Assembly: GCA_027460525.1 (NCBI GenBank)
Contig: JAPZAS010000032.1
Location: forward strand, 62,001 to 126,000
Reading direction: 5' to 3'
Source: Candidatus Methanoperedens sp.
GTDB lineage: Archaea > Halobacteriota > Methanosarcinia > Methanosarcinales > Methanoperedenaceae
DNA: 64,000 bases
The first letter of the stretch is position 1. Each line of letters opens with the position of its first letter. The notes below the pieces were generated by a model that was given only the letters and a program-made list of their open reading frames with translations, was not told where the DNA came from and searched no databases. Shown here piece by piece: positions 1 through 64,000 of the stretch. A program made the position numbers and the translations under genes.

Positions 1-825
1 ATCAAATGGGGGACATTTAGTTCCGAAGAAGCAGCATATCTCTGGCTCTGTCTGGAAAATGGCATGAGCGTATTTATGTGCGGGGAAACAGCCAGCGGCA
101 AAACGGCTGCTTTGAATGCCACGCTCATATTCATAGACCCCAAAGCCAAGATATACAGCGCAGAAGATGCCACCGAAGTCACCCCTCCGCATGATGTATG
201 GCAGCAGCTTGCCACAAAAGAGGATGGAGCAGAGGAATCACAGGTTCACATGTTTACCCTCCTTAAGGCAGCACTTCGCTCGCGTCCCAATTATATTATA
301 GTAGGTGAGATACGGGGCGTGGAGGGTGCAGTGGCATTTCAGGCAATGCAGACAGGTCATCCTGTTATGGCAACGTTCCATGCATCATCGGTAAAAAGGA
401 TGATACAGAGGTTTATAGGCAACCCGATAAACGTCCCGGTCACGTTCATAGATAACCTCAACGTATGCGTGGTACTTCATGCCATGTACAGGAACGGCAT
501 GCTGATAAGACGTATAACGGCAGTGGAAGAACTTGAAGGGTACTACGAAGAAGCCGGCGGCGTGATAACGCGAGCCGTTTTCGAATGGAATCCTTCAACC
601 GACAAACAGGATTTCAGGGGATTGAATAACAGCTATATCCTCGAAGAAAAGATTGCAGCAAGGCAGGGTTACACGGATAAACGAAAAATCTATGAGGAAC
701 TTGCAACCAGGGCAAGGATTCTTGATGCGATGGTTGAAAACGGGGTATTCGATTTTATGAAGACGTTTGAAATCGTGAAAGCATACCGGGAAAAAGGTCT
801 TGAAGGGATTCCTTTTGCAGTTTGA
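1..825 (+). CDS. Type IV filament/archaellum-type secretion ATPase, 5'-truncated by window edge
   Basis: The reading frame is open from base 1, where it encodes IKWGTFSSEEAAYLWLC, which matches the middle of the next gene, so the gene starts left of the window. Seen: Walker A GETASGKT near base 85-110, Walker B-like IIVGEIRG near base 295, and a C-terminal helical region. These are the marks of FlaI/TadA/VirB11-type hexameric ATPases that power pilus or archaellum assembly at the cytoplasmic membrane face. It lies 6 bases upstream of a paralogue and is probably in one operon with it. The Asp-box region reads EDATE where the neighbour has EDTAE, so the two copies may not be equivalent. The function of this particular copy is inferred. 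Confidence 0.9.
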   Translation: MKWGTFSSEEAAYLWLCLENGMSVFMCGETASGKTAALNATLIFIDPKAKIYSAEDATEVTPPHDVWQQLATKEDGAEESQVHMFTLLKAALRSRPNYIIVGEIRGVEGAVAFQAMQTGHPVMATFHASSVKRMIQRFIGNPINVPVTFIDNLNVCVVLHAMYRNGMLIRRITAVEELEGYYEEAGGVITRAVFEWNPSTDKQDFRGLNNSYILEEKIAARQGYTDKRKIYEELATRARILDAMVENGVFDFMKTFEIVKAYREKGLEGIPFAV

Positions 826-831
826 GGCACC

Positions 832-2427
832 ATGACACTTGAAGAGGCTGTCAAAAATAATCCCCATCTTGGGAAATACCTCCGTGAATTCCAGGAAAAA
901 AACGGCACGATACCAGAGTTTGTTCCGCAGCTCTCAAGGGATATAGATAAGAAAAACGTTAATGCGATTTATCCTGTGGGAGACCCGATTTTCATTCATA
1001 TTTACGGAACCCCAAAAGCCCCTGCTATTTATTATTCGATAGAACCTGAGATGACAGAGGTCGAAAAAAGCAAATATGAAGAAATTTTAGGCATAATTCT
1101 GAAAAAAACACCGCAAGAACCTGCAGCAGAAAACTCGGAAAAACTCAGAGAACATTTCAGGAGGCTTCTTGAAAAAATAACTGTTATAGGAGAAAATATA
1201 AGAGACAAGGAGAAAGTTGCATTAACAGAAGAGCAGTTTAAAAAAATCAAATATTTTATCGACAGGAATGTAGTAGGTCACGGTATAATCGAACCCATTA
1301 TTCGCGACCCTTATCTCGAAGATATTAATAATATAGGCAAGCAAAATATATTCGTGGTGCATAAAATTTTTGGCATGATGGAGACGAACATTTTTTTTCC
1401 GTCGGATGATGAACTTGATGAATGGATGAGGGTGATGAGTGAGCGCATTGGAAGACCTGTGAGTGATTTCAGACCAATCGCGGATGGCGCTTTGCCCGAC
1501 GGTTCCCGTATCAATATAATCTACAGCCGCGAAGTAAGCAGGCGTGGCAGCTCGTTTACCATGAGAAAGTTCAATGCCATTCCAACAAGCGTGACGCAGC
1601 TCATAAAATGGGGCAGCATCAGTGCAGAGATAGGGGCTTACCTCTGGCTTTGTCTTGAAAACGGCATGAACGTCTTCGTGAGTGGTGAGACAGCCAGTGG
1701 AAAGACAACGGCACTTAATTCCATACTGCCCTTTATAGATTCAAAGGGCAAAATATACAGCGTCGAGGACACAGCCGAGGTCATTTCCCCGCAGGCAGTG
1801 TGGCAGCAGATGATTACCCGTGAGACAGGTCCGAAAAATTCGCAGGTGGATATGTTCTCGCTGCTGAAGCTGGCTCTTCGGTCGCGTCCTACTTACGTAA
1901 TCGTAGGTGAAATCAGGGGCGTAGAGGGAGCGGTGGCATTCCAGGCGATGCAGGCTGGTAATTCTGTCATGGCAACATTCCACGCCTCGTCTGTAAAGAA
2001 ACTCATCCAGAGAATTACAGGCGACCCCATTAAGGTGCCTGTTACTTTCATCGATAACCTGAACGTGGTGCTAATCCTGCAGGCAGTTTACAGGCAGGGC
2101 GTGTTTCTGCGCAGATGCATCTCGGTTGAGGAAATAGAAGGGTATCAGGAAGAATCAAAGGGCGTTGTAACAAGAGCGGTTTTCCAGTACGACCCTATCC
2201 ATGATAAGCATCATTTCAGGGGATTGAACAACAGCTACATCCTTGAAAATCTCGTGGCTCAAAAACTTGGATATACTGATAAAAAAAAGATTTACAAAGT
2301 GCTTGAAATCAGGGCAAAAGTGCTTGAAAAAATGGCAGAGCTGAACATAACTGATTATTATAAAGTAAAAGATATAATATGGGCTTTCGAAAGAAACGGA
2401 GTTGATGGGCTTCCTTTTGTACTATAG
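832..2427 (+). CDS. Type IV filament/archaellum-type secretion ATPase (FlaI/TadA family)
   Basis: Full-length 531-residue ATPase. An N-terminal domain (about 1-200) precedes the RecA-like core with Walker A GETASGKT at residues 285-292, an acidic box with EDTAE near 310, and Walker B VIVGEIRG near 357. Length and order fit archaeal FlaI/TadA proteins. It is the second of two tandem paralogues and is followed after 7 bases by a FlaJ/TadC-like membrane protein, the usual ATPase-platform pair of archaeal type IV filaments. No FlaH, FlaF/G or pilin gene is visible in the window, so whether this drives an archaellum, an adhesive pilus or another filament cannot be decided here. Confidence 0.92.
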   Translation: MTLEEAVKNNPHLGKYLREFQEKNGTIPEFVPQLSRDIDKKNVNAIYPVGDPIFIHIYGTPKAPAIYYSIEPEMTEVEKSKYEEILGIILKKTPQEPAAENSEKLREHFRRLLEKITVIGENIRDKEKVALTEEQFKKIKYFIDRNVVGHGIIEPIIRDPYLEDINNIGKQNIFVVHKIFGMMETNIFFPSDDELDEWMRVMSERIGRPVSDFRPIADGALPDGSRINIIYSREVSRRGSSFTMRKFNAIPTSVTQLIKWGSISAEIGAYLWLCLENGMNVFVSGETASGKTTALNSILPFIDSKGKIYSVEDTAEVISPQAVWQQMITRETGPKNSQVDMFSLLKLALRSRPTYVIVGEIRGVEGAVAFQAMQAGNSVMATFHASSVKKLIQRITGDPIKVPVTFIDNLNVVLILQAVYRQGVFLRRCISVEEIEGYQEESKGVVTRAVFQYDPIHDKHHFRGLNNSYILENLVAQKLGYTDKKKIYKVLEIRAKVLEKMAELNITDYYKVKDIIWAFERNGVDGLPFVL

Positions 2428-2434
2428 GTGAACA

Positions 2435-4081
2435 ATGTTAAAAAAAGCATTCGAATGTATGGACATGACCCAGGAGCAATACACGAAGAAGTTTGCTCTG
2501 CCTATTGCAGGTATGGGTGTTCTTTTCCCGCTCATCATGCTTCTAGTTGCACCAAGCCTTGTATCAGGCATATTCCTGTACGTGCTTTTACTTGTTCCCG
2601 TGATCTGTATAGGACTTGTAATTTTTTATCCCCTTTCCGTGATGGGTGCCAAGAAAAGTGAGATTGACCTGAACATGCATTATTATATCACGCATATGGG
2701 CGTGCTGGCAGCATCCAATATGGCAAGGAAGGAGGTTATTCATCATCTTTCCATGCATGAAGCGTACGGCTATCTTGCCACGGAAACAGGTAAGATTTAT
2801 TCATTGATGAACGACTGGAATCTCAGCCTTGCCCAGGCTTGCAGGTTTATTGCGAAAAGAACACCCTCAGCGATTTTTGCGGATTTTCTCGATAGACTGG
2901 CGCATTCTGTCGAAGCGGGAGAGGCCTTTGACGAATTTGTATGGACGGAACAGAAAGTCGTGATGAATGAATTCGACACCATGTATAAGAAATCCCTCGG
3001 TGAAATCTCAATGACAAAAGAGATATTCGTTGCAATGATGACCGCACTCATCTTCCTTACATCGATCTCACTGATAATGCCTGTAATAACTGGTATGTCG
3101 CCGCTTATTCTCATGGGGGGCTCTATTGTGACATTCCTTGGGGCTGAAGGGGTTATTGTGTATGTCATGAAAACGAAGGCGCCAAAAGATAAAATCTGGC
3201 ACACACTTAATATCGAAACAGAGGCAGAAAGGGTTATCCGTATGTCTTTTCCGATTTCTATAATCGGAACCACAGTTCTGTCAGTCGTATTATTGCTCTT
3301 TGGGGGAGGACTCCCGGTTACCATAATGATTGCAATAGCCCTATCTCCCCTTGCCATAACAGGGTACTATGCCAGAAGGGAGGAAGAATCGATAAAAAGA
3401 AAAGATGATAATTTTTCTCAATTCGTGCGTGCCCTCGGCTCAACTTCGGGAGCAAGAGGCGGTATTATCCGCGAATCGCTCCGCAACCTGACCTACCATG
3501 ATTTTGGTCCCCTCACTCCTGAGGTCAATGATTTATACAAACGGCTTGAGACAAGAATCAATAAATATATGTCCTGGAATTATTTTGCAGCAGGTACGGG
3601 CAGCAACCTCATCGAGCGGTTCGCCACGATATTTGCAGAAGGAATCGATATGGGAGGGAAACCAGAAGTTATCGGCGAGATAATCGGGGACAACTTTATG
3701 CGCATTATATCATTGAGAAAACTTCGTTATTCTCTGGCAACAAGCCTTGTTGGGGAAGTATATGGATTGACAGGCGGAATTGCCTTCACCATGTTTCTCA
3801 CGCTCGGGATTGTCAAGATGCTTATAAATATATTTTCAGGTACCGACATGCCTGCCGGAATGGCCTCGATTATTTCTCTGTCCGGTGTCGTTGATATAAA
3901 TCTGCTTGCACTGTTGCTTATGAGCATGATGGTAGGGCACTCTTTGCTATGTGCACTCATGTTAAGGGCTGTGGATGGGGGCAGTGTTTTCAATTCTTAT
4001 ATTCATTTTGTGGGCATGGTATGGCTTTCTGCTATTGCAGCAGAGGTTTCGTTTGCCGCGATGCTCCACATGCTGGGATGA
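2435..4081 (+). CDS. FlaJ/TadC-like filament assembly platform protein
   Basis: 548 residues, integral membrane. Hydrophobic segments occur near residues 25-70, 195-250, 275-310 and in the last 120 residues, separated by two cytoplasmic helical T2SSF-type domains. This duplicated T2SSF arrangement and length are typical of archaeal FlaJ. The protein anchors the filament base and couples to the ATPase encoded immediately upstream. Start chosen at 2435 (MLKKAFECMD), which follows the ATPase stop by 7 bases; a 77-residue ORF beginning at 2428 in another frame is a shadow. Membership of the filament family is secure, the filament type is not. Confidence 0.88.
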   Translation: MLKKAFECMDMTQEQYTKKFALPIAGMGVLFPLIMLLVAPSLVSGIFLYVLLLVPVICIGLVIFYPLSVMGAKKSEIDLNMHYYITHMGVLAASNMARKEVIHHLSMHEAYGYLATETGKIYSLMNDWNLSLAQACRFIAKRTPSAIFADFLDRLAHSVEAGEAFDEFVWTEQKVVMNEFDTMYKKSLGEISMTKEIFVAMMTALIFLTSISLIMPVITGMSPLILMGGSIVTFLGAEGVIVYVMKTKAPKDKIWHTLNIETEAERVIRMSFPISIIGTTVLSVVLLLFGGGLPVTIMIAIALSPLAITGYYARREEESIKRKDDNFSQFVRALGSTSGARGGIIRESLRNLTYHDFGPLTPEVNDLYKRLETRINKYMSWNYFAAGTGSNLIERFATIFAEGIDMGGKPEVIGEIIGDNFMRIISLRKLRYSLATSLVGEVYGLTGGIAFTMFLTLGIVKMLINIFSGTDMPAGMASIISLSGVVDINLLALLLMSMMVGHSLLCALMLRAVDGGSVFNSYIHFVGMVWLSAIAAEVSFAAMLHMLG

Positions 4082-4090
4082 GGAATAAAA

Positions 4091-4279
4091 ATGGTATCAA
4101 AACAATTTACAACGCTCAGTATGTTAATGCCTGTAGCGATGTCCATAGGAACGCTGATTTCCGTATACGCATACAAGAACTCATATCAAAGCCTGGCATT
4201 GGTAACAATGGCAGGAACCGCACTATTAATTATATTGCTGTTCTACACATATGGCAGAAGCAGAAAAAAGATCAAGTAA
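4091..4279 (+). CDS. Small two-helix membrane protein
   Basis: 62 residues with two predicted transmembrane helices (about 9-28 and 34-54) and a basic C-terminus SRKKIK. It starts 9 bases after the FlaJ-like gene, so is probably in the same operon, and its last 8 bases overlap the convergent FlaD/E-domain gene. I do not recognise the family. Position suggests an accessory part of the filament base. It carries no class III signal peptide that I can recognise, so it is not obviously a pilin. Confidence 0.6.
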   Translation: MVSKQFTTLSMLMPVAMSIGTLISVYAYKNSYQSLALVTMAGTALLIILLFYTYGRSRKKIK

Positions 4280-5354
4280 CCAGGATTTCACTGCTGCGGA
4301 TAATCTTGTCAATATCCCGCTCAAGTCTTGAAATTATATTCTTATCTATCTTTTTACCTTTTAATTGTTCTATAAACAGGAGGGATTTTGTGTGGTCTTC
4401 AGGCAGAAGTTTCCATGTCGGTCTTTCCACATGATAATCTATCCCATTCGCATAATCCATCATTATTGAACTTACTTCTTCGCTTATCCAGCCTATTTCA
4501 ATATAATATTCAAGTATATCGATTAAGTTATTTCGTCCCACCTTTTCCAAAAGGAATTGGATCCAGTTCAGTAGAATGACCGAGGTCTCAGGCCTGTTAT
4601 CAAGAACAGCAAGCCTTACGCCCTGATCTTCGCTGTATCGGGATGCTTCTGATGTTTGCTGTTCAAATGCCTTCGCCGCTTGGGGGATTGTAGAAACCCC
4701 GGACTTTGGCGATTGCATCCCAGGTTTGATGTGTTCCAGAACCTGCCCTGAAACTTTTTCAACCAAAGCCTCTTCATTTACAGCATTTGACTCCGCCATT
4801 TTTTTCAAGTCTTCCATATTGCTTTCAATAGCTTTGAATTTATTATCAAGATCCGTTGTGAGATTTTCTGGTACCTCCGGGGTTTTCTGGCTCAGCTCTT
4901 CTACCTTTTTCTCAATATCAGCCAGCTTTTCAACCATTGGGTTCTCTTTATTATCCAAAAAGGGGTTCACAGTACTGGACACGACTTCATACAGCGACAA
5001 TAATTCCAGGACAGTTTCATCCATCTTGTCCAGCCTTGCCTTAAAATCGTCTATGCCTTTTTTTCCTGACGATACAGCTTGTTCCAGCTTGCTGAACTGT
5101 GACTCGATGTTCTTTACCGCTTCTGCATTGGCTTTTATCTGCTCTGATTTTGAATTTATCATCTCTTCGATTTTTTTGGTAAGCTCTTCGGGGGTTTTTT
5201 TAAGCTCCTCCCTGAGCTTTTCTATTACATCCTGGGATAAGTCGCCACCCTTCGTCTCAGGTGCCACCGAAGCTTTTTTTAGCCTCTCAAGTTTTTTAAT
5301 AAGAGACACTTCGGGCATTGCCAATCCAAATTTTCCCGACAAGTCTTTAAACAT
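4272..5354 (-). CDS. Coiled-coil protein with C-terminal archaellum FlaD/E domain
   Basis: 360 residues. Residues about 30-190 are charged heptad-rich coiled coil (Lys/Glu rich with regularly placed Leu/Ile). Residues about 245-355 match the archaeal flagella FlaD/E domain as I know it: a LDNRPETSVILLNWIQFL stretch, then a VGRNNLIDILEYYIEIGWIS stretch, then a WKLLPEDH motif. In euryarchaea FlaC/D/E form the cytosolic ring around the archaellum motor and receive the chemotaxis signal. Here the gene stands alone and converges on the ATPase-platform operon. It ties that operon to archaellum-like machinery, or shows the domain being used in another filament. Confidence 0.82.
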   Translation of the reverse strand: MFKDLSGKFGLAMPEVSLIKKLERLKKASVAPETKGGDLSQDVIEKLREELKKTPEELTKKIEEMINSKSEQIKANAEAVKNIESQFSKLEQAVSSGKKGIDDFKARLDKMDETVLELLSLYEVVSSTVNPFLDNKENPMVEKLADIEKKVEELSQKTPEVPENLTTDLDNKFKAIESNMEDLKKMAESNAVNEEALVEKVSGQVLEHIKPGMQSPKSGVSTIPQAAKAFEQQTSEASRYSEDQGVRLAVLDNRPETSVILLNWIQFLLEKVGRNNLIDILEYYIEIGWISEEVSSIMMDYANGIDYHVERPTWKLLPEDHTKSLLFIEQLKGKKIDKNIISRLERDIDKIIRSSEILVT

Positions 5355-5550
5355 AGATTTCCTTAACCTTCTCTTAAATAGGTTATAATTATCATCATGA
5401 GATATAATATTATGGGTTTACTATTTAATATTTATTATTATATATTTATTTGGTGTATATATACTCTATCCGTTTTGAGGTTTAAATTCGGATATTGCAT
5501 CCATTTTGCCAGTACAAACAAGAAAAAGTTTAAACCAATAGAATTCAATT

Positions 5551-7203
5551 ATGAGCATAATGAGCATAAAAATTGTAATATGTTTCATAATAATCGGTAT
5601 CCTCCCAATTGCATCTGCCAGCACAACAGATAATGTCTGGGTTGCCAAAAACTCTGGATTTATCAAATCCAACCAATCAATATCCTTTGAGAATTATCTC
5701 ATAAAATCACAAACATTAGATAATACAAAAGCCGCCGTGACCGTTTACAGAGGCGGGAATCCGATAGAAACGAGAGAGTTTTATGTAAACGATTTCAATA
5801 AATACGATACCATCGGAATAACCCTGCTTGGAATTAAGGGGGATTATTCGTGGATAGCAATCAGTAAACCTGAAAATGAAAACATCTGGAGTCCGTTAGC
5901 TAAAACGGTGTTGAAATGGGGCGAGGCATACTCAATCGAAAATTATACTTTCAATATCGACACCCTTGGTAGCGATTCGGTTAACCTTATAGTATCAAAC
6001 AACAGCATGACTGAAACAAATGCTTTTTCAAATAATGGCTCAAAAGACTACGGGGACCTAAGGTTTGTTGTCAGAGATATAAACAGAACAGGTTCTATAG
6101 AGCTTGAATTCTTTACAAATAAGGCTCCTGCCATTCAAGCTGAGGTTGTAACGGATAAGAATGAATATTTTCCGGATGAAACCATTCCTGTTACAATAAA
6201 AATAGCGAGCGATGCTGCCCAGAATATAGTGGGCGTAACTCTGCAAAGCAACCTGAACGCTGAAATCCTGCCAGATAGTTTCGCAGCAACAGGTTTTAAC
6301 GGTACACAGTCCTTCCATTCACAAATAACTAAGCTGCCTGCTGATTCCACACTTACCGTCACTGCAAAAATCGAGACACGGGATTATTACAACAATGCCC
6401 AGGTAATCACAGCGAGCAAGGATGTATTCATCACACCCGAGCTCTCGGTAATAAAACGAGCCCCGACTGATACGGATGACGAAAACGTCACGGTGGAACT
6501 CTATGTTCATAATTCAGGATCGAATAATAAATCAATACATGTCCACGACTCGGTACCGGACGAACTTGCGGCAAAAAAACTGGACTGGGATGTCGAACTT
6601 GGGCCCAAGAATTCCACAACTATTACGTATTATGTAACACCGCAAAGACCTGGATTGTATTTTCTTCCCGCTGCAACTGCACAGTGGGATGGTGGATCAT
6701 CCACTTCTAAAAAAGTGGGAATGACAATGCATATGCCCTACATAAGTATGACTAAAACAGCAGTGAACAATGGCAGCCAGACAGAGGTTAAACTTGTTAT
6801 AAGCAATACAGGTGACAGGAAAGCGAGCGTGAGTGTATCTGATAACATTCCTGATGGTTATCCGGTTGCCAGTGGGATAACAACGATGTCGGGTTTTGTT
6901 GATGGGGGTGGAAGTGCTACCATCACGTATTCCTTGAAGGGTAATATCGAAAAACTTCCAGCAGCAGATGCAACATATCGGGATATTCGCGGCGTCGTAA
7001 GACAAGCACAATCAAATATTGTTGAACCCGGAGCAAAAGGAATTAATGCTAATATGGAGAAAAAAGAAGAAGCATCAACTTTAAATTCCGGGCAGTATGA
7101 GATAATGTCGTTTATGATTACATCGTTCATTGCGATTGCAGGAATTATCGCAGGCGCGGCGCTGATTGTATATTTATTAGCCACAGTTAAAAGGAGGAAA
7201 TAA
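5551..7203 (+). CDS. Exported, C-terminally anchored CARDB/DUF11-like repeat protein
   Basis: 550 residues. An N-terminal hydrophobic signal (residues about 5-22, ending ASAS) is followed by a beta-rich ectodomain with several Ig-like repeats; residues about 190-290, 290-390 and 390-480 carry the pattern of polar beta strands and phrases such as VHNSGSNNKSIHVHDSVPD and VISNTGDRKASVSVSDNIPD that resemble CARDB/DUF11 repeats. A transmembrane helix near 525-545 ends in KRRK. This is a type I surface protein, probably an adhesin or S-layer-associated component. It is followed at once (1-base gap) by a small membrane protein. Placement beside the filament cluster suggests a joint surface role, by inference only. 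Confidence 0.75.
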   Translation: MSIMSIKIVICFIIIGILPIASASTTDNVWVAKNSGFIKSNQSISFENYLIKSQTLDNTKAAVTVYRGGNPIETREFYVNDFNKYDTIGITLLGIKGDYSWIAISKPENENIWSPLAKTVLKWGEAYSIENYTFNIDTLGSDSVNLIVSNNSMTETNAFSNNGSKDYGDLRFVVRDINRTGSIELEFFTNKAPAIQAEVVTDKNEYFPDETIPVTIKIASDAAQNIVGVTLQSNLNAEILPDSFAATGFNGTQSFHSQITKLPADSTLTVTAKIETRDYYNNAQVITASKDVFITPELSVIKRAPTDTDDENVTVELYVHNSGSNNKSIHVHDSVPDELAAKKLDWDVELGPKNSTTITYYVTPQRPGLYFLPAATAQWDGGSSTSKKVGMTMHMPYISMTKTAVNNGSQTEVKLVISNTGDRKASVSVSDNIPDGYPVASGITTMSGFVDGGGSATITYSLKGNIEKLPAADATYRDIRGVVRQAQSNIVEPGAKGINANMEKKEEASTLNSGQYEIMSFMITSFIAIAGIIAGAALIVYLLATVKRRK

Positions 7204-7204
7204 T

Positions 7205-7642
7205 ATGGATATTGCTTCAATTATAATATTTTTTATATATGTTATTTTAATTTTAATGATTCTGGTATACATCTCACCTATACTTTCTTTACTCGTGCTT
7301 ATGCTTGTCCCTGTGGCTTCGGTCTATCTCCTGCCCGGCCTGACAATAGCGTTCTTTAAACAGCAGGAATTCTCATTTGTAGGTATATCCATACAGAATC
7401 TCCACATCCTGCTTTTAATCTGGTCTGCAATTATCGGAGTAGTTGCTTCTACCGAGATCGTATCCTGGTACCTTTTAAAAGAGGAAAAACCCGCACCAAT
7501 GGTCAAGAAGCCAGAAGTGCTGGAAAAACCAGTTGCTGCATCTGTACCTTTAAAACCCGGTGAAGCACAAAAATCAGTAAAGAGTAAAGTAGAGAATCTC
7601 TTGCTTAAACTCGGGAAAATTATGAGCGGAAGAAAGAGCTAA
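7205..7642 (+). CDS. Membrane protein with cytoplasmic tail
   Basis: 145 residues. Hydrophobic helices lie near 4-25, 28-50 and 62-90, followed by a Pro/Lys/Val-rich tail (KPAPMVKKPEVLEKP) and a basic end. The ATG sits one base after the stop of the repeat protein, preceded by AGGAGG (7194-7199), so the two are cotranscribed and probably interact. Family not recognised. The last four bases overlap the convergent CDF transporter gene. Confidence 0.65.
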   Translation: MDIASIIIFFIYVILILMILVYISPILSLLVLMLVPVASVYLLPGLTIAFFKQQEFSFVGISIQNLHILLLIWSAIIGVVASTEIVSWYLLKEEKPAPMVKKPEVLEKPVAASVPLKPGEAQKSVKSKVENLLLKLGKIMSGRKS

Positions 7643-8514
7643 TGATAGTCCTCATGTCCGATCTCCACAGGCTCGCATTCAGCGCATTCGCATTGTAACG
7701 TGGTATGCAATATCCTGAACCTATCCTTTGCCATCCTGCTGATTTTGCTTATTAATATCTCCGTCTGCTGAACATGTATCCTGTCCACGAGAACATGGGC
7801 GCTCATGGCATGGATATTCGAACAGATGCTCCAGATATGGATATCATGTGCGCCTTTGATTCCTTCAATTTCCATCATGGCCTTCGCCAGTGTATCTGCA
7901 TCAACATGCTTTGGCGCGAATTCGAGCAGGATGCGCGCCGAGCCGAATACGAGTTTGAATGCACCGTAAAACAGCATCGCACCGATTAAAATACTAAGCA
8001 CAGGGTCGACAACACTTTTTCCAGTGAAAATGATAATTACTGCGCCTGCTATCACTGCCACTGAAGCGAGAGCATCGCCAATTACATGCAGGTATGCCGC
8101 CTTGATATTGAGATCATGATGCCCGTGCAACTTTAAAGCCGCCCATGTATTGACAATCAATCCTATGGTGGCTATAACCAGCACTTGAACGCCATTTACA
8201 GTCGGCGGTTTCAATATCCTCCCATAAGCTTCATAGAAGATGAAAAATGCAATCCCGATGATCGTCAATCCATTGATCATTGCAGCAAAAATCTCAAATC
8301 TGTGGTAGCCGAAAGTCACGTTCCTGTTGGAAGGACGGGTTGATATTTTTAAGGCACCGTATGAAAGAACTAATGCCACCACATCCATAAATACATGGAC
8401 AGCGTCGGAGAGAAGGGCAAGGCTGCTCGAGATTATCCCGCCTGCGAATTCCAGGATAAAGACGAGTGCGGTGAGGATTATTGCAATCTTCAGATTTTTA
8501 TGAATTTCTTCCAT
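7639..8514 (-). CDS. CDF-family divalent metal cation exporter (CzcD/ZnT type)
   Basis: 291 residues with six transmembrane helices and a C-terminal cytoplasmic ferredoxin-like domain, the cation diffusion facilitator layout. The metal site is readable as H-x3-D pairs: DAVHVFMD in helix 2 and HVIGDAL in helix 5, the zinc-type signature. The C-terminus CECAECEPVEIGHEDYH is rich in Cys/His and may bind metal. It should export Zn2+ (or similar) in exchange for protons. Start at 8514 lies just downstream of a TATA-containing palindrome-like element (8523-8541). Confidence 0.9.
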   Translation of the reverse strand: MEEIHKNLKIAIILTALVFILEFAGGIISSSLALLSDAVHVFMDVVALVLSYGALKISTRPSNRNVTFGYHRFEIFAAMINGLTIIGIAFFIFYEAYGRILKPPTVNGVQVLVIATIGLIVNTWAALKLHGHHDLNIKAAYLHVIGDALASVAVIAGAVIIIFTGKSVVDPVLSILIGAMLFYGAFKLVFGSARILLEFAPKHVDADTLAKAMMEIEGIKGAHDIHIWSICSNIHAMSAHVLVDRIHVQQTEILISKISRMAKDRFRILHTTLQCECAECEPVEIGHEDYH

Positions 8515-8522
8515 GGCATCAA

Positions 8523-8541
8523 TCCGTATTTAAATACTGGG
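8523..8541 (-). promoter_or_regulatory. Imperfect copy of the GTATTTAAATAC palindrome upstream of CDF gene
   Basis: The sequence TCCGTATTTAAATACTGGG shares the GTATTTAAATAC core with perfect palindromes at 9732-9751 and 54119-54138. It holds a TATA-like TTTAAATA and lies 9 bases upstream of the start codon, which suits a core promoter for a leaderless or nearly leaderless transcript. Whether the flanking dyad binds a regulator is unknown. Confidence 0.5.
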
Positions 8542-8596
8542 TCTTAAGGATTGGGGCATGATAAAATATTTCTATCGGTAAAACCACGTAGAGTTC

Positions 8597-8754
8597 ATGC
8601 TCATTGAAGAGATTAAACTTGAAAATGGCAGTGCTCTTGGACTGAAGCTGGATATGCATGCGCCCCAAAAGCCGTTGATGTCTCAGAGGCTGCTAAGAAG
8701 CTCGGCATAACGGTCGGCATGCCTGAAAGAGAAGTTCTTAATAAGATGTTTTAA
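8597..8754 (+). pseudogene. Frameshifted small ORF remnant
   Basis: Translation from ATG 8597 gives MLIEEIKLENGSALGLKLD and soon stops. A shift of one base near 8660-8670 continues as PKAVDVSEAAKKLGITVGMP and ends EREVLNKMF at 8752-8754. The two halves read like one short protein of about 50 residues broken by an indel. Its end overlaps the stop of the convergent CDF gene by three or four bases. The family is not recognised; a sequencing error is an alternative. Confidence 0.35.
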
Positions 8755-9713
8755 TTATGGCTGGCGTCAGCCACTTTGCATACATCCAGCTTCTTGCATA
8801 TTTCGCAATCTTCTTCGCATGGCTCGATGTGAATTAATATCGAAAGGTTGGGGATTTTCTCCTTGATATCTTTTTCAAGATGGTCGCAGAATTCATGCGC
8901 ATCCGCAACGTGCTGGTTCTTAGGAACAACAAGATGCAAATCCACATACCTCTCGGCGCCCGACATCCTTGTGCGAAGGTCATGATATTCGGCGTACTGG
9001 GAGTAGTGCTCGGAAATTATAGACTTAATGATATTCTCTTCATCATCCGAAAGTTTTACATCCATAATTCCGGATACGGAGCGTTTTGTCAGGTCATACG
9101 ATGCCTTAAGAATGATGAGCGCAACGATTATTGCCAGAATGGGGTCAAAAATCTCAATACCTGTCAGCTTGATAAGCACAAGACCGATAAAGACACCTAC
9201 TGAAGTGTACACGTCTGTAGATAAGTGGTAAGCATCTGCTTCAAGGGCTATGGACTCTGCTTTTAGTGCAACCTTCATGATTTTCCTGGAAACAATTAAG
9301 TTCGCCACGGCGGATACGCCCATGATAATGATTCCTGTGCCAATGTATCCTTTCAGTAATTTTTCACCACTCATAAAGAGTAATATCTTTTGACCTGCCT
9401 CAAACAATATGATTAATGCCGCTATGAAAATAAGAATTGCTTCGATTGTACCCGATACATTTTCAAACTTGCCGTGCCCGAATTTGTGTATCTCGTCAGC
9501 AGGTTTTCCGGCCTTTCTCACCGAATAATTGGCAATAACAGCTGCCAGCAGGTCAATGCCTGAATGGAGGGCTTCTGAGAGTACGCTTATCGAGCCCATG
9601 AAAAGGCCTGCTGCAAGCTTCATGATAAGTAAAAAAGTATTGGAGTAGATTGAGAGTCTCGCAACCTTGGCTATTTCATGAGATGCTGCAAAATATTTGT
9701 TGTTATCAGGCAT
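8751..9713 (-). CDS. CDF-family metal cation exporter with Cys-rich tail (FieF/MamB-like)
   Basis: 320 residues, six transmembrane helices plus the cytoplasmic C-terminal domain of the CDF family. Metal-site pairs are HSGID in helix 2 and DAYHLSTD in helix 5. The C-terminal end CEEDCEICKKLDVC has four closely spaced Cys, a possible sensor or chaperone-binding site. It belongs to the branch containing FieF and MamB, which moves Fe2+, Zn2+ or Mn2+; the substrate cannot be read from the sequence. It forms a tandem pair with the CDF gene at 7639-8514, with a broken ORF between them. Confidence 0.88.
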   Translation of the reverse strand: MPDNNKYFAASHEIAKVARLSIYSNTFLLIMKLAAGLFMGSISVLSEALHSGIDLLAAVIANYSVRKAGKPADEIHKFGHGKFENVSGTIEAILIFIAALIILFEAGQKILLFMSGEKLLKGYIGTGIIIMGVSAVANLIVSRKIMKVALKAESIALEADAYHLSTDVYTSVGVFIGLVLIKLTGIEIFDPILAIIVALIILKASYDLTKRSVSGIMDVKLSDDEENIIKSIISEHYSQYAEYHDLRTRMSGAERYVDLHLVVPKNQHVADAHEFCDHLEKDIKEKIPNLSILIHIEPCEEDCEICKKLDVCKVADASHN

Positions 9714-9731
9714 TTTATCAATCCCCTTATT

Positions 9732-9751
9732 CCCCGTATTTAAATACGGGG
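9732..9751 (-). promoter_or_regulatory. 20-bp perfect palindrome CCCCGTATTTAAATACGGGG
   Basis: Perfect dyad that contains a TATA-like TTTAAATA at its centre. It sits 18 bases upstream of the CDF start at 9713, so transcription from this TATA would begin close to the start codon. An identical 20-mer lies upstream of the Kae1-Bud32 gene (54119-54138) and a partial copy at 8523-8541. Confidence 0.6.
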
Positions 9752-9869
9752 TCGTAAACGGGATATTTTACTTAATCTTAGTGATAGTATAAAGGGATAT
9801 AGTCCCAGAATTAGTTCATGGGTATTTAACATTTCAAAACCTATTTATCACCGTAATTATTCTAACATA

Positions 9870-10475
9870 TTGAGAGAAAACACAAAAAACGGGATTGAAC
9901 AAGGTACGTGGATAGAAATGACATCTCTTGCAATAGTCCGGGCAGCTGATTTCCTGAAACTTAATTCGATGCTTCTTGAGATGAACAGGGCTGGCTTGAA
10001 CTTTGAAGGAAAACCTAAGGAGATAAATCCGGCTTCGATAGAAAAATTATTGTCCTTGGAATCATCTGGCGGAAATGCTGAGGTTTGCGCTTTGGTCTGC
10101 CTGAGCCAGGATTATGAATTCTCAAGAAGCAAAGTACAGAGTCATCCACTCATATCAGATGTGCTCATCCTTGATGTCCCGCACAAATTTTTTGAATACT
10201 TTGTCAAATTGATACCAGTTCTACCCGATCTTGTAATATCACATGCATATAAACACACGGATTCAAAGGAGAGATCTTCCAGAGTTTATCTTGGAGTTTT
10301 TGTGAACAGGAAAGTAGAGGTACAGACAGTTTCCGGATCGACGCATGCAGGGGTTCTTAAACATGCAGATTCATTCGGTGTTCTTTTTGAGCCGTCTGAT
10401 AGTTCAGATTCTCTTTTTGTTACCTGGCACGATATTAAAAAGATAATAATTCCCAAGGAAGAAAAAAAATTTTAA
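9870..10475 (+). CDS. Conserved-looking protein of unknown function
   Basis: Up to 201 residues from a TTG at 9870; an ATG at 9918 (MTSLAIVRAADFL) would give 185. A TATA-like CTATTTATC at about 9841 would place transcription start near 9870, so the exact start is open. The protein is soluble, with mixed alpha/beta composition and no motif that I recognise. It is followed by a promoter and a string of very small genes. No function is proposed. Confidence 0.55.
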   Translation: MRENTKNGIEQGTWIEMTSLAIVRAADFLKLNSMLLEMNRAGLNFEGKPKEINPASIEKLLSLESSGGNAEVCALVCLSQDYEFSRSKVQSHPLISDVLILDVPHKFFEYFVKLIPVLPDLVISHAYKHTDSKERSSRVYLGVFVNRKVEVQTVSGSTHAGVLKHADSFGVLFEPSDSSDSLFVTWHDIKKIIIPKEEKKF

Positions 10476-10489
10476 CAGGTACTGAGATA

Positions 10490-10540
10490 GGTATAAATAC
10501 AGGGTACATCATTATTAAATATTACTATCCCTAGGAGGTA
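10490..10540 (+). promoter_or_regulatory. Promoter and strong ribosome binding site for small gene
   Basis: TATA box GTATAAATAC at about 10492-10501 and a strong Shine-Dalgarno AGGAGGT at 10533-10539, five bases before the GTG at 10544. Confidence 0.55.
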
Positions 10541-10543
10541 AAG

Positions 10544-10720
10544 GTGATAAAGGGAAAAGGGAGAATAATAGCGATACCGCCCTTGAGCAGTTTCAAAGTG
10601 CTCATCGAATCAAAAGTAGTTAGCGATTCACAGTTTCCTTTGCCCCTCGAGAAAGGCGCAGAAGTCGATGTTGAAATCGAAACTGAAAAGGTTACATTGA
10701 AACGTGTGAAGCAGATATGA
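10544..10720 (+). CDS. Small beta-rich protein, 58 residues
   Basis: GTG-started ORF preceded by AGGAGGT. The product begins MIKGKGRIIAIPPLSSFKVL and has alternating hydrophobic residues and a PLEKGAEVDVEIETEKVTL segment, like a small beta-barrel or an AbrB/OB-type fold. I do not recognise a family. The good ribosome binding site, TATA box and coding-like composition make it likely to be real. Confidence 0.55.
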   Translation: MIKGKGRIIAIPPLSSFKVLIESKVVSDSQFPLPLEKGAEVDVEIETEKVTLKRVKQI

Positions 10721-10760
10721 AATTTGTGGTATGACTAATAAATAAAAAGGAGGTGACAAA

Positions 10761-10916
10761 ATGGTTGGACTAGAAAGCTCAATGGAGAATGCAGAAAAAG
10801 CACAGAAAGTCAAAGTTGGAAAAGAAGACTCCGCAGAGAAACAGAGACAGAATGATTTCTATGCAAAACTGAGAGCCCGAAAGGCAGAGCAGCCCAAGGG
10901 TGCACAGTATAAATGA
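10761..10916 (+). CDS. Small highly charged protein, 51 residues
   Basis: ATG preceded by AAGGAGGTGAC. The product is almost entirely hydrophilic and helical (Lys, Glu, Gln, Ala rich: ENAEKAQKVKVGKEDSAEKQ), without Cys or a membrane segment. It is probably a small nucleic acid- or protein-binding helix. It follows the 58-residue gene by 40 bases and may share its transcript. No family recognised. Confidence 0.5.
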   Translation: MVGLESSMENAEKAQKVKVGKEDSAEKQRQNDFYAKLRARKAEQPKGAQYK

Positions 10917-11082
10917 CGCTGGAGTCATTTTACACAGGTAGATATGGAGAAGTGTGACACAAAAGTCGTATGAAAGATTCCCTCTTTTGTGCCGCTTCTC
11001 TTGATTATTTTTTGAGCACACAAAAGCTTAATATGAACACTACTAATATCATATACAATCATTATAAACGGAGGTGGGAACA

Positions 11083-11250
11083 ATGTGCAGCACATATACC
11101 CCGTTCGAAATAAAGCCTGAAGAGCTTGCGGAACTGGGAAGAGCATACGGGATGTACTGGTGCGTATCATGCAAGAAGACTTTCATGAAAAAAGGCGCAA
11201 CAGAATGCCCCAACTGCGGCTCAACGAAAATAAAACCGAGGGCACCATAA
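11083..11250 (+). CDS. Small zinc-ribbon protein, 55 residues
   Basis: ATG preceded by CGGAGGTGGG. Four Cys in two knuckles, CVSC (residues about 31-34) and CPNC (about 47-50), make a rubredoxin-like zinc ribbon. The N-terminal 28 residues (MCSTYTPFEIKPEELAELG) form a helical lead. Such small ribbons in archaea are often RNA- or protein-binding adaptors; the partner is unknown. TATA-like sequence lies near 11055-11065. Confidence 0.6.
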   Translation: MCSTYTPFEIKPEELAELGRAYGMYWCVSCKKTFMKKGATECPNCGSTKIKPRAP

Positions 11251-11251
11251 G

Positions 11252-11859
11252 TTATATTGCAATAATATTTTTCTCGATCAACCCGGTCAAAAAGTTTTTA
11301 CATTTAAATTCTGCATCGGGATAGGTCGTCTGATACTTTTGTTTAATTGTATCAACTATTTCAGATAAATTTAATTTCCCATTGCAATTATCAAGTATAA
11401 ATTTTGCAAAATCCGTTATAGTAAATATCCTGTTTTATTGGTATCAAACAGCACATTTACCCTTTCGTTCTGCAACGATTTTTCCAGAAAACTTCCCGAC
11501 ATCATTGCATGAATTATCTGTGCAAGGTTGAAATTGAATGTACCCACAAATATCCCACATTCAGCACAGGATGGAGTTCATTATTCTCTGGATTTACAAG
11601 GCGGTGATTCTTCAATTGTTTCGTTTGTATCCTGTCAATCAGCAGAGCAAGCTCCAGGACTTTATTCTTAGAGTTCTTGTAATTACTCCAGAGAGAAAAA
11701 TCCCTGTAATTGAAAGTTCATTATAGAATTCCTGAATTATCTCATCGGTATCCTTTTTTGACATGCCCTGTGATACCTCATAATCGTACTCAACAGTGCC
11801 ATTATTGAACATTTCGAGCCAATCACCGCAAGCTTTATGTGACTTAATAATGATTTCAT
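11252..11859 (-). pseudogene. Decayed gene; C-terminal part PqqD-like
   Basis: On the minus strand coding-like peptide stretches are spread over several frames. From the 5' side: a start MKSLLSHIK at 11859, then DWLEMFNNGTVEYDYEVSQG, then QEFYNELSITGIFLSG, then CAECGIFVGTFNFNLAQIIH, then SLQNERVNVLFDTNKTG, then ITDFAKFILDNCNGKLNLSE and the final LTGLIEKNIIAI with a stop at 11252-11254. Several frameshifts and stops break it. The last 60 residues have the pattern of PqqD/RRE domains (a winged helix that binds peptide substrates). Assignment of the ending is tentative. Confidence 0.45.
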
Positions 11860-11864
11860 GTTAA

Positions 11865-12179
11865 GTGATTCCCATGGCAAATAAAAACCCTAAATACGTT
11901 GGCGAAGAATTTGTTGAAGAGGAAGATGTCGTTGAGGGGAAGGGAAACGATGTTGAGGGATTGTACGACCTGGTTTTACCCCCGGGAGTTCCTCATAAAC
12001 TAATCCTTGAAGCCATAGATAAATTTAATTTAGAAGTTACCTCTCGAAGATGCGTTTTAAAAACTATCGACGTAGAACCGGAAAATCTTCTGGTACTGCG
12101 CGGAGAGCTGGAGTCGGTGAACAGCGCGCATGATTATATTTATAAGAAAATGAGTGAGAAATATAATTATAAGAAATAA
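11865..12179 (+). CDS. Conserved archaeal protein of unknown function
   Basis: 104 residues from GTG 11865, or 101 from the ATG at 11874 (MANKNPKYVGEEF), which I favour. An acidic N-terminus (EEFVEEEDVVEG) is followed by an alpha/beta domain with LPPGVPHKLILEAIDKFN and LKTIDVEPENLLVLRGE. It lies downstream of and converges with the mcr operon. I recall similar short proteins in methanogens but cannot name the family. No catalytic motif is seen. Confidence 0.6.
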   Translation: MIPMANKNPKYVGEEFVEEEDVVEGKGNDVEGLYDLVLPPGVPHKLILEAIDKFNLEVTSRRCVLKTIDVEPENLLVLRGELESVNSAHDYIYKKMSEKYNYKK

Positions 12180-12276
12180 TTATTTCAATAATACCTATTA
12201 AGCCTTAAGACTCTTATAAAGCTCAATCTTTAATAAATAGTAGGGGAATTTTTAACCCCCATACTTCCGTATAATA

Positions 12277-12525
12277 TTAAAACAGGCGCTCTCTGCCAAT
12301 AGGTCTTGTGGCGCCAGTTCCGCCGCAATTAGTGCATGGTATGTCATGCATTAAATAACCTCTTCCCTTGCACCACTGGCACTTCCGTGATGAATCAACA
12401 ACTTCTACTTTTCCTTTTCCGTCGCAGACAATACATGCCTTGCCAAAATGTTTCCCTGTCCCATCACAAAATGCACATTTCACTTCACCTGGTACTTTGG
12501 GTGTTCTTACTTTTGCTTCTGCCAT
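12277..12525 (-). CDS. DnaJ-type cysteine-rich zinc-finger protein next to mcrA
   Basis: 82 residues with four CxxCxGxG repeats: CAFCDGTG, CIVCDGKG, CQWCKGRG and CTNCGGTG. That is the full set found in the central zinc domain of DnaJ, which binds two Zn2+ and has thiol/chaperone activity, but there is no J domain and no substrate-binding domain. It lies 105 bases downstream of mcrA on the same strand, separated by a probable terminator, so may be read through or have its own promoter. A role in folding, assembly or modification of MCR is an attractive inference only. Confidence 0.8.
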   Translation of the reverse strand: MAEAKVRTPKVPGEVKCAFCDGTGKHFGKACIVCDGKGKVEVVDSSRKCQWCKGRGYLMHDIPCTNCGGTGATRPIGRERLF

Positions 12526-12603
12526 ATTAAATCACATCACCATGAATATCAAACTATAATATATGTTTTTCCGTTTAATCCCGATATCCCAAAAAAATAA
12601 GAA

Positions 12604-12624
12604 AAGTAGGCATGAAGCCTACTT
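12604..12624 (-). terminator. Intrinsic terminator after mcrA
   Basis: Perfect 8-bp inverted repeat AAGTAGGC/GCCTACTT with a 5-base loop. On the minus strand it is followed by a T-rich run (TTTTCTTATTTTTTT). It starts 7 bases beyond the mcrA stop. Confidence 0.75.
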
Positions 12625-12630
12625 ATAGAT

Positions 12631-14331
12631 TTACTTTGCTGGGATAACGAACGCTCTCTCGCCGGCGCAGCGGTCCCACTCTCTGAGTGCCGCCTTGCCA
12701 AAGCATCCTCTTGGATCCGCGAAGTCAAAGTTGACTAACTCATCTGCGAAGCAGGTTTTGACCAGCGGGTTCACACAGAATGCATCCTTCTTCCCGGCGT
12801 GTGCTGCCTGAACTACTGCGGTATATCCACCCTGATGTCCTACGTTCATTGCGTAGTTGGGGTAGTTAGCGCCTCTGAGTTCTCCTATGCAGCCCTCGTC
12901 GCTTCCGATCGAGAACACGTTGGTTGCACCGCACTGATCCTGCAGGTCATACCCGTAGAATCCGAGTCTTCCGTGTGCCTCTTTGTGGAGGTACATGCTC
13001 AGATACCATGCTGATAGACCGGCATTGCTGTGTCCGGTTGCCAGTGCTGTTGCGCCGCCTGATGCCATTGCTACGGCTGTTGCTCTCAGTGAACCACCGA
13101 AATGGTCTTCCAGTGTTGTCGGGTACTTCTCGTATGCTTCAAGACTGTACAGTGTTGTTTCTGTAGCGATATCTTTTACAGTTTCAATGGTGGCTTTTGC
13201 CTTTGCATGACCGCCGTATTTCTTTGATGCATATTCGTCGCCCCAGTACAGGAAGTCGTCAAGGATATCGTTGCAGTATGCTGGTAATGCATACATTGTG
13301 AATCCGACGCCGCCTGACATGTAGCCGCCGAGCCAGATCTGGTCATACAGCATTGTTGCTGCACTTGCTACCTGGAGAACGACGTTCACCGGGTCATCGG
13401 ATTTTCTGCTTGTCTGGACGATATCTGCCATATGACCGAAGGACAATCCTCCGGGCTCATTTGGTCCCCTTGCTCTGCGTGCCGGGATCATATCACCCAT
13501 TTCGACAAGTCCTGCGTGCTTGGCTGTGAATGCAAGTTCACCGACTGCCGCTTCACCGGCGCACATGTGATATGCGCTGATAAAGGTCATACCGACCTGC
13601 ATTGCCATCCAGCGGCTTGTGCCTGGTCCGTCCTCAGTCCTTGTGACTATGGTCGGGATATGCACTGCCTGCCATGATGTCTTGCCTATTCCTGCCTTGA
13701 TCTGCTTTGCCTGGTTTTCAGGGAACTCGTTATCGATATTGATAACGAACTGCTTGTCGATTTCATCCTGCAGGGATTCGTCGCCTGTGAATACTTTCAC
13801 ATAGCAGTCATCCACTAATGCCGGGTGTGTCTCGACCATGTGTTCCTGAACGATAGCTGCGCCGGGCATGGCGTGGTTTAAGACTTCAAGATAGTAGTTG
13901 ATGGTCTCAGGAGTAACTTCCTTGCCCAATCTCTTCTCAAGCGTCTCGTGTGCCAGGTCAAGTCCTACGACGCATGTTCTCCTTATGTCGTCCCATTCCT
14001 GCTGCATTGCAGCATTGTTGACGAAGTGGAGATCGTCACCGTCGCATACGATATCTGTTCCAGATATTGTATACGGGGTCAACTGTCTCTGACCCATGGG
14101 GATACCGGCAAGATGCAACTTTGGATCATATGCCTGCAATCCTCTCTTCTTGGTGATTGCCGCTCCGCACTTGGTCATCTCTACCTTTCTTGGGTTCTGC
14201 GTATAGCCCAATCTAAGGTATTTGGTCTTCTTGTCGGTTATTTTGCTCTTTGCTGTGGAGCCGCATTTATTGGATCCCCATTCTTTTGCGTACTTTGTTT
14301 CCATTGATTTCTTAAATCTTGGTTCTGCCAT
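12631..14331 (-). CDS. mcrA: Methyl-coenzyme M reductase subunit alpha
   Basis: 566 residues, full length. MCR interconverts methane plus CoM-S-S-CoB and methyl-CoM plus CoB at coenzyme F430. The F430-ligand Gln is in [13 protein letters not shown]. Sites modified in Methanothermobacter MCR are recognisable: His257 (AKHAG), Arg271 ([13 protein letters not shown]), thioglycine 445 (GFYGYD), Asp450 and Cys452 (LQDQCG). The 2-methylglutamine site (Gln400, GGSQR) is Leu here: GGSLR, residue 415 of this protein, codon at 13087-13089. Active-site Tyr333 is in GGYMSGGVG. Last gene of the mcrBDGA operon, 11 bases after mcrG, followed by a terminator. Operation in methane oxidation rather than production is inferred from the overall gene content. 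Confidence 0.99.
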
Positions 14332-14342
14332 TTTGAATCACC

Positions 14343-15092
14343 TCATGCCTTTGGCTGGAAGCCATATCTGGTTCTTAACTCCCAGACTCTCTGTACGTGC
14401 TCGACTACTTCCTTGTCGCTTCTGAAGGGTACATTGTCCACTCTATAGAAGGTGGTTCTCTTGGCAGCTTCGGACTCACTCATTGGCTTTCCAAGGTTGA
14501 CCTTTCTGTCGATTGGTACACCAACCTGGTCCTTGTCCATTACGATAACGCCGCCTTCGAGTCTGCGCCTGTCCAGCATATCGAACATTACGCCGTCTTC
14601 CTGCAATCTGAGCGAGTGCCCGTGAACTGTACAGCCTCTCATGCCTGCAAGACCCCAGTCTGTCATTTCGGTCTCGCACTGCCTCTTAGCGTACTCTTCA
14701 AGGTCTCTCTCTCTCATTTCGTTAACCTGTCTGCCTGACAGTGTGCCTGGGTCAACTCCTCTGAAGTTGATTGCTGCATGGTACGATCTCCAGTATGGTG
14801 TAGATGGAGCATTGTACATGGAGTCAGCGAACTGTACGTATCTGACTCTGTCGCCTGCTGCTGCGCCAGGGGTTGGTTCTACAACCTCTCTTACGGGGTC
14901 ATCAGGTTCGCCCATTTCCGACAGTGGTGGATGGGTGCTTGGGAAGTCAGAACCTGGTGCTCTGTGTCCCATAATTGCGGTTAAGTCCTCATCTGAGACA
15001 TCACGCAGTTTCTCTACGTCATCTGACATGTGTTTTCTTCTATTCTTGGCAACTGAGGTATTGCCAGGGTAGTATTGTGGTTTATAAGCCAT
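14343..15092 (-). CDS. mcrG: Methyl-coenzyme M reductase subunit gamma
   Basis: 249 residues, usual length for McrG. Start MAYKPQYYPGNTSVAKNRR and the segment LRDVSDEDLTAIMGHRAPGS are typical, as is the GMRGCTVHGHSLRLQEDGV region. McrG completes the (alpha-beta-gamma)2 hexamer and lines the coenzyme channel. A Shine-Dalgarno AGGAGG lies at 15103-15113 on the minus strand. It stands 53 bases after mcrD with no room for mcrC, the gene that lies here in Methanosarcina. Confidence 0.98.
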   Translation of the reverse strand: MAYKPQYYPGNTSVAKNRRKHMSDDVEKLRDVSDEDLTAIMGHRAPGSDFPSTHPPLSEMGEPDDPVREVVEPTPGAAAGDRVRYVQFADSMYNAPSTPYWRSYHAAINFRGVDPGTLSGRQVNEMRERDLEEYAKRQCETEMTDWGLAGMRGCTVHGHSLRLQEDGVMFDMLDRRRLEGGVIVMDKDQVGVPIDRKVNLGKPMSESEAAKRTTFYRVDNVPFRSDKEVVEHVQRVWELRTRYGFQPKA

Positions 15093-15145
15093 ATTTTTTC
15101 CTCCTTATTATTTTGAATCGGTTCTTTCTACTTCCGGGGATAAAC

Positions 15146-15667
15146 TCATGGTTTTTCCTCTGTTTTAACGATACAGAGGTTTGTTTCCGCTTTTGCATGC
15201 GGGTCGATTAAGCCGAGCATTCGTTCATCCTCAAGATTGATTGTTTCATCAGTCTTGCTTTTGAACCCATACTTGCCGTAATCGGTCAAAGTTGGTCTTC
15301 TCTTTATGAAGTGCCCACGTTTGAATTCAAAGGGGAAGGGAAGCGCTCGCTCACACGCACATTTAACCTCCTCCATGGCACTTTCATTCTCCACCTCGAC
15401 TATAATCTCTCCGACTATGATATGCAATTCGAATGCACAATCCCCTACATGAATTATCTCCATATCGGGGTGGTTAACATCTGCACCCGTTCCAGGTCCG
15501 AATGTGACCTTTCTGGGCAGATTTTTCCCATTTAACAGCATTCTTATTACACCCTTGACCTGATCAATCTCGTTTAAGACTTTTTCAGCTGTCTCTGGTT
15601 GTAACAATCGCTGCGGAAATACTTTTACCTGGATGGGTTTACCCGTGACTGAAGCAGTTTTTACCAT
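15146..15667 (-). CDS. mcrD: Methyl-coenzyme M reductase operon protein D
   Basis: 173 residues. McrD is not part of the purified enzyme; published work indicates it acts as a chaperone-like factor that binds apo-MCR. Family hallmarks seen are VKVFPQRLLQPETAEKVLNE near the N-terminus and RKVTFGPGTGADVNHPD in the middle. It begins 10 bases after mcrB and is part of the operon. Confidence 0.95.
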   Translation of the reverse strand: MVKTASVTGKPIQVKVFPQRLLQPETAEKVLNEIDQVKGVIRMLLNGKNLPRKVTFGPGTGADVNHPDMEIIHVGDCAFELHIIVGEIIVEVENESAMEEVKCACERALPFPFEFKRGHFIKRRPTLTDYGKYGFKSKTDETINLEDERMLGLIDPHAKAETNLCIVKTEEKP

Positions 15668-15677
15668 TCAATTCTCC

Positions 15678-16982
15678 TTATACGGCCTCCGCGATAGCAT
15701 TTATCGGCTCTCTGAACTCGTCTACTGAGCTGAAGACGTCTCCTACTAACTGAGAGGTCTTTGCAGGGCTGTAGATCTGTACACCTGCGTCAAGCGCAAC
15801 TGCTGCTGCTACGCATGGTACACCAAGTCCCTTTGAGTGCCTTGTGGTTACGTGGTTGCCGTTGAATGTTCCAGGTCCTCCGCCTCCATATATGGAGTGT
15901 GAGAAGAAGGAGAATCCGACTGCAACACCTTCTACCTTACCGAAGTCGCATCCTGGCAGTGAGGTCTCTTTCTCGATGATGTCATTGAAGTACAGCAATA
16001 CTGCTGATACCGACTGTGGAGCTCTCATTGCACCGCAGTTAATGAGTGTTGCTACCATTGTGCCTGCTGCACAGTACGCGTTCCACTTTCCGACATCATT
16101 GGTCTTGTAGGTAGTATAGCCAGATGCAAATTTCTTATCTGCGCTTATTACCTTATCTGCAATTGCCTTTTCGACGCATGCATGGACAGCTGAACCGATG
16201 GTACCGGTCTTGCCCAGCGACTTTGTTGTGCCGTAAACCATGTTGTTTGCGTTCAAGCCCTGGTGCGAGTACGCCAGTAATCTATGCCTCTCCTGTATGC
16301 CGATTGCATCTCCCATTTCAAAGACGCCCACGGTCTCGAGGGTCGAGCACAGTGCTGCTGTGTTCATAGCATTGAACTTGCAGGTTGCTGCAAGGTGGTT
16401 TGCCATGACGTTTCGCAAGGTATAACCAAAGCCTTCATCTTTCTGCGGGATTTCGACGATTGATTTTACGTTTCCACCCACCATATCCAGTGTCTGCGGG
16501 TACTGTCCCCAGACTGCGGACTTGACGGTCGGTGAATCGAACATTCCGACATTGAACTGGTTGATTATTGCCTGTGTTACCGCTGATGCTGAGCAGGTTA
16601 ATGATGATACATACTCTGCTGCTACATCGATTCTTGCAGATGGTACCTGGACGATTAACTGCTTGCCACCGTTCAATGAATTTACAACGGTGTCGTCGCC
16701 ACTCTCTATCTTCACCAGATCGGCAACGGCGGCCTGAATCTTCGCTGCGTTCTTTACTATATCCAGTTTCAGTTCTCTTCCCAGAATCTTTCTGCCTTTG
16801 CCACCCAGTGTTCCGGTAGCTAAGCCTTTCTCGATTCCGGCCAAGTCAACGGCTGCTGTTCGCTTTATACCGGTGACTATTTTCTTGATAGCGGCATTTC
16901 TCATCGGGCTAATTTCATTTATGTTTACGCCTGATTTGAGTTTTGCTCCTCTGTCGCTATATAGGTCTATTGTGTCAGCCAC
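15678..16982 (-). CDS. mcrB: Methyl-coenzyme M reductase subunit beta
   Basis: 434 residues, first gene of the operon. Hallmarks: SHSIYGGGGPGTFNGNH, which contains the active-site Tyr (Tyr367 in Methanothermobacter numbering), and TRHSKGLGVPCVAAA near the C-terminus. The start codon is GTG (16980-16982) with a strong Shine-Dalgarno AGGAGGT complementary to 16991-16997. Initiation at GTG on such a highly expressed gene is offset by the strong ribosome binding site. Confidence 0.98.
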   Translation of the reverse strand: MADTIDLYSDRGAKLKSGVNINEISPMRNAAIKKIVTGIKRTAAVDLAGIEKGLATGTLGGKGRKILGRELKLDIVKNAAKIQAAVADLVKIESGDDTVVNSLNGGKQLIVQVPSARIDVAAEYVSSLTCSASAVTQAIINQFNVGMFDSPTVKSAVWGQYPQTLDMVGGNVKSIVEIPQKDEGFGYTLRNVMANHLAATCKFNAMNTAALCSTLETVGVFEMGDAIGIQERHRLLAYSHQGLNANNMVYGTTKSLGKTGTIGSAVHACVEKAIADKVISADKKFASGYTTYKTNDVGKWNAYCAAGTMVATLINCGAMRAPQSVSAVLLYFNDIIEKETSLPGCDFGKVEGVAVGFSFFSHSIYGGGGPGTFNGNHVTTRHSKGLGVPCVAAAVALDAGVQIYSPAKTSQLVGDVFSSVDEFREPINAIAEAV

Positions 16983-17291
16983 GTTTATTTACCTCCTATT
17001 TGTATATTCCAAGAAATTGCTCACTTGGAAGCGATACAACAAACGAGCGACGCAAGGCGATAGAGTATAGAACCCAAAATAAGATGCTTACGTTCTATTT
17101 AATTCCCCTATCACATTGTTTTTTATTGTATCGAACAACCATTACAATCCCTTGTACACCCTACCAATTCCTTTAAACTACTTAAAGCTTACGAATCATT
17201 CATGATAATACATTATAAAATAAACACGTATAAAAAACTGCGGCGATGCATCAGGAATTTAATTTATAAATATAAATCTATAATTTATATT
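16983..17291. promoter_or_regulatory. mcr operon upstream region
   Basis: 309 bases between mcrB and the DUF2098 gene with no ORF. It contains the mcrB ribosome binding site (16991-16997) and AT-rich stretches, for example around 17090-17105 and 17200-17290, that could hold core promoters; I cannot single out the TATA box. If transcription begins beyond 17050, the mcr 5' leader is long. Confidence 0.4.
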
Positions 17292-17603
17292 TTATCCACC
17301 ACTTTCTACACTGACATCGCTCATTTCTGTTGGAGCAGCTTCCTTCTCCTTTTCTAATTTTTCGCCAACTTCCTCACGAGTGAATGTTTTTTCTCCAATT
17401 TCCTTTTCTTCGACTTCCTTTATCACTGTAAGAACCTCGGGTTTATAATACAGATTAGTCTTATCTACAAGTGCCCATGTGCCTTCCTCATCTGACATGA
17501 TTTCGGTTATATTACCTTTCGTGCCTGTAGGCGCATAGAGTACCGACTTCCCTACGTGTAAAGGACTGCCTCCCGAATCAAATATCGGTGTTTCACTCAT
17601 CAA
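17292..17603 (-). CDS. DUF2098-family protein
   Basis: 103 residues, or 102 from the second Met. The core SPLHVGKSVLYAPTGTKGNI followed by EGTWALVDKTNLYYKPEVL matches the DUF2098 pattern found in methanogens: a short SH3-like barrel with a G-T-x-G turn. The C-terminal 40 residues are Glu/Lys rich and probably disordered. It is encoded upstream of mcr on the same strand but separated by 309 bases. Function unknown; distribution in methanogens suggests a link with methanogenesis. Confidence 0.7.
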   Translation of the reverse strand: MMSETPIFDSGGSPLHVGKSVLYAPTGTKGNITEIMSDEEGTWALVDKTNLYYKPEVLTVIKEVEEKEIGEKTFTREEVGEKLEKEKEAAPTEMSDVSVESGG

Positions 17604-17702
17604 TTCATATTAGTACTGATACCCCTTAATTCTTGCGGTTTTCAGCATGAAATAGCTTTATCGATAGGTTTAATAGCGATTATCCACTACTGGAAAAGAA
17701 CC

Positions 17703-17776
17703 GGGCCCGTGGTCTAGTTGGTTATGACGTCGCCTTGACATGGCGGAGATCCGGAGTTCGAATCTCCGCGGGCCCA
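17703..17776 (+). tRNA. tRNA-Val (anticodon GAC)
   Basis: 74-base cloverleaf. Acceptor stem GGGCCCG/CGGGCCC with discriminator A at 17776; anticodon loop CTTGACA gives GAC; T-arm GGAGTTCGAATCTCC. CCA is not encoded. TATA-like TTTAATAG lies about 30 bases upstream. Confidence 0.95.
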
Positions 17777-17777
17777 T

Positions 17778-18116
17778 TTAATACCCGCCTGACTTTAGGA
17801 AATCGTCAGCAAGATTTTTCCGGATATTTAGCCTGCTATCGTCAACAACCTCGGTGATTTTAAGGATTTTCTGGGCTCTTCGCTGCTCAGGCGGGCAAGC
17901 GCATTCGTAAATATAATGCAGGTAACCGGTCTTAAAATTCTCAACCGTGTTCAGATGGGTATAAGGTGTATTGCATGCATGGCAGATTCCCACCTCTGGA
18001 ATAAGTTCACTGCAGAGCGGACATTCATGTACCATGATTTCCACGATTTTATTGTCGGTATTCAGGGCGGTGAGTTTAAATTCTTTCTTTTTTTTGGGTT
18101 CGTCCAAGAACATCAC
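17778..18116 (-). CDS. Zinc-ribbon protein of unknown function
   Basis: 112 residues. Two Cys pairs, CPLC (about 32-35) and CHAC (about 45-48), form a likely zinc ribbon; a CAC follows in YECACPPEQRR. N-terminus is basic (PKKKKEF). It runs into tRNA-Val from the opposite side with one base between. No family recognised; nucleic acid binding is plausible. Confidence 0.6.
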   Translation of the reverse strand: MMFLDEPKKKKEFKLTALNTDNKIVEIMVHECPLCSELIPEVGICHACNTPYTHLNTVENFKTGYLHYIYECACPPEQRRAQKILKITEVVDDSRLNIRKNLADDFLKSGGY

Positions 18117-18179
18117 CTTAAAACGAATAAAATAAAAAAAATAAAGTTAAACTATATCGCAGGATATTGATTAGAAAAG

Positions 18180-18587
18180 TTACTGGCTTTTCTTCTTCTT
18201 TTCGCGTCTTTTCCGGATTCTTTCCATTTCTGCTGGACCGATTACTCCGCCCATGATTATCACCTTTAATTTTATAGTGAATATTGTCTTATATACTTTT
18301 CCGGATAGTAAGACCGCAGACAATACTATGAAAGCATTGGATAAAGATGTTACGTTTGAAGATAGCATGTTTAAGAAGTGGTATGAAACTGATTTAGCGA
18401 ACAATAAGAACACGGCAAACGCGCTCGCTGCATCTTTACACAGTGTGGCGGGCGCAATAACGATTTTTTTATCTTCTATACCAAAGCTTACCTTATCGCC
18501 TGGATTAAGTCCGAGAGCATCGATTAACGCTCTTAGAATCACGGTAAAGTAGCTTCCGTTTGCGAACTGGAGTTTTCTGTTTACCAT
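18180..18587 (-). CDS. AbrB/SpoVT-type DNA-binding domain protein with odd C-terminus
   Basis: Start placed at 18587 (MVNRKLQFANGSYF) rather than 18608, because a TATA box (minus-strand TATATAAATA at 18611-18620) would start transcription near 18590 and give a leaderless message. Residues 1-45 have the swapped-hairpin AbrB pattern (PGDKVSFGIEDKKIVI). Residues about 55-115 look unlike a designed continuation and the last 24 (MGGVIGPAEMERIRKRREKK) are preceded by their own AAGGTGAT and TATA-like TATATAAG, so this ORF may be a fusion of an AbrB gene, an insert, and a separate tiny ORF (18180-18254). Confidence 0.5.
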   Translation of the reverse strand: MVNRKLQFANGSYFTVILRALIDALGLNPGDKVSFGIEDKKIVIAPATLCKDAASAFAVFLLFAKSVSYHFLNMLSSNVTSLSNAFIVLSAVLLSGKVYKTIFTIKLKVIIMGGVIGPAEMERIRKRREKKKKSQ

Positions 18588-18659
18588 ATAGTCTATTAAG
18601 AATCCCATACTATTTATATATTACTAACTAAATAAAAGTGCTTGAATTTTAGATTAAAA

Positions 18660-18715
18660 AATTCAAGTGGTTTTAAGACTGTTTTAAAGAAATAGAATAA
18701 AATTCAAGTGGTTTT
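18660..18715. promoter_or_regulatory. Direct repeat AATTCAAGTGGTTTT, likely operator
   Basis: Two identical 15-mers at 18660-18674 and 18701-18715, 41 bases apart (four helical turns). A partly inverted third copy (GTGCTTGAATTTT) lies at 18638-18650. They sit between the divergent AbrB gene and the HTH gene that starts at 18756, a usual place for shared operators. Confidence 0.5.
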
Positions 18716-18755
18716 TAGAAAAGCTTTAAGTTAAGTTTCACTATTATAATCTAAT

Positions 18756-19847
18756 ATGAAATCTAATGAGAATAAATCTATAAAAACCCAGATTAAAATT
18801 ATTTTATCACTATTAGATGGCTCTAATAAACCACAAAGACAAATAGCCAAAGAGATAGAAAAAGAAGAATCTACCGTTTCAAAAGCATTAAGATATTTGG
18901 AGAAAGATAAAGTGGTTGCCGTCGCTCCACAAATAATCAATAGCGGAAGGCGTAATAAAGGAATGTATAAAAACAACCTGTGTCGTCTTTCCTATGAAGT
19001 CGATAGCGGTTTTTATGTTTTGAATTTTTTTAGAAGTGTTTTTGCTCAAAAAACATTTTCCAAACAGGAAGAGAACGAGCTTCTAAATACCTTACAAAAA
19101 AACGATAAGATTCTTGAAATGCTGGTTAAAAAGCAGGACTGGCTAATTGATTACGAAAAGGCGAGACAGAAGAGTGAACCGAAACCCATCGATTGCGACA
19201 TGTGTTTGAGAGATTTACCAGAACCGTGCCCCTCTGGGTGCCCTTCTGGCGGGGATGAGCAGCAACGACAGTCCTGTTTAAAATTTAGGAAAGAAAATCC
19301 TAAATATATCGTTCCCACCTACCAAGAATTCGAGAAATCGAAAGCCGAATTAGAGAAAAACCTCAATGAAATGAATGAAGCACTAAAAAACGAATTGAAA
19401 AACAAATTTAAAAATCGACTCAGAATGTCTCCTTATTTTTTTAAGGCATGCTTGACCAACACCCACGAAGAGTTAGAAGAACAGCTTACAAAAATATATA
19501 ATTTAACAGTGGATGCACATCTTGAAAAGCATCCTCTCTCTATTTTCTCTCTCGGCTTTCTCGAAGATGCGCCCGAAGTAAGGACATGGGTTTTTTTTGA
19601 CAAGATTTTCGAGATATGTGTGGTTCATGATATTATGGAAAACGAAGCATCTGAAGAAGCAAAAAAGGATGTTTTAGAAATGAACAGGCACAAAGCTAAT
19701 GTTTTGGAGGATATAGAATGCCTTGGTATAAGGACGTATTACGAAGACCCTGACTTCTTAAAATCCATGTATGAACAAGAATGGGCAATGCGCAATCCAA
19801 AGCTTAAGTCTGTAAGGCTTAAGTCTGTAAGAAATAAGCCCGAATAG
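18756..19847 (+). CDS. Winged-helix protein with Cys cluster and coiled coil, unknown function
   Basis: 363 residues. Residues about 8-60 form a winged helix-turn-helix (QRQIAKEIEKEESTVSKALR is the recognition part). Residues about 145-175 carry clustered Cys (CDMCLRDLPEPCPSGC) that could bind zinc or Fe-S. A Glu/Lys-rich coiled coil covers about 185-225. The rest is an unrecognised alpha domain. The 3' end contains a 15-base tandem duplication (19802-19831) that repeats KLKSVR. Probably a plasmid- or virus-like regulator or replication accessory; A+T-rich relative to neighbours, consistent with transfer. Confidence 0.65.
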   Translation: MKSNENKSIKTQIKIILSLLDGSNKPQRQIAKEIEKEESTVSKALRYLEKDKVVAVAPQIINSGRRNKGMYKNNLCRLSYEVDSGFYVLNFFRSVFAQKTFSKQEENELLNTLQKNDKILEMLVKKQDWLIDYEKARQKSEPKPIDCDMCLRDLPEPCPSGCPSGGDEQQRQSCLKFRKENPKYIVPTYQEFEKSKAELEKNLNEMNEALKNELKNKFKNRLRMSPYFFKACLTNTHEELEEQLTKIYNLTVDAHLEKHPLSIFSLGFLEDAPEVRTWVFFDKIFEICVVHDIMENEASEEAKKDVLEMNRHKANVLEDIECLGIRTYYEDPDFLKSMYEQEWAMRNPKLKSVRLKSVRNKPE

Positions 19848-19850
19848 GCA

Positions 19851-19964
19851 TTACTTCTTCGCTTCTACGCCCACGCTGGACGCACCCTTAAGAATATCCA
19901 AAAGCTTTGGCTCCCACTTCATCAATTCCATGAACTCAAGCATCAGCCCCGTATCTTCCTGCAT
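19851..19964 (-). CDS. Possible small ORF, 37 residues
   Basis: ATG at 19964, product beginning MQEDTGLMLEFMELMKWEP and ending GVEAKK, amphipathic in its first half. It lies between the HTH protein and the acylphosphatase-like gene and ends 4 bases from the former. No Shine-Dalgarno is clear. It may be the end of a lost larger gene. Confidence 0.3.
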   Translation of the reverse strand: MQEDTGLMLEFMELMKWEPKLLDILKGASSVGVEAKK

Positions 19965-20027
19965 GCATAGATGTTTTCTGCATGTGAAGGTTAATTTAAT
20001 ATGACATAACAGCCATGAATAAAAACA

Positions 20028-20510
20028 ATGCAGAAATGCTATAACGTAATGGTGACTGGAAAAGTCCAGGATATTGGTTTAAGAAGCCTTATAGAAGACA
20101 TTGCAAGGCTGCTTGACCTTAAAGGGTTTGCCTTTAACGACCCTGACGGTAGCGTCAAAATGGTTTGTTGTGGAGACTCCAGCGAAATCAGCAACTTTTT
20201 AAAAGAAATACAAATCAGAGGGGAGCAAAAGGGCGCATTAATCGAGGACATTAAAAAAGAAGAAATCCCTTATCATATTTATCTTCCGCAGAGGTTCATA
20301 AGGTTATACACCGACGAGCTTGCTGACACCAATAGGAAGCTGGACGTTGGGATTGGCATACTAAAAGACATCAAAAGCGATACTTCGGCTCTTCCAGAAA
20401 TTAACTCCAAGTTTGATTCTTTTATTACTGAGCAGAGAGAGCACAACCAAGGGATGAAAGAGCACAACCAGCGTCTTGAGAAAATCCTCGAAAAATTAGC
20501 TGAAAGATAA
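20028..20510 (+). CDS. Acylphosphatase-like domain fused to coiled coil
   Basis: 160 residues. Residues 1-85 have the acylphosphatase fold pattern: VMVTGKVQDIGLRSLIE aligns with the phosphate-binding loop (family G-R-V-Q-G-V-G-F-R) and keeps the catalytic Arg; FAFNDPDGSV keeps the Asn. Residues about 100-160 form a coiled coil with an EHNQ repeat (REHNQGMKEHNQRLEK). Acylphosphatases are normally about 90 residues, so the extension is unusual and suggests a scaffolded or oligomeric protein. Catalytic competence is plausible, not shown. Confidence 0.65.
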   Translation: MQKCYNVMVTGKVQDIGLRSLIEDIARLLDLKGFAFNDPDGSVKMVCCGDSSEISNFLKEIQIRGEQKGALIEDIKKEEIPYHIYLPQRFIRLYTDELADTNRKLDVGIGILKDIKSDTSALPEINSKFDSFITEQREHNQGMKEHNQRLEKILEKLAER

Positions 20511-20758
20511 AAACAAGCATCCTTTTTTCAATTAAAATCGAAACGAAATTAATAAAATGATTTTTAAATATCTCAGATATTTTCATAAGAAAAGAAAAAT
20601 TATAAATGCTCCGATTACCTTATTTTAACATTCTAAAAATCAACAATAATACAAAATTTATTTATACCTTTAATCAATAAGAATTCATCATAGATAAAAT
20701 TAACTGAACACGGAATCTCACCACGGAGACAGAGGGAAAGAGATTGGCACCCCGTGCC

Positions 20759-21523
20759 TCAGCACCTCTGTGGTTTATCAAAACAAGCAAAATACAGGCA
20801 TTCATTGCGTGGAATCACAGGTATATCCATGCTGCCCTCGATAAATCTAACCGGCGCATCCCTGATGAGCACCGCTGGCGTGCTCTCATCCGCCTCGCCC
20901 ATTATTATCTGCGCCGCAGAAACAAGGTTATCTGCAGTGGCCCGGCGAGTGATCAATAAAGGTTTCCCGAAAAGGTCTTTTCTTCCTCTCACATCCTCCA
21001 CAGGCTCCATGCCTGCGCATGCCAGCGCTATGCCCACGCATCCCAGGCGCAGCGGCTGCGTCCTGCTATCACCGATGATAACGACAATGTTGCAATTGTA
21101 TTCCGCCATCAGCTTCTCCCTGATTTCAATGGCGCTCTTTTTTGGGTTTTCAGGAAGCAGCACCACGTGCCCCTCGGGCGCATTGGAATTATCTATCCCC
21201 GCGCTTGGCGAGAGCACGCCTTTGGTAATGGTTACAACCACGCCCGGAATCCCTCCGAGTATCTCATCGGATTCCTGAATTATTAATTCCATTTTTCTCG
21301 GATCATTTTCAAAAAGCTTTGAGAGTTCAATCGCTTTTTTGCCGGGCCTAATATCTTCAAGTTTGACAACACGTTTTTCTGCACTTGCAACTGCAGATTC
21401 TGCAAGCACTATTATATCGTTATCCTGCAATCTTTTGCCGGCAAAGCCAATTGCATCTATTAAAACCCCTGCAATATCATCACCCGGTTTTATGAGAGGT
21501 GTTTTTATGCCGATTACTTGCAT
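20759..21523 (-). CDS. CofE-like gamma-glutamyl ligase
   Basis: 254 residues from ATG 21523 (MQVIGIKTPLIKPGDDI). The CofE family (coenzyme F420-0:L-glutamate ligase) uses GTP to add glutamate to a phosphorylated cofactor. Shared features: LIKPGDDIAG start, ASAEKRVVKLEDI, SAGIDNSNAPEGHVVLLP and RGRKDLFGKPL. Different: the usual ISDTFGRPWR motif reads IGDSRTQPLR, and the region before SAGID is changed, so it is a divergent paralogue. Its start lies inside the end of the ThiC-like gene (10-base overlap). With folate-type genes in the same operon, glutamylation of a pterin rather than F420 is possible. Confidence 0.7.
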   Translation of the reverse strand: MQVIGIKTPLIKPGDDIAGVLIDAIGFAGKRLQDNDIIVLAESAVASAEKRVVKLEDIRPGKKAIELSKLFENDPRKMELIIQESDEILGGIPGVVVTITKGVLSPSAGIDNSNAPEGHVVLLPENPKKSAIEIREKLMAEYNCNIVVIIGDSRTQPLRLGCVGIALACAGMEPVEDVRGRKDLFGKPLLITRRATADNLVSAAQIIMGEADESTPAVLIRDAPVRFIEGSMDIPVIPRNECLYFACFDKPQRC

Positions 21524-22752
21524 TTGTACACCTCTTTCATTATTTTTATGGCACAGAAATCTCCGCACATGGTACACGGTCCCTCCTCTGGCGCCAGCAC
21601 CCTTGCCTTTTCGCTGTCGATAGCATACATTAGCTGCCCATCCCAATCAAGTTCTGCTCTTTTTGCTGCAAGGTTCCTATCCCTTTCATTCAGCCCGTAT
21701 TTTATAGAATCACCTATATGCGCAGCTATCTTAAAAGCTATAAGCCCTTCCCTTACCTGTTCAGGACCAGGGAGACCGAGGTGCTCGGACGGCGTGATAT
21801 AGCAGAGGTAATCCGCGCCGGCTCCGCTTGCCATGCTTGCACCCACGCAACCAGCGATATGGTCGTATCCTACTGCCACGTCAGTGGGTAAAGGACCCGC
21901 GACGAAAAGCGGAAAATCCGACATCCGCTTATGGAACCTGACATACTCGGTTATCCTGTCGGCACGTACATGTCCTCCAATTCCTTCAATAATTGCCTGC
22001 ACACCTTCCTCATGTGCCCGTTTTGCAAGTTCCACGTTCTGTCTTATTTCCTCTATCTGCGCCTTATCCCGCGTATCGTGGATGCATCCGCTTCGCATGG
22101 TGTTTCCAAGCGAGAGGACGATATCGTATTTTTTCAGTATTTTTAATATCTCATCAAAGTTCTCGATGAACGGATTTTCGCACCTGTTGAGCATCATGTA
22201 AGCGCTTGTTATCGACCCGCCTTTGGATACTATGCCCATTATCCTTTTCCTTTTTTTCAGCATTCCAAGCGTTTTATTATCTATGCAGTGGAGTACAAAA
22301 GAACTCACACCTTTTTTAGCTTGCTTTCTTATATTCTTGATAATGTCCTTCTCATCCATATTCTCAAGACCTTTTTCGGCTGCGGTCTGGTAGATGGGTA
22401 CAGTGGTAATTGGAAGCGTCGTATTTTCAAGTATTCTTCGCCGTATTCCTGTGATATATCCACCCATTGAGAGGTCGGTTATGGTATCAGCCCCGTACTT
22501 TTCCGCAATTTGGGCTTTCTTTACTTCCTCGTCAGGACTGATCTTTAATGAGGAGGTGCCTATATTGACGTTCACTTTTGTTGCAAGACCTCTGCCTATG
22601 CCAACCGGTTTTTCTCCCCTGCCCATGATAACCACACTTCCACTTACAATTCGTTCAAGCAAAATCCCGATCTTGATATTCTCGACTTTCGCAACCGTTT
22701 CCATCTGCGCCGTTACATTACCATCCTTCGCCTGCTCTACCTGCGTTTTCAT
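21514..22752 (-). CDS. Divergent ThiC-family radical SAM enzyme
   Basis: 412 residues. ThiC makes hydroxymethylpyrimidine phosphate from AIR. Seen: KVNVNIGTSS, VSKGGSI, ENPFIENFDEILKI, YITPSEHLGLPG and the C-terminal cluster motif CTMCGDFC (C-x2-C-x4-C) that holds the SAM-binding [4Fe-4S]. Differences from canonical ThiC: LSLGDGLRPG reads LSLGNTMRSG, and the metal-site EGPGHVP reads EGIGGHVRA with one extra residue between Glu and His (about 21961-21993). It starts 4 bases inside metF and its end overlaps the CofE-like gene. It could be the thiamine enzyme or a paralogue with a different ring product, as BzaF is in benzimidazole synthesis. Confidence 0.8.
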   Translation of the reverse strand: MKTQVEQAKDGNVTAQMETVAKVENIKIGILLERIVSGSVVIMGRGEKPVGIGRGLATKVNVNIGTSSLKISPDEEVKKAQIAEKYGADTITDLSMGGYITGIRRRILENTTLPITTVPIYQTAAEKGLENMDEKDIIKNIRKQAKKGVSSFVLHCIDNKTLGMLKKRKRIMGIVSKGGSITSAYMMLNRCENPFIENFDEILKILKKYDIVLSLGNTMRSGCIHDTRDKAQIEEIRQNVELAKRAHEEGVQAIIEGIGGHVRADRITEYVRFHKRMSDFPLFVAGPLPTDVAVGYDHIAGCVGASMASGAGADYLCYITPSEHLGLPGPEQVREGLIAFKIAAHIGDSIKYGLNERDRNLAAKRAELDWDGQLMYAIDSEKARVLAPEEGPCTMCGDFCAIKIMKEVYKCK

Positions 22753-23684
22753 ATAATACCTGCCATTTCAAGTATTGCCTTTGTATTTTCATGATTTCCG
22801 ATTGGCATAATATGTATGCCGCCGCACATGTCGCGCAGTTCTTCGATTAACCCTGCTGCAATTTCCATCCCGGCGACTTTGGGATTCCTTGCAGTCTGCA
22901 TTTTGTGGATTATATCCTCAGGGATTTTGATACCTGCTATATTTTTATTAAGAAATCTTGCACTTTTTTCCGATTTTAATGGAATTATGCCAGCTATTAT
23001 TCTGCTTCGTCTAAATCCAATATCACTGATTTCAGCCACAAACATGGAAAAGCTGCCTGCGTCAAAAACAGCCTGAGTCTGGATAAACCGTGCACCCATC
23101 TTTATTTTTTTTTTAAGTTTGATAAGTGCAAGCTCGTTTGTTTCCATATTCGCAACCGCACCGGCACATAAATCCGTCCTGCTCTCTAATCTATTACCTG
23201 AAAAATCATACCCGCGATTTAATTTTTGAATCAATCCAAGAAGCTGCACCGAATCCATATCATACACAGGCTTTGCGCCTTCATGGTCACCCTTTGCAGG
23301 ATGGTCTCCTGACATTACCAGTATATTGTTTATTCCAAGCGCACAGGCTCCAAGAAGTTCTGACTGGAGCGCAAGCCTGTTCCGGTCCCTGCAGGTCAGG
23401 TGCATTATGGTTTCATATCCTTCTTGCCCAAGGATACAGCATGCTACCAGCGGGCTCATTCTCATTACAGCCCTCTGGTTATCGGTGATATTGACAGCAT
23501 CCACGACGTCTTTTATAAAGCTTGCGTCTTTCAGCATCATTTCTGTATCCGTCCCTTTTGGTGGGCTTATCTCGGCTGTGATTACGAATTTTCCTGAGCG
23601 AATTTTTTCACTGAAGCCCAAGCTACTTCCCCCGAAGCTTTTTTGCATGGTTTCTGGGTTCGTGTATAATTTCAAGATATTCAA
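22749..23684 (-). CDS. metF: Methylene-tetrahydrofolate reductase-like protein (MetF family)
   Basis: Up to 311 residues; starts at 23684 or at the Met 12 codons later (MQKSFGGSS, 23648). A TIM-barrel MetF: AEISPPKGTD near the N-terminus, NITDNQRAVMRMSPL, LTCRDRNRLALQSELLG (the flavin/folate-binding segment) and SGDHP. It reduces a methylene-pterin to the methyl form. Its 5' end overlaps MetV and its 3' end overlaps the ThiC-like gene. MetF paired with MetV is known from acetogens and from methanogens with H4F enzymes; whether the carrier here is H4F or H4MPT cannot be read off. Confidence 0.88.
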   Translation of the reverse strand: MNILKLYTNPETMQKSFGGSSLGFSEKIRSGKFVITAEISPPKGTDTEMMLKDASFIKDVVDAVNITDNQRAVMRMSPLVACCILGQEGYETIMHLTCRDRNRLALQSELLGACALGINNILVMSGDHPAKGDHEGAKPVYDMDSVQLLGLIQKLNRGYDFSGNRLESRTDLCAGAVANMETNELALIKLKKKIKMGARFIQTQAVFDAGSFSMFVAEISDIGFRRSRIIAGIIPLKSEKSARFLNKNIAGIKIPEDIIHKMQTARNPKVAGMEIAAGLIEELRDMCGGIHIMPIGNHENTKAILEMAGII

Positions 23685-24240
23685 GCTTCCCGAGCTTTTT
23701 CAGCTTCTCATAAATCGCATCCCAGGCGCAGGGGCGCTCATCCAGTTCGCATTTTCCCTCAACTGCGCCTCCGCAGGGTCCGTTCAGCAAGCCTTTGGCA
23801 CACTGAGCGATAGGGCATATACCCCCGTACATCCAGACCGTACATTCTCCGCACATATTGCACTGTTCTTCCATTATTTCATCACTTGAGAATCCGCCTA
23901 GTGATTCTGTATCAAGAGCGGGATAAACTATATCTGCAAACCTTGAGATTGCTGCCACACCTGTGCCGCAGGACATAACAAGCAGTGCATCAGATTCTCT
24001 TATCGCCGGATTTTGGGACAGCACTTCCTTCCACGAAGGTATACTGCATGCAGAGCTTAAAACTGTCCATCCAGCTATGGTTTTACCCGCTCTCTTCAAT
24101 CCTTTTTCCATTTCGAGCACTTCAGGTTCGCCGCCCACATGAAGTCTGGTTGCGCATTTCCCGCAGCCAATTATGAAAATGTTTTGCTCCTTCAGATTAC
24201 GCAGGATTTCCCTGAATTTTTTTTGCCTTGATATTATCAT
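23623..24240 (-). CDS. metV: MetV-like zinc/Fe-S partner of MetF (MTHFR C-terminal domain protein)
   Basis: 205 residues. It has the features of the methylene-tetrahydrofolate reductase C-terminal domain family: an N-terminal part with GCGKCATRLHVGGEPEV and SCGTGVAAI, and a C-terminal Cys-rich block QCNMCGECTVW, GGICPIAQCAKGLLNGPCGG and CELDERPCAWD, suited to Fe-S clusters. MetV forms a complex with MetF and passes electrons to it. Start ATG at 24240 overlaps the end of the folP-like gene by 4 bases; its own end overlaps metF. Confidence 0.85.
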   Translation of the reverse strand: MIISRQKKFREILRNLKEQNIFIIGCGKCATRLHVGGEPEVLEMEKGLKRAGKTIAGWTVLSSACSIPSWKEVLSQNPAIRESDALLVMSCGTGVAAISRFADIVYPALDTESLGGFSSDEIMEEQCNMCGECTVWMYGGICPIAQCAKGLLNGPCGGAVEGKCELDERPCAWDAIYEKLKKLGKLEYLEIIHEPRNHAKKLRGK

Positions 24241-25460
24241 GTTTTAGAATACCTGAAAACGGCGTCATTTTTCCTGTTCATTAATTCAGTGAGCATATCT
24301 GCAATCAAAGGCAGCTCCCTCACCTGGTATTTTATTTTTTTTATAAGACGTTCAACCTGAAGCTGCGTGCCGAAGATGACCAGATTTACTTTATCCACTT
24401 CATGGGATACTGCCCCCCGGGGAAGGGCTGCATCCCCTCCCCTTGCAAGCATCTCCTGTTTTATTATCAATGCCTCGGTTGTGGATATGTTCTTTAACAG
24501 GATATTTAAAAAAACTGTCTTACTCTTCATGACCTGGCTTCCTGCTCTTGTTGCCCCGATTGAGCTCATTAGTCTTACGGAATCTCCCTGATTTCTTATG
24601 TCAAGCAGTTCGGCTTCGAAATCGCCAGACCTCACCATTGGTATCCTTGCTCTTGTATCCTGTGCAACCCTCACGGCATCCAGAGTGGGCGCAACATCAT
24701 GCGTCCTGATAATATGTGCACCGTTTCGCACCGCAATTGCAGTGGCAGCGAGGCTTCCATAAAGCCTTTCATTTGCTGGTTTATGAAGCTTCTCTCCGAT
24801 AAAGGATTTCCTGGATATTGCCGCAAGTATGGGTTTTCCGAAAATACGAAGCCTCGATAGATTATCTATGGTCTCATAATCATACATGGGAAGCTTCTCT
24901 GGGGTCCATCTTCCGATGGCAGGGTCTATGATTATATTATCAGGAGCTATTCCACTTCCTTCTGCCTGAGATATTATCCTCTCCAGCGAATCCATTATAG
25001 CATCAATGCCCACCGGATCACCTGGCACTTCATTGCTTGCCATCAGTATCACAGGGCATTCGTGCTCTTTCGCCACCTCTATCATCTGTGCATCTGCCGT
25101 AAACCCGCTTACATCGTTGATAATCCGTGCCCCTGCGTCAAGTGCTTCCTCCGCTATATCGGCAAACATAGTGTCCACGGATATTGGCACTGTAACATCA
25201 ACCATGGTCTTTATTGCAGGTATGAGGCGGGTTCGCTCCTCGTCTTTTGAAATTCTCACAGCTTGCGGCCATGTGGAACGTGCGCCCACATCTATGAAAT
25301 CAGCGCCCTCATCGACCATCTTAAGGGCAGCATCCAGAACAGAATCCAACGATACAACAGAACCCTTATAAAAAGACTCCCTGCTTAGATTTATCACGCC
25401 CATTACTCGTGCAGGTTGAGCATCTCCGACTTTCACTCCTGCAATGGTTTTTTCTATCAC
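24237..25460 (-). CDS. Dihydropteroate synthase-related protein with C-terminal extension
   Basis: 407 residues. Residues about 1-270 are a TIM barrel of the DHPS family: VMGVINLSRESFYKGS, ADFIDVGARSTWPQ (family pattern D-I-G-G-E-S-T/R), PISVDT, IINDVSGF and ISRKSFIG, and IIRTHDV near the end of the barrel. Residues about 290-407 are an archaeal extension of unknown role. DHPS joins a pterin to p-aminobenzoate; the archaeal relatives are tied to folate or methanopterin metabolism. First gene of the overlapping operon folP-metV-metF-thiC-cofE. Confidence 0.82.
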   Translation of the reverse strand: MIEKTIAGVKVGDAQPARVMGVINLSRESFYKGSVVSLDSVLDAALKMVDEGADFIDVGARSTWPQAVRISKDEERTRLIPAIKTMVDVTVPISVDTMFADIAEEALDAGARIINDVSGFTADAQMIEVAKEHECPVILMASNEVPGDPVGIDAIMDSLERIISQAEGSGIAPDNIIIDPAIGRWTPEKLPMYDYETIDNLSRLRIFGKPILAAISRKSFIGEKLHKPANERLYGSLAATAIAVRNGAHIIRTHDVAPTLDAVRVAQDTRARIPMVRSGDFEAELLDIRNQGDSVRLMSSIGATRAGSQVMKSKTVFLNILLKNISTTEALIIKQEMLARGGDAALPRGAVSHEVDKVNLVIFGTQLQVERLIKKIKYQVRELPLIADMLTELMNRKNDAVFRYSKT

Positions 25461-25760
25461 GTTTTACCACAATTCTTTTTAAGTACTCATAAGGTTTGCG
25501 TATTTTCAGGGATCCTATCTCTCTAATATACCAACCTCATTATTTAACCCCTTTATTTCTTTTGGAAAAATTAAATTATGTTGATGATAATGATGATGGA
25601 AGATTGGATAAAAATTTTTAGCCAATGCTATTCGGTTGTGTAATTCTTCACGTTTGGAAAAATATTGAATTTCAAACCATTCACATCTTTCTTCATACCG
25701 ACTTAAATAGCAAGCATAATTTCATCTGGAGAATACATGTCAAGGTGCATGAATTTAATA
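25461..25760. other. Intergenic region without recognised gene
   Basis: About 300 A+T-rich bases between the DHPS-like operon and tatC. It must contain the promoter of the former near its left end. I see no ORF with a good start and no RNA structure that I can name. Confidence 0.5.
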
Positions 25761-26510
25761 TTAAAAAAATCTGGCTACTATAAGGCTGAGTTCAAATAAC
25801 ACCACAAGCAATGCTGCAACCATCAATTCCGATATTGCTAAAAGGTCGGGAGAAACGAATAATGCAAATAATGCAAATGCAAGAAATGCACCGTAAATTA
25901 TCTTGCGTTTTCCTCCTAAGTACTCGCTCTTCACAAGTCCCATCTTAATACCAAATATCAGAAGAAGCGGGAACTGGAAAACAAGCCCAAAGCCGAGAAT
26001 GAGCGTTATTATAGTGTAAATGGTATTTATAACAGAAATCTGCGGGATTGCTACATCAATCGAATAAAGTATGGTATATTTGAATATCAGAGGCACAGCC
26101 ACGAAATAGGCAAGTGATGCCCCGGCTAGGAACAGGACAAAAGAAAAAGGCACAATCTTCAGGAAAAACAGTTTTTCTTTCGTATAAAGTCCTTTTCCCA
26201 CGAACATGAATCCTTCGTAAACCACAAGCGGTATGCCTATAAAAAGCGCGACCATGAGGGACAGCGTGAGTTTTGTGATAATCAGTTCCATCGGTGAATA
26301 TATTGTCATTGGCACGGGAACTGTTTGGTTCCATATCAGCTGCAAAAGTTTGCCCGAGAAAAGAAAAGCAACTGCTGTAATGAGCGCAACCGGAACTGCT
26401 GCAGTCATCATTCGCAAGCGCAGCTCTTTGACATGCTCAACCAGTGGCATTTCTTCGTCGCCGGGTACGCCGTTCATCGCATTTACTGAATCCTTATTAT
26501 TTATAAACAT
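25761..26510 (-). CDS. tatC: Sec-independent protein translocase TatC
   Basis: 249 residues with six transmembrane helices. The family signature MPLVEHVKELRLRMM follows a 20-residue lead, and PLVVYEGFMFVGKGLYTKEK contains the conserved F/E and P/Y region before helix 3. TatC recognises twin-arginine signal peptides and forms the export channel with TatA, which is not in the window. The start codon of tatC and an upstream ATG of thiL overlap on opposite strands (26508-26511). Confidence 0.9.
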   Translation of the reverse strand: MFINNKDSVNAMNGVPGDEEMPLVEHVKELRLRMMTAAVPVALITAVAFLFSGKLLQLIWNQTVPVPMTIYSPMELIITKLTLSLMVALFIGIPLVVYEGFMFVGKGLYTKEKLFFLKIVPFSFVLFLAGASLAYFVAVPLIFKYTILYSIDVAIPQISVINTIYTIITLILGFGLVFQFPLLLIFGIKMGLVKSEYLGGKRKIIYGAFLAFALFALFVSPDLLAISELMVAALLVVLFELSLIVARFF

Positions 26511-26553
26511 GCGTAAAGAAAGTTCTATAGAGGTTGAAGTAGATTATTGTTTA

Positions 26554-27519
26554 ATGAAAGTCGGCGAATTTAGTGAGCGTTCATTGATAGCCCGCATTTC
26601 AAACATGCTTGCAAAACCAGACGGTAACATCATCGTTGGGGCGGGTGAGGATGACTGCGCTGTGCTGGATATTGGCGGGGAAGAATATCTCCTCGCCACC
26701 ACTGACATGCTTCACCGGAAAACTGATTTCCCTCTCCGTATGAGAGGTGAGCAGATTGGATGGATGTCGGTTGCGGTAAATCTGAGCGACCTGGCATCGA
26801 AAGGGGGACGACCGCTCGGTGTATTGATGGCTATGGGCGTCCCGCCTGACACCGAGCTTGGATTTGTCGAGGATATCGCCAAAGGCATGGCAGATTGCGC
26901 CTCAAGATTCGGGACTCAGATAATAGGAGGGGATACGGATTCTCATGAGGAACTCACAATGGCAGGAACTGCGCTGGGGCTTGTGAAAAAGGAATTGCTC
27001 ATACGAAGAAGCGGGGCTAGGGCAGGTGACCTTGTGTGCGCCACAGGTAATCTAGGCTCGGCAGGTGCAGCGCTTCTTGCTCTGGATAAGGGAATGAAGG
27101 TCAGCCAGGAAATCCTGAATGCATTGTTTGAGCCTGTTCCAAGAATAAATGAAGGCATGGCGCTTGCACAGAGCCGCGCAGTTTCGTCCATGATGGATAT
27201 AAGCGATGGACTGGCGCTTTCGCTTCACGATTTAAGCAAAGCAAGCGGCGTGGGGTTTAAAATATACGAAAACAGGCTGCCTGTTCTGCCTGAAGTAAAA
27301 AGGTTATTCAAAGGAGAGAATTTGATGAAGGCTGTTGTTTTTACAGGCGGGGATTTTGAACTGTTGTTTACGGTAGCGCCGGATAAAATTGAGAAGGCAA
27401 GAAAAGCCTGCCGATTAACTGTAATCGGGGAAGTTATTGAGGACGGGGTGTTTATCGAAAGAGCGGGCAGGCTGGAGGAACTCAAGGCGAAAGGGTATGA
27501 GCATTTCGGCAGGGATTGA
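26554..27519 (+). CDS. thiL: Thiamine-monophosphate kinase
   Basis: 321 residues from ATG 26554 (MKVGEFSERSLIARI), which fits the family start; the frame is open further upstream across tatC. ThiL phosphorylates thiamine phosphate to thiamine diphosphate. Markers: GAGEDDCAVLDIGG, TTDML, MSVAVNLSDLASKGG (Mg-binding), IIGGDTDSH, ATGNLGSAGAALLAL, MMDISDGLALSLHDL and FTGGDFELLFTV. A TATA-like TTTATAAAC at 26500 supports the short start. It is divergent from tatC. Confidence 0.93.
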   Translation: MKVGEFSERSLIARISNMLAKPDGNIIVGAGEDDCAVLDIGGEEYLLATTDMLHRKTDFPLRMRGEQIGWMSVAVNLSDLASKGGRPLGVLMAMGVPPDTELGFVEDIAKGMADCASRFGTQIIGGDTDSHEELTMAGTALGLVKKELLIRRSGARAGDLVCATGNLGSAGAALLALDKGMKVSQEILNALFEPVPRINEGMALAQSRAVSSMMDISDGLALSLHDLSKASGVGFKIYENRLPVLPEVKRLFKGENLMKAVVFTGGDFELLFTVAPDKIEKARKACRLTVIGEVIEDGVFIERAGRLEELKAKGYEHFGRD

Positions 27520-27527
27520 GTCACGGA

Positions 27528-27546
27528 CTCCCGACCGAGGTCGGAG
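27528..27546 (+). terminator. Hairpin after thiL
   Basis: Inverted repeat CTCC(C)GACC/GGTCGGAG with a 2-base loop and one bulge, 9 bases after the thiL stop. No T-run follows, so its role as a terminator is uncertain. The rest of the gap up to 27845 is A+T rich with repeats of ATTGGCA and holds no recognised gene. Confidence 0.45.
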
Positions 27547-27845
27547 GCATCTGTGGGGTACATGAGGGTTCCAAATTATATTCGTTGTTCTGATTAGTAA
27601 CGAGATAAAAGGGGCACGAAATTAGCATGAAAGCGATTACACTTTATTTCTCCTTTGGTTCACTATTATTTATTGGATATAAGATACTGCCATGCAAAAA
27701 GAACCAACAATTTTGGCATTTCACCAAATACTTCCACATATTGTATGAACTTATTGGCAAAGATTTAATATATTGGCAATTCAAATAATCATTCGGTGGT
27801 AATTTAATTGTAATAATTATGAAAAATTTTACATGGAATTAAATC

Positions 27846-29492
27846 ATGCCTAGAATGAGTCTACAAAAGGTAATTCTTTGGATAAGGAAAAATGGATTTT
27901 TCACTATTAGAGTATTGATTTTTATGGTTATAGGGTTTATAATTCTATTATCATTAGTCGGATTCATCCACCTTGAGGGTATACTCCCCATTTTGATACT
28001 AATAGAAATAGCCCTGTTGGCCTATAATATATTAGTTGACTTATACGATAAAAGTCATAAAAAACCAGAATTAAATAACTTTCATAAAAATGAAATGATT
28101 GAAAAAAATATAATAGTTGCAGGGTTGGACAATTCAGCTATCATGAATATATTGGTTGATTCTACTAAGGCCAAGTTTACCCCCTTGAAAAGAGATACAC
28201 CCAAAAGTCCATTGGAACTAATTAAACAAATTCCCCAAGAAGATAATGTTCTACCTTTGTTAGCTAATATGACCAAATTCGAGAGCATTGATATGCAAAT
28301 TAAATATGCTAGGCATGAAAATTGGATAAATGTATATTCTGATTCTTGGGCTGAACGTGAAGTACAATTGATAGGATTCCATCTTTTAGAAGAAATAGAA
28401 CGTAGAATTGATCGATTTTCTGACATGTATGATGCAGGGTGTGCGAATTTTGGTCAATTTAAGGCTCTAATGGCTCTAAAGAAGAGGAATAACAATAAAG
28501 TTGATACTGAATTTAAATATTTTGCACAAGATTTTATTCCTGAGTGGAAACAAAAATTTCATATAGATAATGGAAATTTTTTCCCGGTGCCATTACCATT
28601 AGTAAATCTTAATCAGAATCTTGTGACACTAGTAAGTTGCACTCATACACTTCATTTTATGGAAAAGTTTCCAATTGCAATATACAGTTCGATTTTTTCT
28701 TTTAATAAATTACTGAAAAAAGATGGTTACTGTTATATAACAGTTCCAGAGAAAGATAATCAGCCAGGTATGTTGGATTTGCTTGAGAAGGCAGCAAATG
28801 ACGCTGGATTTAGTAAAGTTGAATCAGGTAAGAAGAGGTTGGTTCATAAACTGAAAGAAGAACCGTTTAATGTCACTACATTTTTATATTTAATAATACA
28901 AAAACAAGAAGAAATAGATGATAATAAATGGAAAGATCTTTTAAAAGCAAGCTTCTTTAGAGCGGAATATTATGCACCAGAGCAATTTAGAATAAACAAC
29001 GAAAAAGAGATTAACAGTGATATAATAATTTTAGAAGAATATCTTAACGAGATATTCAATGAGAGAACTCCTTTTCTCCGAACATTTTTATATGCTCTTG
29101 ACACAATAAATGATGGACGTAAAGGAAAAATACCAGATGCAGAGATGTGTAGGATAAAAATAAAAAGTATGATAAAAGAACTTCATGAATTGATTACAGA
29201 TACTAAAGAGTCTAATCAAAAAGCTGATATGCAATTGAAATGCGTTTGTTATTACTATTGGTTGGTAGGATTCTATATTAATAAGGGTACAAAGCTCAAG
29301 GAAATTGTAGACTCTATTTATCCCATTGTTAAACAAGTGTTCAACAGTTCGGAAGACATAAGAGTGCATATAGACAATCTTAACAATAAACAAAATGCAA
29401 GACTTCTCAAGCATTTATTCGAGTTCTGTCAGTATGAAAACATAGAAATTAGAGAAGCATTTGAGAAAGATGATTTTTTAAAATATCTATAG
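27846..29492 (+). CDS. Membrane-anchored protein of unknown function with weak methyltransferase-like segment
   Basis: 548 residues, A+T-rich coding sequence unlike its neighbours. Two N-terminal hydrophobic helices (about 18-40 and 45-65) anchor it; the rest is cytoplasmic and charged. Residues about 258-320 (LVTLVSCTHTLHFMEKF, then LLKKDGYCYITVPE) recall post-motif regions of class I SAM methyltransferases, but the glycine-rich motif I is missing, so a degenerate or non-catalytic domain is likely. C-terminal 200 residues are helical. It stands alone between gaps of 326 and 313 bases. Probably acquired; function unknown. Confidence 0.6.
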   Translation: MPRMSLQKVILWIRKNGFFTIRVLIFMVIGFIILLSLVGFIHLEGILPILILIEIALLAYNILVDLYDKSHKKPELNNFHKNEMIEKNIIVAGLDNSAIMNILVDSTKAKFTPLKRDTPKSPLELIKQIPQEDNVLPLLANMTKFESIDMQIKYARHENWINVYSDSWAEREVQLIGFHLLEEIERRIDRFSDMYDAGCANFGQFKALMALKKRNNNKVDTEFKYFAQDFIPEWKQKFHIDNGNFFPVPLPLVNLNQNLVTLVSCTHTLHFMEKFPIAIYSSIFSFNKLLKKDGYCYITVPEKDNQPGMLDLLEKAANDAGFSKVESGKKRLVHKLKEEPFNVTTFLYLIIQKQEEIDDNKWKDLLKASFFRAEYYAPEQFRINNEKEINSDIIILEEYLNEIFNERTPFLRTFLYALDTINDGRKGKIPDAEMCRIKIKSMIKELHELITDTKESNQKADMQLKCVCYYYWLVGFYINKGTKLKEIVDSIYPIVKQVFNSSEDIRVHIDNLNNKQNARLLKHLFEFCQYENIEIREAFEKDDFLKYL

Positions 29493-29805
29493 CTTTTGTT
29501 GAAATTTTATATTACAGATTGTCTTTTGGTTCGCGCTTCGGAACTTTATAATAAAATCAACCTTACATATGTACTTTAGATAAGGCAATGTTTGAGGTTT
29601 CGGGTGTGGCAACAAACAAAATTATTTACACATCCCATTTCTTCAAATGAATTTTTTGTAATTTTGCACGTGCCCTCATTTTTTATTCTCGATGGTTCTG
29701 TGGGTTCAGATATTCTTATGGATGCACATAAATGAAGGATACAGGACTTGATAGCGTTTTTTGCCTGTAAAGATTTCTCACCAGCAGCGCAGTTCTGCGA
29801 GAAAC
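29493..29805. other. Intergenic region without recognised gene
   Basis: 313 bases between the orphan membrane protein and aCPSF1, both ending here from opposite sides. No ORF with a credible start, tRNA or strong hairpin seen. It holds patches of GC-richer sequence (29760-29800) that may be decayed gene. Confidence 0.4.
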
Positions 29806-31719
29806 CTAAGCCAGCCTTATCGTCTCAAGGTTCATAGGGGCGCGTGTTTCTATCCTGAATTTACGATATATTGAGCTTGCAAGGTCAATGCAGTTCTTCT
29901 CATCCCCGTGCTGGGTAAGGATATGCTCTGGTCTTGGTCTCATTTTCCTGACGTATTCCATAAGCTGCATTCTATCCGAATGACCCGAGAACCCGTCAAC
30001 AGTCTCGATACGCATATTGATTTTGACTGTTTCGGTCTTTCCTCCAGCCGCATGAATGGGAATTTCCTTCCAGCCCTTCTGGATGCGCCTTCCCAGCGTC
30101 CCTTCTGCCTGGTAGCCTACAAAAACAATGGTGTTCTTTTCCTCTGGCCCAAAAGCCTTCAGGTATTCCATCACAGGTCCGCCGTTGAGCATACCAGAGG
30201 TCGCCAGAACGATGCACGGCTCGCGGTCATCGAGGATTTTCTGGCGCTTTTCCTTCGAATCCACCTGCACAAAACATTTCGCAAGGAATGGATTCATGCC
30301 TTTATGGAAAATCAGGTTTCTAAGCTCGTTGTTCAGGTATTCGGGATGCGTGGTATGGATTGCAGTTGCCTCGTATATCATCCCATCAAGGTAAACCGGG
30401 ACATCGTTCAACAATCCCTTCCGTACGGCTTCCTCAAGCACTACCATGACTTCCTGGCTTCTTCCCACAGCAAATGTTGGGATAACAAGGGTTCCTCCAT
30501 TTTCAAGAGTTTCCTTGGCAATCTGCACAAGATGCCGCTCTGCCTCTTTTCTTGAGGGCTGCATATCCCTTGATCCACCGTACGTAGCTTCCATCACCAG
30601 AGTCTCAATGCGGGGAAAATCATTGGTTGCAGGGTCGAAAAGCCGCGTCTTTTCGTATTTCATATCTCCTGTAAAAGCGATATTGTACAGACCGTCTCCC
30701 ACATGGAAGTGCGCAATCGAAGAACCCAGTATGTGACCGGCATTATGGAACGTCAGCTTCATATCCGGGCCTATGTCCGTGACATCGCCGTAGTTCAATG
30801 TTATGATATGTTTCAGAACTTCGCGGATCATGGCTGATTCGTAAGGGATTTTCCTTCCCTCACGGGCTGCAACATCGATATAGTCCAGTTGCAATAATGC
30901 CATCAGGTCGCGTGTCGGGGGAGTGCAGTAAACTGGTCCTTCAAACCCGTATTTGTACAGTAAGGGTACCAGACCTATGTGGTCGAGATGAGCATGCGTA
31001 AGAACAACTGCGTCTATCTGGCTTATCGGATGCACTTCGGGTACATAGAGATAGGGTGTTCCATTGTCTTCCCCGGCTACGTTCACCCCGCAATCGATCA
31101 ATATCCGGGTTTCGGGGGTCGAGAGTAAAAAGCAGCTTCTTCCCACTTCACGGCAGGCGCCGAGCGTGGTAATTCTCACCCATTTATCCTTGGAAGAAAC
31201 TCCGCGGTGTATCTTTCTGCCTATGGTTTTCAGCAAGGTCTTTCGTTCTTCTTTATTTGCACGCAGGAACTGGCGGATATTGTTCACAGTCGTAGATTTC
31301 ATCGGCGGGGTTCTAACTACTTTTGCTGTCCAGCCGATGACTTTCGTGATTTCCCTCAGGGTCTCGCCGTGCCTTCCAATTACCAGCCCGGGCTTTTCGG
31401 CTTCTATTATGACCTCGCCTGTGTCCACGTCAAAGTAATGGTTGGATATCCCGGATTCTGGAGGGACGATTTTTGAAATCGCAGTAATTGCCTCTTCAGG
31501 CTGCTCCAGCACCTTTGGGTCTGGTCTCACCACCAGTCGTTTTCTCAATTCCTTGGCAAGGTTCTTTATGAGGTCGCCGTTATCAGCGAATTTTCTTGGC
31601 TCTTCTGTATAAATAACGAGCTCGGGTCCCTCGAAATCCACATCAGATATCGTGATGTCTTTGGGAAGCTGAGCTCTTATTTTTTGTTTTAGCTCATTTA
31701 ATACGTCTTCAACTGTCAT
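29806..31719 (-). CDS. Archaeal CPSF1-type ribonuclease (KH plus MBL/beta-CASP)
   Basis: 637 residues from ATG 31719 ([14 protein letters not shown]); an upstream in-frame Met at 31743 is less likely. N-terminal KH domains (about 1-150, [10 protein letters not shown]) precede the metallo-beta-lactamase core with HAHLDH near 245-250 and the beta-CASP part with GHILGSS and GFSGHSDR. aCPSF1 is an endo/5'-3' exoribonuclease that processes 3' ends and terminates transcription in archaea. It is 40 bases downstream of psmB, on the same strand. Confidence 0.95.
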
Positions 31720-31759
31720 CGTAAGTTTCCTTTTAAAATACAAAAAATAAAATAAAAGT

Positions 31760-32389
31760 TTATGTAAAGGTTTCGCGCAGTTTCTTTATTTCTGTTTCTT
31801 CTACCTGTATGTATCCATCAGGAGTAATTTTTACTACATCAATGCCATCGCCCGATGCTGAATCGCGCTTCATGGCATTATGCAGGGCGCGTACTGCCAG
31901 TTCGACCCCTTCCTCTACAGGCATGTTCTCTACATATCTGTCTTCAAGCACACCGTATGCCATAGGCGAACCTGACCCCGTTGCCACAGCTTTTTTCTCT
32001 TCGATTATTCCGCCGACAGCGTCAAGAGAATAGATACCCGGTCCGTTTTTATCAACGCCTCCGACAAGAAGCTGGACAAAGTATGGAAAGTATCTGTTAC
32101 CGCTCAGTATATTGGCAAGCAGACTTACTATTCCCTTCACGGTCATGGTCTCTTCCCGGCGCATTTTATAGAGTTTGGCTTCGACCTGCATCCATTTTAC
32201 AAGCCTCTGCGCATCTCCTACTGAGCCTGCGGTGGTCATTGCTATCAGGTCATCTATCTGATAGACTTTCTTTGCGTCCTTACTTGCAATAAAGTGCCCC
32301 ATCGTTGCTCTTCTCTCGGTGGCTAAGACTACGCCTTTATCGCAAACTAACCCGATTGTGGTTGTTCCTTTGTATTCTGTATTATCCAT
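31760..32389 (-). CDS. psmB: Proteasome beta subunit
   Basis: 209 residues. A short propeptide MDNTEYKG precedes the catalytic Thr of [17 protein letters not shown]; Lys33-type and [12 protein letters not shown] motifs are present. It forms the proteolytic chamber of the 20S proteasome. The pair psmB-aCPSF1 is found together in other methanogens, as far as I recall. Confidence 0.96.
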
Positions 32390-32540
32390 TTAAATACCTC
32401 TTAGATACCTCATCACAAAAAATGAGAAAATTAGCAGTCTATAATTTGCCTATGGGTATTTAAAGGTTTTTGCGTTTTTTGTCTATTATTCTCAGAAAAG
32501 TTTATAGTTAGCAGAAGCCCTATTAACTTAGGGTGAAATT

Positions 32541-33392
32541 ATGACGAACATAAGTGAGATACATGTCACAAGAACAATAGTGAATGAATTCCTGGATGAT
32601 TTTATGCAGAACATTCTCGACAGCGATGTTGTTGTGGTTGGCTCAGGACCATGCGGAGTGGCGGCGGCAAAATACTCGGCAGAAAAAGGTTTTAAGACCG
32701 TTATGATAGAGAGAAACATCTACGGCGGTGGAGGTATGTGGCAGGGAGGTTATCTCATGCCCAAGAACACAGTCGGGGCACCTGCTAACAAGATACTCGA
32801 AGAGTGCGGCGTAAATCTCAAAGACGCTGGAAACGGACTTTATGTCTGCGATTCTTTTGAGATGGTCTCAAAGATGCTGGCAAGCGCATGTAATGCAGGT
32901 GTGAAATTACTCAACTCTACGAACGTGGAAGACCTGATACTCAAGGAAGACCATGTAGAAGGCGTGGTTATCCAGTGGTATCCGGTACAACGCATGCCCA
33001 AGTTCATTACATGCATGGATCCGATTGCAATAAGGTCAAAGGTGGTAATAGATGCGACTGGACATGATTCAGTCCTTGTCAAACGCCTCTGGCAGCAAAA
33101 GAGATTAACCATCCCTGAACCGCCAGGCTGCGGCTCTCTGTGGGTTGATGAAGCAGAAAAACAGACCGTAGATCTCACCCACGAGATATATCCGGGCCTG
33201 ATTGTGGCAGGCATGGCTGCCACTTCAACATACGGTGCGCCGCGCATGGGACCGATTTTCGGCGGTATGCTGCTTGCAGGAAAGAAAGCGGCAGAGCTTG
33301 CGCATGAGAAGATTATGGGAGTAAAAGTAAAAGGCATGGGCAAAGGCTTGAAAATCAGCCATCGAGCGCCTGATGTCCTCGTGACCGAGTAA
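32541..33392 (+). CDS. thi4: Thi4-family thiazole synthase
   Basis: 283 residues. Rossmann signature VVVGSGPCGVAAA (about 31-43), GGGGMWQGGYLMP, DATGHDSVLVKRL and AGMAATSTYGAPRMGPIFGG match Thi4. Archaeal Thi4 makes the thiazole half of thiamine from NAD, glycine and sulfide; yeast Thi4 instead gives up its own Cys205. In the segment after DATGHD no Cys is seen, consistent with the catalytic, sulfide-using type. One kilobase-scale neighbour set in the window (thiL, a ThiC homologue) covers other thiamine steps. Confidence 0.9.
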   Translation: MTNISEIHVTRTIVNEFLDDFMQNILDSDVVVVGSGPCGVAAAKYSAEKGFKTVMIERNIYGGGGMWQGGYLMPKNTVGAPANKILEECGVNLKDAGNGLYVCDSFEMVSKMLASACNAGVKLLNSTNVEDLILKEDHVEGVVIQWYPVQRMPKFITCMDPIAIRSKVVIDATGHDSVLVKRLWQQKRLTIPEPPGCGSLWVDEAEKQTVDLTHEIYPGLIVAGMAATSTYGAPRMGPIFGGMLLAGKKAAELAHEKIMGVKVKGMGKGLKISHRAPDVLVTE

Positions 33393-33412
33393 ATTATACA
33401 ACCGGTACGATA

Positions 33413-33443
33413 GTTCGGGTGAGAGCCCAACCCCTATCTTTTT
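33413..33443 (+). terminator. Terminator after thi4
   Basis: Inverted repeat GTT(C)GGG/CCCAAC at 33413-33431 with a TGAGAG loop, followed by CCCTATCTTTTTA. Confidence 0.55.
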
Positions 33444-33482
33444 ATAGTTCTAAAATCAATTCTTATTAGTGGAGGTTAAAAT

Positions 33483-33719
33483 ATGCAAGGAATGATGGAC
33501 GGCTACGGTTATGGCTATGGCATGATGGGCGGTGGTTGGTGGATTTTAGGGCTTATCTTCTGGCTCCTTGTGCTCATCGGGCTTGTCCTCCTTATCAAAT
33601 ACCTGTGGGAAGGCGGCGCCAAGCGAGTGGATTCAGCCCTTGAAATCCTGAAGAAAAGGTATGCCAGCGGAGAGATAAGCAAGGAAGAGTTCGAAGAGAA
33701 AAAGAAAGACCTGGTATGA
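33483..33719 (+). CDS. SHOCT-domain small membrane protein
   Basis: 78 residues. A Gly/Tyr/Met-rich start (MQGMMDGYGYGYGMMGGG), one transmembrane helix (about 19-43), then a SHOCT motif (ALEILKKRYASGEISKEEFE), a short C-terminal oligomerisation domain. A GGAGG lies at 33471-33475. The stop overlaps the start of the cytochrome c gene by 4 bases, so the two are translationally coupled. The Met/His-poor, Gly-rich N-terminus may bind metal; role unknown. Confidence 0.8.
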   Translation: MQGMMDGYGYGYGMMGGGWWILGLIFWLLVLIGLVLLIKYLWEGGAKRVDSALEILKKRYASGEISKEEFEEKKKDLV

Positions 33720-34183
33720 AAAGCCCGAAAATTGCAATAATCCTTATTGCAGTCGGCGTGATAGGGCTTTTTGCGGTGACCCTCTATTCGCCATCGTACA
33801 GTGCATACACAACGTCAGGTTTCAAAAGCAACGGGGAGAGGATATATTTCACAGCCACGTCGAATTCGGGTAAACCCATTATTTCATCAATAGGAACGAT
33901 GGCAATGCGTGGAATGATGAGCTGCGCCGCCTGTCATGGTGTAGACGGGAAAGGAGGGCGGGGAAGGATGATGATGTGGACGTTTGATGCATCGGATATC
34001 AGATATTCTACATTGACAGCAGGGGGCGGGAATGAAACACCATATACCGACGAACTCATCAAACGGGCGATTACGCAAGGTGTTGATGCTGATGGAAAGA
34101 GGCTTGAGCCGCCAATGCCTGTATGGCAGATGTCAGATAGCGACCTTAACGACCTGCTCGAATATCTTAAGAGTCTGAAGTAA
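33716..34183 (+). CDS. Membrane-anchored monoheme cytochrome c
   Basis: 155 residues. An N-terminal hydrophobic signal anchor (about 5-24) exports the domain. The heme site is C70-AAC-H74 (MMSCAACHGVDGKGG), and PPMPVWQMSDSDLNDLLEYL near the C-terminus supplies a Met ligand and the final helix typical of class I cytochromes c. Acts outside the membrane in electron transfer; the partner is unknown. Coupled to the SHOCT protein. Maturation would need CcdA-type genes such as those at 41-43 kb. Confidence 0.9.
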   Translation: MKSPKIAIILIAVGVIGLFAVTLYSPSYSAYTTSGFKSNGERIYFTATSNSGKPIISSIGTMAMRGMMSCAACHGVDGKGGRGRMMMWTFDASDIRYSTLTAGGGNETPYTDELIKRAITQGVDADGKRLEPPMPVWQMSDSDLNDLLEYLKSLK

Positions 34184-34205
34184 CCGCTATCCTGAACTTG
34201 AACCT

Positions 34206-34352
34206 TTATTTCTTATCAAGCAAGTAGCTGCCGATTACTATTACGATAAGAGCCACTACACTTATCGGTATGCTCTTATCAATTGCTCCTTCCACACCGC
34301 CTATTATTCCCACTGCGTAAAGTACGTAGCCTATTATTTTTTCGTTACTCAT
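34206..34352 (-). CDS. Small two-helix membrane protein
   Basis: 48 residues from ATG 34352 (MSNEKIIGYVLYAVGIIGG), preceded by AGGTGG. Two hydrophobic helices (about 5-20 and 27-44) and a KK end. The upstream extension of the frame runs into tRNA-Lys and is not coding. TATA-like TATATAATTATATTTATAC lies around 34376-34398. Function unknown. Confidence 0.6.
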   Translation of the reverse strand: MSNEKIIGYVLYAVGIIGGVEGAIDKSIPISVVALIVIVIGSYLLDKK

Positions 34353-34441
34353 AAAACCACCTGATATGTATATACGATATATAATTATATTTATACTTTT
34401 TCTTTGGGTAGCACAGGGATTATCCTGTAAGATTCCGAAAG

Positions 34442-34515
34442 CGGGCTGGGAGGGATTTGAACCCACGACCGTCGGATTAAGAGTCCGACGCTCTGCCTGT
34501 CTAAGCTACCAGCCC
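34442..34515 (-). tRNA. tRNA-Lys (anticodon CTT)
   Basis: 74-base cloverleaf: acceptor GGGCTGG/CCAGCCC, anticodon arm GTCGGA-CTCTTAA-TCCGAC giving CTT, T-arm GTGGGTTCAAATCCC. Discriminator is G. CCA not encoded. Confidence 0.95.
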
Positions 34516-34577
34516 AATAGAAAGGGCTTTCCTCTAATCATGCTATCTAAATATATACATTTCGCAGTTACTATACC

Positions 34578-34967
34578 ATGAAAATTGCACGCGATACATT
34601 AAATTTCATACTCGAAGTCTGCAAATCCTCGTATCCAAAAGAGTTTGCCGGCATGCTTTCCGCAGATGGCGATGTCATAACAGACGTCGTGGTCGTCCCC
34701 GGAACCGAATCAACCGATGAGAGCGCGGTAATGCAATTATTCATGCTTCCAAATATACGCACAGTGGGAACGGTGCACAGCCATCCAACAGGCGACACAA
34801 GACCATCAACCGCCGACCTTGAACTGTTCGATGCAAAAGGCCAGATACATATAATTGCAGGGGCGCCTTATACTATCGCAAGCTGGACATGCTACAATAA
34901 AGAGGGAAAACCTGTCAAACTTGAGATAGTCGATTACGAGTTTAAAGAAAACGAAGAGAACTGGTAG
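34578..34967 (+). CDS. JAMM/MPN+ domain metalloprotease
   Basis: 129 residues, a single JAB1/MPN domain. The zinc motif is complete: Glu in KEFAGML (about 22) and HSHPTGDTRPSTADL (H-x-H-x7-S-x2-D). In archaea such proteins act as desampylases that remove SAMP from proteins, or release sulfur-carrier proteins. It stands alone next to tRNA-Lys, convergent with gcvH. Substrate inferred from family only. Confidence 0.9.
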   Translation: MKIARDTLNFILEVCKSSYPKEFAGMLSADGDVITDVVVVPGTESTDESAVMQLFMLPNIRTVGTVHSHPTGDTRPSTADLELFDAKGQIHIIAGAPYTIASWTCYNKEGKPVKLEIVDYEFKENEENW

Positions 34968-35396
34968 TTATTTCTTCTTGCGGGTTTCTATCTCTTTCTT
35001 AAGCCATGGGCCAACATCTTCCCCGTGAACAAGAGTCTTCAGGTCGTCTTTTAAATTGCTGGGCTTAACCTTGATCAGCCAGCCCTCGCCATAGGGGTCT
35101 TTTGCAAGTAGCCCGAGTTCATCCTCGATATTTTCATTGACTCCGGTAACTGTACCTGAGACAGGCATCAGCAGTCCGCCCACCCATTTTGCAGACTCCA
35201 GCGAGCCAAATGCTTCTCCTGCCTCGAATTCATCGTCTTCCATCGGAAGGTCTATGAACTCTATGTTGCCAGCCGCTTTTGCACCATATGCATCCATGCC
35301 AACAGTGACTGAACCATTCTCTTCTACTCTTGCCCATGTGTGATCTTTAGTATAATACAGATCATCTGGAAGGTTATGTCCATCTATTTCCACCAT
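34968..35396 (-). CDS. gcvH: GcvH-family lipoyl-carrier protein
   Basis: 142 residues. The lipoyl-lysine lies in FGSLESAKWVGGLLMPVSG; N-terminal YYTKDHTWARVEENG and GNIEFIDLPMEDDEF are standard GcvH features. GcvH carries the aminomethyl arm in glycine cleavage. None of the P, T or lipoate ligase genes is in the window, but a lipoamide dehydrogenase-like gene lies at 60.4 kb. An alternative role as lipoate-binding protein is possible. Confidence 0.9.
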   Translation of the reverse strand: MVEIDGHNLPDDLYYTKDHTWARVEENGSVTVGMDAYGAKAAGNIEFIDLPMEDDEFEAGEAFGSLESAKWVGGLLMPVSGTVTGVNENIEDELGLLAKDPYGEGWLIKVKPSNLKDDLKTLVHGEDVGPWLKKEIETRKKK

Positions 35397-35437
35397 GTTT
35401 TTGCCTCAGTCAATTGAATACATGGTCATATATAAAC

Positions 35438-35860
35438 TTAATTATCTGCATATCGTTCACGCTCTTTTGCGATTAGTTTTCTGTAGTATTCCGAGGCTTC
35501 TTTTACTTTCATTACCTTGCTCTCGCTAAGCTCGCCTTTTATTTTTACGAGCCATTCGCTGTACGGGTCGCCGTTAATGATGTTGGGGTCTTCCCACAGT
35601 TTTTCATTGACTTCTGTGACTTCTGAATCAAAAGGAATTGATATCTGCGAGACAGCTTTTATGGTTTCATAAGCCACAAGCATGTCCCCTTTCTTAATCG
35701 AATCCCCCACCTGCGGAAGGTCTATGTGTACTATTCCTTTGGAAAGGGATTGCCCGAGTTCTGTAATTCCAATGAGGATTTCCTTATCCTCCTGCTTTAA
35801 CCATACATGGTTCTTGAGGTAATACCTGTCTTCAGGGAACTCAAACTCGTAAGCCTTCAT
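35438..35860 (-). CDS. Second, divergent GcvH-like lipoyl-carrier protein
   Basis: 140 residues from ATG 35860 (MKAYEFEFPEDRYYLKNHVW). Lipoyl-lysine in YETIKAVSQI; KGIVHIDLPQVGDSIKKGD and a Glu-Lys-rich C-terminus. It is a diverged paralogue 41 bases upstream of gcvH on the same strand. Such extra GcvH-like proteins serve as LbpA in the sulfur-oxidising Hdr-like pathway or as sinks for lipoate in other archaea; neither is shown here. The frame extends upstream to 35983, but that part is unlike the family. Confidence 0.8.
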   Translation of the reverse strand: MKAYEFEFPEDRYYLKNHVWLKQEDKEILIGITELGQSLSKGIVHIDLPQVGDSIKKGDMLVAYETIKAVSQISIPFDSEVTEVNEKLWEDPNIINGDPYSEWLVKIKGELSESKVMKVKEASEYYRKLIAKERERYADN

Positions 35861-36044
35861 GCTGCTTAGAATTTGAAGATGGGTATAAAATACTTTTGCA
35901 ATGCTTGTGTGTGCTGCGCCAAAAGATTTATGAACGGACAGACCATAGTTAAAATGTTGTTCGCTTGGGGAAAGTGTATGCAATTCATCCGCTTGCTATT
36001 TCTTTCTCTTTGGACGAATTCCATGTTAAGGAGGTTAGTAAAAT

Positions 36045-36434
36045 ATGGGAGCATATGAAAATACACTTAAAGATATAGAGAAGACACTGGGTATAGTTCC
36101 TGATTTCATGAAGGCTTTGCCGAAAGAAGTCCTTGTCCAGGAATGGCCCCTTTTCAAGAAGTATAACTTTGAAGAGACCGAGATACCAGCCAAGTACAGG
36201 GAACTGATGGGGTTGGCTGTCGCAGCCAATATAAAGTGCCCTTACTGCACGCTTTTCCACAAGGGCGCAGCTATGATGAACGGTGCGACCGAGGAAGAAC
36301 TTGCCGAGACCGCATTCCTTGCCAGCTACACCGCAAGGTGGAGCGCCATTATCCATGCCCAGCACTACGACTATGATACTTTCGCCAGAGAGTTCGAGAA
36401 GATAGGCGAGTATCTGAAGACGGGGGGTGAATAA
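36045..36434 (+). CDS. Carboxymuconolactone decarboxylase/AhpD-like protein
   Basis: 129 residues. The AhpD-type motif is IKCPYCTLFHKGAAM, with CxxC and a downstream His, the proton-relay/thiol site. The family includes peroxidase partners and decarboxylases. Shine-Dalgarno AAGGAGG at 36028-36034. It is followed after 2 bases by a gene of unknown function, and then by a monooxygenase-like ORF, so the three may form a stress operon. Confidence 0.88.
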   Translation: MGAYENTLKDIEKTLGIVPDFMKALPKEVLVQEWPLFKKYNFEETEIPAKYRELMGLAVAANIKCPYCTLFHKGAAMMNGATEEELAETAFLASYTARWSAIIHAQHYDYDTFAREFEKIGEYLKTGGE

Positions 36435-36436
36435 CA

Positions 36437-36844
36437 ATGTTAGGGGAAATGATAGGTGAATTCAAAGGTAAGATAACAGGGTACAGAGTGCTTCCAACCG
36501 AGGGGATGTACCCCAAGGTTGAAACCTCGGTACAGATGAGCGGAAAGCTTCTTGGAGTGGATGCGACCAATTTAGTAACGTACATGTCTGTCATGAGACC
36601 CGGAGGAGGGCTCTACGGGGAGGGACAGGGAGTAATAATGACCAAGGACGGAGAAAACCTAACCTGGATAGGACATGGAGTTGGAAGGTTCACGGGGCGT
36701 GGCTCTGCTGTTAGCTTCCGGGGAGATAATTACTTACAGACAGCATCTGCGAAATTAGCGCGCCTCAATAATGTTGCCGTTATCTTCGAATATGAAGCCG
36801 ATGAGAACGGGAATACGCACGCGAAATTCTGGGAATGGAAGTAA
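36437..36844 (+). CDS. Beta-rich protein of unknown function
   Basis: 135 residues from 36437; a second Met at 36449 is possible. A repeated beta pattern (MIGEFKGKITGYRVLP, VQMSGKLLGVDATNLVTY, GEGQGVIMTKDGENLTWIGHG) suggests a single-domain beta barrel of the kind seen in small-ligand-binding proteins. In an apparent operon with the AhpD-like gene (2-base gap). I recognise the type but cannot give a family name with confidence. Confidence 0.65.
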   Translation: MLGEMIGEFKGKITGYRVLPTEGMYPKVETSVQMSGKLLGVDATNLVTYMSVMRPGGGLYGEGQGVIMTKDGENLTWIGHGVGRFTGRGSAVSFRGDNYLQTASAKLARLNNVAVIFEYEADENGNTHAKFWEWK

Positions 36845-36848
36845 TACC

Positions 36849-37134
36849 ATGCCGTACCTGCTTATCCGGCATAAAGTCAAGGACTTTTGACAAGTGGAAG
36901 CCTGTGTTCGATGAGCACGGCTCTGCCCGCAAAACTTACGGTTCCAGAGGAGGGCGTCTCTTCCGAAATGCAGATGACCCGAACGAGACAGTGATAATCT
37001 TTAAGTGGGACAGCCTTGATAAAGCCAGGAAGTTCGTCAAATCCGAGGACACGAAAAAGGCGATGCAGAGGGCTGGTGTTGCCGACAAGCCTGACGTGTA
37101 CTTCCTCGATGAGGTTGAAAAAGTGCCTGTATAA
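36849..37134 (+). pseudogene. Small antibiotic-monooxygenase/cyclase-like protein, frameshifted at 36885-36888
   Basis: From ATG 36849 the frame reads MPYLLIRHKVKDF and then stops at once. Removing one T from the TTTT run (36885-36888) gives a continuous DKWKPVFDEHGSARKTYGS, SRGGRLFRNADDPNETVI and KPDVYFLDEVE to 37134, a typical dimeric alpha-beta barrel protein of about 95 residues. The 99-residue frame that begins at 36838 covers only the downstream part correctly. Either a recent frameshift or a sequencing error in the T run. The rest of the gene is intact, so it may be functional in the population. Confidence 0.7.
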
Positions 37135-37186
37135 AAAATCATTGCTATCGGATATCTTTATCATATCTTCGGGTTGATATGAATCG

Positions 37187-37837
37187 ATGCTCAAGGCAGT
37201 GATTTTCGATATGGATGGCGTACTTGTGGATTCCATGCCATATCATGCGGACGCGTGGATAGTCGTGTTTGCCGAGGCAGGCATCCATATCAGAAGGCAG
37301 GATATCTATGGCCTTGAAGGTTCAAATCATGAAGGAATAATCAGGCTGGTATTTGAGAAGGCTGGGAGGACTCCGGAGCCTGAGGATTTTTACGTGCTTG
37401 CAAAGAAAAAAAGGGAGATTTTTGCAAGGATAAATAAAATGGAGGTGTTTGAAGGAATATACGAGTGCTTGAATTTCCTGAAAAATAGGTGTCTCCTCGG
37501 AGTTGTTTCGGGTTCGGATATGGGGGTTGTCATGGAGATAATCGCGCGATTTTTCCCGGACAGGTTTAGCGCCATAGTTACTGGAAATGATGTTACTGCG
37601 GGAAAGCCGTCACCTGAACCCTACCTGAAAGCTGTCAGGATGGTTGGAATAAGCAACGATGAGTGTATAGTAATCGAGAATTCGCCGCTTGGGGTGGAAT
37701 CGGCAAAGAGGGCAGGCTTATTCTGCATAGCAATCCCGACATACGTGGAAGCGCAGAGGTTGAAGGATGCAGATGTTGTGCTTGAAAAGCATAATATGCT
37801 GAAGGAATATCTAGGGCATCTGTTCTTTGGGCAATAA
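37187..37837 (+). CDS. HAD-superfamily phosphatase (beta-phosphoglucomutase-like)
   Basis: 216 residues. Motif I FDMDGVLVDSM, a helical cap (about 15-80), motif II VSGSD, motif III AGKPSPEPY and motif IV IENSPLGVESAKRAG. These are the family's catalytic Asp and Mg-binding sites. Probably hydrolyses or isomerises a sugar phosphate; the substrate is not determined. Confidence 0.9.
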   Translation: MLKAVIFDMDGVLVDSMPYHADAWIVVFAEAGIHIRRQDIYGLEGSNHEGIIRLVFEKAGRTPEPEDFYVLAKKKREIFARINKMEVFEGIYECLNFLKNRCLLGVVSGSDMGVVMEIIARFFPDRFSAIVTGNDVTAGKPSPEPYLKAVRMVGISNDECIVIENSPLGVESAKRAGLFCIAIPTYVEAQRLKDADVVLEKHNMLKEYLGHLFFGQ

Positions 37838-37854
37838 GGATTGTTTTTAGAAAT

Positions 37855-37905
37855 ACAACCAAAAAAGGTTGTTTTTTAATTTACAACCAAAAAAGGTTGT
37901 TTTTA
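37855..37905 (+). terminator. Two tandem hairpin-T terminators
   Basis: ACAACCAAAAAAGGTTGTTTTT occurs at 37855-37876 and again at 37883-37904. Each is a 6-bp stem ACAACC/GGTTGT with a 6-base A loop, followed by a T run. They close the HAD gene or the gene set left of it. Confidence 0.7.
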
Positions 37906-38026
37906 TATAGGGGTCACTTATTCAATAATGATAGGATTGCTAGTAAAAATCCTTATAGCGATAATCTGAGCCCACTGGAATTATTTATTAACCGCCACTG
38001 CCATTTAAGAGTTTGAGGAAAGAATT

Positions 38027-38323
38027 ATGGAATCCGTTTATTTCTATGAAGACAAGGTAAGCAACGACGTTGCAAAAGTATTAGAGGACGATTTTTTCAA
38101 GCGCATCGGCTATACCGTCAGGGAGTGCAGGCTCATGGGCTCAGAACGCAAGGGTTATTTTCTTTTTATCAAAGCCAATTCTGAAAACATCGACCGCGCC
38201 GAGGGAAAACTTGAGGGATGCGGTCTTGAAAAACTCATGGGCGAGGAAAAGAAAATAGTTACAGCCGCATTTATCGCAGAAGAGGAGAACGCTGCAAGCG
38301 GCATGGGAATGATTTTCGGTTAG
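38027..38323 (+). CDS. Small protein of unknown function
   Basis: 98 residues: MESVYFYEDKVSNDVAKVLE, then FLFIKANSENIDRAEGKLEG, ending GMGMIFG. The alpha/beta pattern with a beta-alpha-beta-like centre resembles a small ligand-binding or regulatory domain. It stands alone and its stop overlaps that of the convergent dehydrogenase gene by 4 bases. I do not recognise the family. Confidence 0.55.
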   Translation: MESVYFYEDKVSNDVAKVLEDDFFKRIGYTVRECRLMGSERKGYFLFIKANSENIDRAEGKLEGCGLEKLMGEEKKIVTAAFIAEEENAASGMGMIFG

Positions 38324-39330
38324 AGCTTTCCGATAATCGCATTCACCATCTCGCTTGACCCTGCGCTGCCGCCCAGGTCGTAGGTCACGTATTTACCCTC
38401 AGATATTACTTTCTCCGTGGCTTCAAAGATGGCTTTTGAATTCTCGTGCTCTCCCAGGTAATCGAGCAGCCATGCGCCTGCAAGTACGGTAGCCACGGGA
38501 TTTACTTTATCCTGTCCTGCATACTTTGGCGCCGAGCCGTGCGCAGGCTCGAACATGGCATATTTATCCCCTATATTTGCCGAGTAAATGAGTCCGATGC
38601 TGCCCACAAGCGCAGAGCACTCCTCGCTCAGAATATCCATGAAAAGATTGGTTGAAAGGAGGATTTTCTGGTTGAAAATCTGCGGGTTCTTGATCAACTG
38701 CTGCGCGATATTGTCGATATGGTATTCCTCCAATTCTATGGGATAATTCTCGCCAACCTTCCTGACTTCCTCGATAAATGTCCCGTCCGTCTGCTTCAGT
38801 ATATTGCTCTTATGTATTGCAACAACGCTCTTCCAGTCGCGGCGTGCCGCCTCTTCAAACGCGTAGCGCGCCACGTTCCTGCACGCTGAGCGCGTGATCT
38901 TTCTTATCGAGATAAAAACATCATCCGTCAACTGGATCTCCTTGGCAAAATAGAACCCTTCCGTGCCTTCCCTCACGCATACGAAATCAACATCTCCAAG
39001 GGGTTTTGAGGTGCTTGGAAAGGATTTTATCGGTCTTACGTTGGCATAAAGATTGAACTTCTGGCGGATTGAAACCGCCACGCTCTTCGGTGAACCCGCG
39101 CCCCCCGGCGTAGTGGTCGGACCTTTAAAAGCAGCATCTGTACTGCCCAGTATTTCCCAGGTCTCATCGGGAATAAGCGAATCCCCGCCGTGCTCTTCCC
39201 ACCACTGCGCACCCGCCTCGCATACGATGAATTCGACATCCGTGCCGATTGCTTCCATTACCCGAAGTACATTATCAACAAGCTCTGGACCTACCCCATC
39301 GCCTTTAATGACCGCTGCCTTCTTGCTCAT
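38320..39330 (-). CDS. Isocitrate/isopropylmalate dehydrogenase-family beta-decarboxylating dehydrogenase
   Basis: 336 residues. IKGDGVGPELVDNVLRVME (N-terminal), SIRQKFNLYANVRPIKSFP (substrate Ser and Arg residues), CVREGTEGFYF, and HGSAPKYAGQDKVNP (coenzyme-binding). The SPKSVAVSIRQ region and length fit the NAD(P)-isocitrate or homoisocitrate type better than LeuB. It would give 2-oxoglutarate in an incomplete TCA branch or serve coenzyme B synthesis. Its start overlaps the stop of the upstream toroid gene by 4 bases. Confidence 0.85.
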   Translation of the reverse strand: MSKKAAVIKGDGVGPELVDNVLRVMEAIGTDVEFIVCEAGAQWWEEHGGDSLIPDETWEILGSTDAAFKGPTTTPGGAGSPKSVAVSIRQKFNLYANVRPIKSFPSTSKPLGDVDFVCVREGTEGFYFAKEIQLTDDVFISIRKITRSACRNVARYAFEEAARRDWKSVVAIHKSNILKQTDGTFIEEVRKVGENYPIELEEYHIDNIAQQLIKNPQIFNQKILLSTNLFMDILSEECSALVGSIGLIYSANIGDKYAMFEPAHGSAPKYAGQDKVNPVATVLAGAWLLDYLGEHENSKAIFEATEKVISEGKYVTYDLGGSAGSSEMVNAIIGKL

Positions 39331-40064
39331 AATTTTCCTTTTGCCTCCTCATAGACCATATCGCTATTAAATTTATCCAGATACATCCTCAGCGAAATTA
39401 ACGAAAGCGAGGTTGAAGTGACATTCCCCCAATTGCCATTTTCCTGTTTTTCCAGGAGCCACTGAATTGAAGGCAGGATATCCTCTTCACCTGCCAGAAT
39501 CAATGCCTGTATCGCAAGGTTGCTTGTGGCGATATGAGTCCATCCTCCTGACTTCCTTTTTGAGAGGAGCCACCGTGAGCGGCTTTTTATGAATTCGATG
39601 TATTTATTTCTATCTTGTTTCAGGAGAGCTGTGATGATGAGCGATGTCGTCCCCGCATATTCCCACTTTTCCCCGTAATTGCTCAAAAGCCACCTGCACC
39701 CCGATTCATTTTTCACGCTGAAATCCCCGAGAGCTATCAGGGCATAGGCTGTATCAATCTCGTTGTTGCTCCAGTTATCGTTTTTTTGCTGTTTAAGTAT
39801 CCACTGGATTGTTCTGGATTGTTTTACCCCGCATCCGGCCAGCGCACTGCATGCCCTTGCGGTATCAAGAAGAGACGAATCAGTTTCCCAGAACCCATCT
39901 TTTCTTTTTGATTGCAATAATTCAATTAACTCATGTGCGGGTTCATTCCACAAGGACAATGCCCCAAGTGCGCGGGATATATCCTTTACTGAAACAGGCT
40001 TTTGTTTTTTCAACCAATCCAAACCGCGCAGCGCTGCATTGTTTATAGCTTTTTCCTGGATCAT
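39327..40064 (-). CDS. Prenyltransferase/squalene cyclase-like alpha-alpha toroid protein
   Basis: 245 residues from ATG 40064 (MIQEKAINNAALRGLDWL). Repeats of about 45 residues, each with a W-L-L-x(4-5)-G-x-W core: SKRKDGFWETDSSL, KQQKNDNWSNNEIDTA, SNYGEKWEYAGTTS, SKRKSGGWTHIATSN and EKQENGNWGNVTSTS. These are the QW-like motifs of squalene-hopene cyclase and prenyltransferase barrels. The catalytic DxDD motif is not seen and the protein is short, so it is probably a structural or binding toroid. Coupled to the downstream dehydrogenase. Confidence 0.75.
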   Translation of the reverse strand: MIQEKAINNAALRGLDWLKKQKPVSVKDISRALGALSLWNEPAHELIELLQSKRKDGFWETDSSLLDTARACSALAGCGVKQSRTIQWILKQQKNDNWSNNEIDTAYALIALGDFSVKNESGCRWLLSNYGEKWEYAGTTSLIITALLKQDRNKYIEFIKSRSRWLLSKRKSGGWTHIATSNLAIQALILAGEEDILPSIQWLLEKQENGNWGNVTSTSLSLISLRMYLDKFNSDMVYEEAKGKL

Positions 40065-40127
40065 GATTCTGCTCTCTACCACATGATTAGATAGTTTTAA
40101 TAGCATTCGGATAAGTATAACGATGCC

Positions 40128-40323
40128 GGGGCTGTGGCCTAGTCCGGCATGGCGACGGGCTCCAGCGGAAAACCGGTTAATCCGGGTGTTATGATGAGCA
40201 ACGGGTCTGCTGAGCAAGCCTGACGAGGTAAGCGATGATGAGCCGTTGGAGCACTGAACATGTGCTGCTCATGGCGTTTTCGGAGAGACCCGTCGATCGT
40301 GAGTTCAAATCTCACCAGCCCCA
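40128..40323 (+). tRNA. tRNA-Trp (anticodon CCA) with 122-base intron
   Basis: Exon 1 40128-40165 and exon 2 40288-40323. Acceptor GGGGCTG/CAGCCCC, discriminator A. Anticodon stem ACGGG/CCCGT with loop CTCCAGA; the intron falls after position 37, as is usual for archaeal tRNA-Trp. T-arm GTGAGTTCAAATCTCAC. Exact exon ends inferred from the cloverleaf. Confidence 0.93.
40166..40287 (+). ncRNA. Box C/D guide RNA in the tRNA-Trp intron
   Basis: C box ATGATGA 40191-40197, D' CTGA 40210-40213, C' ATGATGA 40235-40241, D CTGA 40254-40257. By the N+5 rule the D guide (40242-40253) pairs with the anticodon region and targets C34 of the same tRNA; the D' guide pairs across the exon 2 junction (40286-40293) and targets position 39. 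This is the same arrangement known from Haloferax tRNA-Trp. Confidence 0.9.
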
Positions 40324-40587
40324 TACAACAAAGGTTCAAATCGCTTTTTAGAGGCATTAATTTCAATCGCTCTCTGAGGACTTAAGGAATAGAGCGGAGA
40401 GTGAATAAGAGCGTGGAGATGCACCTATCATGCATGAAGTCAAAATGGGTGAAGGAGGTCACTGAGAGAATCATCTGCGTCGATGCCTATTCGCTCACGC
40501 CATATTATCTTAAGTCCGCGCTGCCAGCTAGCAGTAATGCCGGCATAGTTATTACAACCGCTATTCTGAGGGCAAGTCTTCCCACGC

Positions 40588-41049
40588 TCACCGGGCACCT
40601 TTCTGCGGCATGGGCAGAGGCGGCACGATCCCCGGCTCCGTCTCCTTTTCGAACTCGTGGTCCTCCCACATATCGTATGCAATCGCGACCGCGGCTGCCT
40701 GGGTGATGATCGCGAAGGCGGTGACGACATGGAAGAAAAGGATGAGCCCGTAAATCGAGACATTGATGAGCGGGATGACCGCTGCCTTGCCGACGTCAAA
40801 GAAGAGCAGTACCCCGAGGATGGCCGCCACCACTGAAAGGTTGAAACTCACCTGCACGATGCGTTTCACCCGGCCCGGGACGCGGGTCTTCCGAATCCCG
40901 GAGAAGTTGTAGAATGCGAGACCTATGATGGCGATCCCGAGAACAATGTGAAGATAAATCAGAACCGACGAGCCTCCAGGGGTCATAGCGAGGAGGAACT
41001 CGATGAGCACAATCCAGATCATCGCGTATAGAGCCACCCATAGCTTCAT
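40588..41049 (-). CDS. Four-helix membrane protein, unknown function
   Basis: 153 residues, G+C-richer than its surroundings. Helices near 5-22, 28-48, 70-92 and 98-135. His residues lie inside or at the ends of helices 2 and 4 (IYLHIVLG and FFHVVTAF), a spacing that could hold heme, and the C-terminus is acidic then proline-rich. It precedes the DipZ-like and CcdA genes on the same strand. A di-heme quinol-type or redox membrane protein is possible. No family recognised. Confidence 0.6.
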   Translation of the reverse strand: MKLWVALYAMIWIVLIEFLLAMTPGGSSVLIYLHIVLGIAIIGLAFYNFSGIRKTRVPGRVKRIVQVSFNLSVVAAILGVLLFFDVGKAAVIPLINVSIYGLILFFHVVTAFAIITQAAAVAIAYDMWEDHEFEKETEPGIVPPLPMPQKGAR

Positions 41050-41112
41050 CCAAACCCACCTCGGGGATTGAGGGCACGTCCTCCATGAAATTTATCAGAT
41101 GCCATTTTTTCA

Positions 41113-42279
41113 CTATCCAAAAGTAAAAGTGAATGCCTGAAGACCGGGATTTTCCACAATGATCTCAAGCGTATGCTCGCCATAACCTGCAGGGTCTTCA
41201 ATGAGTTTATAAAGATGAGGTTCACTCACATTAACGATGCTTAAACCGTTTTTCATCACAACATCTCCCCCGGCTTCATCACCCAGCGGCTTTCCATCCC
41301 GGAAAACCTGGATTGTCGCGCCGTCTTTTGCGCTTGCCACAAAATAAACACTCTTTGCGCTATAGCGGAAAATAATCTTTGCCAGGGAATTTTCATTTTC
41401 AGCAAATTGATCCTGGAAATTCCAGCCGCCCACAAGATAGAGGATATTTGTTTTAACCTCCATCGGTTCAGAAAGGTTTTGAATTCCAACCGTGTTTAAT
41501 TTTCCATTGCCCAGATAAACATTCCTGCCAGCGCCGAAATAAACCTCAGGGCTTCCTACTTTTGTAAAATCAACATTCATAGCGCCTGCTGGTTTTGAAA
41601 TTTCTGTGGTTACACTTTCATTTATCTTTAAAACCGCCATCCGCTCATTTAAAAGTTCCTGGATCTTCTGCTCGGTTTCATCGTATGCCCCCTCGCCAAT
41701 GTGGTCATACACTATGAAACCATCTATGTCGATGAGATATTTATGGGGCCAGTAGAGATTGTTGTATGCAGTCCATGTTGAATAGCTATTATCCAGAACA
41801 ACCGGATACTTAACACCAAATTTTTGAACTGCAGCCTGGACATTTTCATATTTTTGCTCAAAAAGGAACTCCGGGGTGTGCACACCGATAATAACAAGCC
41901 CTTTGTCCTTGTACTTTTCATACCAGCTATTGAGATAGGGTATGGTTCGCTGGCAGTTAATGCAGCTATAGGTCCAGAAATCAATAAGTATTACCTTCTT
42001 TCCAACCAGCTCCGACACCGTGATTTTATCGGTGTTGATGTAACCTGAGGGATTTACGATTTCCTTGGCGAGCGGATATTTTGCCAATTTTTCTTTATTC
42101 AGAGGTCTGACTTCTTCCTGTGTGATATTCGAAGAGTTGATCCCGGCTGCCACTGATACGTTGGGCTTGATCTGTGCTTCTTGTGGTGATATCCTCACAG
42201 GTTTCAGGGACTCCAAATAAAGGATTGCTGAAGCAATCGCAATGAGGACAAGGATAAGGGTGATTGTTTTTGCTTTCAT
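41113..42279 (-). CDS. DipZ/TlpA-like exported thioredoxin-fold protein
   Basis: 388 residues. N-terminal signal anchor (about 5-25), linker, then a thioredoxin domain with YSCINCQRTIPYLNSW (CxxC, about 108-111) and PHKYLIDIDGFI; the C-terminal 180 residues form a beta-rich domain as in the C-terminus of DipZ-type proteins, ending NPGLQAFTFTFG. It keeps heme-site Cys reduced or isomerises disulfides outside the membrane. The ATG overlaps the stop of ccdA by 4 bases. A relic of the same 3' end occurs at 59184-59232. Confidence 0.88.
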   Translation of the reverse strand: MKAKTITLILVLIAIASAILYLESLKPVRISPQEAQIKPNVSVAAGINSSNITQEEVRPLNKEKLAKYPLAKEIVNPSGYINTDKITVSELVGKKVILIDFWTYSCINCQRTIPYLNSWYEKYKDKGLVIIGVHTPEFLFEQKYENVQAAVQKFGVKYPVVLDNSYSTWTAYNNLYWPHKYLIDIDGFIVYDHIGEGAYDETEQKIQELLNERMAVLKINESVTTEISKPAGAMNVDFTKVGSPEVYFGAGRNVYLGNGKLNTVGIQNLSEPMEVKTNILYLVGGWNFQDQFAENENSLAKIIFRYSAKSVYFVASAKDGATIQVFRDGKPLGDEAGGDVVMKNGLSIVNVSEPHLYKLIEDPAGYGEHTLEIIVENPGLQAFTFTFG

Positions 42280-42995
42280 TGTCGTAATATCAGGCGATTA
42301 AGAGGCTCAAAATTAGCTATAAGATTCAGGTTCTGGGTAAAGGCAAGGATGCCGAGGATGATAAGGATGACACCGAAAACAATGTTGACGTATTTAAATA
42401 ATTTTGCATAACGGATGGTTACGTTGTTAATGAAATTGGATGCCTGGGATGTGAATAACCCGACAAGAAGGAAAGGAACCCCGAGCCCAAGCGAATAAGA
42501 AACCAGAAGATAAAATGCCTGTCCAGGCTCTATAGCAGCAATTCCCAGAATGCTCCCGAACGCAACTCCAACGCACGGAGTCCAGCCGGCGGCAAGGGCA
42601 GATCCGAACAAAAATGACGTGAGATATTTAGATTTGAATTTACCTACTTTAAATTTATACTCCCGCTCAAGAAATGGTATCTCGATAAGCCCGACCAGGT
42701 AAAGCCCGAAGATGATTATAATACCGCCGCCGATTCGAGCAAGCCATATCTGGACATCGTAGGCAACCTTCGATAGAATCGAATTTAGCAATACACCCAG
42801 GGCTGCGAAGATCAGTGAAAATCCCAGAACAAAAAATAGGCTGTTTAGAAAAATATCCTTACGTTTTGACTTTGATTCGCCAAGCGACGCTCCTGCCAGA
42901 TACGCCAGGAAACCAGGAATGATCGGCAGCATGCACGGGGACAGGAAAGATACCAATCCGCCGATGAATGCTACTATGATTGAAATCTCGACCAT
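42276..42995 (-). CDS. ccdA: CcdA-type thiol reductant transporter
   Basis: 239 residues, six transmembrane helices. The two conserved Cys-Pro sites are FLSPCMLPIIPGF (near 20) and GWTPCVGVAFG (near 138), as in CcdA/DsbD-alpha. It passes electrons from cytosolic thioredoxin to outside thiols, here the DipZ-like protein encoded by the overlapping downstream gene. Supports c-type cytochrome maturation. Confidence 0.93.
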   Translation of the reverse strand: MVEISIIVAFIGGLVSFLSPCMLPIIPGFLAYLAGASLGESKSKRKDIFLNSLFFVLGFSLIFAALGVLLNSILSKVAYDVQIWLARIGGGIIIIFGLYLVGLIEIPFLEREYKFKVGKFKSKYLTSFLFGSALAAGWTPCVGVAFGSILGIAAIEPGQAFYLLVSYSLGLGVPFLLVGLFTSQASNFINNVTIRYAKLFKYVNIVFGVILIILGILAFTQNLNLIANFEPLNRLILRQ

Positions 42996-43204
42996 ATTAC
43001 TAACCCTGAGTTTAATACTACGATTATTAAGTATATATGCAACGTGTATATATAACGACTGGGAGCTCTATCTCCAGCCCTATCTGGAATTCTTTTTGGT
43101 CTCTATCCGCTGTCCGCGTTCTTTCTCAGACGAATCATCCTCGCAGGGTGAAGAGGCGTTCGCTTCGTTTTCTTGGGTTCTCGTGCGATTTTTTATTCAC
43201 CTTT

Positions 43205-43387
43205 TTAGAGACGCTGCCAACCTGTCTTCTGCAAACGATGGTTCTCTCGAAAACTTGTTTTCATCCCATATCCTTTTGGCTTTTTTCCTTCGATTATCTC
43301 AAGGAAGTCTTTGGAAGAGGCAATGGGGGTTGACCTGAGGCAATCCACAAATATTGATGTATCGACAAAAACTTTCATTTTACCCAA
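43205..43387 (-). pseudogene. Truncated VapC-like PIN toxin
   Basis: 60 residues. The start KVFVDTSIFVDCLRS (from the Met at 43378) matches the first strand and first catalytic Asp of PIN/VapC RNases, but homology ends after about 35 residues and the frame stops. The remaining acidic residues of the PIN site are absent. It overlaps the antitoxin gene by a few bases in the usual way. So a dead toxin beside a live or dead antitoxin. Confidence 0.65.
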
Positions 43388-43590
43388 TCTAATCTCTTGG
43401 ATTTGCGCAGATTATCCACAAATTTCTTGCTATCCACATCATAACCCCACGCTCCTAGTGTTTCCTTCACCACATCTGTTTTTTTCTCGGTTGCTCGCTG
43501 CTCTCTGACTATGTTTAAAATGGCATGGAGTTCTTTATCCAGAGCTAGAAGCCGCGCCTCAAGGTTTATCGAAGATTCCATAAATGTCAC
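43375..43590 (-). CDS. VapB-like antitoxin
   Basis: 71 residues, or 68 from MESSINLEARLLALD. Helical, charged, ending KSKRLDWVK; its size and 4- to 13-base overlap with the PIN remnant fit an antitoxin of the VapB type. DNA-binding domain is not obvious. Named by position and pairing. Confidence 0.6.
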   Translation of the reverse strand: MTFMESSINLEARLLALDKELHAILNIVREQRATEKKTDVVKETLGAWGYDVDSKKFVDNLRKSKRLDWVK

Positions 43591-44052
43591 TGTTTAAATT
43601 AGTATGCTCATGTTAATATTATTATCTATGCTCTCATCGGTGCGAAGATTCTGTGGCTTTTCCTAGCATTTTGCGGTGGCGCCGGGGTCTGGGAATGGGG
43701 ATGGCAGAATTATTTTAGACTGTTCGGCGCTGGGATTTGAGGTTTGCAGCCTGAATGTTGTGGATTGGGTGCAGGGATGCCGGGAATCTCGCAGAACGGC
43801 GCCGAGGGTAGCGGAATAGATTGTTGCTGTGAGAACGCCAAGAGAAGATAGTCTTTGAAATTCCCATCTTATGCCGAATAAATATGCGTTTCAGTTTCTA
43901 CAGACTTTTTTTATTTTTTCTTTTAATCTCTTAAATCTTATAGCGATGTCTTCCAACTCTGATATAAATATTTTAATAATAGCAAAGATACCAAAAAGAT
44001 AAAAAGCATATTGGATAAAAATAAATTCATTCATTTTCTTCTCCACTATTAG
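43591..44052. other. Intergenic region with possible gene debris
   Basis: 462 bases without an intact gene. The GC-rich stretch 43665-43840 reads in pieces like a decayed protein (GGAGVWEWGWQNYF in one frame, DCSALGFEVCSLNVVDWVQG in another), which could be remains of a SAM-binding enzyme, but I cannot join the frames convincingly. The rest is A+T rich. Confidence 0.3.
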
Positions 44053-44460
44053 TTATTTTTTGGAACCCTTCGACATCATATCTTTAATTGTTTTTCTGAT
44101 TAAATCAGCTGGATCGATGTTCTCTTTTTCACATAATTTGAGTAATTCTTTTACTACGTTTTCATCTTCATTATCAGTAATATTTACTAATCCAGTTTCT
44201 TTTCTGAAATCTGATTCCTCTTGAGCTATTATGAATATATTTTTTCCTATGAAATTAGTTAGTCCAAGTAATTTGCCATCAGGTGTAACGCTTCTCACAA
44301 GCATTTCTGAGGGCTCAGAGACTGTAAGTGATAATTTAGTTTTTTCTGAAGGGATAATGATTCTGACACTTCCTCTTTCACTTTTTATTCCAGAAACTTT
44401 CCCATGTTTTGGAACTTTTTTAGGTAATAATAAGTCGATATTCTCTATTTTTAATTCCAT
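44053..44460 (-). CDS. Protein of unknown function with upstream triple operator
   Basis: 135 residues. An N-terminal beta-rich half (GKVSGIKSERGSVRIIIPSE) and a helical charged C-terminal half (ENVVKELLKLCEKENIDPAD, ending KDMMSKGSKK). The C-terminus resembles a ribbon-helix or simple helical DNA-contact region. It has TATA box GTATAAATATG at 44482-44492 and three regularly spaced AGTACTA boxes just upstream, which suggests a self-regulated transcription factor. No family recognised. Confidence 0.6.
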   Translation of the reverse strand: MELKIENIDLLLPKKVPKHGKVSGIKSERGSVRIIIPSEKTKLSLTVSEPSEMLVRSVTPDGKLLGLTNFIGKNIFIIAQEESDFRKETGLVNITDNEDENVVKELLKLCEKENIDPADLIRKTIKDMMSKGSKK

Positions 44461-44500
44461 ATATTCTAAATTATTTTCTTCGTATAAATATGTTTTAATT

Positions 44501-44549
44501 TAGTACTATTATTCCTAATTAAGTACTATAATCGCATAAATAAGTACTA
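44501..44549 (-). promoter_or_regulatory. Three WAGTACTA boxes, probable operator
   Basis: TAGTACTA at 44501-44508, AAGTACTA at 44521-44528 and 44542-44549: starts 20 and 21 bases apart, two helical turns, so all on one face. The TATA box of the gene at 44053-44460 follows at 44482-44492. AAGTACTA also occurs at 48517-48524, upstream of the Tes-like gene. Confidence 0.6.
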
Positions 44550-44583
44550 AAATAACATAAATTAAGCGATTTCAAGCCATCAA

Positions 44584-44681
44584 ATCTCCCCCAAGCCTCT
44601 CCGGCAATCACACATCAGTCGCATAATCCAGCCCCTTCCCAGCAACAGCCTGCTGCTCAGCCATCTTCACCGACTTCAACT
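44584..44681 (-). pseudogene. Duplicated 3' end of top6A
   Basis: On the minus strand it encodes LKSVKMAEQQAVAGKGLDYA then TDV, a stop, and LPERLG, clearly related to the true Top6A end [18 protein letters not shown] and [11 protein letters not shown] at 45285-45380. Nucleotide identity is high (for example the shared run ATAATCCAGCCCCTTCCC). Together with top6A it brackets the HicA/HicB genes. Confidence 0.85.
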
Positions 44682-44753
44682 ACGGGTAATCATTTACCTC
44701 ATCAAAATAGAATGAAACACATGAAGCAGCATTAACATGAACAATTCAAACGC

Positions 44754-45029
44754 CTATGCACATTCCGCGTTGGCTCTCTGTGAACGTCTGGCTCTAAAGC
44801 CTATCAATCCCTCAACCGCAGTTCTCAGGAGTTCTTTTCCTGTAGGTTCAGGTATATCTCTCCCGTCTTTCTTGGCGGTTTCCAGCCATAAGTCAATCGC
44901 TACCTTGATTTCCTTCAACGCCTCCTCCTCGGTTTCCCCAAAAGCAGAGCACTCAGGCAGTTCCGGCACTATGGCAATATAGCCTTCATCTTCCTCGCTA
45001 TAGAAAATCTCTATCGCATACCTATACAT
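44754..45029 (-). CDS. HicB-family antitoxin
   Basis: 91 residues from ATG 45029 ([20 protein letters not shown]), preceded by GGAGGAAAAT. The pseudo-RNase H fold of HicB is seen: DEGYIAIVPELPECSAFGET and EEALKEIKVAIDLWLE. It neutralises the HicA mRNA interferase encoded just upstream (8-base overlap). No separate DNA-binding domain at the C-terminus is obvious. The pair lies inside a duplication of the top6A 3' end. Confidence 0.9.
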   Translation of the reverse strand: MYRYAIEIFYSEEDEGYIAIVPELPECSAFGETEEEALKEIKVAIDLWLETAKKDGRDIPEPTGKELLRTAVEGLIGFRARRSQRANAECA

Positions 45030-45282
45030 GATTTTCCTCCTTAAGGAGATTATACTTATCAATGATTTTTAAAAGCTGCCTTACCTGATAAGGTTTTGCC
45101 CATCCGCCAACATTTTGGAAATTCAGCATCTCTTTTATGCCGTCCCGTCTGTATATCACATGGCTTCCCTTTCCTCCCCTGAACCTGAACCCAAATAATT
45201 CTGCTGCGCTGCACAACCTGTTAAAACGCACATTTTTAGGATTTCTTTTTAATTCATCGTAAACAGTCCTTTTGTCGATCAA
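45022..45282 (-). CDS. HicA-family toxin
   Basis: 86 residues. Signature [13 protein letters not shown] with the catalytic His and the dsRNA-binding fold. It starts 4 bases inside the end of top6A (GTG/ATG overlap at 45279-45282) and overlaps hicB. N-terminal 20 residues ([20 protein letters not shown]) are longer than in minimal HicA proteins. Cleaves mRNA when free. Confidence 0.88.
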
Positions 45283-46382
45283 ACCACCCCCATCTCCCCA
45301 AGCCTCTCCGGCAGATACGTGTCAGTCACATAATCCAGCCCCTTCCCCGCAAACGCCTGCTGCTCAGCCTTCTTCCCTATCTTCAGCATGAGATTAATCT
45401 GCTCCTTCCAGTACGGCGTATCGAACCTGGGGTCTGTAAGCTCGCTGTTTAGCGCCTTGACATCCTGCTCATTGAGCTTATCCGTGGAAAGCTCGTATTC
45501 CACTATATCCGAGGACTGCACACCTATGAACTTCGCCGCGGGGGTTGCCATGAACTCCGAAAGATGCGCGCTCTTGATGGCGCCGTATGCCACGCTTGCG
45601 TATATGCGGAAGCTCCAGGGGTCGCCGTCCGTGAACACTACGACAGGAAGCTTGAGCTCCTCGTTCATGCGCTTGATTATCCTTCGGGTGCTGCGCGCGG
45701 GCTGACCTTTCAGGTGCACAAGGATAGCATCGAATTTCTCATCAAAACCGTTCTCCATGAGCCTGTCCTGCATACCACCTGTTTCTATGGCGATGATGAA
45801 CTTCGCATCATGCTCTAAGAACTTTATCGTTTCCACATTGTAGGGTATCTGGTATCCAGCCTCACCCACATCCTCCTGGCAGTGGATGGTTCGCTCGCCG
45901 CGCTTCGTTATCTCCTTGAGTTTGATGGGACCGTACAGCGTTGCGCCGTTTTCCTCAGGGCGGACGTGGAAATCCTCGCGCTGGAGTCCTGTGATGATCT
46001 CAAGGTCCTCGATGAGCCTGTCGCTTTCAGCCTGCTCGTGGAATTTTGCGATATCCCAGTTCTCGCTGATGTAATACAATTCTCTCAGGGTGGAGCTTTT
46101 GTTCTGGTCAAGATGCCCTTTGATGAGCAGCTCGACAACATGCGAGGTCTTGAGGAGCTGGTTTGCGCCCTTTACCGTCTTTGCGCTCCGCAGGCTCTCG
46201 CTGTCGCCATAAACCCATACGTCGCTGTCCTCCTTGAGTTCGATGTTCTTCTTGGTGCGCGAGGGCAGCACGATATGCGGAATCGTCTCGCTCTCGAACT
46301 GCTCGTAGAAATCCTGTATGAGCTTTTTAAGCGTGGTCTTTGACAGGGAATCACGTATCTCTTTATTGCTTTTCTCCATCAA
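45279..46382 (-). CDS. top6A: DNA topoisomerase VI subunit A
   Basis: 367 residues. Catalytic Tyr in [11 protein letters not shown] (5Y-CAP domain) and TOPRIM acidic motifs ([18 protein letters not shown]). Topo VI makes two-strand breaks to remove supercoils and decatenate, and is the Spo11 relative. Its start overlaps the stop of top6B by 4 bases. The last 35 residues are duplicated at 44584-44681. Confidence 0.96.
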
Positions 46383-48220
46383 AGCTTCACCGCCTTGGCT
46401 CCTGTGATGAGCTCCTGCTCAATCCCCTCGACCACTAACTGCGGAAGTTTTGAGGCATCTTCAACCCCCAGCTTATAGATTATCGCCTTCTGTTCCCCGG
46501 GCTTCAAGGAAATCTTCCAGACATAATCGATCTGCTTCCCTACAGGGATTTTCTTCGGCAAAGGACTCGGGGATTCGATAGGGAAAGGCAGTGTCTCATG
46601 AAGATCGAAATGATGCACGGAATCCCTGTAATTTTTAATCCTTATCTCTACGTTACACTCATTTCCGTTTGGCTGCACCACCCTGTGGATAAAAACATTC
46701 CCCATGATTTTCGCAACCACAGGCGTGATATCAGGCGCAGGTCTCTCAAGTATCTCCCCCACTTTCTTTGCAATGCGAGGGAGTATATGATAGATGATTT
46801 CCTCTTTTTCCCTTCTTTTCTCAAGGTTATCCTGCCTGGAAAGATAGAGCTTAAGCCGCCGTGCTATGTCTTTCAGGGCAAGCCCGATTTCTTCGACAAT
46901 CTCAGGGACATCTGCTATTGCTTCCTTGGATTCCGATGTAAAAGGAACATGCGTAGAGGCTACATGCACTAAAATTATGGCAGGTCCTACAGGGATCCCG
47001 CCCGGCTGAAGAAGGGAGTAGTTCTTCCAGTTTAAATTCTCGACGGCATGTGTTATGGCACACGCCCCCTGCTGGTAAAGCAAAGGCACCCGGTTTGCAA
47101 ACCGCAGTATCTCCACCTTCTCTTCTTTAGGGAGATTGCCCCCGTAGGCTATGCCTGCCTCCACCTGAAAAGGGTGACCGCTGTGCACCGAAGCAGGACG
47201 CGTCGTGGTCTCAATAAAATCCACAGTATGCTCTTTCCCCAAGCCTTTTCGGATTAATTCTTCTGTTATTGGAGAAAGACAATTGGTAGCCGGAGCCAGA
47301 ATTTTTACCTTGCTGAATGCTTCATGCAATCTCTTGGCTTCTTCCAGGGTTACAGATTTCGGATTGGTTTCGGGACTCAGTCCGGCTTTTTTACATATCT
47401 CTTTTGCGGTTTGGGGACCTATGCGGGAAAATGAGCCGTGCAGGAATTCATCAAGTTTATCCGTTTCTGAGTACCGCAGCATCTTCATCAGCGTGCCAAG
47501 TTCAATGCCGTGCGGATGAGGCAGTATCTCCACAGCCTGCACGGGCATTTTGTCAGTCGCCCTTTCAAATACAATCTGGTTGTTGTCTGGTTCAACGAGT
47601 GTTATACGCGCATGAGGGTTCACGACTGCTGTGTCCTTGAGATATTCGTACACCGACTGCCTCCTGCCTTTCACATACGAAGCTTCCACCTCAAGTTCGA
47701 TTCTCGTACCGCGCAATCTATCCCACTCGGTTATTTTATCCGCAAGGATCTCGGGTTCGTTGGTCTGGGTGTTTATGAGCAGTTCGAAATAATGGGCTGG
47801 AGCGTCCTTATCTATCTTGGAAATTATTTTCGCAGGCCTGCCCGAGGTAAGCTGCGAATACAATACGGCTGCCGATATTCCTATTCCCTGCTGCCCGCGG
47901 CTTTGCTTAACCGAATGAAAGCGTGAGCCGTAGAGCAATTTTGCAAAAACCCTCGGGATTTGTTCCCGTACGATGCCGGGCCCGTTGTCTTCAACGATGA
48001 GGGTTATGTTATTTCTTGAGGCATTTTCAAGTTTTATCAATATATCTGGAAGTATCCCCGCTTCCTCGCATGCGTCCAAGGAATTGTCTACAGCCTCTTT
48101 TACAGAGGTTAGCAGACTGCGAGGACTTGAGTCAAACCCCAGGATTTGCCTGTTTTTCTCAAAAAATTCGGCGATGCTTATTGCCTTTTGCTTCTTGGCA
48201 AGCTCTTCGGCAATGACCAT
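46379..48220 (-). CDS. top6B: DNA topoisomerase VI subunit B
   Basis: 613 residues. GHKL ATPase motifs: [15 protein letters not shown] (N box), VEDNGPGI (G1) and GQQGIGIS (G2); then H2TH and transducer domains, and an Ig-like C-terminus. Works with Top6A as an A2B2 complex. Convergent order B-A with 4-base overlap, the standard archaeal operon. Confidence 0.96.
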
Positions 48221-48224
48221 TAAG

Positions 48225-48455
48225 TTAAAGCTCCGCCCCCACTATTGTCTGCGTTTTCGTGACGTTTTCGCTTTCCCTGATAGTGTCCACCAGTTTATTT
48301 AACGCACTCAAGCCATCGACATTGCTTATCACTACAAAATCGTATTCCCCGAACACGTGATATACATCTTTAATTCCTTTTATTTTTATAAGCTCATTAT
48401 ATGCAGCTTTTTCCTGTCCCGGTACTACATTCACAAGTGTAACTCCTATTACCAA
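48225..48455 (-). CDS. Stand-alone Lrp/AsnC ligand-binding (RAM) domain
   Basis: 76 residues, only the RAM half of an Lrp protein: [54 protein letters not shown]. It lacks the HTH domain, as do archaeal stand-alone RAM proteins, which sense amino acids and modulate partners. Lies 4 bases upstream of top6B on the same strand, a linkage that I have seen elsewhere in archaea but cannot verify here. Confidence 0.88.
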
Positions 48456-48538
48456 GTTAAATCACCAATCCTTTAATTTTTTAAAGCTAACATGCATCAG
48501 AGTAGTGATATACTTTAAGTACTAAAAAGGCTTTGTGT

Positions 48539-48646
48539 ATGCGGGAGTATTTGGAATTATATAATTATTCTGAATATGTCAAGGAAAGCCTCAAGTATAA
48601 TAAATACATAGTCCGTAAAAAAACAATCGAGGGTGTGTTTCTATGA
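48539..48646 (+). CDS. Possible 35-residue leader ORF of the radical SAM operon
   Basis: ATG 48539, MREYLELYNYSEYVKESLKY and then NKYIVRKKTIEGVFL, ending at a stop (48644-48646) that overlaps the ATG of the Tes-like gene. A TATA-like ATACTTTAAG near 48510 would make it leaderless. It may couple translation to the downstream gene. Not recognised. Confidence 0.35.
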   Translation: MREYLELYNYSEYVKESLKYNKYIVRKKTIEGVFL

Positions 48647-50133
48647 AATCAACGAAATCATTATGCCCTGAATGTTCTGCTGTGATAGACGCATCCATAC
48701 TAGAAGAAAATGGAAAAATCATTCTTGAAAAAACATGCAGCAAGCACGGTTATTTCAAGGACATTTACTGGTCAAGTGCGAAGCAGTATAAACGCTTTGA
48801 GCGGTACTGGCATGATGGAGAAGGTGTATCAAATCCAATAGGTTCGAATGGAAACTGTCCTCATGCGTGTGGATTATGCACCTCCCATAAGACAACCACC
48901 ATTCTGGCAAATATCGATGTCACCAACAGATGTAATCAGGCATGCCCTGTATGTTTTGCAAACGCCCAGGCTTCAGGCTATCTGTACGAACCATCACTTG
49001 CGCAGATAAGGGCAATGATGCAGATGCTAAGAAACGAAACGCCTGTGCCGTGCCCTGCTGTCCAGTTTGCAGGCGGCGAACCCACGATGCGCGAGGACAT
49101 TGTCCAGATTGTCAAGATGGCACATGAATTCAAATTTACCCAGATACAGATGGCAACCAACGGGATTAAACTTGCAAAGAGTTTAACATTATGCCAGCAG
49201 CTTAACGAAGCAGGTCTGCATACTGTTTATCTGCAGTTTGACGGCGTTACGGAGAAACCGTATTTCATAAACCGGGGTTATAATGCACTCCCCCTCAAAC
49301 TTAAAGCAATCGAGAACTGCAGAATGGGAGGCTTGACGAGCATTTCTCTCGTTCCCACGCTGGCGAAAGGCGTAAACGACATGCAGGTAGGGGATATAAT
49401 CAGGTTTGCGGTCACTAACCTGGATACGGTAAAAGGCATCAATTTCCAGCCGATTTCTTTTGCAGGAAGGATAAATAAAGAGGAAAGGATGGCAAAAAGG
49501 ATAACGATCCCGGATTTATTTAATCTGATAGAAGAACAGACTGATGGCGCTATAAGCGCAGAGGATTTCTATCCAGTACCTTTCGTGGTGCCAATTTCCC
49601 ATTTTGTGTCGGCAGAGGAAGGTGTCCACAATGTGGAATTCACGGTTCATCCACACTGCGGCACAGGCACATACGTCTATATCGAAGATGGCAAAATGAT
49701 ACCAATTACCCGTTTTATAGATGTGGAAGGACTTCTTGAGCATATCAATGAACTTGCATTGGGCGGCGACAAATGGCTTGGCAAGTCGCTCGGGAAAATG
49801 AGAAGAATAGGGAGCCTTATTTCAGCACTGCCCAGGTATATCGATACAGCAAAAGCACCAAAATCCATAGATGTGAAAAAACTTTTCATCAATGTCCTTA
49901 AGGAAGGGACTGGTGAAGCAACAAAAGAATTCCACCGCCATACCCTCTTCATAGGGGCAATGCATTTTATGGATTTATATAACATGGACCTTGAGAGGAT
50001 TAAACGATGCGGGGTGCATTATGCGACTCCTGATGGCAGGATTATACCGTTCTGCACATATAATACGATACACAGGGTGGAAGTGGAGAGGAAGTTTGCC
50101 ACACCACTGATAAGAGTGAGAAGCAGCAAGTAA
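48643..50133 (+). CDS. Radical SAM enzyme of the tetraether lipid synthase (Tes/MJ0619) family
   Basis: 496 residues. A Cys-rich N-terminal part (CPECSAVID, CSKHGYF, CPHACGLC) precedes the radical SAM motif CNQACPVC, then FAGGEPTMRED and the barrel. N-terminal Cys-rich domain plus radical SAM core and length fit Tes, which joins archaeal lipid chains to make GDGT; the Methanocaldococcus MJ0619 homologue was also linked to pterin methylation. So membrane-spanning tetraether formation is likely, with pterin modification as an alternative. Confidence 0.8.
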   Translation: MKSTKSLCPECSAVIDASILEENGKIILEKTCSKHGYFKDIYWSSAKQYKRFERYWHDGEGVSNPIGSNGNCPHACGLCTSHKTTTILANIDVTNRCNQACPVCFANAQASGYLYEPSLAQIRAMMQMLRNETPVPCPAVQFAGGEPTMREDIVQIVKMAHEFKFTQIQMATNGIKLAKSLTLCQQLNEAGLHTVYLQFDGVTEKPYFINRGYNALPLKLKAIENCRMGGLTSISLVPTLAKGVNDMQVGDIIRFAVTNLDTVKGINFQPISFAGRINKEERMAKRITIPDLFNLIEEQTDGAISAEDFYPVPFVVPISHFVSAEEGVHNVEFTVHPHCGTGTYVYIEDGKMIPITRFIDVEGLLEHINELALGGDKWLGKSLGKMRRIGSLISALPRYIDTAKAPKSIDVKKLFINVLKEGTGEATKEFHRHTLFIGAMHFMDLYNMDLERIKRCGVHYATPDGRIIPFCTYNTIHRVEVERKFATPLIRVRSSK

Positions 50134-51146
50134 TGCTTTTTCGATATTTTGATGTGATGAAGGACAAGCTTCCTTCACAGTTCAGGATTTCCCAATCGCT
50201 GAGGGTTGATTTTAAAAAAGATTCACCGCTGGAGGAACTCTGGGAAATACACGATAACGCGATGAAGTTTTTTTATGAGAAATTTGAGGAGATAAGCTCT
50301 GTGAAAGAACTTTCCCCTCCTGTCGAACCTTCGCTTCTCGCTTTGAAAGAAGCAATCGCGGACAAGATACTCGAATCCTGTCATTTTTGTGAGAGGCGCT
50401 GCGGGGCAAACCGCAAAAAAAAGGAGTTGGGTTACTGTAGATGCGAGGCTGTTTCGCATTATTCTGCCGAGTTCCAACACTTTGGCGAGGAGCCTGAACT
50501 CGTGCCATCGCATACGATATTCTTCACAGGCTGCAATTTTTCCTGCGTTTACTGCCAGAACTGGGAAATTTCAACCTCGCCCCAAAGCGGTATTTCCATA
50601 TTACCGCAGGAAATGGCAAGGATAATCGCACTGAGGCGCGCTTATGGCTCAAGGAATGTGAATTTTGTAACCCCGACGCCGCATACGCATGTCATCCTTA
50701 AGATACTGAACGCACTGAAAATCAATATACCTGTTGTATGGAACTCCAATATGTATTATTCGAAGGAAATTGCAAAATTGCTTGAAGGCGTTGTTGATGT
50801 GTATCTCGGGGATTTCAGGTATGGGAACGATGAATGCGCAGTCAAATATTCAAACGCGCCTGATTACTGGGAAGTGGTGACGCGGAATTTTGAAAAAGCA
50901 TACACCAGAGGAGAAATCCTGCTAAGACAGCTTGTTCTTCCGGGACATCTTGAATGCTGCACCAGACCGATTGTACAATGGACGAAAGAGCATATCCCGA
51001 AGGCAAGGTTTAACCTGATGTTCCAGTACCGTCCCAGTTACAGGGCTTATGAATATCCGGATATAAACCGGAGTCTTTCGCCGGAGGAGATTCAAAAGGC
51101 GCTTGATATTGTGAAAGAATCCGGGCTTGAAGATGTGCTGGTGTGA
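50133..51146 (+). CDS. PflX-like radical SAM protein (COG1313 type)
   Basis: 337 residues. CHFCERRCGANRKKKELGYC in the first third is the Cys-rich motif of PflX-like proteins; the SAM cluster motif is CNFSCVYC. Starts with the A of the upstream stop codon (1-base overlap), so translation is coupled to the Tes-like enzyme. These proteins are of unknown function; a role in activating or modifying a partner is inferred by relation to pyruvate formate-lyase activase. Confidence 0.8.
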   Translation: MLFRYFDVMKDKLPSQFRISQSLRVDFKKDSPLEELWEIHDNAMKFFYEKFEEISSVKELSPPVEPSLLALKEAIADKILESCHFCERRCGANRKKKELGYCRCEAVSHYSAEFQHFGEEPELVPSHTIFFTGCNFSCVYCQNWEISTSPQSGISILPQEMARIIALRRAYGSRNVNFVTPTPHTHVILKILNALKINIPVVWNSNMYYSKEIAKLLEGVVDVYLGDFRYGNDECAVKYSNAPDYWEVVTRNFEKAYTRGEILLRQLVLPGHLECCTRPIVQWTKEHIPKARFNLMFQYRPSYRAYEYPDINRSLSPEEIQKALDIVKESGLEDVLV

Positions 51147-51184
51147 AAAACCCTTATTTACTATCTGCATCTTATGAAACATAA

Positions 51185-52270
51185 ATGGAAGAGCTCTCAT
51201 CGATAATAGAAAAAGTACAGGCAACAGAGGAACTGGATTTTGAGGACGGCATGCTCCTCATGGAATCCAAAAACCTCTCACTCATAGGAGCGCTTGCGGA
51301 TTATGCGCGCAAAAAAACTGTGGGCGAGAGGGTGATGTTTGTAACCAACTGCCACATAAACTATACCAATATCTGCATCTCAAAATGCAGGTTCTGTGCG
51401 TATTTCAGGGAAGAGGGGCAAAAAGGTGCTTTCACCCTTACCATTGATGAAATAATGGAGAAAGCGCAAAAGGCTTCGAGAATGGGCGCAACCGAACTCC
51501 ATATCGTCGGCTCGCTCAATCCCAAACTCCCTTTTGAATATTATGAGGAAATGCTCAGCAGGCTTAATGAGAAGCATCCTGAAATGTCATTGAAGGCATA
51601 TACGGCAGTGGAGATTGCGCACCTTGCAGAAACAGCAGGAATAAGCGTCAAAGAAGTGCTTCTGCGCCTGAAAAATGCAGGGCTTGCAGGTCTTCCAGGA
51701 GGCGGCGGGGAGATATTCAACGAAGATATCAGGAAAAAACTTTGCCCGAATAAAATCAGCGGGGAGCGGTGGCTTGAAGTTATGGAAACCGCCCACAAGC
51801 TTGGAATAAAAAGCAATGCCACGATGCTCTACGGACATATAGAGGCGCACGAGGACATTGTTGACCATATCCTGAGGATCAGGAAATTGCAGAAGAAAAC
51901 AAAAGGTTTCCAGGCATTCATCCCTCTGAGCTTCCACCCCGATAACACCGAGCTCCAAAAAAACGGGGTGAGAGGTCCAACCGGGTTTGATGACCTGAAA
52001 ATCATCGCGGTCTCGCGCCTTTTGCTGAACGGGTATGTCAATAACATCAAGGCATACTGGGTCATGGTGGGGGAGAAGCTTGCCCAGATTGCGCTTCACT
52101 ATGGGGCGAACGATATCGACGGCACAGTGATGGAAGAGCGCATCACTCATGCGGCTGGAGGGGCTTCGCCGGAATATATGCCCAAAGAGAGGCTGATTCA
52201 TTTAATAAAAAATGCAGGCAGGATTCCGGTGGAAAGAACTACGAATTATGAAATAATAAAAGAGTATTGA
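51185..52270 (+). CDS. mqnE: Aminofutalosine synthase-like radical SAM enzyme
   Basis: 361 residues. SAM cluster CISKCRFCAYF, then THE-type ATELHIVGSLNPKLPFEYY, GLPGGGGEIFNEDI and YWVMVGEKLAQIALHYGAND. These fit MqnE, which joins chorismate-derived enolpyruvyl benzoate to SAM in the futalosine route to menaquinone, better than CofH. Menaquinone is a known electron carrier in ANME-2d archaea. Other mqn genes are not in the window. Confusion with CofH/MqnC is possible because they share a fold. Confidence 0.75.
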   Translation: MEELSSIIEKVQATEELDFEDGMLLMESKNLSLIGALADYARKKTVGERVMFVTNCHINYTNICISKCRFCAYFREEGQKGAFTLTIDEIMEKAQKASRMGATELHIVGSLNPKLPFEYYEEMLSRLNEKHPEMSLKAYTAVEIAHLAETAGISVKEVLLRLKNAGLAGLPGGGGEIFNEDIRKKLCPNKISGERWLEVMETAHKLGIKSNATMLYGHIEAHEDIVDHILRIRKLQKKTKGFQAFIPLSFHPDNTELQKNGVRGPTGFDDLKIIAVSRLLLNGYVNNIKAYWVMVGEKLAQIALHYGANDIDGTVMEERITHAAGGASPEYMPKERLIHLIKNAGRIPVERTTNYEIIKEY

Positions 52271-52275
52271 AAAAC

Positions 52276-52812
52276 TCACAAACCCATTTCAGAGCGTTTC
52301 AATTCGCTTCTTTTCTTCTCAAGGAACTTATAGACAGGACCATGCGATGAGCCTTCCAGAAGCATATCTATCCCTTTTTTTGCCACCGAATTTTGTTCCG
52401 GATGCCCTATCAGACATACAGTTTTCCCATAAACCGAGATGCGTACATTGGTAAGCGACTCAAAGATCTCCCGTGTTTTCCCGCTCTTGCCTATGATTCT
52501 TCCTCTGATGCGCTGGAGGTCTTTTTCTGTTCTGGCGATATTCGAAAGGTCGATTGTCTCAAACATAAGAAACTCATCATCAAAGAGCCGAAGAGCCTTT
52601 TCAGGACTGAAACCCCGCGCAATGGCATGTATCACTTCTGTTGCACGCATTCCTTTGAGCGGATCTTTCGCACTTTTTATCTCAACATCCCCGCTCTGGC
52701 TGTCGATATTGAGCATTGCTGTTGATTTCTCTTCGATCAATTCCTTAATACCGCCTTTGGGACCCACAAGAACGGCGATTCTCTCAAGTGGAACTTTGAT
52801 ATACTCTGTCAT
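52276..52812 (-). CDS. Krr1/Dim2-like KH-domain RNA-binding protein
   Basis: 178 residues. Two KH domains: LVGPKGGIKELIEEKSTAML in the first and GRIIGKSGKTREIFESLTNV in the second. Archaeal Dim2/Krr1 binds 16S rRNA at the 3' end of the small subunit and works with Rio1. The gene is downstream of rio1 with a 4-base overlap, as in many archaea. Confidence 0.9.
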   Translation of the reverse strand: MTEYIKVPLERIAVLVGPKGGIKELIEEKSTAMLNIDSQSGDVEIKSAKDPLKGMRATEVIHAIARGFSPEKALRLFDDEFLMFETIDLSNIARTEKDLQRIRGRIIGKSGKTREIFESLTNVRISVYGKTVCLIGHPEQNSVAKKGIDMLLEGSSHGPVYKFLEKKRSELKRSEMGL

Positions 52813-53597
52813 TTTGCTTCCTCTTTTATAATCGAAATCATTTCATCTTCATCAGTCTTGATGTATTTCCCGAAGAACCGTGCAATATTGGCTACATCGC
52901 GCCGCAGGTACGCATCCGCATTTAAATGGTCTGTCATAACCGACTGACCCATATCTATTATCACCGGCTCCATCGTATTCACATCTACCAGTATATTATA
53001 TTCGCTTAAGTCGGCATGGACAAGTTTTGCCTTTGAATACAGGAGTTTCATATACTCGACAGTCCTGTTAAAAATATGTTTTGCCTCTTCATGTGTCAGT
53101 TCGGCTTCTTTCAATTGGGGCATTGGGATTCCGTCCTTTCCGATAAACTCCATTAACAGAATGTTCCTTTTTGTAAAATACGGTTTCGGCACCCTTACCC
53201 CGGCTTCTTCGGCACGCTTCAGGTTCTTAAATTCTTTTCTTGTCCATGCAAGAATTATATCCTTTCTGGATTGTTTAATCCCCATAAAACGCGGGTCTCC
53301 CAGAATGTATTCCTTCATGGCATTAAAATTTGCAGTGGAAATGAGGTAGATCTTCACGGCAATTTCAGAAATATCGTCTTTTTTCGCGAGAGCATGGAAA
53401 AGATTCGCCTCTTTTCCTGTGCTGAAACAACCCCCAAGCGCCTCGATGTAGCCTTTTCTGGAAAGCTCGTAGAGTGCCATTAGTGTCGCCTCGTCAAAAA
53501 CATCAGAATAAACCCCTCTCTGGTCAGAATCCTTGATACGCATGCGGAATTCATCGATTATCTCATCCATGCGGTGAAGCTTCTTGTCACTCACCAT
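52809..53597 (-). CDS. rio1: RIO1 serine protein kinase
   Basis: 262 residues. STGKEANLFHAL (P-loop), NILLMEFIGKDGIPMP, LVHADLSEYNILV (catalytic loop) and PVIIDMGQSV (metal loop). Rio1 acts in 30S ribosomal subunit maturation. In operon aIF1A-rio1-krr1 (7-base gap, then 4-base overlap). Confidence 0.94.
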   Translation of the reverse strand: MVSDKKLHRMDEIIDEFRMRIKDSDQRGVYSDVFDEATLMALYELSRKGYIEALGGCFSTGKEANLFHALAKKDDISEIAVKIYLISTANFNAMKEYILGDPRFMGIKQSRKDIILAWTRKEFKNLKRAEEAGVRVPKPYFTKRNILLMEFIGKDGIPMPQLKEAELTHEEAKHIFNRTVEYMKLLYSKAKLVHADLSEYNILVDVNTMEPVIIDMGQSVMTDHLNADAYLRRDVANIARFFGKYIKTDEDEMISIIKEEAK

Positions 53598-53603
53598 ATT
53601 AAT

Positions 53604-53918
53604 TTAAGTTTTTAAAAATCCCTTGCGTTCGAGCCAGTTTACCTGAGGTCCGCTATATTTCCACACTATGTCTGCCTTTTCATTCTGGAAAGACCATGGA
53701 ACTAATATAACCACGTCCCCTTCACGAATCCATGTACTTTTCTTCATTTTACCTGGAATGCGAGCGAGCCTTACTACCCCATCCATGCACCTGACCCTCA
53801 GCTTATTTGCCCCCAGCAAACTTTCAACGGTGCCTAATAACTCGTTCGCCTTTTTTTGAGGGATGCGAATCCTGGTGAATTCTTCGGGCTGCTGGTTTTT
53901 ATTTTCTCGCTTTTTCAG
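53604..53918 (-). CDS. Translation initiation factor aIF1A, non-AUG start
   Basis: About 104 residues. The conserved part is GANKLRVRCMDGVVRLARIP, then GKMKKSTWIREGDVVILVPW and QVNWLERKGF, an OB fold. The familiar N-terminus KKRENKNQQPEEFTRIRIPQ continues upstream of 53819 without a stop until 53928, and contains no ATG, GTG or TTG except an internal TTG at 53819 that would cut the domain. The most likely start is CTG at 53918, 5 bases after GAGGTG (ATA at 53921 is another candidate). A short form from 53819 would lose one third of the protein. Confidence 0.75.
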   Translation of the reverse strand: MKKRENKNQQPEEFTRIRIPQKKANELLGTVESLLGANKLRVRCMDGVVRLARIPGKMKKSTWIREGDVVILVPWSFQNEKADIVWKYSGPQVNWLERKGFLKT

Positions 53919-53997
53919 TATAACACCTCATGGTTCATGCTTCATATTGTCGCATGCTTCTTATTATGTCTGTGCTGTATGTAAAGTTTACTGATTT

Positions 53998-54104
53998 GAA
54001 AATTCTGCCAAATATTTAAAGTTCAAGTCTTCACTGAATTTTCAAATTTTGAAAATTCTGCCAAAATATTTAAAGTTCAAAGTCTTCATTGAATTTTCAA
54101 AATG
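53998..54104. repeat. Tandem duplication, about 53-base unit
   Basis: GAAAATTCTGCCAAATATTT starts at 53998 and again (with one extra A) at 54051; each unit continues with AAAGTTCAAGTCTTCA/GTTCAAAGTCTTCA and TGAATTTTCAAA. Each copy holds an AT-rich TATA-like core (AAATATTTAAAG), so the pair may be a duplicated promoter between the aIF1A operon and the Kae1-Bud32 gene. Confidence 0.75.
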
Positions 54105-54118
54105 CGATACTTAGTAGA

Positions 54119-54138
54119 CCCCGTATTTAAATACGGGG
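54119..54138 (+). promoter_or_regulatory. Second copy of the 20-bp palindrome
   Basis: CCCCGTATTTAAATACGGGG, identical to 9732-9751, 7 bases before the ATG at 54146. TATA-like TTTAAATA at its centre would put transcription start near 54153, inside the annotated start, so the true start may be the ATG at 54158 (leaderless). Confidence 0.6.
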
Positions 54139-54145
54139 TCTTTAT

Positions 54146-55756
54146 ATGAAGCTGCCAATGCCAAAAATATCGATATTCGGTCTTGAAGGAACTGCATGGA
54201 ACCTGAGCGCTGCGGTTGTTGACGAAAAGGAAGTAATAGCCGAAACAACAGCCACGTATATGCCTCAGACGGGAGGAATACACCCGCGTGAGGCAGCGCA
54301 GCATCATGCCAACCATATCGCGAAGGTAGTAAAAGAAACCCTGGAAAAAAGCGGAAGGGATATAAACGCAGTGGCTTTTTCCCAGGGTCCCGGGCTCGGT
54401 CCATGTCTTCGCACAGTTGCAACGGCAGCGAGGGCTCTCGCCTTGTCCCTGGAAGTTCCTCTCATAGGCGTAAATCACTGCATAGCCCATATAGAAGTCG
54501 GAAGGTGGAAAACAGAGGCTGAAGATCCTGTCACGCTGTATGTTAGCGGCGCAAACTCGCAGGTTCTTGCTTACAGAAAAGGTCATTACAGGGTTTTTGG
54601 CGAGACGCTTGATATCGGGATAGGGAATGCTCTTGACAAGTTTGCAAGGTTTGCAGGACTGCCGCATCCAGGTGGTCCCAAGGTTGAGGAACTTGCTAAA
54701 AAAGCCACACGATACATTCCCCTGCCCTATACAGTGAAGGGCATGGATTTTTCATTCTCAGGTCTTACGACTGCAGCACAGGAAAGTTTAAAAAGCTCCA
54801 CCTTGCCTGATGTCTGCCACTCATTCCAGGAAACTTCGTTTGCCATGCTGGTGGAAGTGACAGAGCGGGCTGTGGCGCACACCGGAAAAAACGAGGTTCT
54901 TCTTGCAGGAGGCGTGGGGGCGAATTTGCGCCTGCGGGAAATGCTTTCAATTATGTGTAAGGAGAGGGACGTTGAGTTCTATGTGCCTGAGAAGCGGTTT
55001 ATGGGAGACAATGGCGCCATGATAGCATACCTTGGTCTTCTGATGTATAAAACAGGGTATAGAACACCAATTGCGGATTCCAGGGTCAATCCCAATTTCA
55101 GACCTGATGACGCGGTGGTTAAATGGAAACCTTTAGGAAAGGTTTATCAAACAGGGGGTATGCCAAGCATACCCCAACACGGCGGAATAATAGCAAGCGG
55201 CGCCGAGGCTGCGATAGCTCTTGAAGGAAATACGATAATCAAGACAAGGATACAGAAACGATATAGGCTGAAGGAGATTGATGAGGCGATACGCAGGGAG
55301 AGGACAAAAACTGAGGCAAAGCTGATATCCGAGGCGCGAAGATGCGGAGTGCCTACGCCGATACTCAGGGATGTTACCGATTTTGAGATAAAAATGGAGT
55401 ATATCGAGGGAACTGCCCTGAAATATATAATCACCCCTTTGCTTAGCGAACAGACTGGAGAGCTTATCGGACGCCTTCATACATGCGCAATTGTGCACGG
55501 CGATCTTACCACATCGAACATAATTTTAAAAGAAGGTAAACTTTACCTGATAGACTTCGGTCTTGCGTATCTTGATAAGACCTTGGAAGCAAGAGGTGTG
55601 GACGTGCATGTGCTGTTCCAGACCTTTGAAAGCACGCATGAAAACCACGAAGAGCTAATCGAAGCTTTCAAGAAAGGATATGCCAGAACTTTCCATGGAG
55701 CAGAAGAGGTTCTTGAAAGGGTAAACGAAATCGAATCGCGAGGCAGGTACGCCTAA
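54146..55756 (+). CDS. KEOPS fusion Kae1-Bud32 (tRNA t6A synthase plus kinase)
   Basis: 536 residues. Kae1 part (about 1-325): GTAWNLSAAVV, AQHHANHIAKVV and NHCIAHIEVG (metal-binding His), LYVSGANSQV, GGVGANLRLREML. Bud32 part (about 335-536): VHGDLTTSNIILK and YLIDFGLAY. Kae1 transfers threonylcarbamoyl to tRNA A37; Bud32 is its ATPase partner. The fusion is known in Methanosarcinales and some other euryarchaea. The start may be 54158 (see promoter). Confidence 0.96.
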   Translation: MKLPMPKISIFGLEGTAWNLSAAVVDEKEVIAETTATYMPQTGGIHPREAAQHHANHIAKVVKETLEKSGRDINAVAFSQGPGLGPCLRTVATAARALALSLEVPLIGVNHCIAHIEVGRWKTEAEDPVTLYVSGANSQVLAYRKGHYRVFGETLDIGIGNALDKFARFAGLPHPGGPKVEELAKKATRYIPLPYTVKGMDFSFSGLTTAAQESLKSSTLPDVCHSFQETSFAMLVEVTERAVAHTGKNEVLLAGGVGANLRLREMLSIMCKERDVEFYVPEKRFMGDNGAMIAYLGLLMYKTGYRTPIADSRVNPNFRPDDAVVKWKPLGKVYQTGGMPSIPQHGGIIASGAEAAIALEGNTIIKTRIQKRYRLKEIDEAIRRERTKTEAKLISEARRCGVPTPILRDVTDFEIKMEYIEGTALKYIITPLLSEQTGELIGRLHTCAIVHGDLTTSNIILKEGKLYLIDFGLAYLDKTLEARGVDVHVLFQTFESTHENHEELIEAFKKGYARTFHGAEEVLERVNEIESRGRYA

Positions 55757-55804
55757 ATGTGTAAGGTATCTGTGTTTATCTGCGTTCATCCGCGGTTATT
55801 TTTT
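55757..55804. repeat. Dispersed intergenic element (ATCTGTGTTTATCTGCG type)
   Basis: TATCTGTGTTTATCTGCGTT and CATCCGCGGTTATTTTTTCA follow kae1-bud32. Sequences of this kind occur between genes in many unrelated bacteria and archaea in my memory; a similar piece ('CACGGAGACAGAGG') is at 20707-20760. Not coding. Confidence 0.4.
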
Positions 55805-57602
55805 CAATCTTCTTTGAATGCCGAAGTTCCACTGCCACACCCCTCCCGCACTCCTTCATCTCCCACCCGCTCATGAGAGCGCGCCCAACCCCGAAAAACT
55901 TCTCACCCTCCACTATCACCTCATCATTTGGGCAAATCTTGGGGTCTGCATCCAGAACCCCGGGCGCAAGGATGCTGCTGTGGGGAATGAACTCCCCAAT
56001 CTTCACCCTGTAAAACGGGTGATTGCGAAGCCGCTGCGCTCCTTCCAAAGTCAAGGCTAGTGTGCCGTATTGCGGGACTAAGGTGACTAGCTGTTTATCC
56101 TGGAATAACTGGAACTTGGGATAGGGTGCTCTTACAACCGCATCATCCATAACCAGCATATCACCTGCGCCACACCCGAACTGGTAATCCGCAGATGCCC
56201 GGAAAATGTCAAGTTTTGCCCGCTCGCTTGTTCTTTTTTTAACGTTTTCGAGCCCTGAAACAGCCTCTTTTAGTTTATCAAGGGATGCGTGTAAAGTAAC
56301 ACCTTCGTCTGCCGTATAAATAAACTCTAAGCCGAGCTCGTTTTCCACCGTTTCGCAAATTTCCTTGTACACCCCGTGCACATGCGCGATGATGTTTTTG
56401 TATTTATTTTTTTGAAGGTAGTTTTTAAGGCAACCTCCGACCCATGCCCTCTCCTCCAGATCCCAGTGACCTGTCACAGGCGTATCGTAATGTGCAGCGG
56501 GATACATTAATTCAAGCTCGCGCGGGACAATCCCCACAGGCGATGAGATTATTACTTCATGCACATATTTTCTGGATTTTCCAAGGGCATGGATGAATTT
56601 CTGATGTGACAGCGACATGGAATAAGGTTTTTTTGCAGAGCAGGGAAGAAGCACAAGCGTATCCAGTTCGGGCGCAGTGTAGCGCTCTATTATCCGCTGT
56701 GCAAACCGTTTGATTTCAACCCTGTTAAACGATTCCACGGTGTTGGCGTACAGGGTATTCGACCTGAAAATCGGCGTTCTTCTTTCAAGAAATAAGTATT
56801 GCGAGTCTATGAGGCGGAGCGCAGCAGTGAGCCAGGGACGCGACCTGCACTGTCGTTCCACGTACTCGCGGAGATATCCTGACCTTATGAACTCGCGCAC
56901 TGCGCGCAGTTCCTCGCCGAGCTTTTGAGTATTATGGCTCGATAACAGCTCGATGCGTTCTTTTTTGGGTAGTTTTAACAGTTCATGCGGGGTATTCGAA
57001 TTGCATGCCTTACATGCGCAGGGGAATTCATGCAGCCTGTCAAGGTGATGCTCGCCCCAGTTCGTCAAATAAATATCCTGGTACGCTTTGATTATAGGTA
57101 ATGTATCATCCACTATGTCCACGCCCATGTACACAAGCATGGAGAGGTTCTCAGGTGTGGCGAGAGCGGGCGCGTAGAGAAGCGAATCGGCGCGCGTGTT
57201 TTCCTTGAGCCTGATGATTGATTCAACGAGTTCTCTGGGCTTGTTTTCAAGCTGTCTTGCCGCGCCGAGGACGTACAGGTCTGATTCAGGATATTCGCGG
57301 GTGGAAGGGTGGACGACAATGCCTGTATGCGCCGATGTGGTCACATCTGGAAGCGAATCCTGGATTTCTTTTATGATTTCCTCTCTTGTATGCAGGGGCA
57401 GTGATTTATGGGGAAGGATTACTATCTTATTTGCATCAGGTTCAGGAGGCGCGGTCTTTTTCCAGAGAGAGCCTGAATCTATTACAGAGCTATCTTTTTC
57501 GTGAATCTGGATGATGGCTGGAGTTGATATTTCCTTATCCAGAACCAGTTTGCCGATTCTGGCTGCTGCATCACGGTGGATAATTTCGAATATTTTACTC
57601 AC
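55776..57602 (-). CDS. arcS: Archaeosine synthase ArcS-like TGT/PUA protein
   Basis: 608 residues. TGT-like barrel in the N-terminal half without the full catalytic set of TgtA; the ArcS motif PCSAKKPYSMSLSHQKF (about 318-334); and a PUA domain at the C-terminus (APGVLDADPKICPNDEVIV). ArcS turns preQ0 at tRNA position 15 into archaeosine. The cysteines FPCACKAC near 205 are likely the Zn site. QueD-like gene at 63.2 kb supplies an earlier step of preQ0 synthesis. Confidence 0.88.
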   Translation of the reverse strand: MSKIFEIIHRDAAARIGKLVLDKEISTPAIIQIHEKDSSVIDSGSLWKKTAPPEPDANKIVILPHKSLPLHTREEIIKEIQDSLPDVTTSAHTGIVVHPSTREYPESDLYVLGAARQLENKPRELVESIIRLKENTRADSLLYAPALATPENLSMLVYMGVDIVDDTLPIIKAYQDIYLTNWGEHHLDRLHEFPCACKACNSNTPHELLKLPKKERIELLSSHNTQKLGEELRAVREFIRSGYLREYVERQCRSRPWLTAALRLIDSQYLFLERRTPIFRSNTLYANTVESFNRVEIKRFAQRIIERYTAPELDTLVLLPCSAKKPYSMSLSHQKFIHALGKSRKYVHEVIISSPVGIVPRELELMYPAAHYDTPVTGHWDLEERAWVGGCLKNYLQKNKYKNIIAHVHGVYKEICETVENELGLEFIYTADEGVTLHASLDKLKEAVSGLENVKKRTSERAKLDIFRASADYQFGCGAGDMLVMDDAVVRAPYPKFQLFQDKQLVTLVPQYGTLALTLEGAQRLRNHPFYRVKIGEFIPHSSILAPGVLDADPKICPNDEVIVEGEKFFGVGRALMSGWEMKECGRGVAVELRHSKKIEKITADERR

Positions 57603-57906
57603 AAAACCTCTTTCAGCGATTTGCGCCTCAAGTGCAGTCTATGTGAGAGCTTTATTTAAATCTGAGCTTATTTTCCCTGCAATTTGTAAGTTCTAAGCAT
57701 ATGCGGCGAATAGAAATAGAAGAGCGAAGTCATCACGCGTGCGCAGGATGAAAATCTGCAGAGTTATAAACACAAACCGTGTATGCATGATAATCGATAT
57801 AGATTGTAAATATAAAAATAAAAAAGAAGGGAACCCATTATATTCAACAGCATATCAACACATCATCTGTCTTCTCCCTTGCTGAAATAAAATCTGCCAA
57901 CCCTCA
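57603..57906. other. Intergenic region
   Basis: 304 bases. The arcS promoter lies at its left, and near 57827-57900 a T-rich stretch on the minus strand (GTTCCCTTCTTTTTTA) with a partial inverted repeat could end the beta-propeller gene. No gene recognised. Confidence 0.35.
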
Positions 57907-59007
57907 TTAGCGAGACGCCAGACCATTGGCCCCGATGGGTACGCCAACCGTCGGTACCGCTATAAGGCTGCCATCCGGATTAACCCGGAAGCCAGCAATT
58001 GTGTGAGCTCCTGAGTTCAGGCTATACAGGAACTTGCTGTTCTTACTTAATGCCAGGTCAATATTTCCTGCGCCGGGTGTTCCTGCGATGGAATCGAGAA
58101 GGGAAATCATCCCTGTTTTACCGATTTCGTAACTCGAGATAGTGCCGCTATGTGCATTATTTGTATAGGCGAACTTCCCATTTTTAGTTACTACAACCCA
58201 GCAGGCTGCAATCTGGAAATCAGGGACAGAACCACTTATTGTTACCAGATTGCCATGATCATCCACAGCGTACGAAGAAAGAGCGTTGGAAGCAGCTTCA
58301 CTGACTATGAGATGTCCTTTTTTATCAAATGCGAACCCAAATGGTTCAGCGCCATTAGAAGTACGTGTAATAGGTCCATTCGCAATTCCTTTTTTGTTTA
58401 CTGTGTACGTATCAATCTTGTTGTTTGTTTTCTCTGTGACCACAAGCACCTTTCCATCAGGATCGAAAGCTATCTCTGCAGGACCAACAGCACCACCACT
58501 CAACGGTAGGGTAGATCCGGGAATCGGTGACAGCTTGCCTTTATTGCTCAGATGGAAACCAGAAATATTACCGGTTCCGCCAGCGTTAAGGACGTACACC
58601 AGATCTTTATGGATTGCGATGCTGATTGGCAGAGTTCCGCCTGAGCTGACCTTGTCAGTAAGCATCAATCCTTTGGATTTCACCCGGAAGGCAGAAATCT
58701 CATTGCTTCCTGCATTGACCGCCAAGAGCATATCGCCGTCTTCGCTGGGTACCAGTCCGCCTTGGCTACCAAGGCTGCTTCCCGTCCCATGACCATTAGT
58801 TGAGAAGGTACCGGAGAGGCTTAATGTACCATCAGCCGCCCGGTCATAGCGTATCACCTCATTGCCTGCTGCAGCATTAGTCATGGTATACACCGCTCCA
58901 TTTCCATCTTCGGGTGTGGCCGCAGCCGGAAATAGAAACACCGTTCCGAGGGTCAGCAACGACAACAATGCGAATGCAACCCACTTATATTTCTTATTAC
59001 GAATCAT
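57907..59007 (-). CDS. Exported seven-bladed beta-propeller (lactonase/YncE-like)
   Basis: 366 residues. Signal peptide: KNKKYKW-type basic start then hydrophobic 12-28, ending AAAT. Then propeller blades with repeats of the form NAGSNEISAFRVKSKGLML, NAGGTGNISGFHLSNKGKL, TEKTNNKIDTYTVNKKGI and NNAHSGTISSYEIGKTGMIS. Such proteins are exposed at the cell surface; enzymatic residues of lactonase are not clear. A structural or binding role is likely. Confidence 0.85.
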   Translation of the reverse strand: MIRNKKYKWVAFALLSLLTLGTVFLFPAAATPEDGNGAVYTMTNAAAGNEVIRYDRAADGTLSLSGTFSTNGHGTGSSLGSQGGLVPSEDGDMLLAVNAGSNEISAFRVKSKGLMLTDKVSSGGTLPISIAIHKDLVYVLNAGGTGNISGFHLSNKGKLSPIPGSTLPLSGGAVGPAEIAFDPDGKVLVVTEKTNNKIDTYTVNKKGIANGPITRTSNGAEPFGFAFDKKGHLIVSEAASNALSSYAVDDHGNLVTISGSVPDFQIAACWVVVTKNGKFAYTNNAHSGTISSYEIGKTGMISLLDSIAGTPGAGNIDLALSKNSKFLYSLNSGAHTIAGFRVNPDGSLIAVPTVGVPIGANGLASR

Positions 59008-59183
59008 ATTTTCACCCCAAGTTTTATTTGGATTTAATTATGATAAGGCTTTCGCCATTCCCGGCTTTGGGACGAATTAAGCAGGGTACAGGTTTAACAG
59101 ATTATGCCAACGCCAGGACATGTCAAAGCAGTACCAATCCGAACATCCCTTTTTTGTCCCACTTTCCATCCAAACCATCTTTT

Positions 59184-59232
59184 ATCCATAGAAAATCCCG
59201 GGCTTCAGGCATTCACTTTTACTTTTGGGTGA
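59184..59232 (+). pseudogene. Relic of the DipZ-like gene 3' end
   Basis: In frame 59188-59232 encodes IENPGLQAFTFTFG and a stop, the same C-terminus as the protein at 41113-42279. Between GAAAATCCCGG and TTTTGG the two DNA copies differ at only one of about 38 positions. Upstream sequence is not recognisable as the rest of the gene. Confidence 0.8.
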
Positions 59233-59256
59233 GACGGCATTAACATTAAAACAAAA

Positions 59257-59281
59257 GGGCGCAAGCATCAAGCATGCGCCC
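59257..59281. repeat. Hairpin GGGCGCA/TGCGCCC
   Basis: Seven-base perfect stem with an 11-base loop. No T run follows, so not a clear terminator. Confidence 0.5.
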
Positions 59282-59296
59282 CGGCAGTCTGTTGAG

Positions 59297-59322
59297 AGAC
59301 TGATATCTGGTCGATCACGTCA
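59297..59322 (+). repeat. Fragment of the tRNA at 59433-59520
   Basis: ATCTGGTCGATCACGTCA (59305-59322) is identical to 59471-59488 in the tRNA, and the bases before it (AGACTGAT) resemble the anticodon arm AGACTAAGG. It looks like a partial duplication of the anticodon-variable arm region. Confidence 0.7.
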
Positions 59323-59432
59323 AACTATCTTCTGTTTCCCCATTATTTAAGGATTTGCTTGTGCGAATTGAAATAATACTTTCACATCGCTTGGAAATGA
59401 CTCAAATAGTCTGAAGGCAAGGTAGAAATCAT

Positions 59433-59520
59433 GCCGAGGTAGTCTAGCAAGGTAAGGCGCCAGACTAAGGATCTGGTCGATCACGTCAGATCGCCGCGGG
59501 TTCGAATCCCGTCCTCGGCG
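59433..59520 (+). tRNA. Class II tRNA, anticodon AAG (tRNA-Leu by anticodon)
   Basis: 88 bases. Acceptor GCCGAGG/CCTCGGC; D stem GTC/GGC; anticodon stem CCAGA/TCTGG with loop CTAAGGA, so anticodon AAG; variable arm CGATC-ACGTCA-GATCG; T stem GCGGG/CCCGT with TTCGAAT. The discriminator is G at 59520, which is the archaeal tRNA-Ser pattern rather than A expected for tRNA-Leu. A34 tRNAs are not expected in archaea. Confidence 0.75.
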
Positions 59521-59544
59521 CAGTGATCATTCAGACGCGCTGCA

Positions 59545-60339
59545 CTACTTTAACCTGTTTATTTCACACCTCACCCCCTTCTCCTCGCATCTCCTCAAAA
59601 CCCTCTCAAAAACCCCGCTGTAATAATCCTCACCCTTCAAAAAAATCCTCTCGTAATCGGTAAGCAGCTCAGGCTTAAATCCCGCAATAAACTCCCTAAC
59701 CCTCTCCCACACCCCCTCCTTCAGCCTCAGCCTGTCCACAAGCACATACCTCGGCTTCACTTCTGCGATAGCCTCAACCAGCGCCTCAACACCAGTAATA
59801 TACGGCATCACAGGTCCGAGGAAGACCCATGTTTTAATCCCATTCCTCTCAAGTTCCGAAAGCGCGAGCAGCCTCTCCTCCACACTCGATGCGCAGGGTT
59901 CCATTTTTGCCCTTATACCATCAACGAGCGCCGTTAGGGTCACTCCCACCTCAATATTTGAAAATTGTTTCAACAAATCCATATCCCTCAGCACAAGAGA
60001 AGATTTTGTCTGGATGCACACTGGAAAATCATGCCGCAAAAGAAGTTCAAGGCACCTGCGAGTAATTTCGTATTTCTTCTCCGCGGGCTGGTACGGGTCT
60101 GTCACTGTTCCAAGCCCCACAACACCTTTTTTCCTTCGCAGTTCCTTTGACAGGATGCGCGGAAGATTCATCTTGACCTCCACAAGCTCGCCCCACTTTC
60201 CTCTATCCCAATGTATGACCGACGGTGCGTAGCAATAGACGCAGGCATGCGCGCAGCCCCTGTAAGGATTGAGGGCATAATCCAGGCCGGGGAGCTTTGA
60301 TGGGGAGAGCGCGGTTTTCACTGTTATTTCTTTTATCAT
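59545..60339 (-). CDS. Radical SAM protein of the SplB-like/Rv2578c type
   Basis: 264 residues. NPYRGCAHACVYCYAPS near residues 23-40 gives the CxxxCxxC motif; VGLGTVTDPYQPAEKKYEIT and QTKSSLVLRDMDLL follow. Related to spore photoproduct lyase-like and DUF-type radical SAM enzymes that carry no other domain. Substrate unknown. Confidence 0.78.
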   Translation of the reverse strand: MIKEITVKTALSPSKLPGLDYALNPYRGCAHACVYCYAPSVIHWDRGKWGELVEVKMNLPRILSKELRRKKGVVGLGTVTDPYQPAEKKYEITRRCLELLLRHDFPVCIQTKSSLVLRDMDLLKQFSNIEVGVTLTALVDGIRAKMEPCASSVEERLLALSELERNGIKTWVFLGPVMPYITGVEALVEAIAEVKPRYVLVDRLRLKEGVWERVREFIAGFKPELLTDYERIFLKGEDYYSGVFERVLRRCEEKGVRCEINRLK

Positions 60340-60451
60340 TTCATGAGACCACTTTTACAGCTTTTCTTATCTTTACGTTAATAGTTCTAAAAAGCATACC
60401 TATGACTGGAAAAAGGCTATATGCAAACAAATACAACACTCAATATCAGGG

Positions 60452-61903
60452 GTGATTCAGGTGAAAGAGTACGACTTGATTGTGATAGGCACAGGTTCAG
60501 GGATTAACTATGTTGAATCAATGATAAGCACGAATCCGGGAATTAAAATCGCGGTTATTGATAAAGACGAACCCGGCGGGATATGCCTGACAAGGGGATG
60601 CATCCCATCAAAACTTCTTCTTTATCCTGCAGAGCTTGTCAGGGAAATTGAAAGAGCAGGAAAATTCGGCATCGATGTACAGCTTAAAAACATCAATTTT
60701 AATTTCGTGATGGAAAGGATGAGAACACTCATCTCAAAAGAAATTAAAATGGTCAGTGAAGGATTGTCCGGCAATCCGAACATCGATTATTATCACGAGG
60801 TTGCAAAGTTCGTTGCTCCCTATACTATGAAGGTAGGAAGCGAGACAATTACCTCAAAAATGATCTTCCTCTGTACAGGTTCAATACCCATTATACCACC
60901 AATAAAAGGGCTGGAAGAAGCAGGATATCTGACAAGCGATACGGTATTGAAGATGACAGAACTTCCACCCAGCATTGTCATTATAGGCGGCGGATATATC
61001 GCTGCCGAGTACGGGCATTTCTTTTCTGCAATGGGTTCAAGGGTGACCATCATTGGAAGAAATCCACAGTTCATTCCTGAGGAAGAACCTGAGATATCAG
61101 CCTTGGCGAAGAGGGATATGTCAAGACACATGGAAATCATCACAAATCATGAGGTTGTAGAAGTGCAAAGGACAGGTAAAGGGAAGAAAAGGATAATTGC
61201 AAGGGACAAAACCAGCGGCAAGGAAATAATAGTGGCTGCGGATGAGCTTCTTGTTGCATCAGGAAGGGGACCGAATAACGATATATTGCATCCCGAAAGG
61301 GGAAAAATTAATATTGATGAAAACGGGTGGATCTCTGTGAATGAATATCTTGAAACCTCGCAGCCGAATATCTGGGCGTTCGGTGATGCAAACGGGCAGT
61401 ATCTTTTCAAGCATGTTGCAAATTACGAATCTAGTATTGTTTACTCTAATGCAGTCCTGAAGAAAAGGGTCAAAATTGACTACTATGCAGTTCCCCATGC
61501 CGTTTTTTCCTATCCTGAAATAGCCAGCGTGGGAATGAACGAAAAGGACGCCATCAAAAGATATGGTGAGGAGAATGTGCTAATAGGTTTCGAGAAGTAT
61601 GAAGACACAGCTAAAGGCGAGGCAATGGATGTGAAAGATTATTTTGTAAAGGTGATAGTTGAAACTGGCATGCACAGGATTCTGGGTGCGCATATAATTG
61701 GTCCACATGCCTCGATACTTATCCAGGAAATCATAAACCTCATGTACACTCCACAAGAAAGTGCAGACTCTATTATGCTTGGAATGCACATCCATCCGGC
61801 ATTAAGCGAGGTTGTTAAGAACGCGTTCTATTCGCTTATGCCTCCGGCACATTACCATCATATTCTGGAGAATATGAACCTGGAACCCGAGTCTACATCC
61901 TGA
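60452..61903 (+). CDS. Dihydrolipoamide dehydrogenase-family flavoprotein disulfide reductase
   Basis: 483 residues. FAD-binding IVIGTGSGINY, redox pair GGICLTRGCIPSKLL (CxxxxC, about 48-53), NAD-binding IIGGGYIAAEYGHF, second FAD motif FGDANG, and the C-terminal HIHPALSEV (active His/Glu of the partner subunit). TATA-like and GTG-rich lead upstream. Oxidises lipoyl or other dithiols with NAD; the two GcvH proteins are possible partners. Mycothione-type reductases are near relatives. Confidence 0.88.
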   Translation: MIQVKEYDLIVIGTGSGINYVESMISTNPGIKIAVIDKDEPGGICLTRGCIPSKLLLYPAELVREIERAGKFGIDVQLKNINFNFVMERMRTLISKEIKMVSEGLSGNPNIDYYHEVAKFVAPYTMKVGSETITSKMIFLCTGSIPIIPPIKGLEEAGYLTSDTVLKMTELPPSIVIIGGGYIAAEYGHFFSAMGSRVTIIGRNPQFIPEEEPEISALAKRDMSRHMEIITNHEVVEVQRTGKGKKRIIARDKTSGKEIIVAADELLVASGRGPNNDILHPERGKINIDENGWISVNEYLETSQPNIWAFGDANGQYLFKHVANYESSIVYSNAVLKKRVKIDYYAVPHAVFSYPEIASVGMNEKDAIKRYGEENVLIGFEKYEDTAKGEAMDVKDYFVKVIVETGMHRILGAHIIGPHASILIQEIINLMYTPQESADSIMLGMHIHPALSEVVKNAFYSLMPPAHYHHILENMNLEPESTS

Positions 61904-63170
61904 AGAAGTCCTCAAGACCTCTCTGGTATAATGTATCCTTCAACACAGTGCTCTCCTTTATCCACCGCGCCTTCGGGATGACAAGCCTCGTTGAAATATA
62001 CGCAAAGGCATCATCCAGAGAAGAAAAATTCCTAGCCGGTGACTTCAGCGCAGCCCTCACATTCTCCCTCACGTTCCATACTCCGACAGGCATGATGTAA
62101 CCCGGATGGGCCTCCCTGAGTATCACCACGCGCGCCTGCCTTTTCTCTTTAACGAGGTATTCATTCACAGCAAACCTCGCAGCATAATAGCAGCCCCCTA
62201 TCTCAGCGTACGTGGTTCTTCCTTCATAACCCTCGGAGGAAGACATTATCGCCACCTCCTTTCCGAACGGGTTCCACACGGTATTGGGATACCACGCCTC
62301 TATAAGCTCATAGCTCCAGGCGCGCGGCATCATCAGGACCACGAACCTGTTATCCAGCTGCCACGACTCAAAAACCATGTATTCGTTAATCAACGTGAAA
62401 TCCTTCATCTTCTCCATCAGATGGGCGCCTATCATGCTGTCGACGGCTGTAATGCTCCACCTTGTGGGGACAAAACGGCGCGCTTTCCCTTCCCCGAATG
62501 AGCCCACGCTAAAGGCTTTCTGGATGCTCGAGATTAAAGTATCCTTCTTGTAGAGTTCAAGCACCGCATCCTTTGCCTTAAGATCGGTATCGTTATACGC
62601 CTTCTCCATCCTCTGGTCAAGCTTCGTATTTCCGAGGTCTATCTTCTTAAGAGGCGCGGTGGGGCCGAAGGGCTGGACCTCATCATCCAGTACCAGCCTT
62701 GCACTTGGCTTTTTCAAGAACTCAGCCTCCACATCTACAGGAGACTTGGAGAGTGCCATCTCCCGCGTAGCTTCTATTATGTGGTTGCTTTCAAGGTCTC
62801 TTATGTGTACAAGATGTTTTCCCCTTACCAGTTGAGAGCGGAAATCCACGATATCATCGATGCTCTTACCAATCCACATCTCGGGTGTGTCCAGAAGGGT
62901 TGTGTCCCCATGCGAGGGAGGGATTAAAGGGCCCACGGAAACGTATGGATACCCGATTCTTCCCACAAACACTCCCGGCGGGGAAGAACCATCAATGCTG
63001 AGGCTGTCCGTGAGCGATTTCACCCTAACGTTGGAATAGAATTTGACAAGGACAGGGCATCTCTGTTTGCCGCATAATAATTTCGCTCCCCGACAAAGAA
63101 TGCAGAGTGCATCACTCTTGCCGCTAAATAGTGAATCCGGACCTTCCATGTTTTGATTAACAACATGCAT
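61893..63170 (-). CDS. nreA: NreA-like archaeal DNA repair protein
   Basis: 425 residues. N-terminal zinc site CILCRGAKLLCGKQRCP, then the conserved LSIDGSSPPGVFVGRIGYPYV; the C-terminus QRGLEDFFRM is a PCNA-interacting box (Q-x-x-L-x-x-F-F). NreA acts in DNA repair with PCNA in Haloferax and other archaea. It converges on the flavoprotein gene with an 11-base overlap. Confidence 0.9.
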   Translation of the reverse strand: MHVVNQNMEGPDSLFSGKSDALCILCRGAKLLCGKQRCPVLVKFYSNVRVKSLTDSLSIDGSSPPGVFVGRIGYPYVSVGPLIPPSHGDTTLLDTPEMWIGKSIDDIVDFRSQLVRGKHLVHIRDLESNHIIEATREMALSKSPVDVEAEFLKKPSARLVLDDEVQPFGPTAPLKKIDLGNTKLDQRMEKAYNDTDLKAKDAVLELYKKDTLISSIQKAFSVGSFGEGKARRFVPTRWSITAVDSMIGAHLMEKMKDFTLINEYMVFESWQLDNRFVVLMMPRAWSYELIEAWYPNTVWNPFGKEVAIMSSSEGYEGRTTYAEIGGCYYAARFAVNEYLVKEKRQARVVILREAHPGYIMPVGVWNVRENVRAALKSPARNFSSLDDAFAYISTRLVIPKARWIKESTVLKDTLYQRGLEDFFRM

Positions 63171-63245
63171 GGATATAAAATAAATCTAAGCTCTGTGAAA
63201 GTGATTCAACAAAAGGATTATACTACCCTGAGTACTTAAGCCGAT

Positions 63246-63728
63246 GTGATGTTCATTGAGATAGACGGCTGGATGGCAAAACTGCGTTTTTCAGCGTGCC
63301 ACTTCATCCCAAACCACCCGAAATGCGGATGCCTTCACGGGCATACCTATGCTGTCAGCGTGCGGATTGAAGGCGAACAGGTCGGGGAGTTCATCATTGA
63401 TTTTGAGCTGGTGAAAGGGATAGTCAATGCTATTTGCGACAGGCTTGACCATAAAGTCCTGATAGCCGAGAAAGACCCCCGCCTTCGGATTGAGAAAAAA
63501 AGTGCGGCGTCTATTGAAATCATTGAAAGTAAAAAACGATACTTGTTGCCGCTGGAAGATGTCATGTTCCTGCCCACTCTATCGGTAAGCGCTGAAGACA
63601 TGTGCAAATTTTTCACCGCCGAAATGGTAAAGGCGTTGAAGTCAAGCGGTGCGGATAACATCAAAAAGCTACATGTCAGGCTGGATGAAGGGATAGGTCA
63701 GGGAGCTGGCTGTGAAATAGAAATCTAA
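63246..63728 (+). CDS. 6-carboxytetrahydropterin/6-pyruvoyltetrahydropterin synthase-like protein (QueD family)
   Basis: 160 residues. FSACHFIPNHPKCGCLHGHTYAVS has the catalytic Cys and the Zn-binding His triad; IIDFELVKGIVNAICDRLDHK and a late Glu follow. Makes the pterin intermediate for preQ0 and so archaeosine (ArcS at 55.8 kb), or a pterin for other cofactors. Start at 63246 (MMFIEIDGWMAKL); the next Met is possible. Confidence 0.9.
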   Translation: MMFIEIDGWMAKLRFSACHFIPNHPKCGCLHGHTYAVSVRIEGEQVGEFIIDFELVKGIVNAICDRLDHKVLIAEKDPRLRIEKKSAASIEIIESKKRYLLPLEDVMFLPTLSVSAEDMCKFFTAEMVKALKSSGADNIKKLHVRLDEGIGQGAGCEIEI

Positions 63729-63939
63729 AAATAAGTTTCAAAATGAACGCAACGTTTTTCTTTTATAGCATGCTTAAACAGGTCTAAATCTGAAATTTTC
63801 TCCAGAAGTGCAATCTATAAAGAAAATATAGACTCGGAAGATGTTAAATTAAACTAATTAAAATAGTGATAGACGGTATGTTGAGATTATCAATTTATAA
63901 TGTCTTTATTATTAATAAATACAATTAAAAAATGAAAAG

Positions 63940-63977
63940 CTTTATATATGGGCAACATACATAATCATAATTATGAT
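63940..63977 (+). promoter_or_regulatory. TATA box and palindrome at right edge
   Basis: TTTATATATGGG at about 63944-63955 is followed by the perfect dyad ATCATAATTATGAT (63964-63977), about where a transcript would begin. Probably promoter and operator of a gene beyond the window. The 250 bases from 63729 are otherwise A+T rich without a gene. Confidence 0.5.
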
Positions 63978-64000
63978 AATGCACATTATTATCTAAATGT

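Follow-up and report, generated by a model that had tools for sequence, protein, structure and literature searches.

A serine-type tRNA with anticodon AAG and a predicted antisense RNA gene form a candidate two-RNA module in Methanoperedens

The window, a stretch of 64,000 nucleotides from a Candidatus Methanoperedens genome, carries an intact class II tRNA gene that joins the anticodon AAG to a serine-type body. The opposite strand of an element just upstream looks like a small RNA gene of about 75 nt, complementary to this tRNA. With a probability of roughly 0.6, the pair is best read as a two-RNA module, in which a serine-inserting missense tRNA would be restrained by a dedicated antisense RNA. 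The initial annotation of this DNA had recorded the odd tRNA, which stands, but had missed both the adjoining candidate antisense gene and a second odd tRNA in the same genome. The features of the locus are as follows.

59433-59520, plus strand: class II tRNA with a serine-type body, anticodon AAG (59467-59469) and G73 at 59520 (ARAGORN, Rfam, direct reading, orthologues)
59401-59408, plus strand: weak TATA-like box CTCAAATA, at -32 of the AAG tRNA
59378-59394, plus strand: upstream motif ACTTTCACATCGCTTGG (alignment, pattern search)
59344-59351, minus strand: TATA-like box CTTAAATA (8/8 match), about 27 nt ahead of where the small RNA is predicted to start
59252-59325, minus strand: predicted antisense small RNA gene, 5' end at about 59325, 3' end at a U-run at about 59250 (conservation, fold)
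59297-59322, minus strand: antisense segment of the small RNA (direct repeat, duplex energy)
59281-59302, minus strand: small RNA hairpin CAGUCU/AGACUG (alignments)
59250-59282, minus strand: terminator-like hairpin GGGCGC..GCGCCC followed by TTTTGTTTT (sequence, fold, 15 genomes)

The AAG tRNA and the tRNA set of its host

The complete class II cloverleaf described earlier, with loop CTAAGGA and G73, was borne out by ARAGORN, Rfam and direct reading. ARAGORN called a tRNA-Leu(AAG) at 59433-59521, and 59433-59520 scored 55.6 bits (E 2.9e-9) against the Rfam tRNA model. Direct reading gave an acceptor stem GCCGAGG/CCTCGGC, an anticodon stem CCAGA/TCTGG, the anticodon loop CTAAGGA at 59465-59471, a variable stem CGATC/GATCG and a T arm GCGGG-TTCGAAT-CCCGT; together with the structure it showed a 7/5 acceptor branch. 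Both G1-C72 and G30-C40 are present. The five ordinary leucine tRNAs of the genome have A73, where the AAG tRNA has G73, and its acceptor and D arms are also of serine type, with tRNA-Ser(GGA) as the nearest match. The same tRNA was found at 99% identity in an independent assembly (G028). A sequence error at base 34 and a pseudogene, both raised in the initial annotation, were rejected on account of this independent copy and of the intact cloverleaf, with compensatory changes in its helices. Its suggestion of a lineage-specific, mischarged tRNA fared better: G73, G1-C72, G30-C40, the serine-type body and orthologues with anticodon GAU in sister species all point to a serine-type molecule.

Archaeal SerRS relies mainly on G73 and more weakly on G30-C40, the methanogen-type enzyme needs G1-C72, and the anticodon is not used (PMC9976931). 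The G73 of tRNA-Ser is moreover an antideterminant for the LeuRS of Haloferax (PMC9976931). As the odd tRNAs conform to the SerRS rules, serine is their expected load.

The host genome (2.44 Mb, 99.5% complete, genus Methanoperedens) holds ordinary leucine tRNAs with anticodons GAG, UAG, CAG, UAA and CAA, and ordinary serine tRNAs with GCU, UGA, GGA and CGA. Both sets are thus complete and Leu(GAG) is present as well as the AAG tRNA, a point that had been marked for checking. The second odd tRNA (G000:C19:42107-42192) is likewise of class II, with a serine body, G73 and anticodon UAA, and has its own upstream copy and terminator-like hairpin. CUU is the commonest leucine codon in the window (27.7 per thousand). 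When 53 CUU codons from three genes were aligned with relatives without such tRNAs, 50 fell on leucine and none on serine; CUU codons stay leucine, and a genome-wide code change, which would have made this a recoded tRNA, was rejected. Since the codon is both common and kept as leucine, an unrestrained AAG tRNA should be harmful.

The earlier remark that archaea have no known TadA to convert A34 to inosine agrees with this genome, where none was found above its cut-off and the two deaminases are nearest to cytosine and dCMP-type deaminases; A34 therefore probably stays an unmodified adenosine. That archaea read CUU with tRNA-Leu(GAG) does not hold without exception, since several Nanoarchaeota tRNA-Leu genes have the loop CTAAGGA with anticodon AAG (e.g. 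G417:C1:876923-876983), so that A34 tRNAs occur in archaea outside the odd-tRNA system. Elsewhere in the window, the tRNA-Trp gene at 40128-40323 is interrupted by a long intron in which a match to the box C/D RNA sR3 lies, an arrangement shared with other euryarchaea.

The upstream element and its complementarity to the tRNA

A diverged partial copy of the tRNA was found 50-190 bp upstream in 15 of the 17 listed loci and in one Nanoarchaeota metagenome-assembled genome (MAG); it was absent at E_G014 and A_G010. Each copy comprises the D arm and the anticodon and variable arms of its own tRNA and ends at the variable loop. The copy alignments score 3.5-11.8 standard deviations above dinucleotide shuffles, and 137 ordinary tRNA genes score no higher than 49, tandem tRNA neighbours and two leucine cases aside. 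At the locus in the window, 18 nt of the predicted small RNA (59305-59322) pair perfectly with tRNA bases 59471-59488, which run from the 3' strand of the anticodon stem to the variable loop, and the hairpin at 59281-59302 also carries the copy of the D arm (GGCAGTCT vs GGTAGTCT). The strongest or near-strongest duplex is formed with the cognate tRNA or one of the same family. For this genome the core duplex of family A reaches -40.5 kcal/mol against -23.6 kcal/mol for the next best host tRNA, and that of family B -33.9 with its own tRNA against -28.2. Copy and tRNA co-vary.

Several signals bear on the strand. On the minus strand of the element a U-run comes after a hairpin, and 10 of 16 loci have a TATA-like box 27-34 nt ahead of the predicted 5' end (27-31 nt in the four other family A loci with a copy); in six B and C loci the box is poorly placed. 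Were the minus strand to pair with the tRNA, differences of the type tRNA-G/copy-A and tRNA-T/copy-C would be tolerated as G-U, while the reverse differences would break pairs. Tolerated transitions outnumbered pair-breaking ones by 55 to 19 in the raw count and by 35 to 14 when collapsed by family and column (p 0.004), a bias that weakened to 19 vs 8 in core columns only (p 0.05) and to 16 vs 8 with each column taken once across families (p 0.15). Its direction favours a minus-strand antisense RNA without proving it. The helices of the family A small RNA are too conserved to reveal compensatory changes. The fold of the small RNA predicted at 59252-59325 has a z-score of -2.8.

Of the 31 genus genomes, 15 have the element, which is situated between the tRNA and the side of the locus where arcS lies. 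As it matched no Rfam family, a known Rfam RNA was rejected as its identity. The odd tRNA and its partner in one other genome (G017) sit between tgtA and arcS, genes of archaeosine tRNA modification (L210:6562-10237), and arcS is near the locus in the window too. A role for these neighbours was considered; position is the sole evidence. At two ordinary leucine tRNAs, L092 (G002) and L123 (G005), the 5' half (bases 1 to about 40) is repeated about 150 bp upstream and similar sequence follows the repeat, which looks like a tRNA-targeting mini-element.

Recurrence, origins and reach

The 31 genus genomes were searched at the DNA level and with covariance models and each tRNA was then read directly, which yielded at least 17 intact odd tRNA genes in at least 11 genomes. 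Among the matches listed, all have discriminator G73 and an anticodon AAG, GAU, UAA, UAU or GAA, so that the middle base is always A35 and these tRNAs would read codons with middle U (Leu, Ile, Phe). Alignment A1 showed G1-C72 in 15/15 and G30-C40 in 13/15. Family A, to which the AAG tRNA belongs, has AAG in at least two genomes and GAU in at least four; family B has UAA in at least five, UAU in at least one and GAU in at least one. Families C (UAU), D (GAA), and E and F (both UAA) each had a single anticodon among the matches listed. Compensatory changes affect 15 pairs, against 9.4 in shuffles, and fall in all five helices, which indicates that selection maintains the tRNA fold.

When acceptor, D and T arms are compared, the nearest body is tRNA-Ser(GGA) for family A, tRNA-Ser(CGA) for families B, C, D and the Nanoarchaeota case, and a leucine tRNA with discriminator G for family F; the closest match of family E is ambiguous. 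On this comparison of arms, the odd bodies arose separately from tRNA-Ser(GGA), tRNA-Ser(CGA) and, once, tRNA-Leu. Several separate origins of the same combination of features argue for function. The tRNA-Ser(CGA) genes of other families of the order (L093-L096, L100, L101) have a D-arm insertion ...ACTAATCCAACGG...GGAGTCTATATGCGG..., which is probably an intron in an atypical position.

In the set of tRNA loci retrieved, the strict motif CTTTCACNCCGC was present upstream of odd A and B tRNAs only; the same motif also precedes a putative nuclease gene in G001 (L211:7203-7214).

The family A small RNA is kept without the tRNA in nine species. In one genome (G016) it is accompanied by a truncated family A tRNA gene, and in another (G025) a B copy survives as a decayed orphan. 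A toxin-antitoxin pair would be expected to leave such a record, in which the tRNA is lost and the small RNA kept. Conservation of the orphan family A RNA in nine species, its antisense part included, implies another role or target; such small RNAs may protect against copies that enter the genome, or act on something else as well.

A pattern scan across 85 thousand species found one further complete pair, in the Nanoarchaeota MAG JAHISS010000012.1, with a CAA tRNA at L238:1872-1956 and an upstream copy at -110 to -57 of it. A palindromic box about equidistant from the two RNAs could serve both. The setting of this pair suggests mobility: it is enclosed in a very long open reading frame that weakly matches an intein, and coding sequence repeated in tandem flanks it. 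Searches of viral_contigs (two patterns) and plasmids gave no match, and a viral or plasmid origin was rejected. A strict model search of 186 genomes of the order returned only genus members and one ordinary serine tRNA, and searches by pattern in 393 genomes of the phylum and in 371 from the Nanoarchaeota phylum returned otherwise leucine-like tRNAs; the sensitivity of these searches is limited for other D-arm types. Bacterial class II tRNAs with anticodons GAA, UAU and CAA (L231, L232, L242) were noticed in two Verrucomicrobiota and one Coatesbacteria; the UAU and CAA tRNAs end in G73, and no clear upstream copy was seen in any of the three.

Proposed mechanism, rival readings and known systems

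We infer that both genes are transcribed. The first RNA would be a tRNA of serine identity (G73, long variable arm, G30-C40, G1-C72) with an A35 anticodon, which, if charged, would put serine at hydrophobic codons, here CUU. The second, of about 75 nt, would be transcribed divergently, its 5' end being complementary to the part of the tRNA that reaches from the variable loop across the anticodon stem, and often to the D arm too. Pairing would begin at the exposed variable loop and proceed through the variable and anticodon stems, thereby opening the anticodon arm and the variable arm, on which serine identity chiefly depends, so that charging and decoding would stop. Serine would then enter at CUU only when the small RNA is missing. 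The purpose of the module is probably that of an RNA-only toxin-antitoxin-like pair or of a conditional mistranslation switch. An adjacent gene pair with specific RNA complementarity, as an RNA-only toxin-antitoxin module requires, was found. More tentatively, at somewhat under even odds, the pairs may represent a new archaeal class of RNA-only toxin-antitoxin systems, arisen several times and present in Methanoperedens and a Nanoarchaeota lineage, with a serine-inserting missense tRNA for hydrophobic NUN codons as toxin and a divergent antisense RNA derived from a partial copy of this tRNA as antitoxin.

The same two RNAs could instead be adaptive, the antisense RNA tuning serine mistranslation under stress without addiction or killing. 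This shares all the anatomy of the module and gains from the motif upstream of odd A and B tRNAs, which suggests shared regulation; we regard it as unlikely, because the patchy presence, the loss of the tRNA with the small RNA kept and the drift among hydrophobic-codon anticodons fit a toxin better. More doubtful still is that tandem duplication, gene conversion or tRNA-targeted integration left the copy behind, that no antisense RNA is at work and that the odd tRNA is a stray missense tRNA or decoy. The partial copies at the leucine tRNAs L092 and L123 do resemble integration scars, but these span base 1 to the anticodon loop, whereas the copies at odd tRNAs end at the variable loop, retain segments of the D arm and the anticodon region, change in step with the tRNA, show the G-U bias, have the hairpin and U-run and persist without the tRNA.

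Another reading makes the plus strand the active one: a truncated tRNA-like RNA, with sense identity to the anticodon and variable arms, would act as decoy for the enzyme binding the odd tRNA. This reading was rejected as very improbable on the terminator, TATA and wobble evidence, all favouring the minus strand; in addition, neither the variable arm nor the acceptor has its 3' half in the copy. A code change or an ordinary leucine isoacceptor, for which the intact AAG anticodon speaks, is hardly credible given the alignment of CUU with leucine, the presence of Leu(GAG) and, for the isoacceptor, the effect of G73 on the archaeal LeuRS of Haloferax (PMC9976931).

Mismatches between tRNA body and anticodon occur naturally, and a dedicated antisense partner offers a testable answer to the question why cells retain such tRNAs, namely that they are dangerous and are kept in check. 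To our knowledge there is no earlier case of specific antisense control of a tRNA, or of an RNA pair in which a miscoding tRNA is the toxic member, and we know of no antisense partner for the nev-tRNAs of nematodes. If the two-RNA module is real, it would provide the first of each of these two cases and a compact bidirectional arrangement for turning mistranslation on and off. In type I toxin-antitoxin systems a divergent or overlapping antisense RNA silences the mRNA of the toxin; here the target would be a tRNA rather than an mRNA, and there is no toxin protein.

A literature search found no account of such tRNAs in Methanoperedens, and none of the nearest systems (allo-tRNAs, nev-tRNAs, CreTA) pairs a missense tRNA with its own antisense RNA. 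Allo-tRNAs are serine-type with non-serine anticodons, spanning 35 of the 64 codons, and have 8/4 or 9/3 acceptor branches (PMC7609411). The Methanoperedens tRNAs share the predicted serine identity, but fold with an ordinary 7/5 branch, have only anticodons with A35, belong to archaea and come with a predicted dedicated antisense RNA gene. Nev-tRNAs are also of class II with disagreeing body and anticodon, UAU occurring in both groups, but are leucylated (PMC4300185), where the odd tRNAs are predicted to be serine-type; that they break tRNA identity yet cause no detectable mistranslation (PMC4300185) was counted against a missense module. CreTA is an RNA-only archaeal pair that, as proposed here, attacks translation via tRNA (PMC8501985). 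Its toxin CreT sequesters a rare tRNA and CreA acts via a CRISPR effector on DNA (PMC8501985), whereas in Methanoperedens toxicity would come from the tRNA itself, to which the antisense RNA would bind by direct base pairing.
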